From positions 1 through 39,911 of the forward strand of contig JAFSRW010000030.1 in NCBI GenBank assembly GCA_017445925.1: a stretch of 39,911 bases of DNA. The letters run 5' to 3'. The notes beneath the pieces were generated by a model. That model was not told the DNA's origin, searched no databases, and was given only the letters and a program-made list of their open reading frames with translations. This document shows positions 1-39,911 of the stretch, piece by piece. Position 1 is the stretch's first letter; each line of letters begins with the position of its first letter. The stretch comes from Bacteroidaceae bacterium. GTDB taxonomy: Bacteria; Bacteroidota; Bacteroidia; Bacteroidales; Bacteroidaceae. Made by a program: the position numbers and the translations under genes.

Positions 1-38
1 CGTACTTGTATTGATACATATGCAAACCATTTTGGCTG

Positions 39-70
39 CAAAGATACAAAATCAAGTCCGTTGACTCAAA
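39..70 (-). promoter_or_regulatory. Promoter reading out of the left edge
   Basis: On the minus strand the -7 element TATCTTTG lies at 39-46 and a -33 TTTG at 67-70, separated by 20 nt. This is a complete match to the Bacteroidetes housekeeping promoter. The expected transcription start is near 33-36, so the gene it drives lies mostly or wholly outside the window. Confidence 0.7.
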
Positions 71-158
71 AGACCTCTGTAACTAACTATATTTCAATCA
101 TTTCAAAGAACGCTTAGCGATTTTTAGTGGACAGCATTGATATAAAAAATGTATAAAC

Positions 159-203
159 TCCGATAAAATGCAGGATTATTATTGTTTTATTCCGATAAAA
201 TGC
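159..203. repeat. 13-nt direct repeat, possible operator
   Basis: TCCGATAAAATGC occurs at 159-171 and again at 191-203, exactly 32 nt apart, about three helical turns. The pair sits between the two leftward -7 elements. The spacing fits two binding sites for a regulator on one DNA face, but this is inference. Confidence 0.4.
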
Positions 204-266
204 TCTTGAAATTAACCTAATGAAAATTTATTAACCATATCCACATCGTGCTTCACAGCACTGGTG

Positions 267-274
267 CAAAGGTA
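267..274 (-). promoter_or_regulatory. Candidate second leftward -7 element
   Basis: TACCTTTG on the minus strand matches TAnnTTTG. No -33 TTG is seen at the usual distance, so this is weaker than the promoter at 39-70. It may be an upstream tandem promoter for the same gene. Confidence 0.3.
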
Positions 275-385
275 TCACAATTATTGAAAATAGGAAAGTG
301 GAGATTGAAGGAATATTTTTTTTCGTCAAACTTTCCCGATAGTCCTTGGATTAATGAAAAAAATATTGTAATGGGAGTTGGCCCT

Positions 386-1180
386 TTATTTCTTTGATTC
401 TTCGCACATGCGATAGTTTCCGTGAATGTCGTCGCTTATTTCTGACTTGTCCACATGCTTTCGTAATTCTTCAATGTATCCCGCGGTAATTATACTTGAT
501 GGCAGGGCAATTACGGCTATACCGAGGAGCGAGGAGAAAATACTTATGGTTCTGCCTAAGTTTGAGACGGGGTAAAGGTCGCCATAGCCCACTGTGGTTA
601 GCGTACAGGCAGCCCAATAGAATGCATCAAAGAAGGTTTTGAATATGTATTCCCCCGTTACAGGATCTATCTCCTTCTCTGTCTGGAACATGATGATGGC
701 TGTAATAAAGATGTCGAAAAAGGCTAATGACAATACGGCAAGCAAGAGTTTACGCTGCTTCTTCACTACCGTAACAAATATTTCCAGCGGCTCAAAATAG
801 TGGACTATTTTTATGAATCGGAGAATCTTGAATAACCGGGATATCCTGGTCAGCTTAAATACTGGTTGAAGCAAATTGATTGTGGGCAAAATAGAGAGAA
901 GGTCTATTATTGCCATAGGTGTGAAAGGATAGGTCAGGAAAGCTACCCATTTGGGCTTGTTTGAGTGAAAATCGCTTATCGTCCAGCGAAGGAGATAATC
1001 AACTATATAACAGGCTCCAGAAAAAACATCGAAATACCAGAAAATAGGGTGTTGTACTCTGAATAGCAAGGGTGCAGTGCCTATAATTATTGCTATTAGC
1101 ATGATGCAATCATAAACTTGGGAAAAGAATTTTCCCTTCCTTGGTTCCACCAATTCGTATATCTTTTCTCTGTATAACAT
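386..1180 (-). CDS. Voltage-gated potassium channel (Kv-type, six TM)
   Basis: This 264-residue inner-membrane protein has the full architecture of a voltage-gated K+ channel subunit and should act as a tetramer passing K+. S1 is near residues 20-40 and S2 near 48-68. S4 near 108-128 carries regularly spaced Arg and Lys (RISRLFKILRFIK), the voltage sensor. S5 is near 143-166. The pore loop has the selectivity filter TVGYGD at 196-201, and S6 is near 207-236. There is no C-terminal RCK domain, only a short charged tail. It stands alone and is transcribed divergently from HU. A -7 element about 13 nt upstream of the start implies a leader of only about 10 nt. The identification is secure; the physiological role in this organism is not known. 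Confidence 0.9.
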   Translation of the reverse strand: MLYREKIYELVEPRKGKFFSQVYDCIMLIAIIIGTAPLLFRVQHPIFWYFDVFSGACYIVDYLLRWTISDFHSNKPKWVAFLTYPFTPMAIIDLLSILPTINLLQPVFKLTRISRLFKILRFIKIVHYFEPLEIFVTVVKKQRKLLLAVLSLAFFDIFITAIIMFQTEKEIDPVTGEYIFKTFFDAFYWAACTLTTVGYGDLYPVSNLGRTISIFSSLLGIAVIALPSSIITAGYIEELRKHVDKSEISDDIHGNYRMCEESKK

Positions 1181-1193
1181 ACTTTTTTTCTTG

Positions 1194-1201
1194 CAAAGTT
1201 A
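1194..1201 (-). promoter_or_regulatory. Promoter -7 of the K+ channel gene
   Basis: TAACTTTG on the minus strand matches TAnnTTTG. Its last G is 13 nt from the start codon, so the 5' UTR would be about 7-10 nt. No -33 TTG is found at 19-21 nt. Confidence 0.5.
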
Positions 1202-1271
1202 TAAAAGAATCTCTTTTTATAGCGTAAGTTGAAGAAAATCAACATTTTCCGTAAAAATGTAAGGGCGAAAT

Positions 1272-1302
1272 TTTGGGAAAAAGAAATCTTTGTGTAATTT
1301 TG
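1272..1302 (+). promoter_or_regulatory. Promoter of the HU gene
   Basis: A -33 TTTG at 1272-1275 and a -7 TAATTTTG at 1295-1302 are separated by 19 nt. The start of transcription would be near 1307, giving a leader of about 90 nt before the HU ATG at 1397. Confidence 0.7.
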
Positions 1303-1396
1303 TGGTCGTTTTTCGCGATTCCCTCTTATAACTTCCTTGAGGAAAGCGAGTTAACTTCAAATTATTAGAGCATAAACGTATAAAATAGAATATAAT

Positions 1397-1675
1397 ATGA
1401 CAAAGATTGAATTGGTAAAAATTGCCTCACAAAAAACAGGCATCGACCAGCAGACGATGTTGGCTGCGATGGAGGGTATCGTAGATACTCTTAAGGAGGC
1501 GTTGGTTCAGAAGGAAAATGTCTTCATTCGCGGGTGGGGAACTTGGATGCTGAAGCATAGAGCCCAGAAGACAGCTCGTAACATTAGTAAGAACACAACA
1601 CTGGTAATTGAGGCTCACGATGTTCCTTATTTCAAACCCTGTAAGGAGTTTCTGGACACAGTAGCTGCTTCATAA
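1397..1675 (+). CDS. HU-family DNA-binding protein
   Basis: A 92-residue nucleoid-associated protein of the HU/IHF family, which forms dimers that bend and compact DNA. The helical N-terminus contains the typical TKIELVKIASQKTG start. The middle holds the turn with GWGTWMLKHR, equivalent to the family's GFGxF segment, followed by the DNA-binding arm with QKTARNISKN and the closing VPYFKPCKEF. Length and layout match the family. It has its own promoter and is followed at once by an intrinsic terminator, so it is a monocistronic unit. Read-through into the GH92 gene 65 nt downstream is possible because no clear promoter is seen between them. Confidence 0.92.
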   Translation: MTKIELVKIASQKTGIDQQTMLAAMEGIVDTLKEALVQKENVFIRGWGTWMLKHRAQKTARNISKNTTLVIEAHDVPYFKPCKEFLDTVAAS

Positions 1676-1685
1676 AGAATATTTG

Positions 1686-1712
1686 CTCTCCTCCTTGAAG
1701 GAGAGTTTTTTT
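1686..1712 (+). terminator. Intrinsic terminator of HU
   Basis: CTCTCCT (1686-1692) pairs with AGGAGAG (1699-1705) around a 6-nt loop, followed by seven T residues. Confidence 0.8.
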
Positions 1713-1739
1713 GTTTAACCAACTATACATTATTTATTT

Positions 1740-4064
1740 ATGAAGAAATATTTTGTCATTATAGTTTCCCTGTATGCTTTCTCATTAACAGTATTCTCAC
1801 AAGGGAAAGGTGTGCTGGATTATGTGAACCCCATCATTGGTACCAACGGAATGGGACATACGTTTCCCGGAGCCTGCTCGCCCTTTGGCATTGTGCAGTT
1901 AAGCCCTGAGACGGATACCATCCCTCACAACGTGAACGGGCACTATCAGGGTAAAGTTTACGAGTATTGTGCCGGTTATCAGCATCACGATAAGACTATT
2001 GTAGGCTTCAGTCATACTCATCTGAGTGGCACGGGCCACTCGGATCTGGGCGATATCCTGATTATGCCCACAACAGGACGTATCCGCACCAACCCTGGAA
2101 CAGCTGAGAACCCTGACGGCGGCTACCGCTCGCGTTTCTCTCACGACACAGAAAAGTGCACGGCGGGCTATTACGAGGTGAAGTTGGACGACTACAATAT
2201 TCTGGCTCAGTTTACCGCCACGCAGCGTGTGGGCATTCATCAGTATACTTTCCCCGAGGCAGAGGGTCAGTTTGTACTGGACCTTGGCAGCGGCATCTAT
2301 AATTACGAGGGAAAGACGCTGTGGACCTATCTGCGTGTGGAGGACGAGACCACGCTGACGGGTTATCGTATCACTTGCGGATGGGCCAGGCAGAATTATA
2401 CATATTTCGCCATCAAACTGTCGGAACCCATCAAGGAGTGGGGCTACAACAACAAGCAGCGCATGCTGTACAACGGCTTTTGGCGCAAGATGGACATTCA
2501 GCACAACTTTCCCGACATGGCTGGCAAGGAAATCGTGAGCTATTTTAAGTTCCAGTTGCCTTTTAGCCGGAAACTTACCATTAAGGTGGCGCTCAGTTCC
2601 GTAAGCATGAGCGGCGCTTTGGCCAACCTGGAGGCCGAGACAAAGAGCAAGACTTTCGACCAGATTCGTCAGGAGACCGCCAGCAAATGGGAGAAGGAAC
2701 TCCGCACCGTGGATATCCAGGGAACCGAAGATCAGAAGACGCTTTTCTACACCAGCATGTACCACACCATGATTAACCCATCGGTTTACATGGATGTGGA
2801 CGGCCAGTATCGCGGCAACGATATGGAAATCCACAAGGCCAACGGCTTTACCAACTACACGGTATTCTCGCTATGGGATACCTATCGTGCAGAGCATCCC
2901 TTTCTGAACCTGCTGAAGCCTCAGCAGGGTGCCGACATGGCGCAGAGCATGATTGCCATTCAGCAGCAGAGCGCCCTGCACCTGTTGCCCATCTGGTATC
3001 TGATGGCCAACGAGGGTTGGTGCATGAGTGGCTATCATGCTGTATCTGTGCTCTCGGATGTAGCCAAGAAACTCGGTATCAAAGACAAGAAGGCTATGCT
3101 GGAGGCTATGAAGTCCACTTCGACATCGAAATGGATGGAAGGCCTGACCGACTATATGAAATACGGTTACGTTCCCTACGACCATTGCGGAACCAGCGCC
3201 AGCAACACCCTGGAGTATGCGTATGACGATTGGACCATCTATCAGGCCGCTCTGGATGCAGGTGATACTGAGATGGCCGAGACCTATAAGAAGCGTGCGT
3301 TGTACTATCGTAACGTATTTAATCCCACCATCGGTCTGGCTTGTCCCAAATATAAGGATGGCAGTTGGAAGAAGGATTTCTCGCCCCTGCAGACCTACGG
3401 CGAAGGATTCATCGAAGGCAACAGCGCCAACTACTCGTTCCATGTTCCCCACGACGTGAAGGGCATGATAGAATGCTTTGGCGGTGATAAAAAGTTTGTG
3501 GCTGCGCTGGACGACCTCTTTGCTCATCCTCTGGATAAGAAGTATTACGAGGATAACGAGGATATTGAGGAGGAATGTCTGCTGGGCGGCTATGTTCACG
3601 GCAACGAGCCCAGCCACCATGTTCCTTACCTATATGCCTGGACCTCTCAGCCCTGGAAGAGCCAGTACTGGTTGCGCGAAATCATGAATCGCATGTATGT
3701 GAACAATATCGACGGTCTGCACGGCAACGACGATTGCGGCCAAATGTCGGCATGGTACATCTTTAGCGCCATGGGCTTCTATCCTGTTTGTCCCGGCACC
3801 GACCAGTACGTCTTGGGTGCTCCCTACATTCCATACTGCAAAGTATCGCTGCCCAACGGCAAAACTCTGGAGATTAAAGCCCCTGGCGTAAGCGACAAGA
3901 ACCGTTACGTGAAGCAGGTGAAACTGAACGGCAAGCCTTACGACAAGCTTTATATCACGCACTCCGACCTTTTGGCTGGCGGTACGCTGGAGTTCCAGAT
4001 GGCATCAACACCTAATAAGAGCAGGGGTGTAAAGACAGGTAAACCATACTCTCTGAGTGATTAA
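1740..4064 (+). CDS. GH92 family glycoside hydrolase (alpha-mannosidase)
   Basis: A 774-residue secreted enzyme of glycoside hydrolase family 92, a family of Ca2+-dependent exo-acting alpha-mannosidases used by Bacteroidetes on host and yeast N-glycans and mannans. Residues 1-20 are a signal peptide ending near FSQG. An N-terminal beta-sandwich follows (about 25-270, with the family segment GTGHSDLGD), then an (alpha/alpha)6 barrel. The catalytic segments GNEPSHH (Glu as likely general acid) and GNDDCGQMSAW (Asp pair as likely base) are both present, so it should be active. There is no lipobox, so it is probably periplasmic. It is not next to a SusC/D pair, so it is an orphan rather than part of a utilization locus visible here. 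Linkage specificity (1,2, 1,3, 1,4 or 1,6) cannot be read from sequence alone. Confidence 0.93.
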   Translation: MKKYFVIIVSLYAFSLTVFSQGKGVLDYVNPIIGTNGMGHTFPGACSPFGIVQLSPETDTIPHNVNGHYQGKVYEYCAGYQHHDKTIVGFSHTHLSGTGHSDLGDILIMPTTGRIRTNPGTAENPDGGYRSRFSHDTEKCTAGYYEVKLDDYNILAQFTATQRVGIHQYTFPEAEGQFVLDLGSGIYNYEGKTLWTYLRVEDETTLTGYRITCGWARQNYTYFAIKLSEPIKEWGYNNKQRMLYNGFWRKMDIQHNFPDMAGKEIVSYFKFQLPFSRKLTIKVALSSVSMSGALANLEAETKSKTFDQIRQETASKWEKELRTVDIQGTEDQKTLFYTSMYHTMINPSVYMDVDGQYRGNDMEIHKANGFTNYTVFSLWDTYRAEHPFLNLLKPQQGADMAQSMIAIQQQSALHLLPIWYLMANEGWCMSGYHAVSVLSDVAKKLGIKDKKAMLEAMKSTSTSKWMEGLTDYMKYGYVPYDHCGTSASNTLEYAYDDWTIYQAALDAGDTEMAETYKKRALYYRNVFNPTIGLACPKYKDGSWKKDFSPLQTYGEGFIEGNSANYSFHVPHDVKGMIECFGGDKKFVAALDDLFAHPLDKKYYEDNEDIEEECLLGGYVHGNEPSHHVPYLYAWTSQPWKSQYWLREIMNRMYVNNIDGLHGNDDCGQMSAWYIFSAMGFYPVCPGTDQYVLGAPYIPYCKVSLPNGKTLEIKAPGVSDKNRYVKQVKLNGKPYDKLYITHSDLLAGGTLEFQMASTPNKSRGVKTGKPYSLSD

Positions 4065-4096
4065 TTTGCATAATTATACAAGAAACAGTACCTTTG
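4065..4096 (+). promoter_or_regulatory. fabD promoter P1
   Basis: A -33 TTTG at 4065-4068 and a -7 TACCTTTG at 4089-4096 are separated by exactly 20 nt. The element starts directly after the GH92 stop codon. The leader would be about 125 nt. Confidence 0.6.
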
Positions 4097-4131
4097 AGCC
4101 TGCTACGCAGTCTCTAAATTACTCACGTTCG

Positions 4132-4158
4132 GATTTTCTCAAAAAAATTTGGAAAATC
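4132..4158. promoter_or_regulatory. Inverted repeat over the fabD P2 -33 region
   Basis: GATTTTC at 4132-4138 and GAAAATC at 4152-4158 form a 7-13-7 inverted repeat that covers the -33 element of P2. It could be an operator, or a hairpin in the transcript from P1. No regulator is identified. Confidence 0.35.
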
Positions 4159-4179
4159 GCTCACTTAATCGTAATTTTG
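4148..4179 (+). promoter_or_regulatory. fabD promoter P2
   Basis: A -33 TTTG at 4148-4151 and a -7 TAATTTTG at 4172-4179 are separated by 20 nt. Transcription would start near 4184, about 42 nt before the fabD ATG. Confidence 0.7.
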
Positions 4180-4225
4180 CACCCCGAAACTGAAAATTAT
4201 ATAAAATATAAGGTAGATAAAAGAT

Positions 4226-5125
4226 ATGAAAGCATTTGTATTTCCCGGCCAGGGAGCACAGTACAGCGGTATGGGTAAAAACCTGTACGAAACAAACGAG
4301 ATAGCAAAAGAATTATTTGAGAAGGCTAATGAGATTCTGGGCTTCCGCATTACCGATATTATGTTTGAGGGTACTGCAGAGGAATTGAAGCAGACCAAGG
4401 TAACTCAGCCTGCCGTATTCCTCCATAGTGTTATCAATGCCATCTGCATGGGCGAGGAGTTCAACCCCGACATGGTAGGTGGTCACAGTTTGGGCGAGTT
4501 CAGCGCATTGGCAGCAGCTGGCGCTCTGAAGTTCGAGGATGCCCTGAAGCTGGTTCACGCTCGTGCCTTGGCAATGCAGAAAGCTTGTGAGGCCGCTCCC
4601 AGCACCATGGCTGCCATCATCGGCTTGGACGACGAGGTAGTAGAGAAGATTTGTGCCGAGGTTAGCGAACAGGGTAACGGTGTGGTTGTTCCTGCCAACT
4701 ATAACTGCCCCGGTCAGTTGGTTATCAGCGGAAACATCGAGGCTGTAAACGCAGCTTGCGAGAAGCTTACAGAGGCTGGCGCACGCCGTGCTTTGGTTCT
4801 GGCTGTAGGCGGTGCCTTCCACAGCCCCCTTATGCAGCCCGCAAAAGATGAACTTCAGGCCGCTATCGAGCAGACAGAGTTCCAGACTCCTAAGTGCCCC
4901 GTTTACCAGAACGTAGACGGAAAGGCTCACACAGACGCTGCTGAGATTAAACAGAATCTGATTGCCCAGCTTACAGCCAGTGTTCGTTGGAATCAGGAAG
5001 TTCAGAATATGATTGCAGCTGGTGCTACCGACTTCATGGAGTGTGGTCCAGGTCGTGCTTTGCAGGGTATGATCAGCAAGATTGCCAAGGGTAAAGCCGA
5101 AGTTACCATCAAGGGAATTGAATGA
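4226..5125 (+). CDS. fabD: Malonyl-CoA:ACP transacylase FabD
   Basis: A cytoplasmic 299-residue enzyme that moves malonyl groups from CoA to acyl carrier protein, supplying the elongation unit of type II fatty acid synthesis. It opens with the family's FPGQGAQYSGMG. The nucleophile lies in GHSLG (Ser88), and the partner His is in GGAFHSPLM near residue 198. Length is normal for bacterial FabD. Two promoters stand upstream. The stop overlaps the ATG of the GH13 gene (ATGA), which implies translational coupling with a carbohydrate enzyme, an unusual partner. No other fab gene is in the window. Confidence 0.97.
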   Translation: MKAFVFPGQGAQYSGMGKNLYETNEIAKELFEKANEILGFRITDIMFEGTAEELKQTKVTQPAVFLHSVINAICMGEEFNPDMVGGHSLGEFSALAAAGALKFEDALKLVHARALAMQKACEAAPSTMAAIIGLDDEVVEKICAEVSEQGNGVVVPANYNCPGQLVISGNIEAVNAACEKLTEAGARRALVLAVGGAFHSPLMQPAKDELQAAIEQTEFQTPKCPVYQNVDGKAHTDAAEIKQNLIAQLTASVRWNQEVQNMIAAGATDFMECGPGRALQGMISKIAKGKAEVTIKGIE

Positions 5126-6777
5126 TAATATATCAGGTTCTTACACGTCTCTTCGGCAACGATAAGACCCATCTGGTTCCTAACGGAACAAAAAAGCAGA
5201 ATGGTTGCGGAAAGATGTCAGATTTCACACTCAAGGCTCTGGAGGAAATCCGGAGCCTTGGTGCTACACATATCTGGTACACGGGTGTCATTGAGCATGC
5301 TTCCCAGACAGATTATTCGGCATACGGGATAAGGAAGGATAATCCTGATGTGGTAAAAGGAAAGGCAGGCAGCGCCTACGCTATCAAGGATTATTACGAC
5401 GTTGACCCTGACTTGGCAGATAAGGTCACTGACCGTATGACGGAGTTCCAGCATCTGGTAACTCGCACTCATAAGGCGGGACTGAAGGTAATTATAGATT
5501 TTGTCCCCAATCATGTGGCTCGTGAGTATCATTCGGATGCTTGTCCCAAGGGAACGAAGGATTTGGGTGCAGGAGATAACAAGAAGGTGGCATTCTCAAA
5601 CCAGAACAACTTCTATTATCTGCCAGGTGAAACGCTTCACTTGAATTATATAAAGCCAAAGGGTACTTACAAAGAGACTCCTGCCAAGGCAACAGGTAAC
5701 GATGTTTTTTCAGCGTGGCCAGGGCGTAATGACTGGTATGAAACAGTTAAGCTGAATTATGGTGTTGATGTTTGTGCAGGTAGAGTGGGGCATTTTTCTC
5801 CAATTCCTGACACATGGAATAAAATGCTCAACATTTTGCTTTTTTGGGCTTCAAAGGGCATAGACGGCTTCCGTTGTGATATGGCCGAGATGGTGCCTGT
5901 AGAGTTCTGGGGATGGGCAATCCCTCAGGTGAAAGAAGCATTCCCAGGCATTATCTTCATTGCAGAAGTTTACAATCCTGCAGAATACCGGTCTTATCTG
6001 TATCGTGGATACTTTGACTATTTGTATGATAAGGTAGGATTGTATGATACTTTAAAGGCTGTTGCACAAGGTAATGCCAGTGCTCAAAGTATTTCATCCT
6101 GTTGGCAGCATATACATGATATCCGTCCTCACATGCTCAACTTCCTGGAAAATCACGATGAGCAGCGTATAGCCAGCGATTTTTTTGTAGGCGATGCCCG
6201 AAAAGGTAGGCCGTTATTGTTGGTAAGTGCACTTATTTACGGGAGTCCGTTTATGATTTACTTTGGTCAGGAGTTTGGCGAAAGAGGAATGGATGAGGAA
6301 GGTTTCAGCGGTTTTGATGGTCGTACTACCATATTTGATTATTGGACGGTTGACACCATTCGCCGTTGGCGCAACAAAGGCAGCTTTGATGGCAGTCTTC
6401 TTTCGGAGGAAGAACTGTCGTTGCGTCGGTTCTATGCCGATGTCCTGAAACTCAGGGAGCAGGAACCCGCCTTATCGGAAGGCAGATTCTTTGATTTGAT
6501 GTACCAGAATCCTTCCCTGCATCAGCAGTACGTGTTTACCCGTAAAGGAAAAAGGAGTGTAGTGCTGGTAGTTGCCAACTTTTCTGAGGCAGAACAGCAA
6601 ATGCAGATAAGCCTGCCCAAGCACATGTTTGAGTTGTGGAACATAAAGGAGAAAGAATCATGCTTTGCTACTGATATGCTTACAGGTAAAAAGCAAAAGA
6701 TTGTTTTCTGCACAGTGAAACCTCTTTATGTTAGCGTTCCTGCATTAAGCGGCGTGGTACTCAAAATTGGTTTATAA
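5122..6777 (+). CDS. GH13 alpha-amylase family protein, cytoplasmic
   Basis: A 551-residue glycoside hydrolase family 13 protein with the (beta/alpha)8 barrel motifs: DFVPNHVA (region I), GFRCDMAE (region II, Asp nucleophile), FIAEVYNPAEY (region III, Glu acid/base) and FLENHDEQR (region IV, Asp). The C-terminal part looks like the usual beta domain. There is no signal peptide, so it should act inside the cell on imported or stored alpha-glucans or on a small alpha-glucoside. Its start overlaps the fabD stop by 4 nt and a strong terminator follows, so the two genes form one operon. The exact reaction (amylase, glucosidase or transferase) cannot be decided from the sequence. Confidence 0.88.
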   Translation: MIIYQVLTRLFGNDKTHLVPNGTKKQNGCGKMSDFTLKALEEIRSLGATHIWYTGVIEHASQTDYSAYGIRKDNPDVVKGKAGSAYAIKDYYDVDPDLADKVTDRMTEFQHLVTRTHKAGLKVIIDFVPNHVAREYHSDACPKGTKDLGAGDNKKVAFSNQNNFYYLPGETLHLNYIKPKGTYKETPAKATGNDVFSAWPGRNDWYETVKLNYGVDVCAGRVGHFSPIPDTWNKMLNILLFWASKGIDGFRCDMAEMVPVEFWGWAIPQVKEAFPGIIFIAEVYNPAEYRSYLYRGYFDYLYDKVGLYDTLKAVAQGNASAQSISSCWQHIHDIRPHMLNFLENHDEQRIASDFFVGDARKGRPLLLVSALIYGSPFMIYFGQEFGERGMDEEGFSGFDGRTTIFDYWTVDTIRRWRNKGSFDGSLLSEEELSLRRFYADVLKLREQEPALSEGRFFDLMYQNPSLHQQYVFTRKGKRSVVLVVANFSEAEQQMQISLPKHMFELWNIKEKESCFATDMLTGKKQKIVFCTVKPLYVSVPALSGVVLKIGL

Positions 6778-6824
6778 TGTGATAGTTTTTAGCATTTTTA
6801 ATTGAATATCCAAAAATAGATAAA

Positions 6825-6863
6825 AAAAATATGCCTTTTCAAGCGTAGGCATATTTTTATTTT
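6825..6863 (+). terminator. Terminator of the fabD-GH13 operon
   Basis: AAAAATATGCC (6825-6835) pairs with GGCATATTTTT (6848-6858) over 11 bp, with further T residues after it. Its 3' flank is immediately next to the -7 element of manC. Confidence 0.75.
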
Positions 6864-6864
6864 T

Positions 6865-6872
6865 TATCTTTG
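6865..6872 (+). promoter_or_regulatory. manC promoter -7
   Basis: TATCTTTG matches TAnnTTTG and lies 25 nt upstream of the ATG at 6898. The -33 region is occupied by the preceding terminator hairpin and shows no clear TTG. Confidence 0.6.
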
Positions 6873-6897
6873 CAGTTCATTAAAGTAGATTGTGAAT

Positions 6898-7956
6898 ATG
6901 GAAAACAGTAATCACTTGGTTATTATGGCCGGAGGCGTAGGAAGTCGGTTTTGGCCTATGAGTACTACAGAGACTCCCAAGCAGTTTGTGGATGTTATGG
7001 GATGCGGAAAGACGTTGATTCAGTTAACGCTGGACAGATTCCGTGGCGTGGTTTCTCCTGATAAAGTTTGGGTGGTTACTTCTGTAAAATATGCCGATGA
7101 GGTGCGCAAGCAATTACCTGATGTTCCTGCAGGTAACATTCTTTCTGAACCTTGCCGACGTGGAACAGCTCCGTGTATTGCCTATGTTAGCTGGCGTATT
7201 AAGTCAATAGACCCTCATGCCAACATTGTGGTTACGCCCAGTGACCATGTTGTTATGGATGTTAACGAGTTTCAGCGTGTAGTTAAGTCAACTCTTAAGT
7301 TCGTCTCGGAAACAGACGCCATAGTTACGTTGGGTATGAAACCCACCCGTCCGGAGACCGGTTACGGATATATTCAGGCTGATTTGGCTTTCTCCTCTGC
7401 AAGAAACAAGGAAATGTATCGCGTTGATTCTTTCCGTGAGAAGCCTGATATAGAAACGGCAACTAAGTACATTTCCAAGAACAATTTCTTCTGGAACTCG
7501 GGCATTTTTATTTGGAACATTAGCACAATCGTTAATGCTTTCCGTGTTTATCAGCCAGCTATATCTGATATCTTTGAGGACTTGCTTCCTATTTACGGTA
7601 CCGATAAGGAGCAGGAGGCTATAAACGAGAAATTCCCTGAGTGCGAGAACATCTCTGTGGATTATGCCATTCTAGAGAAGGCAGAGGAAATATTTGTCTT
7701 CCCTGCTGATTTTGGCTGGAGCGATTTAGGAACCTGGGGCTCGTTGCTCATGAATACCGAGCGTGATATTTACGGTAATTCGTGTATTGGCCCTAATATT
7801 CAAGTGTATGAAACCAGCAATTGTATGATTCACACTACACAGGAAAAGCGTGTTGTGATACAGGGACTGGAAGGCTTTATCGTTGCAGAAAAGGATGATT
7901 CTTTGCTAATCTGTAAGTTAAGCGAAGAACAACGTATCAGAGAATTCAGCGAGTAA
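6898..7956 (+). CDS. manC: Mannose-1-phosphate guanylyltransferase
   Basis: A 352-residue cytoplasmic nucleotidyltransferase that makes GDP-mannose from GTP and mannose 1-phosphate, the precursor for mannose and fucose residues in capsule, O-antigen and glycoproteins. The N-terminal AGGVGSRFWPMS is the nucleotide-binding signature, and TPKQF supplies the conserved Lys. TPSDHVV, FREKPD and NSGIFIWN follow in family order. It is the short form without a fused phosphomannose isomerase domain. The frame is open from a GTG at 6892, but I chose the ATG at 6898 because ATG predominates here. It is monocistronic, with its own -7 element and a terminator shared with the convergent TPR gene. Confidence 0.93.
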   Translation: MENSNHLVIMAGGVGSRFWPMSTTETPKQFVDVMGCGKTLIQLTLDRFRGVVSPDKVWVVTSVKYADEVRKQLPDVPAGNILSEPCRRGTAPCIAYVSWRIKSIDPHANIVVTPSDHVVMDVNEFQRVVKSTLKFVSETDAIVTLGMKPTRPETGYGYIQADLAFSSARNKEMYRVDSFREKPDIETATKYISKNNFFWNSGIFIWNISTIVNAFRVYQPAISDIFEDLLPIYGTDKEQEAINEKFPECENISVDYAILEKAEEIFVFPADFGWSDLGTWGSLLMNTERDIYGNSCIGPNIQVYETSNCMIHTTQEKRVVIQGLEGFIVAEKDDSLLICKLSEEQRIREFSE

Positions 7957-7961
7957 AAAAT

Positions 7962-7992
7962 AAAAGGGGAAGCTGTTGCAATCCCCTTTTTT
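7962..7992. terminator. Bidirectional terminator between manC and the TPR gene
   Basis: AAAAGGGGA (7962-7970) pairs with TCCCCTTTT (7982-7990), loop of 11 nt, with T residues after it on the plus strand and the A-rich 5' flank giving T residues on the minus strand. It serves two convergent genes. Confidence 0.75.
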
Positions 7993-7996
7993 GTTG

Positions 7997-9448
7997 TTAT
8001 TCCCAGGATTCCGGGAAACGGCCGTATGCATTCTTGAAGGCATACAGATAATATTCCTCGGGTTGTATGCTGGGATAGTCTTTGGCAAAGAGGAACTCTG
8101 TAATCTCTCGGTCGGCAGAAACTGCCTTGCGGAGGTACCTCAGGTAATTGTCCTGATCATGTATCTTTTTGTAGCAATAGGCCAGATAGGGTATTGCCAA
8201 AACACCTTCCCTCCCTTGATATTCCTGTACAAAGGATTGCAATAATGATAATGCCGTATCATAATGCATGGTTTCGGCATAGGCAATCCCCATGGTAAGC
8301 AGTGTCTGCTGCTTATTCTTACTTTCTTTATAAGCAATCTCAAACTTTTCTGCCGCCTCTTGTTCCATGCCGTTTTCCAGCAGAATTTCTCCCATGAGAA
8401 GATAAAACTCTATGTCTTCTAATCCATAGGAGAGTTTCATGGCCACTTCCAATGCATGTAATGCCTCATTAATGTTGTGGCATTTGCTCTCGATATAAGC
8501 TTGATGGATGAGTATTTGTATGCGGTCTTCGTCATCTTCCGGTGTATAGCTGAGTGCTTTGGCTATGCAGTCCTTTGCTTTTGCAAATTTATCCATGTTG
8601 GCCAGCGTAACAGCATCCAGATAATAGAATCTGCCATTTTGCGGGTCGGACTTTTGCAACAGAAGGTATATTTCATGCGCCTGATCCAAGTGATTCAAGT
8701 GGAAGAGGCAATGTGCTTTCAGTACCAGAGCCTGAGCATTTGTGGGGTTGATGGCTAAGCAATACTCAATGTTGTCAAGTGCTTCCAGAAAATTGCCCTT
8801 TCCCACATGAGCCTCAGCCATTGATCTCCAGGCAGAAGTGTTATAGGGATGTTCATCAATAAAGCTTTGTAGCAATTTAATGGCCTCGTCATAATCCTCC
8901 AGTGCAACCAGATTCTCTATCTTCAGTTTCCTAAGTTTGGCGTTCTTCGGATGCTTTTCTTCCAATATGTTTATCAGTTGTTGGGCTAACTCATTATATT
9001 GATAGTCCATGAAGATATAGGCGGCATCATACAGAAACATTTCTTCCTCATCCTGTTCTTCTTGTTTGGATAAAATAAGTTGAAGCGCTTCATTTGGCTT
9101 GTCTGAGCGGATGAGAAGTTCAGTCCAAAGGAATGTGGTCTCTCTATCGCTCTGGTCAGGGATAGAATTGGCTATTTTTATTGCTTCGTCCAGATTGTCA
9201 TGGAACATCTGCTGTCTAGCTAGAAATATTAGCGGATCTACACTGTCGGGATGCAGACTATGAGCCAGGGAGACTGCCTCATTGGCTTCTTCCTCTCTGT
9301 TCTGAGTCATATAGAACTCCGCAATATCTGTGAGTTCTTCTGCATCCATATAGATGGGCTCACCATTTTCGTGAGCCTGCTCATACTTCTGAAGATATTC
9401 CAGAAACTCAGGATCGTTGAAATAAATTTCCTCGTCTTCTTCTCGCAT
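7997..9448 (-). CDS. Tetratricopeptide-repeat protein
   Basis: A 483-residue soluble protein made almost wholly of TPR helices. The 34-residue periodicity is visible in segments such as NPTNAQALVLKAHCLFHLNH and the Leu/Ala spacing from about residue 40 to 450. TPR superhelices serve as protein-binding scaffolds, so a binding partner is expected but none is evident. There is no signal peptide or membrane helix, and the N-terminus is very acidic (REEDEEIYFNDPEFLE). It lies 8 nt downstream of glnS on the same strand and is probably co-transcribed with it. The function is unknown. Confidence 0.85.
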   Translation of the reverse strand: MREEDEEIYFNDPEFLEYLQKYEQAHENGEPIYMDAEELTDIAEFYMTQNREEEANEAVSLAHSLHPDSVDPLIFLARQQMFHDNLDEAIKIANSIPDQSDRETTFLWTELLIRSDKPNEALQLILSKQEEQDEEEMFLYDAAYIFMDYQYNELAQQLINILEEKHPKNAKLRKLKIENLVALEDYDEAIKLLQSFIDEHPYNTSAWRSMAEAHVGKGNFLEALDNIEYCLAINPTNAQALVLKAHCLFHLNHLDQAHEIYLLLQKSDPQNGRFYYLDAVTLANMDKFAKAKDCIAKALSYTPEDDEDRIQILIHQAYIESKCHNINEALHALEVAMKLSYGLEDIEFYLLMGEILLENGMEQEAAEKFEIAYKESKNKQQTLLTMGIAYAETMHYDTALSLLQSFVQEYQGREGVLAIPYLAYCYKKIHDQDNYLRYLRKAVSADREITEFLFAKDYPSIQPEEYYLYAFKNAYGRFPESWE

Positions 9449-9456
9449 AGTCGTGC

Positions 9457-11265
9457 TTATTTACCACCTTTCTGCCAAGTGTCTTTAAGACCAACAGTCT
9501 TGTTGAAAATCAAATGTTCAGGCGTGCTGTCAGGGTCTACGTTGTAGTAACCGATACGTTGGAACTGCAGGTAAGAAAGTGCAGGCAGTTCTTTGGCAAA
9601 CTCCTCTATCAGCGCGTGTTTGTTGATTGTCAGCGAATCTGGATTCAGGAAAGGACGCATGGCATCTATGCCGCGTACACCATTCTCCTTTTCGTACTGC
9701 TTGATGGCATCACGGGGATTTTCGCAGGTCCAAAGACATTCGTAGTTCCTAACCTCGCAAGGAATACTATGCTGGCAGCTAACCCAATGTAACGTTTTAC
9801 CCTTAATCTTGCGGTCGGCACCAGGCATGCCGCTCTTACTGTCGGGGTCGTAAGTAGCGTGAACACAGATGATGTTCCCATTTTCATCCTTCTCTATGCA
9901 CTTAAAGTTGCCCTGTTCATCCTGTTCGTCAGAGCAGGCAATAATGTAGCCATTCTTCAGTCGGACTTCCTTACCAGGGCCTAAACGCATAAACTTCTTG
10001 CCGCCGTCTTCCATAAAGTCTTCCTGCTCAATGTAAAGATCGCGTGAGAAATGTATGATATGTGTATTGCCCTCAGTGATGGTATTGCCCTCGACATCGC
10101 GTAACTCAGGATTGTTGATGGCTTTCATTTCCTCCACCAAGCCTTCCGGATAGTTGTCGATAATCAGTTTCAGCGGATTTACTACGGCACTTACACGGAT
10201 GGCTCTGGTGTTCAGATCTTCACGGCAGGCAGCCTCCATCAGTTTGATGTCGTTCAGCGCATCAAAGGTGGTGTAGCCAATTTTGTCGATAAAGTTCAAG
10301 ATGGCCTGAGGACTGTACCCCCTGCGGCGAATACCGCAGATGGTAGGCATGCGTGGGTCGTCCCAACCATTTACTACGCCTTCTTTTGTTAGAATCAGCA
10401 GGTTGCGTTTAGACATCAGAGTGTAATTCAGGTTCAGTTTGTTGAACTCGAACTGACGGGGGCGGTTATCCTCTATATCATCCTTGTCACCCTTCCATTC
10501 CTTTATCCAAGTCACGAAGAGGTCATATAACTCATGGTGAGGCACAAACTCTAAAGTACAGATGCTGTGGGTAACGCCTTCCAAGTAGTCGCTCTGTCCA
10601 TGTGTGAAATCATACATAGGGTAGGCGTTCCATTTGTTGCCAGTACGCCAGTGCTCCATATTCAGTACGCGATACATGATTGGATCGCGGAAATGCATAT
10701 TGGGGCTTGCCATATCTATTTTGGCACGCAGAATCATCTTGCCGGGTTCCACATTGCCGGAGTTCATCTCCCTGAAGAGTTTCAGGCTCTCTTCTGCAGG
10801 ACGGTCACGATAAGGTGAGTTGGTTCCAGGCTCTGTGGGTGTACCCTTCTGGGCAGCAATCTCTTCGCTGGTCTGCTCATCTACATAAGCACGTCCCTGC
10901 TGGATGCACCACTCGGCAAAGTCCCAAAGGTCCTGGAAATAGTCGCTGGCATAGCAAACCTTTCCCCACTGGAACCCCAACCATTTGATGTCGCGCTCAA
11001 TGGCCTCAACGTATTCCGTATCCTCTTTCTGGGGATTCGTGTCATCCATTCTTAGGTTACATACACCGCCAAACTTTTGTGCTACGCCAAAGTCCATGGC
11101 AATAGCCTTAGCGTGACCTATATGCAGGTAGCCGTTAGGTTCAGGTGGGAAACGTGTCTGCAATCTTCCACCATTTTTGCCTTCTGCTAAATCTGCTTTT
11201 ACTCTCTGTTCAATAAAGTTCAGGCTTTTCTTTTCTTCCTGTTCTGTTATGTTGATTTCTGCCAT
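9457..11265 (-). CDS. glnS: Glutaminyl-tRNA synthetase
   Basis: A 602-residue class I aminoacyl-tRNA synthetase that charges tRNA-Gln with glutamine in the cytoplasm. The HIGH signature occurs in PPEPNGYLHIGHAKA near residue 40, and the KMSKS-like loop appears as LMSKRNLL, both typical of GlnRS. The second half is the anticodon-binding beta-barrel region. Features such as CGIRRRGYSP mark GlnRS rather than GltX. Having GlnS means the organism need not depend on the GatCAB transamidation route for Gln-tRNA. It is first in an operon with the TPR gene and has its own consensus promoter. Confidence 0.96.
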   Translation of the reverse strand: MAEINITEQEEKKSLNFIEQRVKADLAEGKNGGRLQTRFPPEPNGYLHIGHAKAIAMDFGVAQKFGGVCNLRMDDTNPQKEDTEYVEAIERDIKWLGFQWGKVCYASDYFQDLWDFAEWCIQQGRAYVDEQTSEEIAAQKGTPTEPGTNSPYRDRPAEESLKLFREMNSGNVEPGKMILRAKIDMASPNMHFRDPIMYRVLNMEHWRTGNKWNAYPMYDFTHGQSDYLEGVTHSICTLEFVPHHELYDLFVTWIKEWKGDKDDIEDNRPRQFEFNKLNLNYTLMSKRNLLILTKEGVVNGWDDPRMPTICGIRRRGYSPQAILNFIDKIGYTTFDALNDIKLMEAACREDLNTRAIRVSAVVNPLKLIIDNYPEGLVEEMKAINNPELRDVEGNTITEGNTHIIHFSRDLYIEQEDFMEDGGKKFMRLGPGKEVRLKNGYIIACSDEQDEQGNFKCIEKDENGNIICVHATYDPDSKSGMPGADRKIKGKTLHWVSCQHSIPCEVRNYECLWTCENPRDAIKQYEKENGVRGIDAMRPFLNPDSLTINKHALIEEFAKELPALSYLQFQRIGYYNVDPDSTPEHLIFNKTVGLKDTWQKGGK

Positions 11266-11306
11266 AATCCTTTTTCCTTCAAAGGTTATCCGTTTGTATA
11301 TTTATG

Positions 11307-11336
11307 CAAAGGTACGATTAAGCGAGGACACTACAA
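11307..11336 (-). promoter_or_regulatory. glnS promoter
   Basis: On the minus strand a -7 TACCTTTG (11307-11314) and a -33 TTG (11334-11336) are 19 nt apart. The leader would be about 37 nt. Confidence 0.7.
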
Positions 11337-11478
11337 AATAAAACGTGATTTTATTTTTGTTGTCGAGCAAAAGTGGCTTCTGCGAAGCCAAAGTCATACT
11401 CTTCCTTAATATAATAATGTGTGGTAAAGAAAATAGTTACCAAAAGTGCTGAATGTGTTATTTAACATGTGAGGAATG

Positions 11479-11510
11479 TTTGCAGGGAATACATAAAAGC
11501 TTTATCTTTG
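11479..11510 (+). promoter_or_regulatory. Promoter of the GH43-like gene
   Basis: A -33 TTTG at 11479-11482 and a -7 TATCTTTG at 11503-11510 are 20 nt apart, a full match to the Bacteroidetes consensus. Transcription should begin near 11515. Confidence 0.75.
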
Positions 11511-11532
11511 CAATAGAAAAATAATTTAAAGT

Positions 11533-11668
11533 TATTCTGACAAACAATCTTTTTACCTTAAAAGGCTAATATCAAACAAGTTGAAGGTCCGTCGAGAGAT
11601 GAACCTTCAATTTTAATGTGAAAGGGAATTGCTGGGTGAGAGTAGAGGGATTGCTTGTTGTTAGAATA
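11533..11668 (+). promoter_or_regulatory. Candidate structured 5' leader of the GH43-like gene
   Basis: By eye, 11533-11549 can pair with 11649-11668 over about 17 bp, with one G-U pair and small bulges, closing a domain of about 100 nt. Inside is a hairpin of TTGAAGGT (11581-11588) with ACCTTCAA (11603-11610). The leader ends 20 nt before the ATG. I do not recognise a known riboswitch core. It could be a cis-regulatory RNA or an mRNA-stabilising structure. Confidence 0.4.
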
Positions 11669-11688
11669 CCATACAAAATTTTACTGCG

Positions 11689-12825
11689 ATGAAGAATTTA
11701 ATCAGATTTTCATTGGCTTTAATAGCCCTTATGGTTACGTCTGCTACAGTGTGCGGACAACAGCTACAAGATGTACTTTCAATTCGTCCAGGTGAAATCT
11801 GGCCTGATGAAAACGGACAGCACATCAACGCTCATGGCGGTGGTGTACTGAAGTATGGAGACACCTACTATTGGTTTGGTGAGCATAAGGCAGAGCACAC
11901 CAGTAGTGCCTTAGTGGGTGTTACATGTTATTCTTCAAAGGATTTGCTGCATTGGCGCAACTGTGGTGTAGCCCTTAGTGTAACGGATGAACCTGGTGAT
12001 GATATTGAGCGGGGCTGTGTGTTGGAACGTCCAAAGGTAATATATAATAAAGTTACAAAGAAGTTTTGTATGTGGTTCCATCTGGAGTTGAAAGGAAAGG
12101 GTTACAATGCAGCCCGTTATGGGGTGGCTCTAGCCGACCGCCCTGAAGGTCCTTACAAATTCCTGTATTCTCAGCGCGCCAATGCCGGAACATGGCCTAT
12201 GGAGTTTGAAAAGCAGGAATTGGCTGTTATAGATACACTTAATGCCGCTAACTTTAAGGAAGGGTGGACACCTGCCTGGCGTAAGGCTGTGACTCAGGGA
12301 CTTTTTTTGAAACGAGACTTCGGAACGGGGCAGATGTCTCGCGATATGACACTCTACGTTGATGATGACGGCAAGGCTTACCATATTTTCTCTTCTGAGG
12401 ATAACCTGACCTTGCACATCGCTGAGTTGACTGCCGACTATCTGCATCATACAGGTCGTTATACCCGTTTGTCACCAGCAGGCCATAATGAGGCACCTGC
12501 TATCTTCAAGCATGACGGCACATACTGGATGATAACCTCAGGATGTACTGGTTGGGACCCGAATGAGGCACGGATGTTCTCTGCTCCCAGCATTTGGGGA
12601 CCTTGGACGCAACATCCCAATCCCTGTCGTGGTCCTAAGGCTGAAATTACCTTTGGCGGACAGAGTACTTTTGTTCTGACATTAGATGATGGTCGTAATA
12701 TTTTTATGGCCGACATCTGGCGTCCTCGTCATCCCATTGATGCACGTTACATCTGGCTTCCCATTGAGTTTGAAGATGGGAAACCCGTTGTCCGTTGGCG
12801 CGAGGAGTGGAAAATCTCTGATTAA
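11689..12825 (+). CDS. Secreted GH43-like glycoside hydrolase
   Basis: A 378-residue protein with a signal peptide (about residues 1-24, ending near VCGQQ) and a five-bladed beta-propeller pattern like glycoside hydrolase family 43. Family-like segments include HINAHGGGVLKYGDTYYWFG near the N-terminus, NEAPAIFKHDGTYWMITSG in the middle (Glu as likely acid), and GQSTFVLTLDDGRNIFMADIW near the end. GH43 members remove arabinose, xylose or galactose residues; the substrate here cannot be fixed. No lipobox, so it is probably periplasmic. It has a strong promoter and a long leader. Its stop overlaps the stop of the convergent membrane enzyme by 3 nt (TTAA). Confidence 0.78.
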   Translation: MKNLIRFSLALIALMVTSATVCGQQLQDVLSIRPGEIWPDENGQHINAHGGGVLKYGDTYYWFGEHKAEHTSSALVGVTCYSSKDLLHWRNCGVALSVTDEPGDDIERGCVLERPKVIYNKVTKKFCMWFHLELKGKGYNAARYGVALADRPEGPYKFLYSQRANAGTWPMEFEKQELAVIDTLNAANFKEGWTPAWRKAVTQGLFLKRDFGTGQMSRDMTLYVDDDGKAYHIFSSEDNLTLHIAELTADYLHHTGRYTRLSPAGHNEAPAIFKHDGTYWMITSGCTGWDPNEARMFSAPSIWGPWTQHPNPCRGPKAEITFGGQSTFVLTLDDGRNIFMADIWRPRHPIDARYIWLPIEFEDGKPVVRWREEWKISD

Positions 12826-14354
12826 TCTATACTGATAATGGTTTTTCCATCTGGCGTCAGCAGTGTACGCTTCTGAGTGGCGGAGAAGGAGGGTGAGGTG
12901 ATAGTCCATTCAGGCTTGTTCAATGAATCAGGAAGTTGGATGGAAGCCACGTCACACAAAGTGTAGAAGATATTGTCGATATAGGTTTTCTTATCCTTAT
13001 TGGCCAGAATGCATCTTTCTTTCTCCGGATTCTCCTCTATCCATTTCTGACTTCTCCAAATGATAAGGGGGACGTGATATTCGCTCTCTTGGGGTTTCAT
13101 CGAAACAGAGCGTCGTTCATCACCTGGATTTACATTCTCTCCGTGGTCTGAAGCAAACAGCATAACGGAATAAATGCTATCCTTGTTGATGGCATTGATT
13201 ACGCCATCTACTACACGGTCGGTATAGCGTAGCGTGCAGTCGTAGGCATTGTAGTATAGACTGTCTGACTGTACATCAGGGTCATAGTAGGGATTGGGTC
13301 TGAACTGGTTGTCTTGTTCTTCAAAGTTATAGAAATAACAATGGTTGCCCAGCCCTTGTACCACAAAGAAAGTTTTGGGATAAACATTTGTCAGTGAATC
13401 CATGATGGCTGGAATCTCAATGTCTTTATCCACGCAGAACACCGAGTCTGCCGCTGCTGTAAGAGCTTGGTCTTGGTCAAGATGATTAATGCATACCAGG
13501 ACAAATGTCTTAAATCCGCATTGTTTGAAAACCTGAAGGCAGTTTGGACCCGAATAGCTTCGGTAGAAATCCTCAACTGTTGCATCTGTCATCATCATGG
13601 GTGCTGCCAGCATGGTAAGGGTCGCGTTGGTCTTGTAGTCTGTGAACAGCGTAAGGTTTTCTCTGGCATCCAATAGGGGGGTGGTGTTCCTATTATAACC
13701 TGCCAATGAAAGATGATCGTACACCACACTTTCACCTATGAACAAGACGTATGATTCACGTTCCTTGGCGTTTGTCTGTTGGCAGGCGATGTTTGCTTTA
13801 GGTTGTGCTACAGCTTGTTGAATCTTCTTATTTATGGCATAGGCATTGTAATATTGCACAGGCAAGTTGTATGGTGGAAGTCCCATTATTTTGGTATCTT
13901 TGGCATAAAATAATAGTGCGGCCAGAATCACGCTGGAAAACGCAAAACTTTTATAACTTGGCTGTGGGGCTTTGTATTTAGCCCAGACTGCAATACCCCA
14001 TAAGACAAGAATGGGAACGTCGCAACATACGGCCAGCGTATTGTTGGAAATGAAACTCCCGCTCTCAGTGGTGTTGGTAATTAACATGGAAAGCACATTT
14101 ACTGCCTTCATGTAGTGGCGGTAAACAACCACCACAAACGTCTCATTACCAGAAAAGTACATGAGAGGTATGCTCACCAATAGAAAAATCCACCATTTAC
14201 GGATAGACGTTAAGAAAAGAGCCAAAGGGATGCTAGCTACAGCCACCAATATTATATTGCTGCAGGATTCCGTGCCATAAAATGCTAATCGGTATATGGC
14301 AGGAGCGCAGAACATTATCAGTAATGAAAAGAAGCATAAAATGTTCATTTTCAT
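12822..14354 (-). CDS. Phosphoethanolamine transferase-like membrane enzyme (sulfatase fold)
   Basis: A 510-residue inner-membrane enzyme. About five hydrophobic helices fill the first 170 residues, followed by a periplasmic alkaline-phosphatase/sulfatase-type domain. That domain begins with FIGESVVYDHLSLAGYNRNT, matching the EptA/CptA/OpgE family in which the Thr of the NTTP segment accepts the phosphoethanolamine. FASDHGEN supplies the metal-binding Asp and His. The likely job is adding phosphoethanolamine to lipid A or another envelope glycan. A GTG at 14384 would add ten residues, but I prefer the ATG at 14354. It lies just downstream of prs on the same strand and may be co-transcribed. 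Confidence 0.82.
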   Translation of the reverse strand: MKMNILCFFSLLIMFCAPAIYRLAFYGTESCSNIILVAVASIPLALFLTSIRKWWIFLLVSIPLMYFSGNETFVVVVYRHYMKAVNVLSMLITNTTESGSFISNNTLAVCCDVPILVLWGIAVWAKYKAPQPSYKSFAFSSVILAALLFYAKDTKIMGLPPYNLPVQYYNAYAINKKIQQAVAQPKANIACQQTNAKERESYVLFIGESVVYDHLSLAGYNRNTTPLLDARENLTLFTDYKTNATLTMLAAPMMMTDATVEDFYRSYSGPNCLQVFKQCGFKTFVLVCINHLDQDQALTAAADSVFCVDKDIEIPAIMDSLTNVYPKTFFVVQGLGNHCYFYNFEEQDNQFRPNPYYDPDVQSDSLYYNAYDCTLRYTDRVVDGVINAINKDSIYSVMLFASDHGENVNPGDERRSVSMKPQESEYHVPLIIWRSQKWIEENPEKERCILANKDKKTYIDNIFYTLCDVASIQLPDSLNKPEWTITSPSFSATQKRTLLTPDGKTIISID

Positions 14355-14394
14355 GCTTCTTTTCTTAGGGCTGTAACCTTTCACGTAATTTATT

Positions 14395-15333
14395 TTATGT
14401 GAGATATTGCTTGCTGATACTTTCGTTGTCCTCTACGCAGCGAATGGTTGTGGCAAGTAGCGCGGCAATGGAAAGTTGCTTCACCTTGCTACATCCGCCT
14501 GAGTAAGGAATACTGTCGGTAAAGACCATTTCCTCGATGGAAGAGGCTTCTACGCGTTCGCTGGCAGGACCGCTCATTACACAGTGGCTTGCTATAGCGC
14601 GTACACTCTTGGCTCCGTTCTGCTTCATCAGGTCGGCAGCCTTTGTGATGGTTCCTGCAGTATCTACCATATCGTCAACCAGTACTACATTGGCGCCTTC
14701 CACATCACCGATAATCTCCATGTGAGCTATCTCGTTGGCCTTCTTGCGTGTCTTGTTGCAGAGTACCATGGGGCAGTTTAGGTACTTGCTGTAAGTGCTC
14801 GCACGCTTGGTACCGCCAACGTCAGGAGTAGCAATAACCAGATTCTCAAGTTTCAAGCTCTGGATATAGGGGAGCAGTACGCTGCTGGCATAAAGGTGGT
14901 CAACGGGTACGTTAAAGAAACCTTGCTCCTGATCGGCGTGCAGGTCCATCGTAATCAGACGGTTGATACCTGCCACTGAGAGCATATCGGCAACCAGTTT
15001 GGCAGCGATGCTAACACGTGGTTTGCTCTTGCGATCCTGACGAGCCCATCCAAAGTAGGGCACAACAGCGTTTATGGTACGGGCAGATGCACGTTTGGCT
15101 GCGTCAATCATAAGTAGCAATTCCATTAGATTGTCAGCATTGGGGAATGTGCTCTGAACCAAAAAAACATCAACACCACGAATACTTTCTTCGAAGCACA
15201 CTTCGAACTCGCCGTCTGAGAATTTTGTGATGGACAGATTGCCAAGTTCACAACATAAGTTAGTGCAGATTTTCTCTGCCAGATAGCGGCTGTTAGTGCC
15301 TGAGAATACCTTGAATTTTTTCTTCTCTTCCAT
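14395..15333 (-). CDS. prs: Ribose-phosphate pyrophosphokinase
   Basis: A 312-residue cytoplasmic enzyme making PRPP from ribose 5-phosphate and ATP, feeding purine, pyrimidine, NAD, histidine and tryptophan synthesis. The metal and ATP segment DLHADQEQGFF and the PRPP-binding loop VVLVDDMVDTAGT are intact. The N-terminal FSGTNSRYLAEKI and the length fit class I PRPP synthetases. It has its own consensus promoter 43 nt upstream. The phosphoethanolamine-transferase-like gene follows closely. Confidence 0.96.
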   Translation of the reverse strand: MEEKKKFKVFSGTNSRYLAEKICTNLCCELGNLSITKFSDGEFEVCFEESIRGVDVFLVQSTFPNADNLMELLLMIDAAKRASARTINAVVPYFGWARQDRKSKPRVSIAAKLVADMLSVAGINRLITMDLHADQEQGFFNVPVDHLYASSVLLPYIQSLKLENLVIATPDVGGTKRASTYSKYLNCPMVLCNKTRKKANEIAHMEIIGDVEGANVVLVDDMVDTAGTITKAADLMKQNGAKSVRAIASHCVMSGPASERVEASSIEEMVFTDSIPYSGGCSKVKQLSIAALLATTIRCVEDNESISKQYLT

Positions 15334-15375
15334 TGTTTTTATTGAGGTTTACCTTTTTGTTTGCTTTCCGTTGTG

Positions 15376-15406
15376 CAAAGATATATATTTTCTTTTTTAT
15401 GTGCAA
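15376..15406 (-). promoter_or_regulatory. prs promoter
   Basis: On the minus strand a -7 TATCTTTG (15376-15383) and a -33 TTG (15404-15406) are separated by 20 nt. Confidence 0.7.
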
Positions 15407-15522
15407 TCGTTTGAGAGGAGAAAATTTTTCATGAACCATATTTCTGTATTTTTATATCTGTACAGTTGGATGCACCACTTGCTCAAATCTAATGCCGTTG
15501 TTGACCATCAGCCTTTGGCTTC

Positions 15523-15536
15523 GCTAACCGCTAACC
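15523..15536 (-). repeat. Two heptamers GGTTAGC downstream of the TrmH gene
   Basis: GCTAACC occurs twice in tandem on the plus strand, which is GGTTAGC twice on the transcribed minus strand. It is the same unit found in the cysC-cysD junction near 34530. It lies about 80 nt after the TrmH stop codon. Confidence 0.6.
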
Positions 15537-15616
15537 GCAAAACTGAAAGCTGTTATCTTATATAAATAAATAAGGTAGCAACTTATCTTTGTGATTAAAT
15601 AATCATTTCTACTATT

Positions 15617-16372
15617 TTATTGCTGCCTCCGTCTGAATTCAGAGCAGACGATGCTGGTGGCAATAGCTACATTCAGGCTTTCTGTAGTCTGGGTTCCTAT
15701 AGGATAGTTGGGGATATAAAGTTTCTGCGTAAGTAGATTTCTGATTGCTTGCGACAGGCCTTTTCCTTCGTTCCCCATAACGATAAAGCCTTGCTTGCCG
15801 AGTTCTTGCTCATATATATTCTGCCCGTCTAAGAGGGTTCCGTATATAGGAGTATTACATTGGGAAAGCATTTCGGGGAGGTTGGTATAATGAACCTTAA
15901 CTCGAGCCAGCGCCCCCATTGTAGCCTGTACTGCTTTGGGGTTATAAACATCTACGGTGTCCTCGGAACATACAACATGGTGAATGCCAAACCAGTCGGC
16001 AATTCTCAGAATGGTACCCATGTTTCCTGGGTCCTGAACACCATCTAAGGCAAGGCATAGTTCACTTTGGGCAATTTGTGGATTAAACTGGTGCTGCGGA
16101 ATAGGGAAGAGGGCTATTACCTGTTGTGGTGTACGTAAAAGGCTGGCTTTCTGCAAATCCTCAGGGTTTATGATATCAGCCTCGCAGTTATGTCCTATAA
16201 TGTTCTTGTTTTTCTTCCACCATTCTGGCAAAGCGGCAATGTAGGAGGGTTGCATGGTAGCCAATAATTCGCCTACCAGTTTTGGCCCTTCAGCAACAAA
16301 AAGATGGTGAAGGTTTCTCTGTTTTCGCTGCTCTAACGACTTTATTATTTTAATTCTTGCCTTAGTTATCAT
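15617..16372 (-). CDS. TrmH-family RNA 2'-O-methyltransferase
   Basis: A 251-residue SPOUT-class methyltransferase that should methylate a ribose 2'-OH in rRNA or tRNA with S-adenosylmethionine. The three SpoU motifs are present: QDPGNMGTILRIADW, FIVMGNEGKGLS and the C-terminal IPNYPIGTQTTESLNVAIA, which form the knot. An N-terminal substrate-binding domain precedes them. The frame is open to 16615, but the first 81 codons are AT-rich, cover the tamL promoter and do not resemble the family; I chose the ATG at 16372 (MITKARIK). The gene is divergent from tamL. The target nucleotide is not predictable. Confidence 0.88.
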   Translation of the reverse strand: MITKARIKIIKSLEQRKQRNLHHLFVAEGPKLVGELLATMQPSYIAALPEWWKKNKNIIGHNCEADIINPEDLQKASLLRTPQQVIALFPIPQHQFNPQIAQSELCLALDGVQDPGNMGTILRIADWFGIHHVVCSEDTVDVYNPKAVQATMGALARVKVHYTNLPEMLSQCNTPIYGTLLDGQNIYEQELGKQGFIVMGNEGKGLSQAIRNLLTQKLYIPNYPIGTQTTESLNVAIATSIVCSEFRRRQQ

Positions 16373-16393
16373 AAATAGAAGTAATTTTCGTTG

Positions 16394-16401
16394 CAAAGTT
16401 A
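16394..16401 (-). promoter_or_regulatory. Promoter -7 of the TrmH gene
   Basis: TAACTTTG on the minus strand lies 21 nt before the ATG at 16372. No -33 TTG is seen at 19-21 nt. It supports the downstream start choice. Confidence 0.5.
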
Positions 16402-16423
16402 ATGAATTTTGCCAAAATATAAC

Positions 16424-16431
16424 TACCTTTG
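16424..16431 (+). promoter_or_regulatory. Promoter -7 of tamL, start codon almost adjacent
   Basis: TACCTTTG matches TAnnTTTG and ends only 4 nt before the ATG at 16436. Transcription from it would begin at or within about 2 nt of the start codon, which implies a leaderless mRNA. The -33 element is not at the usual spacing. Confidence 0.5.
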
Positions 16432-16435
16432 TCGT

Positions 16436-18691
16436 ATGAATTGCTTTTGGCGGAAAATAATTGCATGTATCAGCCTGCTCGTATGTGTTTTCTTTACGGG
16501 ATGTAGCGTTAATCGTTTTATCCCTGAAGATGAATACATGCTGAATCATGTATCTGTCCGTTCTGACGACAAAGAATTCAAGACTGCCCCTCTTATGGGA
16601 TATGTTGGCCAGCATCCTAACAACAAGTGGTTCTCGCTGGTGAAGGTACCTCTTTATATATACTCTCTTTCAGGCAGTGATAGCACAAAACGTTTTAACC
16701 GTTTTATCAGAAGATTGGGAGAGCCACCTGTTTTGTATGATTCGTTATTGTCCCATAAGACGCAGCTTAACATACAGAATGCAACCCAGAATATGGGTTA
16801 TCTGAATGCTGAGGTTAAGTTGCTGGAGGTACCGAATAAGAATCGGATAGGTGTCAGATATTATGTTCTGCCACATCAGCGATATAAAGTAACAGAATTA
16901 CATAAGGATATTCAGGATACGGCCATTGCACAGGTGTTGAAGCAGGATGGCTATGTTTCTTTGCTTCAGGATAATATGCCTTTTGACCTGAATGTCCTGG
17001 AAGCAGAACGAAATCGCCTGAATACGTTTTTGCAAAACAGGGGGTATTACAAGTTCAATAAGGATTTCGTCCGTTTTGAGGCTGATACTACTTTAGGAAA
17101 TCATCAGGTGAATCTGAAGATGATTCTGCAGGAGTATTCCACGGGACGGGCTGAAGTTAGGAAACCACATCAGCGTTATACTATAGGTAACGTCTCTTAT
17201 AACATACCTGTTTCTCATAACAAGCCTTTTGTTCGGCCAAAGGTTATTGCTTCTGCAAGTGAGCTGACAGAAGGGAACCTGTATCGTGAACAGGATATGC
17301 AAGGCTCCTATTCCCGACTGAACAGATTGGGTGCTGTGCAGAGTAGTAGGATCAGTCTTTCGGAGAATGCAGAAGACAGTACCAAGTTGGATGCTCAGAT
17401 ATCTGTTCTGCCCAGCAAAAGAAACTCTTTTAATATAGAATTGGAAGGAACTAACTCGGCAGGTGATTTGGGTGTTGCCGTAGGATTGTCTTATCAGAAT
17501 AGGAATTTCTTCCGTGGCTCTGAACTGTTGAACCTTAAGGCACGTGGCGCCTTTGAGGCAATTAAAGGACTTCGTGGCTATAGCGACCAAAACTTTATAG
17601 AGTATAGTTTCGAGGCTGGAATTGGGTTCCCCGATTTTATCTTTCCTTTCCTCCGGCAGTCATTTCGCAAAAGGGCCCTTGCCACCAGTGAACTGAGTTT
17701 TATGTTCGATTCGCAGGACCGACCAGAGTTTCACCGTCGTGTTCTAACCGCTTCCTGGCGATACAAATGGACCAGAGCTGCTCGCAGGATGCAGCACAGA
17801 ATAGACCTTCTGGACATAAACTATGTATTTATGCCCTGGATTAGTGATACCTTCAGGGAAACCTACCTGGATAATCCTGAAAGCAGGAATGCTATTCTCA
17901 GGTATAACTATGAGAACCTTTTCATCGTAAAATGGGGTTATAGTTTCTCCTACAGCTCGCAGTCGTTAAATCCCAACTCCAAGAACTACGGCACTAATGC
18001 GTACATTATACGTGCCAGCATAGAAACCGCAGGCAACCTGCTGTACGGAATCTCTAATATGAGTGGGGCGTCAAAGAACGACGACGGGCAGTACACCTTG
18101 TTCAGTAATGCTTACGCCCAATATGTGAAGGGCGATTTTGACTTCTCCAAGAGTTTCATGATTAATAATGCCAATTCTCTGGCTATACACTTTGGGCTTG
18201 GCGTTGCTTATCCGTACGGAAACTCAACGATTCTTCCTTACGAGAAACGCTATTTCAGCGGTGGTGCCAATAGTGTGAGGGGATGGAGCGTTCGCGAGTT
18301 GGGACCAGGTACTTTCGTGGGGAATGACGGAAAGATAGATTTTATTAACCAGACAGGCGACGTGAAGCTTGACATGAACATAGAATACCGAACCCATTTG
18401 TTCTGGAAGTTTGATGGCGCTGTATTTATCGATGCCGGTAATATCTGGACGCTACGTGATTATCCCGATCAGCCTGGTGGACAGTTCAAATTTGATACCT
18501 TCTGGCGTCAGATTGCTGTTGCTTACGGCTTGGGTATTCGCTTGAATTTCAACTATTTTATCTTACGATTTGATGGTGGTATGAAAGCTATTCATCCTGC
18601 CTATGAGGATAGCAGACGGCATTATCCGATTATTCATCCCAACTTCAAACGTGACTTCACGTTTCACTTTGCCGTTGGGTTACCATTCTAA
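16436..18691 (+). CDS. tamL: TamL: BamA/TamA-like outer-membrane lipoprotein
   Basis: A 751-residue Omp85-superfamily protein. The N-terminus MNCFWRKIIACISLLVCVFF followed by TGC is a lipoprotein signal, so the mature protein starts at Cys22. This marks it as TamL, the lipidated TamA counterpart of Bacteroidetes. POTRA-like repeats fill about residues 30-320. A C-terminal 16-strand barrel follows, with the conserved GANSVRGW loop motif and a terminal Phe (VGLPF). With TamB it would help insert proteins or move phospholipid at the outer membrane; tamB is not next to it here. An upstream TTG at 16409 would extend the frame but would spoil the lipoprotein signal. It overlaps the convergent lipoprotein gene by 12 nt at its 3' end. 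Confidence 0.87.
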   Translation: MNCFWRKIIACISLLVCVFFTGCSVNRFIPEDEYMLNHVSVRSDDKEFKTAPLMGYVGQHPNNKWFSLVKVPLYIYSLSGSDSTKRFNRFIRRLGEPPVLYDSLLSHKTQLNIQNATQNMGYLNAEVKLLEVPNKNRIGVRYYVLPHQRYKVTELHKDIQDTAIAQVLKQDGYVSLLQDNMPFDLNVLEAERNRLNTFLQNRGYYKFNKDFVRFEADTTLGNHQVNLKMILQEYSTGRAEVRKPHQRYTIGNVSYNIPVSHNKPFVRPKVIASASELTEGNLYREQDMQGSYSRLNRLGAVQSSRISLSENAEDSTKLDAQISVLPSKRNSFNIELEGTNSAGDLGVAVGLSYQNRNFFRGSELLNLKARGAFEAIKGLRGYSDQNFIEYSFEAGIGFPDFIFPFLRQSFRKRALATSELSFMFDSQDRPEFHRRVLTASWRYKWTRAARRMQHRIDLLDINYVFMPWISDTFRETYLDNPESRNAILRYNYENLFIVKWGYSFSYSSQSLNPNSKNYGTNAYIIRASIETAGNLLYGISNMSGASKNDDGQYTLFSNAYAQYVKGDFDFSKSFMINNANSLAIHFGLGVAYPYGNSTILPYEKRYFSGGANSVRGWSVRELGPGTFVGNDGKIDFINQTGDVKLDMNIEYRTHLFWKFDGAVFIDAGNIWTLRDYPDQPGGQFKFDTFWRQIAVAYGLGIRLNFNYFILRFDGGMKAIHPAYEDSRRHYPIIHPNFKRDFTFHFAVGLPF

Positions 18692-19093
18692 CTGGTCTAC
18701 CTTCCATGTGCCTTTTACTTTTTCTAGCTTGACCGTCAGTGAACATTCGCCAAGATAGCCTTTTGTCTCCAGAGAATCACAAACAATTACATTCTTTGCA
18801 TGATAGGTAACGTATGCCGAGTGTTCTGTGACTTCACAATCTTCAGCATCAATCTCTACGTCATGTGAGATGATGGCCAAATCCTCTTCTGTCAGATTCG
18901 AGGCAAACCAGCGCAGTTCTTTCTTTCCGTTATCGGTACATAATGCATCGCAAGTCTCAAAATCGCAGGTAAACAAACTTGTCAGGAAAGCCTTGCCTGC
19001 ATCTGTAGCTTTATGGCTGTTTTCTGAGCAACCACTCAGTAGAATTGCACAAAAGGTGCAGGCAATAAGTGTGATTAGATGTGATAATCTCAT
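18680..19093 (-). CDS. Small lipoprotein with NTF2-like (DUF4878-type) domain
   Basis: A 137-residue predicted lipoprotein. The signal peptide ends in LLSGC, giving lipidated Cys22. The rest has the pattern of an NTF2-like/DUF4878 fold: a helix with KAFLTSLFTCDFETCDALCT, then alternating beta strands ending with KGTWKVDQLEW. Such proteins are envelope proteins of unknown role. The gene is convergent with tamL and overlaps its 3' end by 12 nt. It shares a compact divergent promoter region with the MBL gene. Confidence 0.72.
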   Translation of the reverse strand: MRLSHLITLIACTFCAILLSGCSENSHKATDAGKAFLTSLFTCDFETCDALCTDNGKKELRWFASNLTEEDLAIISHDVEIDAEDCEVTEHSAYVTYHAKNVIVCDSLETKGYLGECSLTVKLEKVKGTWKVDQLEW

Positions 19094-19115
19094 TCTACAT
19101 TCAATTTATTTGACA

Positions 19116-19146
19116 CAAAACTATAGAAAAATTTGTAATTATTCAA
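19116..19146 (-). promoter_or_regulatory. Promoter of the small lipoprotein gene
   Basis: On the minus strand a -7 TAGTTTTG (19116-19123) and a -33 TTG (19144-19146) are 20 nt apart. It overlaps the oppositely oriented MBL promoter. Confidence 0.6.
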
Positions 19147-19163
19147 TAATTGGCGTAAATTTG
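19132..19163 (+). promoter_or_regulatory. Promoter of the MBL-fold gene
   Basis: A -33 TTTG (19132-19135) and a -7 TAAATTTG (19156-19163) are 20 nt apart. The ATG at 19183 follows 19 nt later. Confidence 0.65.
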
Positions 19164-19182
19164 CAAGTAAAATTAATAATTT

Positions 19183-19989
19183 ATGCTAAAATTTCTCTCT
19201 TTGGGGTCGGGTAGCAGTGGAAATTGTTACTATTTGGCTACAGGAAATACAAGCATTCTGATTGATGCTGGAATAGGTATCAGGGTTCTGAAAAAGACGC
19301 TGAAAACCTATGGTATAGATATTGGAGAGATAGATGCTGTTTTTGTAACACATGATCATGCCGACCATATAAAAGCAGTAGGTAATCTTGCCAATGAGTA
19401 TGATAAACTGGTATATTCAACGGAGAAGGTTCATGCTGGAATCAACTCGAATTACTGCATGACAAGCAAACTCACGGAGAAGCATATAAGAATTGTTCAG
19501 AAGGATGTATCTCTCCAGTTGGGCGATTTGCTTATAACCCCCTTTGATGTGCCTCATGACAGCAGCGACTGTGTGGGATACCGCGTTCAGGCCGATGGAG
19601 TGGTATTCTGCCTGATTACCGATGCCGGACACGTTACAAGCATTATGGAAGAGCAGGTTTCAAAGGCCAATTACCTTGTGCTTGAGGCTAACCACGATGA
19701 GGATATGCTGATGATGGGTACCTATCCGGCTTACCTGAAGGGTAGGATCAGAGGAGATAAAGGTCATCTGTGCAACAAGGAATCGGCAAAACTGATAGCT
19801 GAACATGCCACTCCGATACTGAAACATGTGTGGTTGTGCCATCTTAGCGAAGAGAACAATCACCCTGAACTGGCACGTAAAACTGTAGAAGGTTTACTCC
19901 GGAGTTTCGGTATAATACCTGGTGTTGACTTTGAATTGGATATCCTTAAAAGGAAGTCCCCTTCGGATTTGTACGAGTTGAAGCCGTAA
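19183..19989 (+). CDS. MBL-fold metallohydrolase (YycJ/WalJ-like)
   Basis: A 268-residue cytoplasmic metallo-beta-lactamase-fold hydrolase. It begins with the family's FLSLGSGSSGNCYYL, and the metal-binding motif THDHADH is intact near residue 57. Later metal ligands appear in TDAGH and in WLCHLSEENNHPE. This layout is typical of the YycJ/WalJ group of putative phosphodiesterases or exonucleases, often linked to cell-wall or DNA-repair functions in other phyla. It has its own promoter and lies upstream of the tRNA-Lys genes. Confidence 0.85.
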   Translation: MLKFLSLGSGSSGNCYYLATGNTSILIDAGIGIRVLKKTLKTYGIDIGEIDAVFVTHDHADHIKAVGNLANEYDKLVYSTEKVHAGINSNYCMTSKLTEKHIRIVQKDVSLQLGDLLITPFDVPHDSSDCVGYRVQADGVVFCLITDAGHVTSIMEEQVSKANYLVLEANHDEDMLMMGTYPAYLKGRIRGDKGHLCNKESAKLIAEHATPILKHVWLCHLSEENNHPELARKTVEGLLRSFGIIPGVDFELDILKRKSPSDLYELKP

Positions 19990-20012
19990 CAGAAAAAAAA
20001 GTAATAAAACAT

Positions 20013-20043
20013 TTGCTCAATTCGGCAAAAGTCCGTACCTTTG
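20013..20043 (+). promoter_or_regulatory. Promoter of the tRNA-Lys pair
   Basis: A -33 TTG (20013-20015) and a -7 TACCTTTG (20036-20043) are 20 nt apart. The first tRNA begins 23 nt after the -7 element. Confidence 0.75.
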
Positions 20044-20065
20044 CACTCGCAAAAACAAAACATAC

Positions 20066-20138
20066 GCGTCCTTAGCTCAGTTGGTAGAGCAATTGACTCT
20101 TAATCAATGGGTCCAGGGTTCGAGCCCCTGAGGGCGTA
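20066..20138 (+). tRNA. tRNA-Lys (anticodon CTT), copy 1
   Basis: This 73-nt tRNA folds into a full cloverleaf. The D stem is GCTC/GAGC, the anticodon stem ATTGA/TCAAT with loop CTCTTAA (anticodon CTT at 20099-20101), and the T stem CAGGG/CCCTG with TTCGAGC. The acceptor stem has G-U pairs at 1-72 and 4-69, and the discriminator is A. The 3' CCA is not encoded. It reads AAG, which is clearly the favoured Lys codon in the genes here. Confidence 0.95.
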
Positions 20139-20167
20139 CTAAGAGATAAGAATGTTGTGTTTTTGAT

Positions 20168-20240
20168 GCGTCCTTAGCTCAGTTGGTAGAGCAATTGACT
20201 CTTAATCAATGGGTCCAGGGTTCGAGCCCCTGAGGGCGTA
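20168..20240 (+). tRNA. tRNA-Lys (anticodon CTT), copy 2
   Basis: This copy is identical over all 73 nt to the tRNA at 20066-20138 and follows it after a 29-nt spacer. The two are in one transcript under one promoter and one terminator. The spacers and flanks are not conserved, so the duplication covers just the tRNA. Confidence 0.95.
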
Positions 20241-20250
20241 CAGCAAGGAA

Positions 20251-20280
20251 GGATGGACTCTTTAGGGTTCATCCTTTTTT
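20251..20280 (+). terminator. Terminator after the tRNA-Lys pair
   Basis: GGATGGAC (20251-20258) pairs with GTTCATCC (20267-20274), including one G-U pair, around an 8-nt loop and is followed by six T residues. It ends 34 nt before aspS, which shows no clear promoter of its own. Confidence 0.75.
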
Positions 20281-20313
20281 CGTAACGGAAAGACAAAATA
20301 AATATTTATAATA

Positions 20314-22104
20314 ATGTATAGAACAAAAACTTGCGGTGAGTTGCGTCTCACCAATGTGGGCCAGAAGGTAACGTTAGCCGGATGGGTGCAGAGTGTGCAC
20401 AATCTGGGTGCCCTTACTTTCGTCGACCTAAGAGACCGTTATGGTATTACCCAGCTGGCATTTACAGAAGATGCACCAGAGGAGTTGCGACTGAAAGCCG
20501 GTAAACTGGGACGTGAGTTCGTTCTGCAGGCAACAGGTGTTGTGGCAGAGCGTTATTCCAAGAATAAGAACATCCCTACGGGTGAGATTGAGATTCTCGT
20601 TGAGGAACTGAACATCCTTAATGAGAGTGCAACACCTCCCTTTACTATTGAGGAGAACTCTGATGGTGGCGATGACCTTCGTATGAAGTATCGTTACCTC
20701 GACCTCCGTCGTCCTGTTGTACGTCAGAACTTGGAGCTTCGTCATAAGTTTGCCTTCGAGGTTCGCCGTTACCTGGACGAGCAGGGCTTCCTGGAGATAG
20801 AGACCCCGGTTCTTGTGAACAGTACCCCAGAGGGTGCTCGCGACTTTGTTGTACCCAGTCGTATGAATCCTGGTCAGTTCTATGCTCTTCCTCAGAGTCC
20901 TCAGACCCTTAAGCAGCTCTTAATGGTGGCAGGTATGGATCGTTACTTCCAGATTGTAAAGTGTTTCCGCGACGAGGATCTGCGTGCCGACCGTCAGCCA
21001 GAATTTACTCAGATTGACTGTGAAATGTCTTTCGTTGAACAGGAGGATATTCTGCAGATGTTCGAGGGTATGAGTCGTCACCTCTTTAAGACCATAAAGG
21101 GAATAGATATACCCGCTCTTCCCCGTATGACTTGGGCTGATGCCATGAAGTACTACGGTAGCGATAAGCCCGATACCCGCTTCGGCATGAAGTTCGTGGA
21201 GCTGAAGAACTGCCAGCCCGATAATGCTTCGCGTGAGATTGTCGAGAGCATCTTCCCTGCAGGCTTCGGCGTGTTTGACGATGCCAAGTACATTGGTGCC
21301 ATCTGTGCAGAGGGTCAGGCTGTTTACACCCGTAAGCAGATAGACCAGTTGACCGACTTTGTGAAGCGTCCTCAGATTGGTGCCAAGGGTCTGGTTTATG
21401 CCCGTGTGGAGGAGGATGGCAATGTAAAGAGTTCTGTAGATAAGTTCTATGGCTCCGAGACACTCGAAGTCCTGAAACAGAAGATGAATGCCAAGCCTGG
21501 CGATTTGATTCTAATCCTCTGCGGCGATGATGCCATGAAGGTACGCAAGCAACTTTCAGAACTACGCCTTGAGATGGGTTCACGTATGGGCCTCAGAGAT
21601 AAGAATAAGTATTCATGCCTCTGGGTTATCGACTTCCCCATGTATGAGTGGAGTGATGAGGAGCAGCGCCTGATGGCTATGCATCATCCGTTCACTTCTC
21701 CTAAGCCCGAGGATATTCCTCTGCTTGATACCGATCCTGCCAGTGTTCGCGCCAATGCTTATGATATGGTAATAAACGGAGTGGAAGTTGGTGGCGGTAG
21801 CATCCGTATTCATGACGCTAAGACCCAGCAGAAGATATTCGAGATTCTAGGCTTCACACCCGAGCAGGCTCAGCAGAAGTTCGGATTCCTGATGAATGCC
21901 TTCAAGTTCGGAGCACCTCCACACGGAGGTTTGGCTTACGGATTGGACCGTTTTGTTAGTCTGTTTGCTGGACTTGACAGCATCCGCGACTGCATTGCCT
22001 TCCCCAAGAATAATAGCGGACGTGATGTTATGCTGGATGCTCCCGGCTTCCTGGAACAGGCTCAATTGGATGAGTTGAACCTTCAGGTTCTTCCTCGGGA
22101 ATAA
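20314..22104 (+). CDS. aspS: Aspartyl-tRNA synthetase
   Basis: A 596-residue class II synthetase of the bacterial type, charging tRNA-Asp in the cytoplasm. It has an N-terminal OB-fold anticodon-binding domain ([20 protein letters not shown]). Class II motif 2 is in [18 protein letters not shown], the bacterial GAD insertion lies in the middle, and motif 3 is [10 protein letters not shown] near the end. The length is normal. It follows the two tRNA-Lys genes and their terminator. Since no TAnnTTTG element is visible in the 33 nt before the ATG, expression may depend on read-through of the tRNA terminator or on an unrecognised promoter. Confidence 0.96.
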
Positions 22105-22124
22105 GTTTTCCGATAATATACAAG

Positions 22125-22158
22125 GAAGGCTGTATGTGCTTGGTGCCATACAGCCTTC
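22125..22158 (+). terminator. Hairpin terminator of aspS
   Basis: GAAGGCTGTATG (22125-22136) pairs perfectly with CATACAGCCTTC (22147-22158), followed by a broken T tract. It lies between the convergent aspS and rng genes. Confidence 0.65.
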
Positions 22159-22181
22159 TTCGTTTTAGTGTAGTGTGGAAT

Positions 22182-23756
22182 TTAACGTATTTCCACCTCT
22201 TCCTTCATGTCAATTTCCTGTCCGTCTGAATCCATGAACTGATATTCCAAGAACGCCAGTTTTTGGCTTGGTATTACCTTTACACCAAGGCCGTATTTCC
22301 ATTGCCATTTACGTTTCAGGGAGATAATCCCTCGGCAAAGGAATGCATATACGTAGGGGTGAACGTAGACGTTGAAACGCTTCATGCCCAACTTCTTGTT
22401 CAGCAGCTTTATTTTTCCTTCCAGTACGCTTTCAAAGAGGAAGCTGCTCTTAATCTTTCCCGTTCCATGGCAGGTGGGACAAGATTCCTCTACCTGCACA
22501 TCCATTACGGGTCTTACACGTTGGCGGGTAATCTGCATGAGGCCGAACTTCGAGAGGGGCAGAATGTTGTGGCGGGCACGGTCGCGCTTCATGTTCTCAC
22601 ACATGTGTTCGTAAAGTGCCTGGCGGTCTTCTGCCAATTTCATATCAATGAAATCAACTACTATGATGCCGCCCATATCCCTCAGTCTCAGTTGGCGTGC
22701 CAACTCGTCGGCTGCACCCAGGTTTACTTCCAGTGCATTGGCTTCCTGTCCGTTCTTATTCTTTGTACGGTTGCCGCTGTTTACGTCCACTACGTGTAGC
22801 GCCTCGGTGTGCTCTATAATCAGGTAAGCTCCGTGCTTGTACGAAACGGTACGTCCGAAACCCGACTTTATCTGCCTCGTTATGTCGAAGTTGTCAAAGA
22901 TGGGCAGTTTACCCTTGTACAGTTTAACCACACTCAGCCTGTCGGGAGCTATCATCGTAACGTAGTCTTTAACCTCCTGGAAAACATCCTCATTATTCAC
23001 GTAGATGTTTTCGTAACTCGGGTTAAAGAGGTCTCTCAGCATACCTACGGTACGGCTTGTCTCCTCGTAAACCAGTGTGGGCTGTGTCTTGGCCTTCTGC
23101 GCTTGTCTTAAGCTGTCTTCCCAGCGTTTTACCAACACCTTCAGTTCGGTGTCAATTTCAGCAACGCGTTTTCCTTCTGCTACTGTTCGTACTATCACGC
23201 CACAGTTGTGTGGCTTTATGCTCTGGATAATCTGTTTAAGTCTCGACCGCTCCTCTGCACTCTTTATCTTGGTGGAGATGGAGATTTTGTCGTCAAAAGG
23301 TATTAGAACCAGGTAGCGTCCGGGGAAGGATATTTCACAAGTCAGGCGTGGCCCTTTAGTGCTGATGGGCTCCTTAACTATCTGTACCAGTATTTCCTGT
23401 CCTTGTTGGAGTACATTCTGTACACTGCCGGTTTTCTCCAGCTCATTTTGGAATGTAGCTTTCTCAAAGGGGTATAGGTTCTTCTTGTCGTTCAGAACCT
23501 GCTTCAGATATTTTGCATACGAGTTAAACTGAGCCCCTAGGTCCAGATAGTGAAGAAAAGCATCCCGTTCATGTCCTACGTTAACAAAACAGGCGTTCAG
23601 ACCAGGCATTAATTTGCGGACTTTAGCCAAATAGATATTGCCTACCGCAAAGGAGGCAGACTGCTCTTCTTCCTGGTATTCCACCAGTTTCTTGTCTTCA
23701 GTAAGAGCAATGGCAATCTTTTTTGGCTGAACGTCAATGAAAAGTTCGCTCGTCAT
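22182..23756 (-). CDS. rng: Ribonuclease G/E family
   Basis: A 524-residue endoribonuclease of the RNase E/G family that acts in rRNA maturation and mRNA decay. An S1 RNA-binding domain spans about residues 38-125 (NIYLAKVRKLMPGLNACFVN). The catalytic core contains the metal-binding VVDFIDM near residue 350. The zinc-link motif CPTCHGTGK lies near residue 430. It lacks the long C-terminal scaffold of RNase E, so it is RNase G-like. A terminator stands between it and the upstream COX24-like gene, so it needs read-through or its own promoter, which I could not identify. Confidence 0.92.
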   Translation of the reverse strand: MTSELFIDVQPKKIAIALTEDKKLVEYQEEEQSASFAVGNIYLAKVRKLMPGLNACFVNVGHERDAFLHYLDLGAQFNSYAKYLKQVLNDKKNLYPFEKATFQNELEKTGSVQNVLQQGQEILVQIVKEPISTKGPRLTCEISFPGRYLVLIPFDDKISISTKIKSAEERSRLKQIIQSIKPHNCGVIVRTVAEGKRVAEIDTELKVLVKRWEDSLRQAQKAKTQPTLVYEETSRTVGMLRDLFNPSYENIYVNNEDVFQEVKDYVTMIAPDRLSVVKLYKGKLPIFDNFDITRQIKSGFGRTVSYKHGAYLIIEHTEALHVVDVNSGNRTKNKNGQEANALEVNLGAADELARQLRLRDMGGIIVVDFIDMKLAEDRQALYEHMCENMKRDRARHNILPLSKFGLMQITRQRVRPVMDVQVEESCPTCHGTGKIKSSFLFESVLEGKIKLLNKKLGMKRFNVYVHPYVYAFLCRGIISLKRKWQWKYGLGVKVIPSQKLAFLEYQFMDSDGQEIDMKEEVEIR

Positions 23757-23789
23757 TCTTGTCTTTCTTGTTTTGTTAAATCCAAATCT

Positions 23790-23830
23790 TAAAAAAGACT
23801 CGGTGACATGTTGAAGTCTGTCACCGAGCC
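23790..23830 (-). terminator. Terminator after the COX24-like gene
   Basis: CTCGGTGACA and TGTCACCGAG (23799-23828) form a perfect 10-bp stem around a 10-nt loop. On the minus strand it is followed by TCTTTTTT. Confidence 0.85.
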
Positions 23831-23850
23831 ATGTCTTCTGAGAAGTACTT

Positions 23851-23940
23851 TTACTTGCTCTTATGTCTGTTCTTTCTCAGTCTCTTCTTACGCTTGTGAG
23901 TAGACATTTTGTGTCTCTTATGCTTCTTTCCGTTTGGCAT
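23851..23940 (-). CDS. 29-residue basic protein, AURKAIP1/COX24-domain type (likely ribosomal)
   Basis: A very short gene: MPNGKKHKRH continuing to KNRHKSK, 29 residues, more than half Lys, Arg or His. The core THKRKKRLRKNRHK resembles the AURKAIP1/COX24 (mS38-like) domain, found in mitochondrial small-subunit proteins and in actinobacterial bS22. Bacteroidetes genomes carry such proteins of about this size. It probably binds rRNA as a small ribosomal subunit component. It has its own -7 element and a strong terminator, which argues that it is a real, well expressed gene. Residues and length are seen directly; the ribosomal role is inference. Confidence 0.8.
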   Translation of the reverse strand: MPNGKKHKRHKMSTHKRKKRLRKNRHKSK

Positions 23941-23991
23941 AATTGTTTGTTATTTATGGGTTAGTACTATTATTTCTTCCTTTTTGGTGTG

Positions 23992-23999
23992 CAAAAGTA
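23992..23999 (-). promoter_or_regulatory. Promoter -7 of the COX24-like gene
   Basis: TACTTTTG on the minus strand fits TAnnTTTG and lies 51 nt upstream of the ATG. The -33 element is not clear. Confidence 0.5.
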
Positions 24000-24062
24000 C
24001 AATTTTTATCTTAAAGCCGAAAGTATTTCCTTGTTTTTTTATCATAAAAACAACAGATATGC

Positions 24063-24093
24063 TTGTTTCTCCCCCTGTTTTTGCGTAATTTTG
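24063..24093 (+). promoter_or_regulatory. mutY promoter
   Basis: A -33 TTG (24063-24065) and a -7 TAATTTTG (24086-24093) are 20 nt apart. This places the transcription start near 24098 and rules out a start codon at 24063. Confidence 0.7.
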
Positions 24094-24122
24094 TGGGCAA
24101 AAAAGGGACAAAACTACACGAA

Positions 24123-25142
24123 ATGGCCGATTTCGCAGCAATAATAGAGCATTGGTACGGGCAGAATAAGAGGGCGTTGCCTTGGCGTGAGACCACCAAT
24201 CCATATTATATATGGCTCTCTGAGATTATCCTACAGCAGACCAGGGTAGAGCAGGGCAGATCTTACTATGAGCGTTTTGTCTCGGCTTTCCCTACCGTTC
24301 AGGCTTTAGCCGATGCTTCTGAGGAGCAAGTTCTTCTGCTTTGGCAAGGCCTTGGTTACTACAGCAGGGCAAGGAATCTGCATAAGGCAGCACAGCAGAT
24401 TGCTGCCCATGGCTCATTCCCTTCGGATTATAAGAGCCTCCTCTCCCTGCCTGGAGTCGGCCCTTATACGGCAGCTGCTATAGCCAGCTTTGCATACGGA
24501 CAGCCCTATGCTGTTGTGGATGGAAACGTTTTCCGCGTTCTGTCAAGATACTTCGGAGTAGAAACACCCATTGATTCTACTGACGGGAAAAAAGAATTCA
24601 AAGCGTTGGCAGATGAGTTGTTGGATAAGAAACGCCCTTCCTTTTATAATCAGGCTATTATGGATTTCGGTGCCGTAGTCTGCAAGCCATCTGGCGCTGA
24701 TTGCTCCCTCTGTCCCCTCTCAGATGCTTGTGTGGCTTATGCGCAGAACCGTGTGCAACAACTTCCTGTAAAGGAAAAGAAATTATTACAGAAAACACGT
24801 TGGTTTTCATACGTTTACGTTTGTACAGATAAAGAAGATGTTCTTATAACAAGAAGGATCAAGGATGACATCTGGAAAGGTCTTTATGAGTTCCCTTTGA
24901 TTGAGTCGGAGGAGGAACTTCCACTCACTTCTTTCCTGCATCATTTCCCCAAGGGCGAGTGGCGTCTGCTCCGTCAGGGATTTGTTCACCAACTGACACA
25001 CCAGCATCTGGTAGTCAATTTCTATAGGTTACAACTCCCACAGAAAGACTCTTCCTTGCCAGGCATTTGGGTAAAAAAATCAGAACTTCAAAATTTTGCC
25101 TTCCCCCAACTTCTTGTCAAGTTGATGGATATAGTATCTTGA
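24123..25142 (+). CDS. mutY: A/G-specific adenine glycosylase
   Basis: A 339-residue DNA-repair enzyme that removes adenine mispaired with 8-oxoguanine. The N-terminal HhH-GPD domain has LPWRETTNPYYIWLSEIILQ with the catalytic Glu, the helix-hairpin-helix LPGVGPYTAAAIASFA and the catalytic Asp in VVDGNVFRVLSR. The [4Fe-4S] cluster loop is complete: four Cys in CKPSGADCSLCPLSDAC. A C-terminal NUDIX-like domain that recognises 8-oxoG follows. The frame extends upstream to 24063, but that region is the promoter; the ATG at 24123 is used. Confidence 0.95.
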   Translation: MADFAAIIEHWYGQNKRALPWRETTNPYYIWLSEIILQQTRVEQGRSYYERFVSAFPTVQALADASEEQVLLLWQGLGYYSRARNLHKAAQQIAAHGSFPSDYKSLLSLPGVGPYTAAAIASFAYGQPYAVVDGNVFRVLSRYFGVETPIDSTDGKKEFKALADELLDKKRPSFYNQAIMDFGAVVCKPSGADCSLCPLSDACVAYAQNRVQQLPVKEKKLLQKTRWFSYVYVCTDKEDVLITRRIKDDIWKGLYEFPLIESEEELPLTSFLHHFPKGEWRLLRQGFVHQLTHQHLVVNFYRLQLPQKDSSLPGIWVKKSELQNFAFPQLLVKLMDIVS

Positions 25143-25216
25143 TAATATTTTGCCCCATTTTACTAAAATAGGATAAGTTTTTTCTCATCTTTTTATTTCC
25201 TTATCCTAAAAAGTCA

Positions 25217-25224
25217 TATCTTTG
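25217..25224 (+). promoter_or_regulatory. Promoter -7 of the aldo/keto reductase operon
   Basis: TATCTTTG matches TAnnTTTG and lies 27 nt before the ATG at 25252. No -33 TTG is found at the usual distance. Confidence 0.55.
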
Positions 25225-25251
25225 TGGGGCAAATGCCTCTTATATAATATA

Positions 25252-26208
25252 ATGGAATATCGCAGATGTGGAAAGAGTGGAGTGCTACTGCCCGAGATAA
25301 GTTTGGGCATGTGGCATAATTTTGGTTGTCTTACACCATTCGAAACATCGAGGGCAATAGCCTTGACAGCTTTCGAATCCGGAATAGTGCACTTTGACCT
25401 TGCCAATAACTATGGACCTGAGCCAGGTGCCGCCGAATCATTTATGGGCAGTATGATGCGCGGTGACTTCTGTACCCACAGAGACGAGCTGTTCATCTCT
25501 ACCAAGGCTGCATACGATATGTGGGATGGTCCTTATGGCTCGTGGGCATCAAGGAAACACATGATAGCCAGTCTGAATCAGAGCCTCAGACGAATGAATC
25601 TGGAGTACGTAGATCTGTTCTACTGTCATCGGTATGACCCCGAAACACCCCTTGAGGAAACGTTACAGACGCTAGTTGATGTGGTACGTCAGGGAAAGGC
25701 TTTATATATAGGCCTGAGTCGTTGGCCTTTGGAAGCTGCACGTTTTGGTTTTCATTACCTTTGCCAACGTGATGTGCCTTGTTTGATTTATCAAGGACGA
25801 TTGAACCTTCTGGATCAAGCTCTCTTGAAAGATGGCATTCTAAAGCAGTGTCAGGATGATGGGGTAGGGTTTATATCCTTTTCGCCTTTGGCACAAGGAT
25901 TGCTTACCGATCGTTACCTGAATGGTATTCCCGAAGATAGCCGAATTGCCCGCGATCCGCGTTTCCTGAAGGCTGACGACCTGACCCCAGAACGATTGAC
26001 CCAACTGAGAGCTCTGAATGATATAGCTGCACATCGAGGCGAGAATTTGGCCACTATGGCATTAGCGTGGATTCTGCAACAGAAAGGCGTGACAAGCGTG
26101 ATAGTGGGTGCCAGCTCGCCTGAGCAGTTGAAGAAGAACCTGCAGGCAACAGAGTCTGCTGCTTTTTCCACAGAAGAGATACAACAAATTAACAAATTAA
26201 CCCAATAA
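25252..26208 (+). CDS. Aldo/keto reductase (YghZ-like)
   Basis: A 318-residue NADPH-dependent oxidoreductase with the aldo/keto reductase barrel. The catalytic tetrad is visible: Asp and Tyr in HFDLANNYGP, Lys in FISTKAAYD and His in FYCHRYDP. The pattern is closest to the YghZ/Kv-beta-like group, which reduces small aldehydes such as glyceraldehyde 3-phosphate or methylglyoxal. The start at 25252 agrees with the promoter; a GTG at 25222 overlaps the -7 element. It is followed after 7 nt by the DUF4965 gene, so the two are probably co-transcribed, although one product is cytoplasmic and the other exported. Confidence 0.88.
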   Translation: MEYRRCGKSGVLLPEISLGMWHNFGCLTPFETSRAIALTAFESGIVHFDLANNYGPEPGAAESFMGSMMRGDFCTHRDELFISTKAAYDMWDGPYGSWASRKHMIASLNQSLRRMNLEYVDLFYCHRYDPETPLEETLQTLVDVVRQGKALYIGLSRWPLEAARFGFHYLCQRDVPCLIYQGRLNLLDQALLKDGILKQCQDDGVGFISFSPLAQGLLTDRYLNGIPEDSRIARDPRFLKADDLTPERLTQLRALNDIAAHRGENLATMALAWILQQKGVTSVIVGASSPEQLKKNLQATESAAFSTEEIQQINKLTQ

Positions 26209-26215
26209 AAAACAA

Positions 26216-28720
26216 ATGAAAAAAACAATCTTGTCCATTGCCCTTGCGGCAGCATGCATGATGGGGTGGGCCCAGAATGCAGAGATGTTCAAACCCTACA
26301 AGCAGACCAGTCTTCGTCTGCCCAGCGTACCGCTGATTGTAAGTGATCCTTATTTCTCCGTTTGGAGTCCGTACGATAATCTTACTGATGGTTCTACTCG
26401 CCATTGGACCAACGAAGAGAAGCCCATAGAGGGTCTTTTGCGTGTGGATGGGACAACCTATCGTTGGATGGGTGCAGCCCAACGGACGCTTATGGAGAGT
26501 GTGATTCCTATGTCGAACGAGGCAGAGTGGGAAGCTCAGTACACCTCTGAGAAACCAGCCGACGGATGGGAGAACCCAGACTTTAATGCTTCTGCGTGGA
26601 AAACAGGCAAGGGTGCTTTCGGCTCTGATAATTATGATAACATCCGTACTCCCTGGACCAAGGAAGACGACCATATTTGGGTGCGTCGCACAGTAGACCT
26701 TACTGCCGACCAGCTCCAGGGCGACCTGTACCTTATTTTCTCGCACGACGATGCCTGCGAAATCTTCATCAATGGCAAGAAAGCCGCCACAGGTATTATG
26801 GATTATGTAGATGGCGTTGTGGTTCGTCTGGACGGTGAGAAGCGCGACTTGCTGAAGCAGGGCAAGAACGTGTTTGCTATACATTGTTATAATAAGACGG
26901 GCGGCGCCCTTGTTGACTTCGGAGTGTTCCGTAACATAGCCAAAGGTAACGAAAGTATCAAGACGGCTCAGCAAAAGAGTGTGGATGTGCTGGCTTGCAA
27001 CACCTATTATACTTTCTCTTGCGGTCCAGTGGATTTAGATGTAGTGTTTACTGCACCACATATTATTGATGATTATGATTTACTTTCAGCTCCCATCAAC
27101 TACATCTCTTATCAGGTACGTTCAGTAGATGGACAGAAGCATAATGTGCAGTTCTATGTTTCTACCACACCTCAGATGGCGGTGAACAAGGTGCATCAGC
27201 CTACCGTTTCGAACAGGATTTTCGAGAATGGGAAGCAATATCTGAAGGCAGGAACTATTGAGCAGCCTATCTTGGCTAAGACGGGCGACGGCATCTGCAT
27301 AGATTGGGGTTATGTTTACCTATCAGGAGTGAATGGAAGGCTTTCTTTGGCCTCTGATAACGATGTGAAGACGCAGTTCCTGTCTGACGGTCGTTTGCCT
27401 CGTGGTGAACGCGAAGTGGTTTGCCAAAAGCAGGTTTCTCTGCCCACGCTGGCATACGTACACGACTTTGGTTCCACCACACAGGGTAGTAGCTTTGCTA
27501 TGATTGGTTATGATGAGATTTGGGACATTGAATACTTCTACAAGCGTTATAAGGGCTATTGGGCACACGAGGGTAATGTGAGCATCTTTGATATGTTCGA
27601 CCGCATGGCTAGCAATTACGCCAGCATCATGCAACGTTGCCGTCAGATGGATAAGACCATCTACGATGATGCTTTTGCTGCCGGTGGAGTAAAGTATGCC
27701 GAGATTCTTTCAGGCTCATATCGTCATGTGAATGCTGCCCACAAGCTATTTAAGGACTCAGATGGCAATGTGCTCTTCTTCTCGAAGGAGAACAACTCTA
27801 ACGGTTGTGTGAATACTGTTGACCTTACCTATCCTGAGGCTCCCCTGTACCTCTGTTATAATCCAGAGTTGCAGAAGGGTATGATGACCTCCATCTTTGA
27901 GTATAGTTATACAGGGCGTTGGACTAAGCCCTTTGCAGCCCACGATTTGGGTCAGTACCCCAAGGCCAATAAGCAGGTGTATGGCGGCGATATGCCCCTT
28001 GAGGAAGCAGGTAATATGATAACACTGGCTGCTCAGATTTGCAAACAGGAAGGTAATACATTATATATAGATAAGTATTGGCGCATTATCACCACTTGGG
28101 CCGATTATCTGGTGGAGAACGGTTTGCATCCAGCCAACCAACTTTGTACTGACGACTTCGCTGGTCATTGGGCAGGCAATTGTAACTTGGCCATCAAGGC
28201 CATCATGGGTGTGGCCGGTTATGCTGAAATAGCTAAGATGAAGGGCTTGGACGATGTTTATCAGAAGTACAATGCCAAAGCCAAGGAAATGGCTGCTGCC
28301 TGGGAAAAGGAAACCAAGGTAGGCGACCATTACGAACTGGCATACGGAGCAGGCAAGGATACTTGGAGCCAGAAATATAATATGGTATGGGATAAGCTCT
28401 GGAACACAGGTATTATTCCCAATAACGCCATGCAGACAGAAATCAAGTACTACCTGACCAAGCAGAATGAGTTTGGCCTGCCTCTTGACTGCCGTAAGGA
28501 CTACACTAAGAGCGACTGGATTATGTGGACAGCTGCCATGGCACAAACCGACAAGGACTTCCAGAAGTTTGTCGATCCCCTGTACAAGTACATCAACGAG
28601 ACGGAAAGCCGTGTTCCCATCTCCGACTGGCACGACACCAAGACGGGCCGTATGACAGGCTTTAAAGCCCGTTCCGTAATTGGCGGTTACTGGATGAGAG
28701 TGTTGATGAATAAAAAATAA
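26216..28720 (+). CDS. Secreted DUF4965/glutaminase-A-like protein
   Basis: An 834-residue exported protein with a signal peptide (MKKTILSIALAAACMMGWAQ). The order of segments fits the family annotated with DUF4964, DUF5127, DUF4965 and DUF1793, related to fungal glutaminase A. It starts with TSLRLPSVPLIVSDPYFSVW and contains NSNGCVNTVDLTYPEAPLYL. The second half is an (alpha/alpha) barrel ending near IGGYWMRVLM. Residues about 100-240 look like a GH2-type jelly-roll insert (DGWENPDFNASAWKTGKGAF, FSHDDACEIFINGKKA). The family is common in Bacteroidetes and resembles glycan-acting barrels, so a glycosidase role is possible. The substrate is unknown. It follows the aldo/keto reductase with a 7-nt gap. 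Confidence 0.8.
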   Translation: MKKTILSIALAAACMMGWAQNAEMFKPYKQTSLRLPSVPLIVSDPYFSVWSPYDNLTDGSTRHWTNEEKPIEGLLRVDGTTYRWMGAAQRTLMESVIPMSNEAEWEAQYTSEKPADGWENPDFNASAWKTGKGAFGSDNYDNIRTPWTKEDDHIWVRRTVDLTADQLQGDLYLIFSHDDACEIFINGKKAATGIMDYVDGVVVRLDGEKRDLLKQGKNVFAIHCYNKTGGALVDFGVFRNIAKGNESIKTAQQKSVDVLACNTYYTFSCGPVDLDVVFTAPHIIDDYDLLSAPINYISYQVRSVDGQKHNVQFYVSTTPQMAVNKVHQPTVSNRIFENGKQYLKAGTIEQPILAKTGDGICIDWGYVYLSGVNGRLSLASDNDVKTQFLSDGRLPRGEREVVCQKQVSLPTLAYVHDFGSTTQGSSFAMIGYDEIWDIEYFYKRYKGYWAHEGNVSIFDMFDRMASNYASIMQRCRQMDKTIYDDAFAAGGVKYAEILSGSYRHVNAAHKLFKDSDGNVLFFSKENNSNGCVNTVDLTYPEAPLYLCYNPELQKGMMTSIFEYSYTGRWTKPFAAHDLGQYPKANKQVYGGDMPLEEAGNMITLAAQICKQEGNTLYIDKYWRIITTWADYLVENGLHPANQLCTDDFAGHWAGNCNLAIKAIMGVAGYAEIAKMKGLDDVYQKYNAKAKEMAAAWEKETKVGDHYELAYGAGKDTWSQKYNMVWDKLWNTGIIPNNAMQTEIKYYLTKQNEFGLPLDCRKDYTKSDWIMWTAAMAQTDKDFQKFVDPLYKYINETESRVPISDWHDTKTGRMTGFKARSVIGGYWMRVLMNKK

Positions 28721-28750
28721 GGGTTGTGAAGAAAAAAAATCACATATTAT

Positions 28751-28781
28751 TTTGCGGGTCAGAAATTATGTTGTAATTTTG
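28751..28781 (+). promoter_or_regulatory. Promoter of the carB leader
   Basis: A -33 TTTG (28751-28754) and a -7 TAATTTTG (28774-28781) are 19 nt apart. Transcription should start near 28786, about 8 nt before the leader ORF. Confidence 0.7.
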
Positions 28782-28793
28782 CACCCGATAAAA

Positions 28794-28841
28794 ATGAGAA
28801 GAGCGTTTATGCTACAACCAAGAACATCACATAAAAGGTAA
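28794..28841 (+). CDS. Arg-rich 15-residue leader peptide upstream of carB
   Basis: The mini-ORF encodes MRRAFMLQPRTSHKR. Four of 15 residues are Arg, including the last one before the stop and two directly after the initiator. It begins about 8 nt after the predicted transcription start and ends 4 nt before a strong intrinsic terminator that precedes carB. Carbamoyl phosphate feeds arginine synthesis, so an Arg-sensing leader makes biological sense. Start, stop, promoter and terminator are seen; translation and regulatory role are inference. Confidence 0.55.
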   Translation: MRRAFMLQPRTSHKR

Positions 28842-28845
28842 GAAT

Positions 28846-28892
28846 AAAAAGACCACCTCCGATGTCACAATCGGTAAGGTGGTCTTTTTTTT
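28846..28892 (+). terminator. Intrinsic terminator between leader peptide and carB (candidate attenuator)
   Basis: The 5' arm (28846-28858) pairs with the 3' arm (28877-28889). The inner stem CCGAT/ATCGG is capped by a 6-nt loop, and eight T residues (28885-28892) close the structure. A terminator between promoter and carB, with no other promoter visible after it, suggests attenuation. Confidence 0.8.
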
Positions 28893-28930
28893 ATAGAAAA
28901 TTACATATTTTAAAGATATAGAAAAAGATT

Positions 28931-31900
28931 ATGAAACTGAAACTGAAGAAAGTACTTGTACTGGGTTCTGGCGCATTGAAAATTGGTCAGGCCGGTGAGT
29001 TTGACTACTCTGGTAGCCAGGCACTGAAAGCACTGAGAGAGGAAGGCATCTACTCTGTGCTGGTAAATCCCAATGTAGCTACCATACAGACAAGTGAGGG
29101 TATTGCCGATAAGGTCTATTTCCTGCCGATTACCCCCCATTTTATTACAGAGATTATTAAGAAGGAGCGTCCCGATGGTATTATGCTGGCATGGGGTGGT
29201 CAGACTGGTCTGAACGTAGGTACAGCCCTTTACCAGAGTGGCGTGCTGAAGGAGTATGGCGTACAGGTGCTGGGTACTTCGGTTGAGGCTATCATGAATA
29301 CAGAAGACCGCGACCTCTTTGTTAAGGAACTGAATAAGGTTGACCTGAAGGTTCCCGTATCTGAGGCTTGCGAGACAATGGAAAGTGCTGTAGCTGCAGC
29401 ACGTAAGATCGGATATCCCATCATGATTCGTTCTGCCTATGCACTGGGCGGTCTGGGTAGCGGTGTTTGTCCGGATGAGAAGACTTTCCGTGAGATTGCC
29501 GAGAGCGCCTTCACCTTTGCACCTCAGGTTCTGGTCGAAGAGTGTCTGAAAGGCTGGAAGGAAATTGAGTTTGAGTGTATTCGCGATGCCAATGGCCATT
29601 GCTTCACTGTTGCCTCAATGGAGAACTTCGATCCCCTGGGAATCCATACAGGTGAGTCTATTGTAGTGGCTCCTACTTGCTCTCTAACCGACGAGCAGGT
29701 GAAGATGTTGCAGGATATCACCATCAAGTGTGTAAAGCACCTGAACATCGTGGGCGAGTGCAACATCCAGTTTGCCTTCAACGCCGAGACCAACGACTAC
29801 CGTATCATCGAGATTAATGCCCGTCTGAGTCGTTCGTCTGCCCTTGCCTCTAAGGCTACCGGTTATCCTCTGGCCTTCGTGGCAGCTAAGATAGCATTAG
29901 GTTATACTCTTGACCAGATAGGCGAGATGGGTACCACAAACTCTGCCTACGTTGCACCTTCTCTTGACTATATGATCTGTAAGATTCCTCGTTGGGACCT
30001 TACCAAGTTCGCAGGTGTAAGTCGTAAGATTGGCTCCAGCATGAAGTCAGTAGGCGAGATTATGAGTATCGGTCGTAGCTTCGAGGAGATGATTCAGAAG
30101 GGCTTGCGTATGATAGGTCAGGGCATGCACGGATTTGTGGGTAACGACCATGTGAAGTTTACCGACCTCGACGAAGAACTGGCTAATCCTACCGATCTGC
30201 GTATCTTTGCTATTGCGCAGGCGCTGGAAGAAGGTTACACCGTAGAGCGTATCTATGAGCTCACCAAGATTGACCCTTGGTTCATTGAGCGCATGAAGAA
30301 TATTGTTGACTTCAAGGAAGTGTTGGAGGGTTACAACTCACTGGAGGAACTCCCCAAGGATGTACTGAAGAAGGCTAAGATGCTGGGCTTCTCTGACTTC
30401 CAGATTGCCCGCTTCGTTCTGAAGCCTGCAAGTGGCAACATGGAGCGCGAGAACCTGGCTGTACGTCAGCACCGTATCAAGGAGGGAATCCTGCCTGCTG
30501 TTAAGCGTATTCCTACGGTTGCCAGCGAGCATCCCGACCTCACCAACTACCTGTACATGACCTATGCAACAGAGGGCTATGATGTAAACTATTACAAGAA
30601 TGAGAAGTCGGTAATCGTCTTAGGCTCAGGTGCTTACCGCATTGGGTCAAGCGTTGAGTTCGACTGGTGCTCAGTAAATGCCATCCAGACAGCTCGCAAG
30701 CTAGGTTACAAATCCATCATGATTAACTACAACCCCGAGACCGTAAGTACCGACTACGATATGTGCGACCGTCTGTACTTCGATGAGTTGTCGTTCGAGC
30801 GTGTACTGGATGTTATCGACCTGGAGAATCCCAATGGTGTGATTGTAAGTGTGGGTGGTCAGATTCCTAACAACCTGGCTATGAAGCTCTACCGTCAGAG
30901 TGTGCCCATCCTGGGTACAAGTCCTGTCAGCATCGACCGTGCTGAGAACCGTAACAAGTTCTCTGCTATGCTTGACCAACTGGGTATCGACCAGCCAAAG
31001 TGGAGCGCCCTGACATCAATGGACGACGTGAAGAAGTTTATTGACGAGGTAGGCTATCCCGTTCTGGTTCGTCCTTCATACGTACTCTCAGGTGCTGCAA
31101 TGAATGTTTGCCATAACGATGAGGAATTGAGTCGCTTTCTGGAACTTGCCAGCGAGGTCAGCAAGGAATATCCTGTTGTTATCAGCCAGTTCATGCAGGA
31201 GACCAACGAGATAGAGTTCGATGCCGTAGCCAAGTGTGGCGAGGTGGTAGAGTATGCTATTTCAGAGCACGTAGAGTTTGCCGGTGTACACTCTGGTGAT
31301 GCCACCATGACCTTTCCCGCTCAGCAGATAAGCTTTGCTACAGCCCGTCAGATTAAGAAGATTTCCCGTGCTATTGCCAAGGAACTGAATATCAGCGGTC
31401 CCTTCAATATCCAGTATCTGGCTAAGGGACGCGACGTGAAGGTTATCGAGTGTAACCTGCGTGCCAGTCGTTCGTTCCCCTTCGTCAGCAAGGTGCTGAA
31501 GCGCAACTTCATTGATACAGCTACCCGCATCATGTTGGATGCTCCTTATACACAGCCCGACAAGAGTGCCTTCGATATCGACCGCATCGGTGTGAAGGCC
31601 AGTCAGTTCAGCTTCAACCGTCTACAGAATACCGACCCCATCCTGGGTGTTGATATGAGTAGTACTGGTGAGGTTGGTTGTTTGGGTGACACCTTCGAGG
31701 AGGCTCTGTTGAACTCACTCATCGCCACTGGTTATAAGATTCCCAGCAAGGATAAGGGTATCATGATTTCGAGCGGTGAGACCAAGGAGAAGGTACGCCT
31801 GCTGGATGGTGCTCGTATGCTCACTAAGGCTGGCTATACCATCTATGCCAGCGAGGGTACCGCTAAGTTCCTGAACGAGAACGGTGCTAAGGCCATTGCT

Positions 31901-32161
31901 GTAAATTGGCCCGACGAGAACGACGACAACGGACGCGAGAATGTAATGAAGATGATTGCCGACCATAAGTTCGACTTGGTTGTCAACATTCCCAAAAACC
32001 ATACCGAGCGTGAGTTGACAAACGGTTATAAGATTCGTCGTGGCGCCATCGACCACAATATTCCTCTGATTACCAACTCCCGTCTGGCAAGTGCTTTCAT
32101 CGAGGCATTCTGCACACTCAGCCAGGATGATTTGGCTATCAAGAGTTGGAACGAGTATTAA
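28931..32161 (+). CDS. carB: Carbamoyl-phosphate synthase large subunit
   Basis: A 1076-residue cytoplasmic enzyme making carbamoyl phosphate from ammonia (delivered by CarA), bicarbonate and two ATP, for pyrimidine and arginine synthesis. It has the expected internal duplication. The first half begins KVLVLGSGALKIGQAGEFDY with an ATP-grasp domain for bicarbonate phosphorylation. The second begins SVIVLGSGAYRIGSSVEFDW with an ATP-grasp domain for carbamate phosphorylation. The C-terminal MGS-like allosteric domain (from about residue 940) ends with VNIPKNHTERELTNG. Full length compared with the E. coli enzyme (1073). The small subunit gene carA is not adjacent on either side. Upstream lie an Arg-rich leader ORF and a terminator. 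Confidence 0.97.
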   Translation: MKLKLKKVLVLGSGALKIGQAGEFDYSGSQALKALREEGIYSVLVNPNVATIQTSEGIADKVYFLPITPHFITEIIKKERPDGIMLAWGGQTGLNVGTALYQSGVLKEYGVQVLGTSVEAIMNTEDRDLFVKELNKVDLKVPVSEACETMESAVAAARKIGYPIMIRSAYALGGLGSGVCPDEKTFREIAESAFTFAPQVLVEECLKGWKEIEFECIRDANGHCFTVASMENFDPLGIHTGESIVVAPTCSLTDEQVKMLQDITIKCVKHLNIVGECNIQFAFNAETNDYRIIEINARLSRSSALASKATGYPLAFVAAKIALGYTLDQIGEMGTTNSAYVAPSLDYMICKIPRWDLTKFAGVSRKIGSSMKSVGEIMSIGRSFEEMIQKGLRMIGQGMHGFVGNDHVKFTDLDEELANPTDLRIFAIAQALEEGYTVERIYELTKIDPWFIERMKNIVDFKEVLEGYNSLEELPKDVLKKAKMLGFSDFQIARFVLKPASGNMERENLAVRQHRIKEGILPAVKRIPTVASEHPDLTNYLYMTYATEGYDVNYYKNEKSVIVLGSGAYRIGSSVEFDWCSVNAIQTARKLGYKSIMINYNPETVSTDYDMCDRLYFDELSFERVLDVIDLENPNGVIVSVGGQIPNNLAMKLYRQSVPILGTSPVSIDRAENRNKFSAMLDQLGIDQPKWSALTSMDDVKKFIDEVGYPVLVRPSYVLSGAAMNVCHNDEELSRFLELASEVSKEYPVVISQFMQETNEIEFDAVAKCGEVVEYAISEHVEFAGVHSGDATMTFPAQQISFATARQIKKISRAIAKELNISGPFNIQYLAKGRDVKVIECNLRASRSFPFVSKVLKRNFIDTATRIMLDAPYTQPDKSAFDIDRIGVKASQFSFNRLQNTDPILGVDMSSTGEVGCLGDTFEEALLNSLIATGYKIPSKDKGIMISSGETKEKVRLLDGARMLTKAGYTIYASEGTAKFLNENGAKAIAVNWPDENDDNGRENVMKMIADHKFDLVVNIPKNHTERELTNGYKIRRGAIDHNIPLITNSRLASAFIEAFCTLSQDDLAIKSWNEY

Positions 32162-32202
32162 TGGATTTTTCTATGCATATCAGGAGTAATTTCTAAGCAG
32201 AT

Positions 32203-32247
32203 GAAAATGGTATTTCCCTGATTAGTTCGGGAAATACCATTTTTCAT
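32203..32247 (+). terminator. Terminator of carB
   Basis: A long stem, ATGGTATTTCCC with GGGAAATACCAT, is flanked by AAAA and TTTTT, so it could work in both directions. It separates carB from the sulfation cassette. Confidence 0.8.
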
Positions 32248-32254
32248 GTATTAA

Positions 32255-32286
32255 TTTGGTCGGATTCTCTTTTTTTCATAATTTTG
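32255..32286 (+). promoter_or_regulatory. Promoter of the sulfation cassette
   Basis: A -33 TTTG (32255-32258), a 20-nt spacer and a -7 TAATTTTG (32279-32286) make a full consensus promoter. The ATG at 32295 is only 8 nt after the -7 element, so the leader is predicted at about 2-5 nt. The rest of the cassette shows no further consensus promoter. Confidence 0.75.
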
Positions 32287-32294
32287 CACACAAT

Positions 32295-33923
32295 ATGACG
32301 TTCGAACTGATTTTTATGGCCTGTGTCATCGTGCTGATGCTGATGGCGCTGATGAAGGAGATGTTACGCCCCGGCCTAATTTTGTTTACGGCTGTCGTAA
32401 TGCTGCTTTGTGCAGGTATCATCAATCCCGAAGAGGCCTTAAAGGGCTTTTCAAACAAGGGAATGATAACAGTGGCTCTGCTGTATCTGGTAAGTGAGGG
32501 CGTGCGTAAGAGCGGTCTGCTGGAACGTTTTGTGTATAAAATGCTGCCAACCAAGAACGTATCGGTAACAAAGGTGAACCTGCGTTTTTATCCTATTGTC
32601 TCGTTCATCTCAGCCTTCTTCAACAATACCCCCGTTGTGGTTATCTTTGCTCCCATGATTAAGAACTGGGCGCGTAAGATGAAGTTGCCATCCACCAAAT
32701 TCCTTATTCCTCTGAGTTATGCTACCGTGCTTGGTGGTATCTGTACGCTGATTGGTACCACCACTAATTTGGTACTTCACGGAATGCTCTTGCAGGAGTA
32801 TAAGGACGAGATGACAACCTTCGAGGAGTCGGCAGGTAAGGTCAAAGGTATCCTGTTGCAAAACGGGGTGGACGGTATGCACATGTTTGAGTTAACCAAG
32901 GTAGGCGTCTTCATAGCTCTGGCTGGTCTTATCTATCTGATATTTTTCTCTAAATATCTGTTGCCTGATAGCCGACTGTCTGAGGAAGATGCTGAGGAGG
33001 AAAATATTGTACCAGGAATGATTCGGTATGAGATCTTGCTCAGCAATCGTTTCCCTGGTCTTGGCAAGACGCTTCACGACTTCGACTTCTTCCTTCATTA
33101 CGGAGCTCATGTTCGTGCTATACGCCGAAACGGTAGTATTGTGGAGGGTGATTATATGCACTCACCCCTTACCCACGAGGACACACTGATTATAGATGCT
33201 GAGGAAGGTTTCATGAAAGCATGGGGCGATAGCCGTGTTTTCTGGATGATTAACCGTGTTGGCGATTATGAGCCGCCTATGGGTACCAAGAAACGCTGGT
33301 TTGCTTTTGGGCTGTTGCTAATGATGATTATCGGAGCCACAGTTGGTGAGCTGCCTATTGTTACAGAGCATTTCAAGTTCCTGAAACTGGATATGTTCTT
33401 CTTTGCCTGCATTACCACTATTATCATGGCGTGGACTGGAATGTTTAATCCCCGTAAGTACACTAAGTTCTTCTCGTGGGATGTGCTCATAACCATTGCC
33501 TGTGCTTTTGCTATCAGTGCGGCTATGACTAAGTCGGGCTTTGCCGACTTTGTTGCCGGATACATCATCTCGCTGACTGATGCCGTGGGAGGCAGTTCGT
33601 ATGGCATTTATGTTATTCTGGCAGCTTTGTTCCTGATTACCAATATCTTTACGGAACTGATTACCAACAATGCAGCTGCTGCGTTGGCCTTCCCTTTGGC
33701 GCTTGCCGTTTCTGAAAGGTTAGGCATGAATCCAATGCCCTTTGTGGTATGTGTGTGCTTTGCTGCCAGTTCATCCTTCAGCACCCCTATTGGATATCAG
33801 ACCAATCTGATTGTACAGGGTGTTGGCGGTTACAAGTTCAATGATTTTGTAAAGGTAGGACTACCACTTAACATCATAGTATTTCTGTTGAGCGTATTCC
33901 TGATACCGCTTTTCTACCTATAA
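32295..33923 (+). CDS. SLC13/DASS-family sulfate or anion transporter
   Basis: A 542-residue inner-membrane transporter with about 11 helices, of the divalent anion:Na+ symporter group. Both re-entrant signature segments are present: FISAFFNNTPVVVIFAPM with GTTTNL in the first half, and ELITNNAAAALAFPLALA with TPIGYQTNL in the second. A cytoplasmic TrkA-C-like domain occupies about residues 230-310, as in SLC13 proteins annotated as sulfate permeases. Position as first gene before cysC, cysD and cysN points to sulfate as substrate. The frame is open to 32256, but that part is the promoter, so I use the ATG at 32295. It is followed after 6 nt by cysC. Confidence 0.88.
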   Translation: MTFELIFMACVIVLMLMALMKEMLRPGLILFTAVVMLLCAGIINPEEALKGFSNKGMITVALLYLVSEGVRKSGLLERFVYKMLPTKNVSVTKVNLRFYPIVSFISAFFNNTPVVVIFAPMIKNWARKMKLPSTKFLIPLSYATVLGGICTLIGTTTNLVLHGMLLQEYKDEMTTFEESAGKVKGILLQNGVDGMHMFELTKVGVFIALAGLIYLIFFSKYLLPDSRLSEEDAEEENIVPGMIRYEILLSNRFPGLGKTLHDFDFFLHYGAHVRAIRRNGSIVEGDYMHSPLTHEDTLIIDAEEGFMKAWGDSRVFWMINRVGDYEPPMGTKKRWFAFGLLLMMIIGATVGELPIVTEHFKFLKLDMFFFACITTIIMAWTGMFNPRKYTKFFSWDVLITIACAFAISAAMTKSGFADFVAGYIISLTDAVGGSSYGIYVILAALFLITNIFTELITNNAAAALAFPLALAVSERLGMNPMPFVVCVCFAASSSFSTPIGYQTNLIVQGVGGYKFNDFVKVGLPLNIIVFLLSVFLIPLFYL

Positions 33924-33929
33924 GATTTT

Positions 33930-34535
33930 ATGGCTGAAAACATTTATCCCATATATGACCAGATGATGACGCGTGCCGACAAGGAGAATCTCCTCCACCA
34001 GCATGGTCTGATGGTCTGGTTTACAGGTTTGAGCGGAAGCGGCAAGAGCACCATTGCTATGGGTGTGGAGCGTGAGTTGCATAAGCGAGGCATCCTTTGT
34101 AGGATTCTTGACGGCGACAATATCCGTTCCGGCATCAACAGCAACTTAGGCTTCTCTGCTGAGGATAGGATGGAGAACATCCGACGGATTGCTGAGATTG
34201 GAAAACTCTTTGTTCAGACGGGCATCGTAACACTGGCATGCTTTGTCAGTCCTACCAACGATGTGCGCCGTTTGGCTCGCAACATCATTGGCGAGGATGA
34301 TTTCAGGGAGGTTTTCGTCTCTACGCCTCTTGAGGAATGTGAGCGTCGCGATGTGAAAGGTCTTTATGCCAGAGCCAGAAGGGGCGAGGTGAAAGACTTT
34401 ACCGGCATCAGCGCTCCCTTCGAAGTACCAGAGAATCCAGCCCTTGAGATTGATACCAGCCGCCTCTCGTTAGAGGAATCTGTAAAAAGGGTGGTGGAGT
34501 TGATAATGAAAAATGGGTTAGAGGTTATGGGTTAG
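33930..34535 (+). CDS. cysC: Adenylylsulfate kinase
   Basis: A 201-residue cytoplasmic kinase that phosphorylates APS to PAPS. The P-loop GLSGSGKST is at residues 33-41. DGDNIRSGIN, FVSPTNDVR and KGLYARARRGEVKDFTGI follow in the order of the family. It is a stand-alone kinase, not fused to ATP sulfurylase. PAPS made here can feed reductive assimilation or sulfotransferases; the neighbouring sulfotransferase and lack of reductase genes favour the second. The last codons (GLEVMG) and the TAG stop lie inside a heptanucleotide repeat array. Confidence 0.95.
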   Translation: MAENIYPIYDQMMTRADKENLLHQHGLMVWFTGLSGSGKSTIAMGVERELHKRGILCRILDGDNIRSGINSNLGFSAEDRMENIRRIAEIGKLFVQTGIVTLACFVSPTNDVRRLARNIIGEDDFREVFVSTPLEECERRDVKGLYARARRGEVKDFTGISAPFEVPENPALEIDTSRLSLEESVKRVVELIMKNGLEVMG

Positions 34536-34624
34536 CGGTTAGCGATTAGAGACACCTGAATCTTGAATCCTGAAACTAATATTGGTTAAAGGTTAGCGTA
34601 ATTATGAATTATGAATTATGAATT
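34516..34624 (+). repeat. Four consecutive heptanucleotide arrays between cysC and cysD
   Basis: Reading from 34516: five GGTTAGN-like units (34516-34550), three TGAATCN-like units (34557-34577), two GGTTARN units (34584-34597) and three exact ATGAATT units (34604-34624). All have a 7-nt period. Almost every unit contains TAG, TGA or TAA. The first array holds the cysC stop, and the last holds the cysD start codon. Because 7 is not a multiple of 3, the stops fall in all three frames. Confidence 0.85.
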
Positions 34625-35522
34625 AAATCTGTCGCATCTGCAGGAACTAGAGGCCGAAAGCATTCACATCATTCGTGAGGTGGCTGCCGAGTTCGAGAAT
34701 CCTGTTATGCTGTATAGTATAGGTAAGGACTCCAGCGTTATGGTTCGTCTGGCTGAGAAGGCTTTCGCGCCAGGCAAGGTGCCTTTCCCCCTGATGCACA
34801 TTGATTCTAAATGGAAGTTTCGCGAGATGATTGAGTTCCGAGACCGTTATGCCAAGGAGCACGGATGGAACCTGATTGTGGAAAGCAATATGGAGGCTTT
34901 CAATGCCGGCGTGGGACCCTTTACCCATGGAAGCAAGGTGCATACCGACCTTATGAAGACCAAGGCCCTCCTGGATGCGCTGAACAAATATAAGTTCGAT
35001 GCTGCCTTTGGTGGAGCCCGCAGGGATGAGGAAAAGAGTCGGGCCAAGGAGCGCATCTTCAGCTTCCGCGACCAGTTTAACCAGTGGGACCCTAAGAACC
35101 AGCGCCCTGAGCTCTGGGATATCTATAACAGCAGGGTTCATAAGGGCGAGAGCATTCGTGTATTCCCCTTGAGCAATTGGACAGAGTTGGATATCTGGCA
35201 GTATATCCGTCTGGAGAACATTCCCATTGTGCCCCTGTATTTTGCCAAGGAACGTCCTTGCGTGGAGATTGACGGTAACCTAATAATGGCCGATGATGAC
35301 CGTCTGCCCAAGGAACTGGTGCCCAAGATTCACAACCGCATGGTTCGTTTCCGCACACTTGGCTGCTGGCCTCTGACGGGTGCTGTAGAGTCGAATGCTA
35401 CCACCATCGAGGAGATTGTAGAGGAGATGATGACCACCACCAAGAGCGAGAGAACCACTCGTGTAATAGACTTCGACCAGGAAGCCAGCATGGAGCAGAA
35501 AAAGAGGGAGGGATATTTTTAA
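34611..35522 (+). CDS. cysD: Sulfate adenylyltransferase subunit 2
   Basis: A 303-residue ATP sulfurylase catalytic subunit that, with GTPase CysN, converts sulfate and ATP to APS. The PP-loop SIGKDS is at residues 36-41. [20 protein letters not shown] and [10 protein letters not shown] are typical CysD segments. Among three ATG codons in the heptamer array, 34604 and 34618 meet stops within a few codons; only 34611 reads into CysD, as [16 protein letters not shown]. So the first six codons come from the repeat. The cysD TAA stop overlaps the next heptamer array. Confidence 0.96.
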
Positions 35523-35555
35523 TTGAAAATTGACAATTGAAAATTGACAATTGAT
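35521..35555 (+). repeat. Five AATTGAN heptamers between cysD and cysN
   Basis: AATTGAA, AATTGAC, AATTGAA, AATTGAC and AATTGAT run without gap from the last two bases of the cysD stop codon to 1 nt before the cysN ATG at 35557. Each unit holds a TGA; these fall in all three frames. The whole intergenic space is this array. Confidence 0.85.
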
Positions 35556-35556
35556 A

Positions 35557-37041
35557 ATGGAAGACAAAAAGTTAGATATAAAGGCTTATCTTGATGCCGA
35601 TGAGAAGAAGGATTTGCTCCGTCTCTTGACGGCAGGCTCTGTGGATGATGGAAAATCTACGCTGATAGGCCGACTTCTTTTTGATAGCAAGAAGCTTTAC
35701 GAGGACCAGTTGCAGGCTCTGGAGCGCGACTCCCGTCGTGTGGGCAATGCCGGAGCTGGGCAGATAGACTATGCTTTGCTGCTGGATGGCCTGAAGGCTG
35801 AGCGCGAGGAGGGTATTACCATCGATGTGGCTTACCGCTATTTCTCCACCAACCAGCGCAAGTTTATCATTGCCGATACCCCGGGCCACGAGCAATATAC
35901 CCGCAACATGATTACTGGTGGCAGCACGGCTAATCTGGCTATCATCTTGGTAGATGCCCGTACGGGAGTTATCACGCAGACGCGCCGCCATACATTCCTG
36001 GTTTCCCTGTTGGGAATCAAGCACATTGTGCTGGCCGTAAACAAGATGGATTTGGTGAACTTCTCCGAGGAAGTTTTCACAAAGATAAAGAATGAATACC
36101 TGGCGCTGACCAGTCAGTTGGGCATCGAGGATGTAACGTGCTTCCCCCTCTCGGCTCTGGAGGGCGACAATGTGGTGGAGAAGAGTCCTCGCACGCCTTG
36201 GTTCCAGGGCACATCATTGCTTCAGTTCCTGGAGACCGTGCCCATCGACCGCGACCGAAATATGCAGGACTTCCGCTTCCCCGTTCAGTACGTCCTGCGT
36301 CCCAACTTGGACTTCCGTGGCTTCTGCGGAAAGGTTGCCAGCGGCGTAATCCGTAAGGGCGATGAGGTTGTGGCCCTACCCAGCATGAAGAAGAGCCGCG
36401 TAAAGAACATTGTTACATATGAAGGCGAGCTCTCCTACGCATTCTGCCCTCAGTCTATTTGTATAACTCTGGAGGACGAGATAGATATCAGTAGAGGAGA
36501 GATGATCGTGCGCCCTGATAATCTGCCAAACATCGGCCGTTACTTCCAGACAATGCTTGTATGGATGGACGAGGAGCCTATGGACCGTGGCAAGCAATTC
36601 TTCCTGAAGCACAACACCAATACCACCCGTGCTACCATAGATGAGGTTTGTTATCGTGTGGATGTAAACACCATGGAGCAGTTGCCTGGCACAGACTTCA
36701 AACTGAACGAGATAGGTTGCGTCCGCATTACTACGGCTAAAACCATCTTCTTCGATGCCTACAAGCAGAATAAGGCTACTGGCGCCTTCATTCTCATAGA
36801 CCCCATCACCAACAACACCTCAGCGGTGGGTATGATAATCCGTCCCTTAGAGATGGACGACATCAACAAAGCCGACGTTCCCACGCTCGACCTTAAGAAG
36901 CTAGGGATAGGGGAGGAGCACTATGAGGCAATAGAGAAGGCGATGAAGGACCTTGCAAGGCAAGGGCTTGAGATTGTAATAAGACGCCCCTCTCCAACCC
37001 CTAACCCCTCCTCCCCAAAATGGGAGGTGGGAAATATATAA
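35557..37041 (+). CDS. cysN: Sulfate adenylyltransferase subunit 1 (GTPase)
   Basis: A 494-residue translation-factor-like GTPase that drives APS formation by CysD. G1 is GSVDDGKST at residues 27-35, the G3 motif is [12 protein letters not shown] near residue 109, and G4 is NKMD. Beta-barrel domains II and III follow. It is not fused to CysC. The last 15 or so residues ([19 protein letters not shown]) are translated from a C-rich palindromic repeat and look unlike a natural CysN end, as if the repeat had replaced the original stop. The ATG at 35557 directly follows the heptamer array; an in-frame TTG at 35551 is less likely. Confidence 0.94.
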
Positions 37042-37103
37042 TTCAACTGCCATTGCCTCTGCTTGCAGTTCCCTCCCATTTGGGGGAGGGTTAGGGAGAG
37101 GGG
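36987..37103. repeat. Inverted pair of C-rich repeats across the cysN 3' end
   Basis: The arm at 36987-37031 and the arm at 37071-37103 are near-perfect reverse complements (about 33 nt matched) around a 39-nt centre. The left arm has one additional 7-nt unit (AACCCCT twice, 36996-37009). The left arm is inside cysN; the right arm ends 8 nt before the sulfotransferase ATG. The transcript could form a long GC-rich hairpin between the two genes. Confidence 0.75.
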
Positions 37104-37111
37104 CCAGAATT

Positions 37112-38230
37112 ATGGAATTTTCCAAATTACCAGCAAATACTTTGATTGGAGCCGACTGGGATACGTTCCGGGCTGTAACTCAGGGTAGATATGTTGCACA
37201 GGATAAGGACACCAAGTTGCTTGTAACCAAATGCATCTGCCGTCTGCTCAGCCTTTTTGCTCCCTTGCAGGAAAACAAGTACCAGCGCCTGCTGGCCAAC
37301 ACACCCCTGCAGCACGACCCGCTCTTTATTCTGGGCCATTGGCGCAGCGGAACCACCTTCGTGCACAATATCTTTGCGCAGGACCAGCGCTTCGGCTATA
37401 CCACCACGTACCAGACGGTATTACCGCACCACATGATGACAATGCAATGGCTGCTGAAGCCTCTCTTTGGTGCCCTGATGCCTAAGACCAGGCCTACCGA
37501 TAATATGGAACTCAGCCCCGATTTGCCACAGGAGGAAGAGTTCGCTCTGCTGAACATGTGTCCCGTATCATATTACAATTTCTGGTTCTATCCGCAGAGT
37601 ATGCGCGAGTATTGCGACCGCTTTCTGACCATGAAGCAGGCCACGCCTCAGGAGATTGCCGACTTCAAGGACAAGTTCCTTAAACTGGTAAAGATAAGCA
37701 TGTGGAACAGTCGTCGCGGTGTATCCGATGCCCAGTACCTCAGCAAGAATCCGCCACATACAGGCAAGGTAAAGACGCTGGTGGAGATGTTCCCCAATGC
37801 CAAGTTCATCTATCTCATCCGCGACCCCTATACGGTGTTCGAGAGCACCCGTTCCTTCTTCACTCAGACCATTGCACCGTTGGAGTTAAATAGTATATCT
37901 ACGGAAGAGATGGAGCAGAATATCCTTTATGGATATAAGGAGTTGTACAATGCTTATCAGGAGCAGAAACAGTATATCCCCGTGGGCAATCTGTTTGAGG
38001 CTAAGTTTGAGGAGTTTGAGGAGGATGCCCTCAGCATCACCGAGCGCATTTACCGCCAGTTGAATCTCCCAGGTTGGGAGGCAGCACGTCCTAATATAGA
38101 GAAGTACATAAACGGCAAGAAAGGGTTTCACAAGAACCAGTACCAGTACGATTCCCGCACCATCAGCATGGTAAATGATGCCTGGGGGGACATCCTAGAC
38201 GCCTGGGGCTATCAAAAACTTGAATCTTGA
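37112..38230 (+). CDS. PAPS-dependent sulfotransferase family protein
   Basis: A 372-residue protein of the sulfotransferase superfamily, which transfers a sulfuryl group from PAPS to a hydroxyl or amine. The 5'-phosphosulfate-binding loop is GHWRSGTT at residues 75-82, and the 3'-phosphate-binding segment is IYLIRDPYTVFESTRSFF near 233-250. No signal peptide is seen, so it acts inside the cell. Last gene of the transporter-cysC-cysD-cysN cassette, so it should be the consumer of the PAPS. From memory, a comparable cassette in Bacteroides thetaiotaomicron (sulfotransferase BT_0416) has been linked to steroid sulfonation; whether this protein shares that substrate is open. The stop TGA lies in two heptamers (TGAATCT, TGAAACT). 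Confidence 0.85.
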   Translation: MEFSKLPANTLIGADWDTFRAVTQGRYVAQDKDTKLLVTKCICRLLSLFAPLQENKYQRLLANTPLQHDPLFILGHWRSGTTFVHNIFAQDQRFGYTTTYQTVLPHHMMTMQWLLKPLFGALMPKTRPTDNMELSPDLPQEEEFALLNMCPVSYYNFWFYPQSMREYCDRFLTMKQATPQEIADFKDKFLKLVKISMWNSRRGVSDAQYLSKNPPHTGKVKTLVEMFPNAKFIYLIRDPYTVFESTRSFFTQTIAPLELNSISTEEMEQNILYGYKELYNAYQEQKQYIPVGNLFEAKFEEFEEDALSITERIYRQLNLPGWEAARPNIEKYINGKKGFHKNQYQYDSRTISMVNDAWGDILDAWGYQKLES

Positions 38231-38234
38231 AACT
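38221..38234 (+). repeat. Two heptamers at the sulfotransferase stop codon
   Basis: TGAATCT and TGAAACT follow each other; the TGA of the second is the stop. The same two units occur in the cysC-cysD junction (34557-34577). Confidence 0.6.
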
Positions 38235-38942
38235 TTATCCCTCCTCATCCATCTTCTTCAGACCGAAGATTTGGGAATAAGATATTAAAGATAAAATAGG
38301 GAGTAGGACACCTGCAATGATGTAGAATTCCCAATTGTCGCCAAGTATGAAGAACAGTGTGCACAGTACACCTGTTATCAATGTTGGCAATAGCAACGCT
38401 AAAACACAGTTCCTGAATTTGTTTCCACATTTGGCCAAGGCAAAGAAATACCCCATAATTGTACTTGATGCCAGATGGATGGGAACCAGGATAACGATAA
38501 TGTAGATACATTTCTCCACTATCTCAAAGGATGAGGTATCAACAGCTTCAGTCATAAACCATACGCTCCAGATCCATGCGAATCCCATGGCTAAGCATAC
38601 AGAATAGACTATACCATCTAAGAATTCATCGTAATGTTTATTCATGGCCGAAAAGATAATCAAAGAGCCCCATTTGGCTATCTCCGCAGGAATCGCTACT
38701 CCCAGGAATCCGATTGTCAAGCATTCCAGTATAGAATGTTGTTCTGATATCTGAAACTTCTCAGGAAGATACGGCAATCCTGATTTTATAACTGCAAAAG
38801 CCATTGCTGCACCCACCAAAGCTGCCAATAACAGCATTTGCCAGGGCTCCGGCTTCTTGCTATCTATCATATCGATATATAAAATGAAGAATACGGCAGG
38901 AAAAACTGCTGCAATCAAAAGAATAATTGTTGTTAGTTCCAT
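38235..38942 (-). CDS. PrsW-like membrane protein, possibly inactive
   Basis: A 235-residue protein with about seven or eight membrane helices, resembling the PrsW intramembrane metalloprotease family, as in DSKKPEPWQMLLLAALVGA, FLDGIVYSVCLAMGFA and PIHLASSTIMGYFFAL. The family's EExxK motif is reduced to AEIAK (residues 86-90), and the Glu normally found after GFAxx is Trp125. His156 is kept. It may therefore be a pseudo-protease or a distant relative. It is convergent with the sulfotransferase with only 4 nt between stops. No partner such as an anti-sigma factor is visible. Confidence 0.6.
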   Translation of the reverse strand: MELTTIILLIAAVFPAVFFILYIDMIDSKKPEPWQMLLLAALVGAAMAFAVIKSGLPYLPEKFQISEQHSILECLTIGFLGVAIPAEIAKWGSLIIFSAMNKHYDEFLDGIVYSVCLAMGFAWIWSVWFMTEAVDTSSFEIVEKCIYIIVILVPIHLASSTIMGYFFALAKCGNKFRNCVLALLLPTLITGVLCTLFFILGDNWEFYIIAGVLLPILSLISYSQIFGLKKMDEEG

Positions 38943-39100
38943 AATATAATTATGTTATTAGGTTCATATTGTTTTCATGCTAATCGTTAATTCGTTCTCA
39001 AAAATAGTTAATTTATTTAACACACAAGCATAAAGTAGGGTAAATTTTTATATATGTCAGCAAAATCGCATCTTTATAGCCAGAATGGTATAATTATAAG

Positions 39101-39134
39101 AAAAACTGCCACCTTATTAAATGTAAGATAGCAG
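39101..39134 (-). terminator. Terminator of the HU-smalltalk operon
   Basis: On the minus strand CTGCTATCTTA (39134-39124) pairs with TAAGGTGGCAG (39116-39106), using two G-U pairs, then five T residues follow. On the plus strand the same positions would be C-A mismatches, so it is built for the minus strand. Confidence 0.7.
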
Positions 39135-39149
39135 TCTTTTAGGTTAGGG

Positions 39150-39344
39150 TTAACGTTTCGTTACCTTATCAATGTAATAGTCGAGTCCAAAGATGGAGCC
39201 TGCCAGTAGGAATGCTTGTCCTACGTAGAAAAGAAGTCCGTTTGCCACATCTGCTATGGTAAACACCTGATAGGCTACCATCACTATGCTTGTGCTAATC
39301 AGCATCACAGCACATGTGTACTGTACATTCTTTTTCCTGTCCAT
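39150..39344 (-). CDS. 64-residue membrane protein next to smalltalk
   Basis: A small protein with a basic N-terminus (MDRKKNVQY), two hydrophobic helices (about residues 8-28 and 33-54) separated by IADVANG, and a basic tail (DKVTKR). It is predicted to be an inner-membrane protein with both ends in the cytoplasm. Its ATG lies 3 nt after the smalltalk stop, so the genes are co-transcribed and perhaps coupled. I do not recognise the family. Confidence 0.6.
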   Translation of the reverse strand: MDRKKNVQYTCAVMLISTSIVMVAYQVFTIADVANGLLFYVGQAFLLAGSIFGLDYYIDKVTKR

Positions 39345-39347
39345 AGT

Positions 39348-39437
39348 CTAAAGTAAGCAACTTGCTCCTGCACCACCCAGTATGGCTGCAATAACATAAC
39401 CGATGATTTGCAGAATAGTCTTAATTGTCTTGTTCAT
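39348..39437 (-). CDS. Smalltalk protein
   Basis: A 29-residue hydrophobic peptide starting MNKTIKTILQIIGYVIAAIL and ending with a Gly-rich GGAGASCLL. It matches the small Bacteroidetes family called smalltalk, commonly found downstream of an HU-like gene. A short basic N-terminus and a single membrane helix suggest an inner-membrane peptide. The order HU-like, smalltalk, 64-residue membrane protein is compact and ends in a terminator. The function is unknown; the name reflects small size and suspected signalling. Confidence 0.82.
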   Translation of the reverse strand: MNKTIKTILQIIGYVIAAILGGAGASCLL

Positions 39438-39459
39438 AGTAGTTTACTGTTTCGTGAAT

Positions 39460-39525
39460 AATGTTCAATGCTCAATGTTCAATGAAATAAAATTCTTCAC
39501 TTTTCACTCTTAACTCTTCACTTGA
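39460..39525 (-). repeat. Heptamer arrays in the HU-smalltalk spacer
   Basis: On the plus strand AATGTTC, AATGCTC and AATGTTC (39460-39480) run in tandem, and CACTTTT, CACTCTT, AACTCTT and CACTTGA (39498-39525) form a second array. On the transcribed minus strand each unit holds TGA or TAA. Confidence 0.7.
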
Positions 39526-39552
39526 AGAGAGGGGGCTTTCGCCCCGCTCTTC
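39524..39552 (-). other. Strong hairpin just after the HU-like stop codon
   Basis: GAAGAG and GGGGC (with one offset base) pair with GCCCC and CTCTTC around a GAAA tetraloop on the minus strand. No T run follows, so it is probably not a terminator. It could protect the 3' end of the HU part of a processed transcript. Confidence 0.5.
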
Positions 39553-39553
39553 A

Positions 39554-39911
39554 TTAGTCTTCATCCGCTCCTGGCTCGTCACCGCCATTGTCATCACCAC
39601 CACCCTGGTTAGGGTTAGGGTTAACGTTATCGTTGGTGTTGTTATCTCCCCCCTCGCCCTCGGGAGAGGGGTCGGGGGTGAGGCTGTTGTTCGCGTCTTC
39701 ATCCTCGACAGTTCCGCTATCATCGCTGGTGACGCGCTTTACGATGGCGCCGTTGCGGTCGATACAGGTGATCTGGATGGCGGTGTTGGCCAACTCATCC
39801 TTCAAGTCAACGCTGGGGGTGAACACAATGCGGCGACTCTTGATAAGGCCAGTCTTCACGTCGTTCACACTCTCTACGGCCTTGGCACGTACTGCGAAGC
39901 GCATAGTACCC
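39554..39911 (-). CDS. HU/IHF-like DNA-binding protein, 3' part (partial)
   Basis: The 3' portion of a gene whose start lies beyond the right edge. The frame stays open to the edge (reading Gly-Thr before the Met at 39904), so that Met is internal. The visible segment GTMRFAVRAK, then RRIVFTPSVDLKDELAN, matches the end of the Bacteroidetes HU-like fold. It is followed by a long acidic and Asn/Gly-rich tail. Part of the tail, SLTPDPSPEGEGG, is the translation of a palindromic GC-rich repeat seen in many bacterial genomes. The rest of the tail (NPNPNQGGGDDN, DEPGADED) is low complexity. With smalltalk it forms a typical pair. Confidence 0.7.
   Translation of the reverse strand, partial: GTMRFAVRAKAVESVNDVKTGLIKSRRIVFTPSVDLKDELANTAIQITCIDRNGAIVKRVTSDDSGTVEDEDANNSLTPDPSPEGEGGDNNTNDNVNPNPNQGGGDDNGGDEPGADED

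Follow-up and report, generated by a model that had tools for sequence, protein, structure and literature searches.

Convergent heptanucleotide tandem arrays at the cysC–cysD junction and in other intergenic gaps of a gut Bacteroidaceae genome

The short junction between cysC and cysD in an uncultured gut bacterium of the Bacteroidaceae is composed of four tandem arrays with a period of 7 nt. We consider it probable that heptanucleotide tandem repeats populate intergenic gaps throughout the genome and that this junction is one such patch; the units follow the consensus NNRTTRA, the arrays are turned over and face each other, and the stop codons would result from the unit and its period. The facing arrangement is more surprising than the stop codons, which look mostly like a by-product.

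Four arrays between cysC and cysD

The window, that is, the whole stretch of 39,911 nucleotides that was analyzed, carries the following genes and heptamer arrays:

33930..34535, plus strand: cysC, adenylyl-sulfate kinase, 201 aa (ORF; NF003013, 235 bits, cut-off 163)
34516..34550, plus orientation by the NNRTTRA consensus: array 1, GGTTAGN x5, holding the cysC stop
34556..34576, minus orientation: array 2, NTGAATC x3, convergent with array 1
34584..34597, plus orientation by inspection: array 3, GGTTARN x2, below the detection threshold
34604..34624, minus orientation: array 4, ATGAATT x3, containing the cysD start ATG
34611..35522, plus strand: cysD, sulfate adenylyltransferase small subunit (ORF; TIGR02039, 496 bits, cut-off 396.6)
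35520..35558, plus: array TTGANAA, about 5.6 units, spanning the cysD stop and reaching the cysN start
35557..37041, plus strand: cysN, sulfate adenylyltransferase large subunit (TIGR02034, 609 bits, cut-off 336.1)
15521..15543, strand not given: heptamer array CGCTAAC
39460..39485, strand not given: heptamer array AATGTTC
39496..39518, strand not given: heptamer array TTCACTC

The names of cysC, cysD and cysN are upheld, as each match exceeds its curated NCBIfam cut-off; for cysN, the ORF list begins at a TTG at 35551 and an in-frame ATG follows at 35557. That four arrays with a 7-nt period make up the junction, as the original prediction had claimed, was borne out by the sequence and by our scripts. 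Across 34516-34624, 65 of 102 positions are identical at lag 7 (shuffle mean 28.8, z 8.3, a value reached by 0 of 1000 shuffles), lag 14 gives a z of 5.6, and the remaining lags from 3 to 15 stay within -1.9 to 1.4. Two of the five units of array 1 are off-pattern (GGTTATG and GATTAGA), and the third unit of array 2 reads CTGAAAC. On the plus strand, stop codons occupy all three frames in arrays 1, 2 and 4, again as predicted, and two frames in array 3; on the minus strand, stops cover three frames of array 1, two frames each of arrays 3 and 4, and no frame of array 2. The cysC stop (TAG at 34533-34535) does lie within the first array and the cysD ATG (34611) within the last. Since the cysC matches of 10 relatives stop at residue 192-194 of 201, the final residues of the protein here are encoded by the array. 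The four arrays run plus, minus, plus, minus, and we read them as two convergent pairs placed head to tail, with array 3 oriented by inspection in both statements.

Elsewhere in the window, Rfam searches at gathering thresholds returned two tRNAs and nothing else. The two tRNA genes (20066-20138 and 20168-20240) score equally in Rfam, are separated by 30 bp and are probably a tandem duplication.

Abundance, unit consensus and orientation of the arrays

The genome is a 3.3-Mb draft, 83.7% complete, of which we sampled 61 stretches covering 1,051,376 of 3,316,104 bases (12,333 of these N), with gene calls (684 genes) and array thresholds from our own scripts. Twenty of the stretches were drawn from contigs, several of them already known to carry GGTTAG arrays; without these 20, array density was unchanged (25.9 vs 26.1 per 100 kb) and neighboring pairs numbered 10 convergent and 0 divergent. 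Duplicate arrays were removed before consensus and polarity were counted.

The sample contains 274 arrays of at least three units. Enrichment of the 7-nt period, as the original prediction expected, was strong: in 363 kb, comprising the window and a set of 20 stretches, exact noncoding runs numbered 34 for period 7 (shuffle mean 0.1), 5 for period 6 and 4 for period 8. Over the full 1.05 Mb, the corresponding figures were 122, 24 and 10 for noncoding runs and 53, 10 and 4 for coding runs. Sorted by gap type, 152 arrays lie between co-directional genes, 32 between convergent genes and 24 between divergent genes, and divergent gaps are also poorer per base (24 arrays in 32.8 kb vs 152 in 82.5 kb of co-directional gaps). 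Throughout this genome, exact GGTTAGN x3 is found at 48 overlapping places and TTGANNN x4 at 273, while the period-6 version of the latter is found at 0.

Non-heptamer dispersed repeats occur in the same gaps of this genome. One class, distinct from the heptamers, consists of noncoding hexamer-type arrays (GTTAAC or GTTATC, then G); it was seen at loci L193 (7350-7436) and L225 (14568-14643) and in the gaps of L209 and L038, and it recurs in up to 14 other sampled gaps. A dispersed imperfect palindrome of the type ACGATTAAGCGAG ... CGAGCGAAAGT is present in the window at about 4123-4183 and 11304-11367 and at L048, L043 and L207, and matches at least six other gaps, all intergenic. At two further loci of this genome, L194 and L024, a GGTTAG array is followed by a common sequence of roughly 100 bp (GGCTGCGATTAAGCGAGAGC ...), so that the copying of some composites extends over longer stretches. 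Finally, L201 (contig C42 of this genome) holds six ORF-internal heptamer arrays at about 1026-3860, each antisense to its ORF and thus in the stop-poor orientation; these ORFs either encode true repeat proteins or are chance ORFs over repeats.

Among the 274 arrays we count 73 different units; when units within one mismatch are grouped into families, the eight largest families account for 233 arrays. When 263 non-redundant unit consensuses were aligned, with rotation and strand left free, they converged on NNRTTRA at 5.46 bits per array; random noncoding 7-mers reached 3.3-3.6 and units with permuted letters 3.8-4.2. Orientation was assigned by expectation maximization (EM) trained on this genome and then applied to others. 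Among neighboring arrays of this genome at most 60 bp apart, 22 pairs are convergent, 2 divergent and 33 in the same direction. Four other sample sets gave convergent-to-divergent ratios of 5:0, 2:0, 6:1 and 9:1, so that the five sets total 44 convergent and 4 divergent pairs, with the sets partly dependent for pairing and polarity because some named loci and some of the other genomes probably belong to the same species. Paired arrays in this genome often belong to different unit families; composites such as a TGAAGAR array, a short spacer and an AATGTTC array recur, and GGTTAGN arrays often adjoin other units, also in the window.

Arrays that overlap a gene boundary or lie within 30 bp of one tend to point inward, into the gap. 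At the 3' ends of genes in this genome 51 arrays point inward and 15 outward, at the 5' ends 40 and 18; in three other sets, with both ends pooled, the inward-to-outward ratio is 21:7, 19:7 and 41:18, the 5' ends being near even in two sets (6:5 and 16:13). In total, 3' ends give 100:25 and 5' ends 72:40. Where an array near a boundary is isolated, the inward bias is weaker (43:21) and, for 5' ends taken by themselves (18:10), not significant.

Turnover among relatives and competing explanations

In the sheep-rumen Bacteroidaceae draft genome L069, which shares about 85% DNA identity with the window over the syntenic stretch, the junction has GGTTAGN x3 and the ATGAATT array, the intervening part is missing, and one pair stands in place of the two in the window. 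The GGTTAG array is missing from the junction in L070 (about 86% DNA identity) and L073. Copy number of GGTTAGN at the junction among the relatives compared thus runs from x5 here through x3 to 0. Among 17 relatives with cysD, 10 of which have an upstream cysC match, the adjoining junctions show, by eye, other heptamers or none.

Across the genus, exact GGTTAGN x3 is present in 36 of 101 genomes and its reversed control in none, with loads ranging from 0 (65 of the 101) up to 176 places. At the level of the order, TTGANNN x4 was found in 140 of 295 genomes and its period-6 version in 52 of 295; the reversed control of this pattern is itself a heptamer pattern, with 83 places here and more places than the pattern in many other genomes, so that it understates the signal and provides no clean null. 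Strict TTGA pairs in 99 genomes of the order showed no convergent excess (51 convergent vs 67 divergent places, summed manually over the forward columns), and the pairing is therefore demonstrated in the genus and in the named relatives sampled around cysD rather than across the order. Outside the genus, dense exact period-7 runs were seen in Parabacteroides massiliensis (L112; 5 in 20.9 kb) and in L105 (3 in 5 kb).

Some relatives carry a conserved core between GGTTAGN arrays that form inverted arms. This raises the alternative that the arrays are the variable arms of dispersed REP/BIME-like or MITE-like elements moved by an enzyme. REP/BIME elements of enterobacteria are dispersed, intergenic, arranged in inverted pairs and rare between divergent genes; they are not known to have tandem 7-nt arms. 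In favor of such elements, 9 of 101 genomes carry the convergent GGTTAGN-core pattern, with 105 overlapping places between them (manual sum), and 0 of 101 the divergent one, the TGAAGAR-spacer-AATGTTC composites recur in the window's genome, and divergent gaps hold fewer arrays per base. However, the window's own genome has no place of the GGTTAG-core-CTAACC form, and neither a target duplication nor a precise empty site was established. The genome also differs from REP/BIME systems in lacking a match to PF01797 (Y1 transposase), with the proviso that, at 83.7% completeness, a partner acting in trans or a gene in the missing part is possible. Nor is PF01797 linked to load, as a match is present in 5 of 9 GGTTAG-rich genomes and in 36 of 92 others (Fisher p 0.48). 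We therefore rejected a REP-type transposase as the driver, and enzyme-moved elements in general seem to us an improbable account of the arrays. The recurrence of composites and of the conserved core at separate places nevertheless suggests some spread beyond local slippage.

Another explanation is that selection maintains three-frame stop cassettes, which would stop ribosomes or reset them between the genes of an operon. It has in its favor the three-frame stops of arrays 1, 2 and 4 at the junction and the overall richness of the arrays in stops. In co-directional gaps, 76 of 152 arrays have stops in three frames on the transcribed strand, compared with 9-28 of 152 in five sets of length-matched non-array gap DNA. 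However, the opposite strand is enriched as well (70 of 152 arrays vs 7-18 of 152 in matched DNA), and a paired comparison of the strands over the 152 arrays gave 59 sense to 47 antisense. Stop density per 100 nt tells the same story, with 9.2 sense and 8.1 antisense in arrays and 5.4-6.6 and 4.6-5.7, respectively, in matched non-array DNA. Arrays being stop-rich yet on both strands, the result largely agrees with the outcome that the original prediction named as refuting it, the lack of a preference for the transcribed strand. The arrays also lie between convergent and divergent gene pairs, and junctions without arrays occur in same-genus relatives that keep both cysC and cysD.

The preference for stop-bearing units on the transcribed strand that the original prediction anticipated thus fails for co-directional gaps overall, holds near gene 3' ends of this genome (stop-rich orientation 51 sense, 15 antisense) and is reversed near its 5' ends (18 sense, 40 antisense); because of this reversal, termination alone does not explain the orientations. 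Near 3' ends, three-frame stops are present on the gene strand in 43 of 66 arrays and on the other strand in 27 of 66, and the TGAAGAR family has 14 sense and 3 antisense arrays. The 3' polarity bias exceeds the 5' bias over all samples (100:25 vs 72:40, Fisher p 0.009), so a stop-linked filter may contribute at gene ends, and stops may matter there. We considered whether the 3' polarity could be an ascertainment artefact of ORFs reading through stop-free arrays, but only 7 internal arrays (5 antisense, 2 sense) lie as close as 100 bp to the 3' end of an ORF, too few to cancel the bias. Of all 51 ORF-internal arrays, 43 are antisense, in the stop-poor orientation, and 8 are sense. The analysis gave no evidence that the arrays serve as ribosome reset points. 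Taken together, a stop-cassette function is not needed to explain the arrays; as a selected feature it is unsupported overall, leaving a partial effect at 3' ends, and we regard its role in maintaining the arrays as very unlikely.

There is a similarly slim chance that the convergent arrays act in mRNA as imperfect hairpins or as sites for RNA-binding proteins. Their arrangement, their position beside starts and stops and the translational role proposed for TAACTGA repeats (PMC4679880) would favor this. Against it, the fold of the junction RNA is no more stable than expected from shuffled sequence (z 0.21; 113 of 200 shuffles equal or exceed its stability), so that a hairpin there is unsupported. 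In the GGTTAG-core element of relatives, moreover, the complementary ends are invariant, covariation is absent (0 of 10 pairs changed on both sides) and the arms show no complementarity at their variable positions (35 of 119, under the permuted mean).

Proposed origin and relation to known repeats

We return to the reading of the junction as a patch of genome-wide heptanucleotide repeats. The aligned sample shows that units are drawn from a limited set with the NNRTTRA consensus, and the junctions of close relatives show that arrays appear, disappear and change among them, most simply, it would seem, through 7-nt slippage or unequal exchange. The pair and polarity counts show that neighboring arrays tend to converge and that arrays at gene boundaries tend to point inward. 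Judging from the unit sequence, stop triplets would arise because TGA, TAA or TAG is either included in RTTRA or generated by it, and would appear in all frames because a 7-nt period shifts any stop through the frames. Within ORFs, arrays are found mainly in the stop-poor orientation, and an array at a gene end can supplant the native stop and append a short tail, which is the case in cysC. Slippage alone does not predict the consensus, the convergent pairing or the polarity. For annotation, growth of an array can displace the stop or the start of a gene, and cysC and cysD are examples.

Tandem heptamers of this general kind are known. In the survey of Mrazek et al. 2007, as summarized in PMC4679880 and PMC4692102, heptamers form the commonest long-repeat class in most genomes, and it was suggested that long heptanucleotide repeats come from slippage of a polymerase with a 7-nt footprint; the citing accounts mention neither a unit consensus nor a polarity, both of which are found here. 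According to the relevant part of PMC4060949, repeats with longer units are normally or weakly over-represented across phyla.

Two described systems are closest. The first, as presented in PMC4679880 (MacGregor 2015), comprises TAACTGA direct repeats in Beggiatoaceae, Cyanobacteria and five Bacteroidetes, which carry three-frame stops, are intergenic, overlap upstream stop codons and lie near start codons; in Bacteroidetes they stand beside other heptamer arrays and are missing from close relatives. The original prediction knew of no such stop-bearing families in this group, which, given these five genomes, was mistaken for Bacteroidetes at large. Like the TAACTGA repeats, three of the four arrays in the window have three-frame forward stops, and the other traits just named are shared as well; unlike them, with the one dominant unit and rare related units that this source describes, the arrays here use many units, and TAACTGA dimers number 0 in the 61 stretches of the 1.05-Mb sample. 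A search of the open-licence literature on heptamer repeats of Bacteroides, Bacteroidetes, Prevotella, cyanobacteria and bacteria did not find a description of the present units.

The second system, in the account of PMC4692102 (Rehm et al. 2015), consists of GGGAATC and GGGGA(T/C)T repeats in Xanthomonas and Nostoc. Their 7-nt tandem units combine conserved with variable positions, and the repeats are present in hundreds per genome and mostly intergenic, with 7-8% between divergent ORFs and convergent pairs in 70 and 75 cases; they lie near stops on the sense strand and near starts on the antisense strand, and prominent arrays are not common to related species. The likeness is close: our arrays have 7-nt units, again with constant and variable positions, number in the hundreds, are mostly intergenic with few in divergent gaps, differ between relatives, pair convergently in close proximity (44 vs 4) and lie sense near stops and antisense near starts, the 5' bias being weak in two sets. 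They differ in that their units are AT-rich and of many families and that their pairs are often of mixed family. A G3 quadruplex pattern fits 1 of the 274 arrays, and dimers of GGGAATC or GGGGATT number 0 in the sample. Because the Xanthomonas architecture recurs here although the AT-rich units hardly ever match a quadruplex pattern, quadruplexes are arguably not what shapes it; the 7-nt step and the polarity are left as the features in need of a mechanism, and the spread of GGTTAGN loads from 0 to 176 places within one genus permits comparison. It is conceivable, though we advance this tentatively, that convergent heptamer pairs form one general class of bacterial intergenic element, G-rich in Xanthomonas and AT-rich here, in which a fixed 7-nt step writes units of one polarity inward from gene boundaries; units would be interchangeable while step and polarity persist, and in this genus some core-flanking pairs would have become dispersed elements. 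In relation to these systems, we read the arrays as belonging to a known kind of 7-nt repeat with rapid turnover, here with a new repertoire of units.
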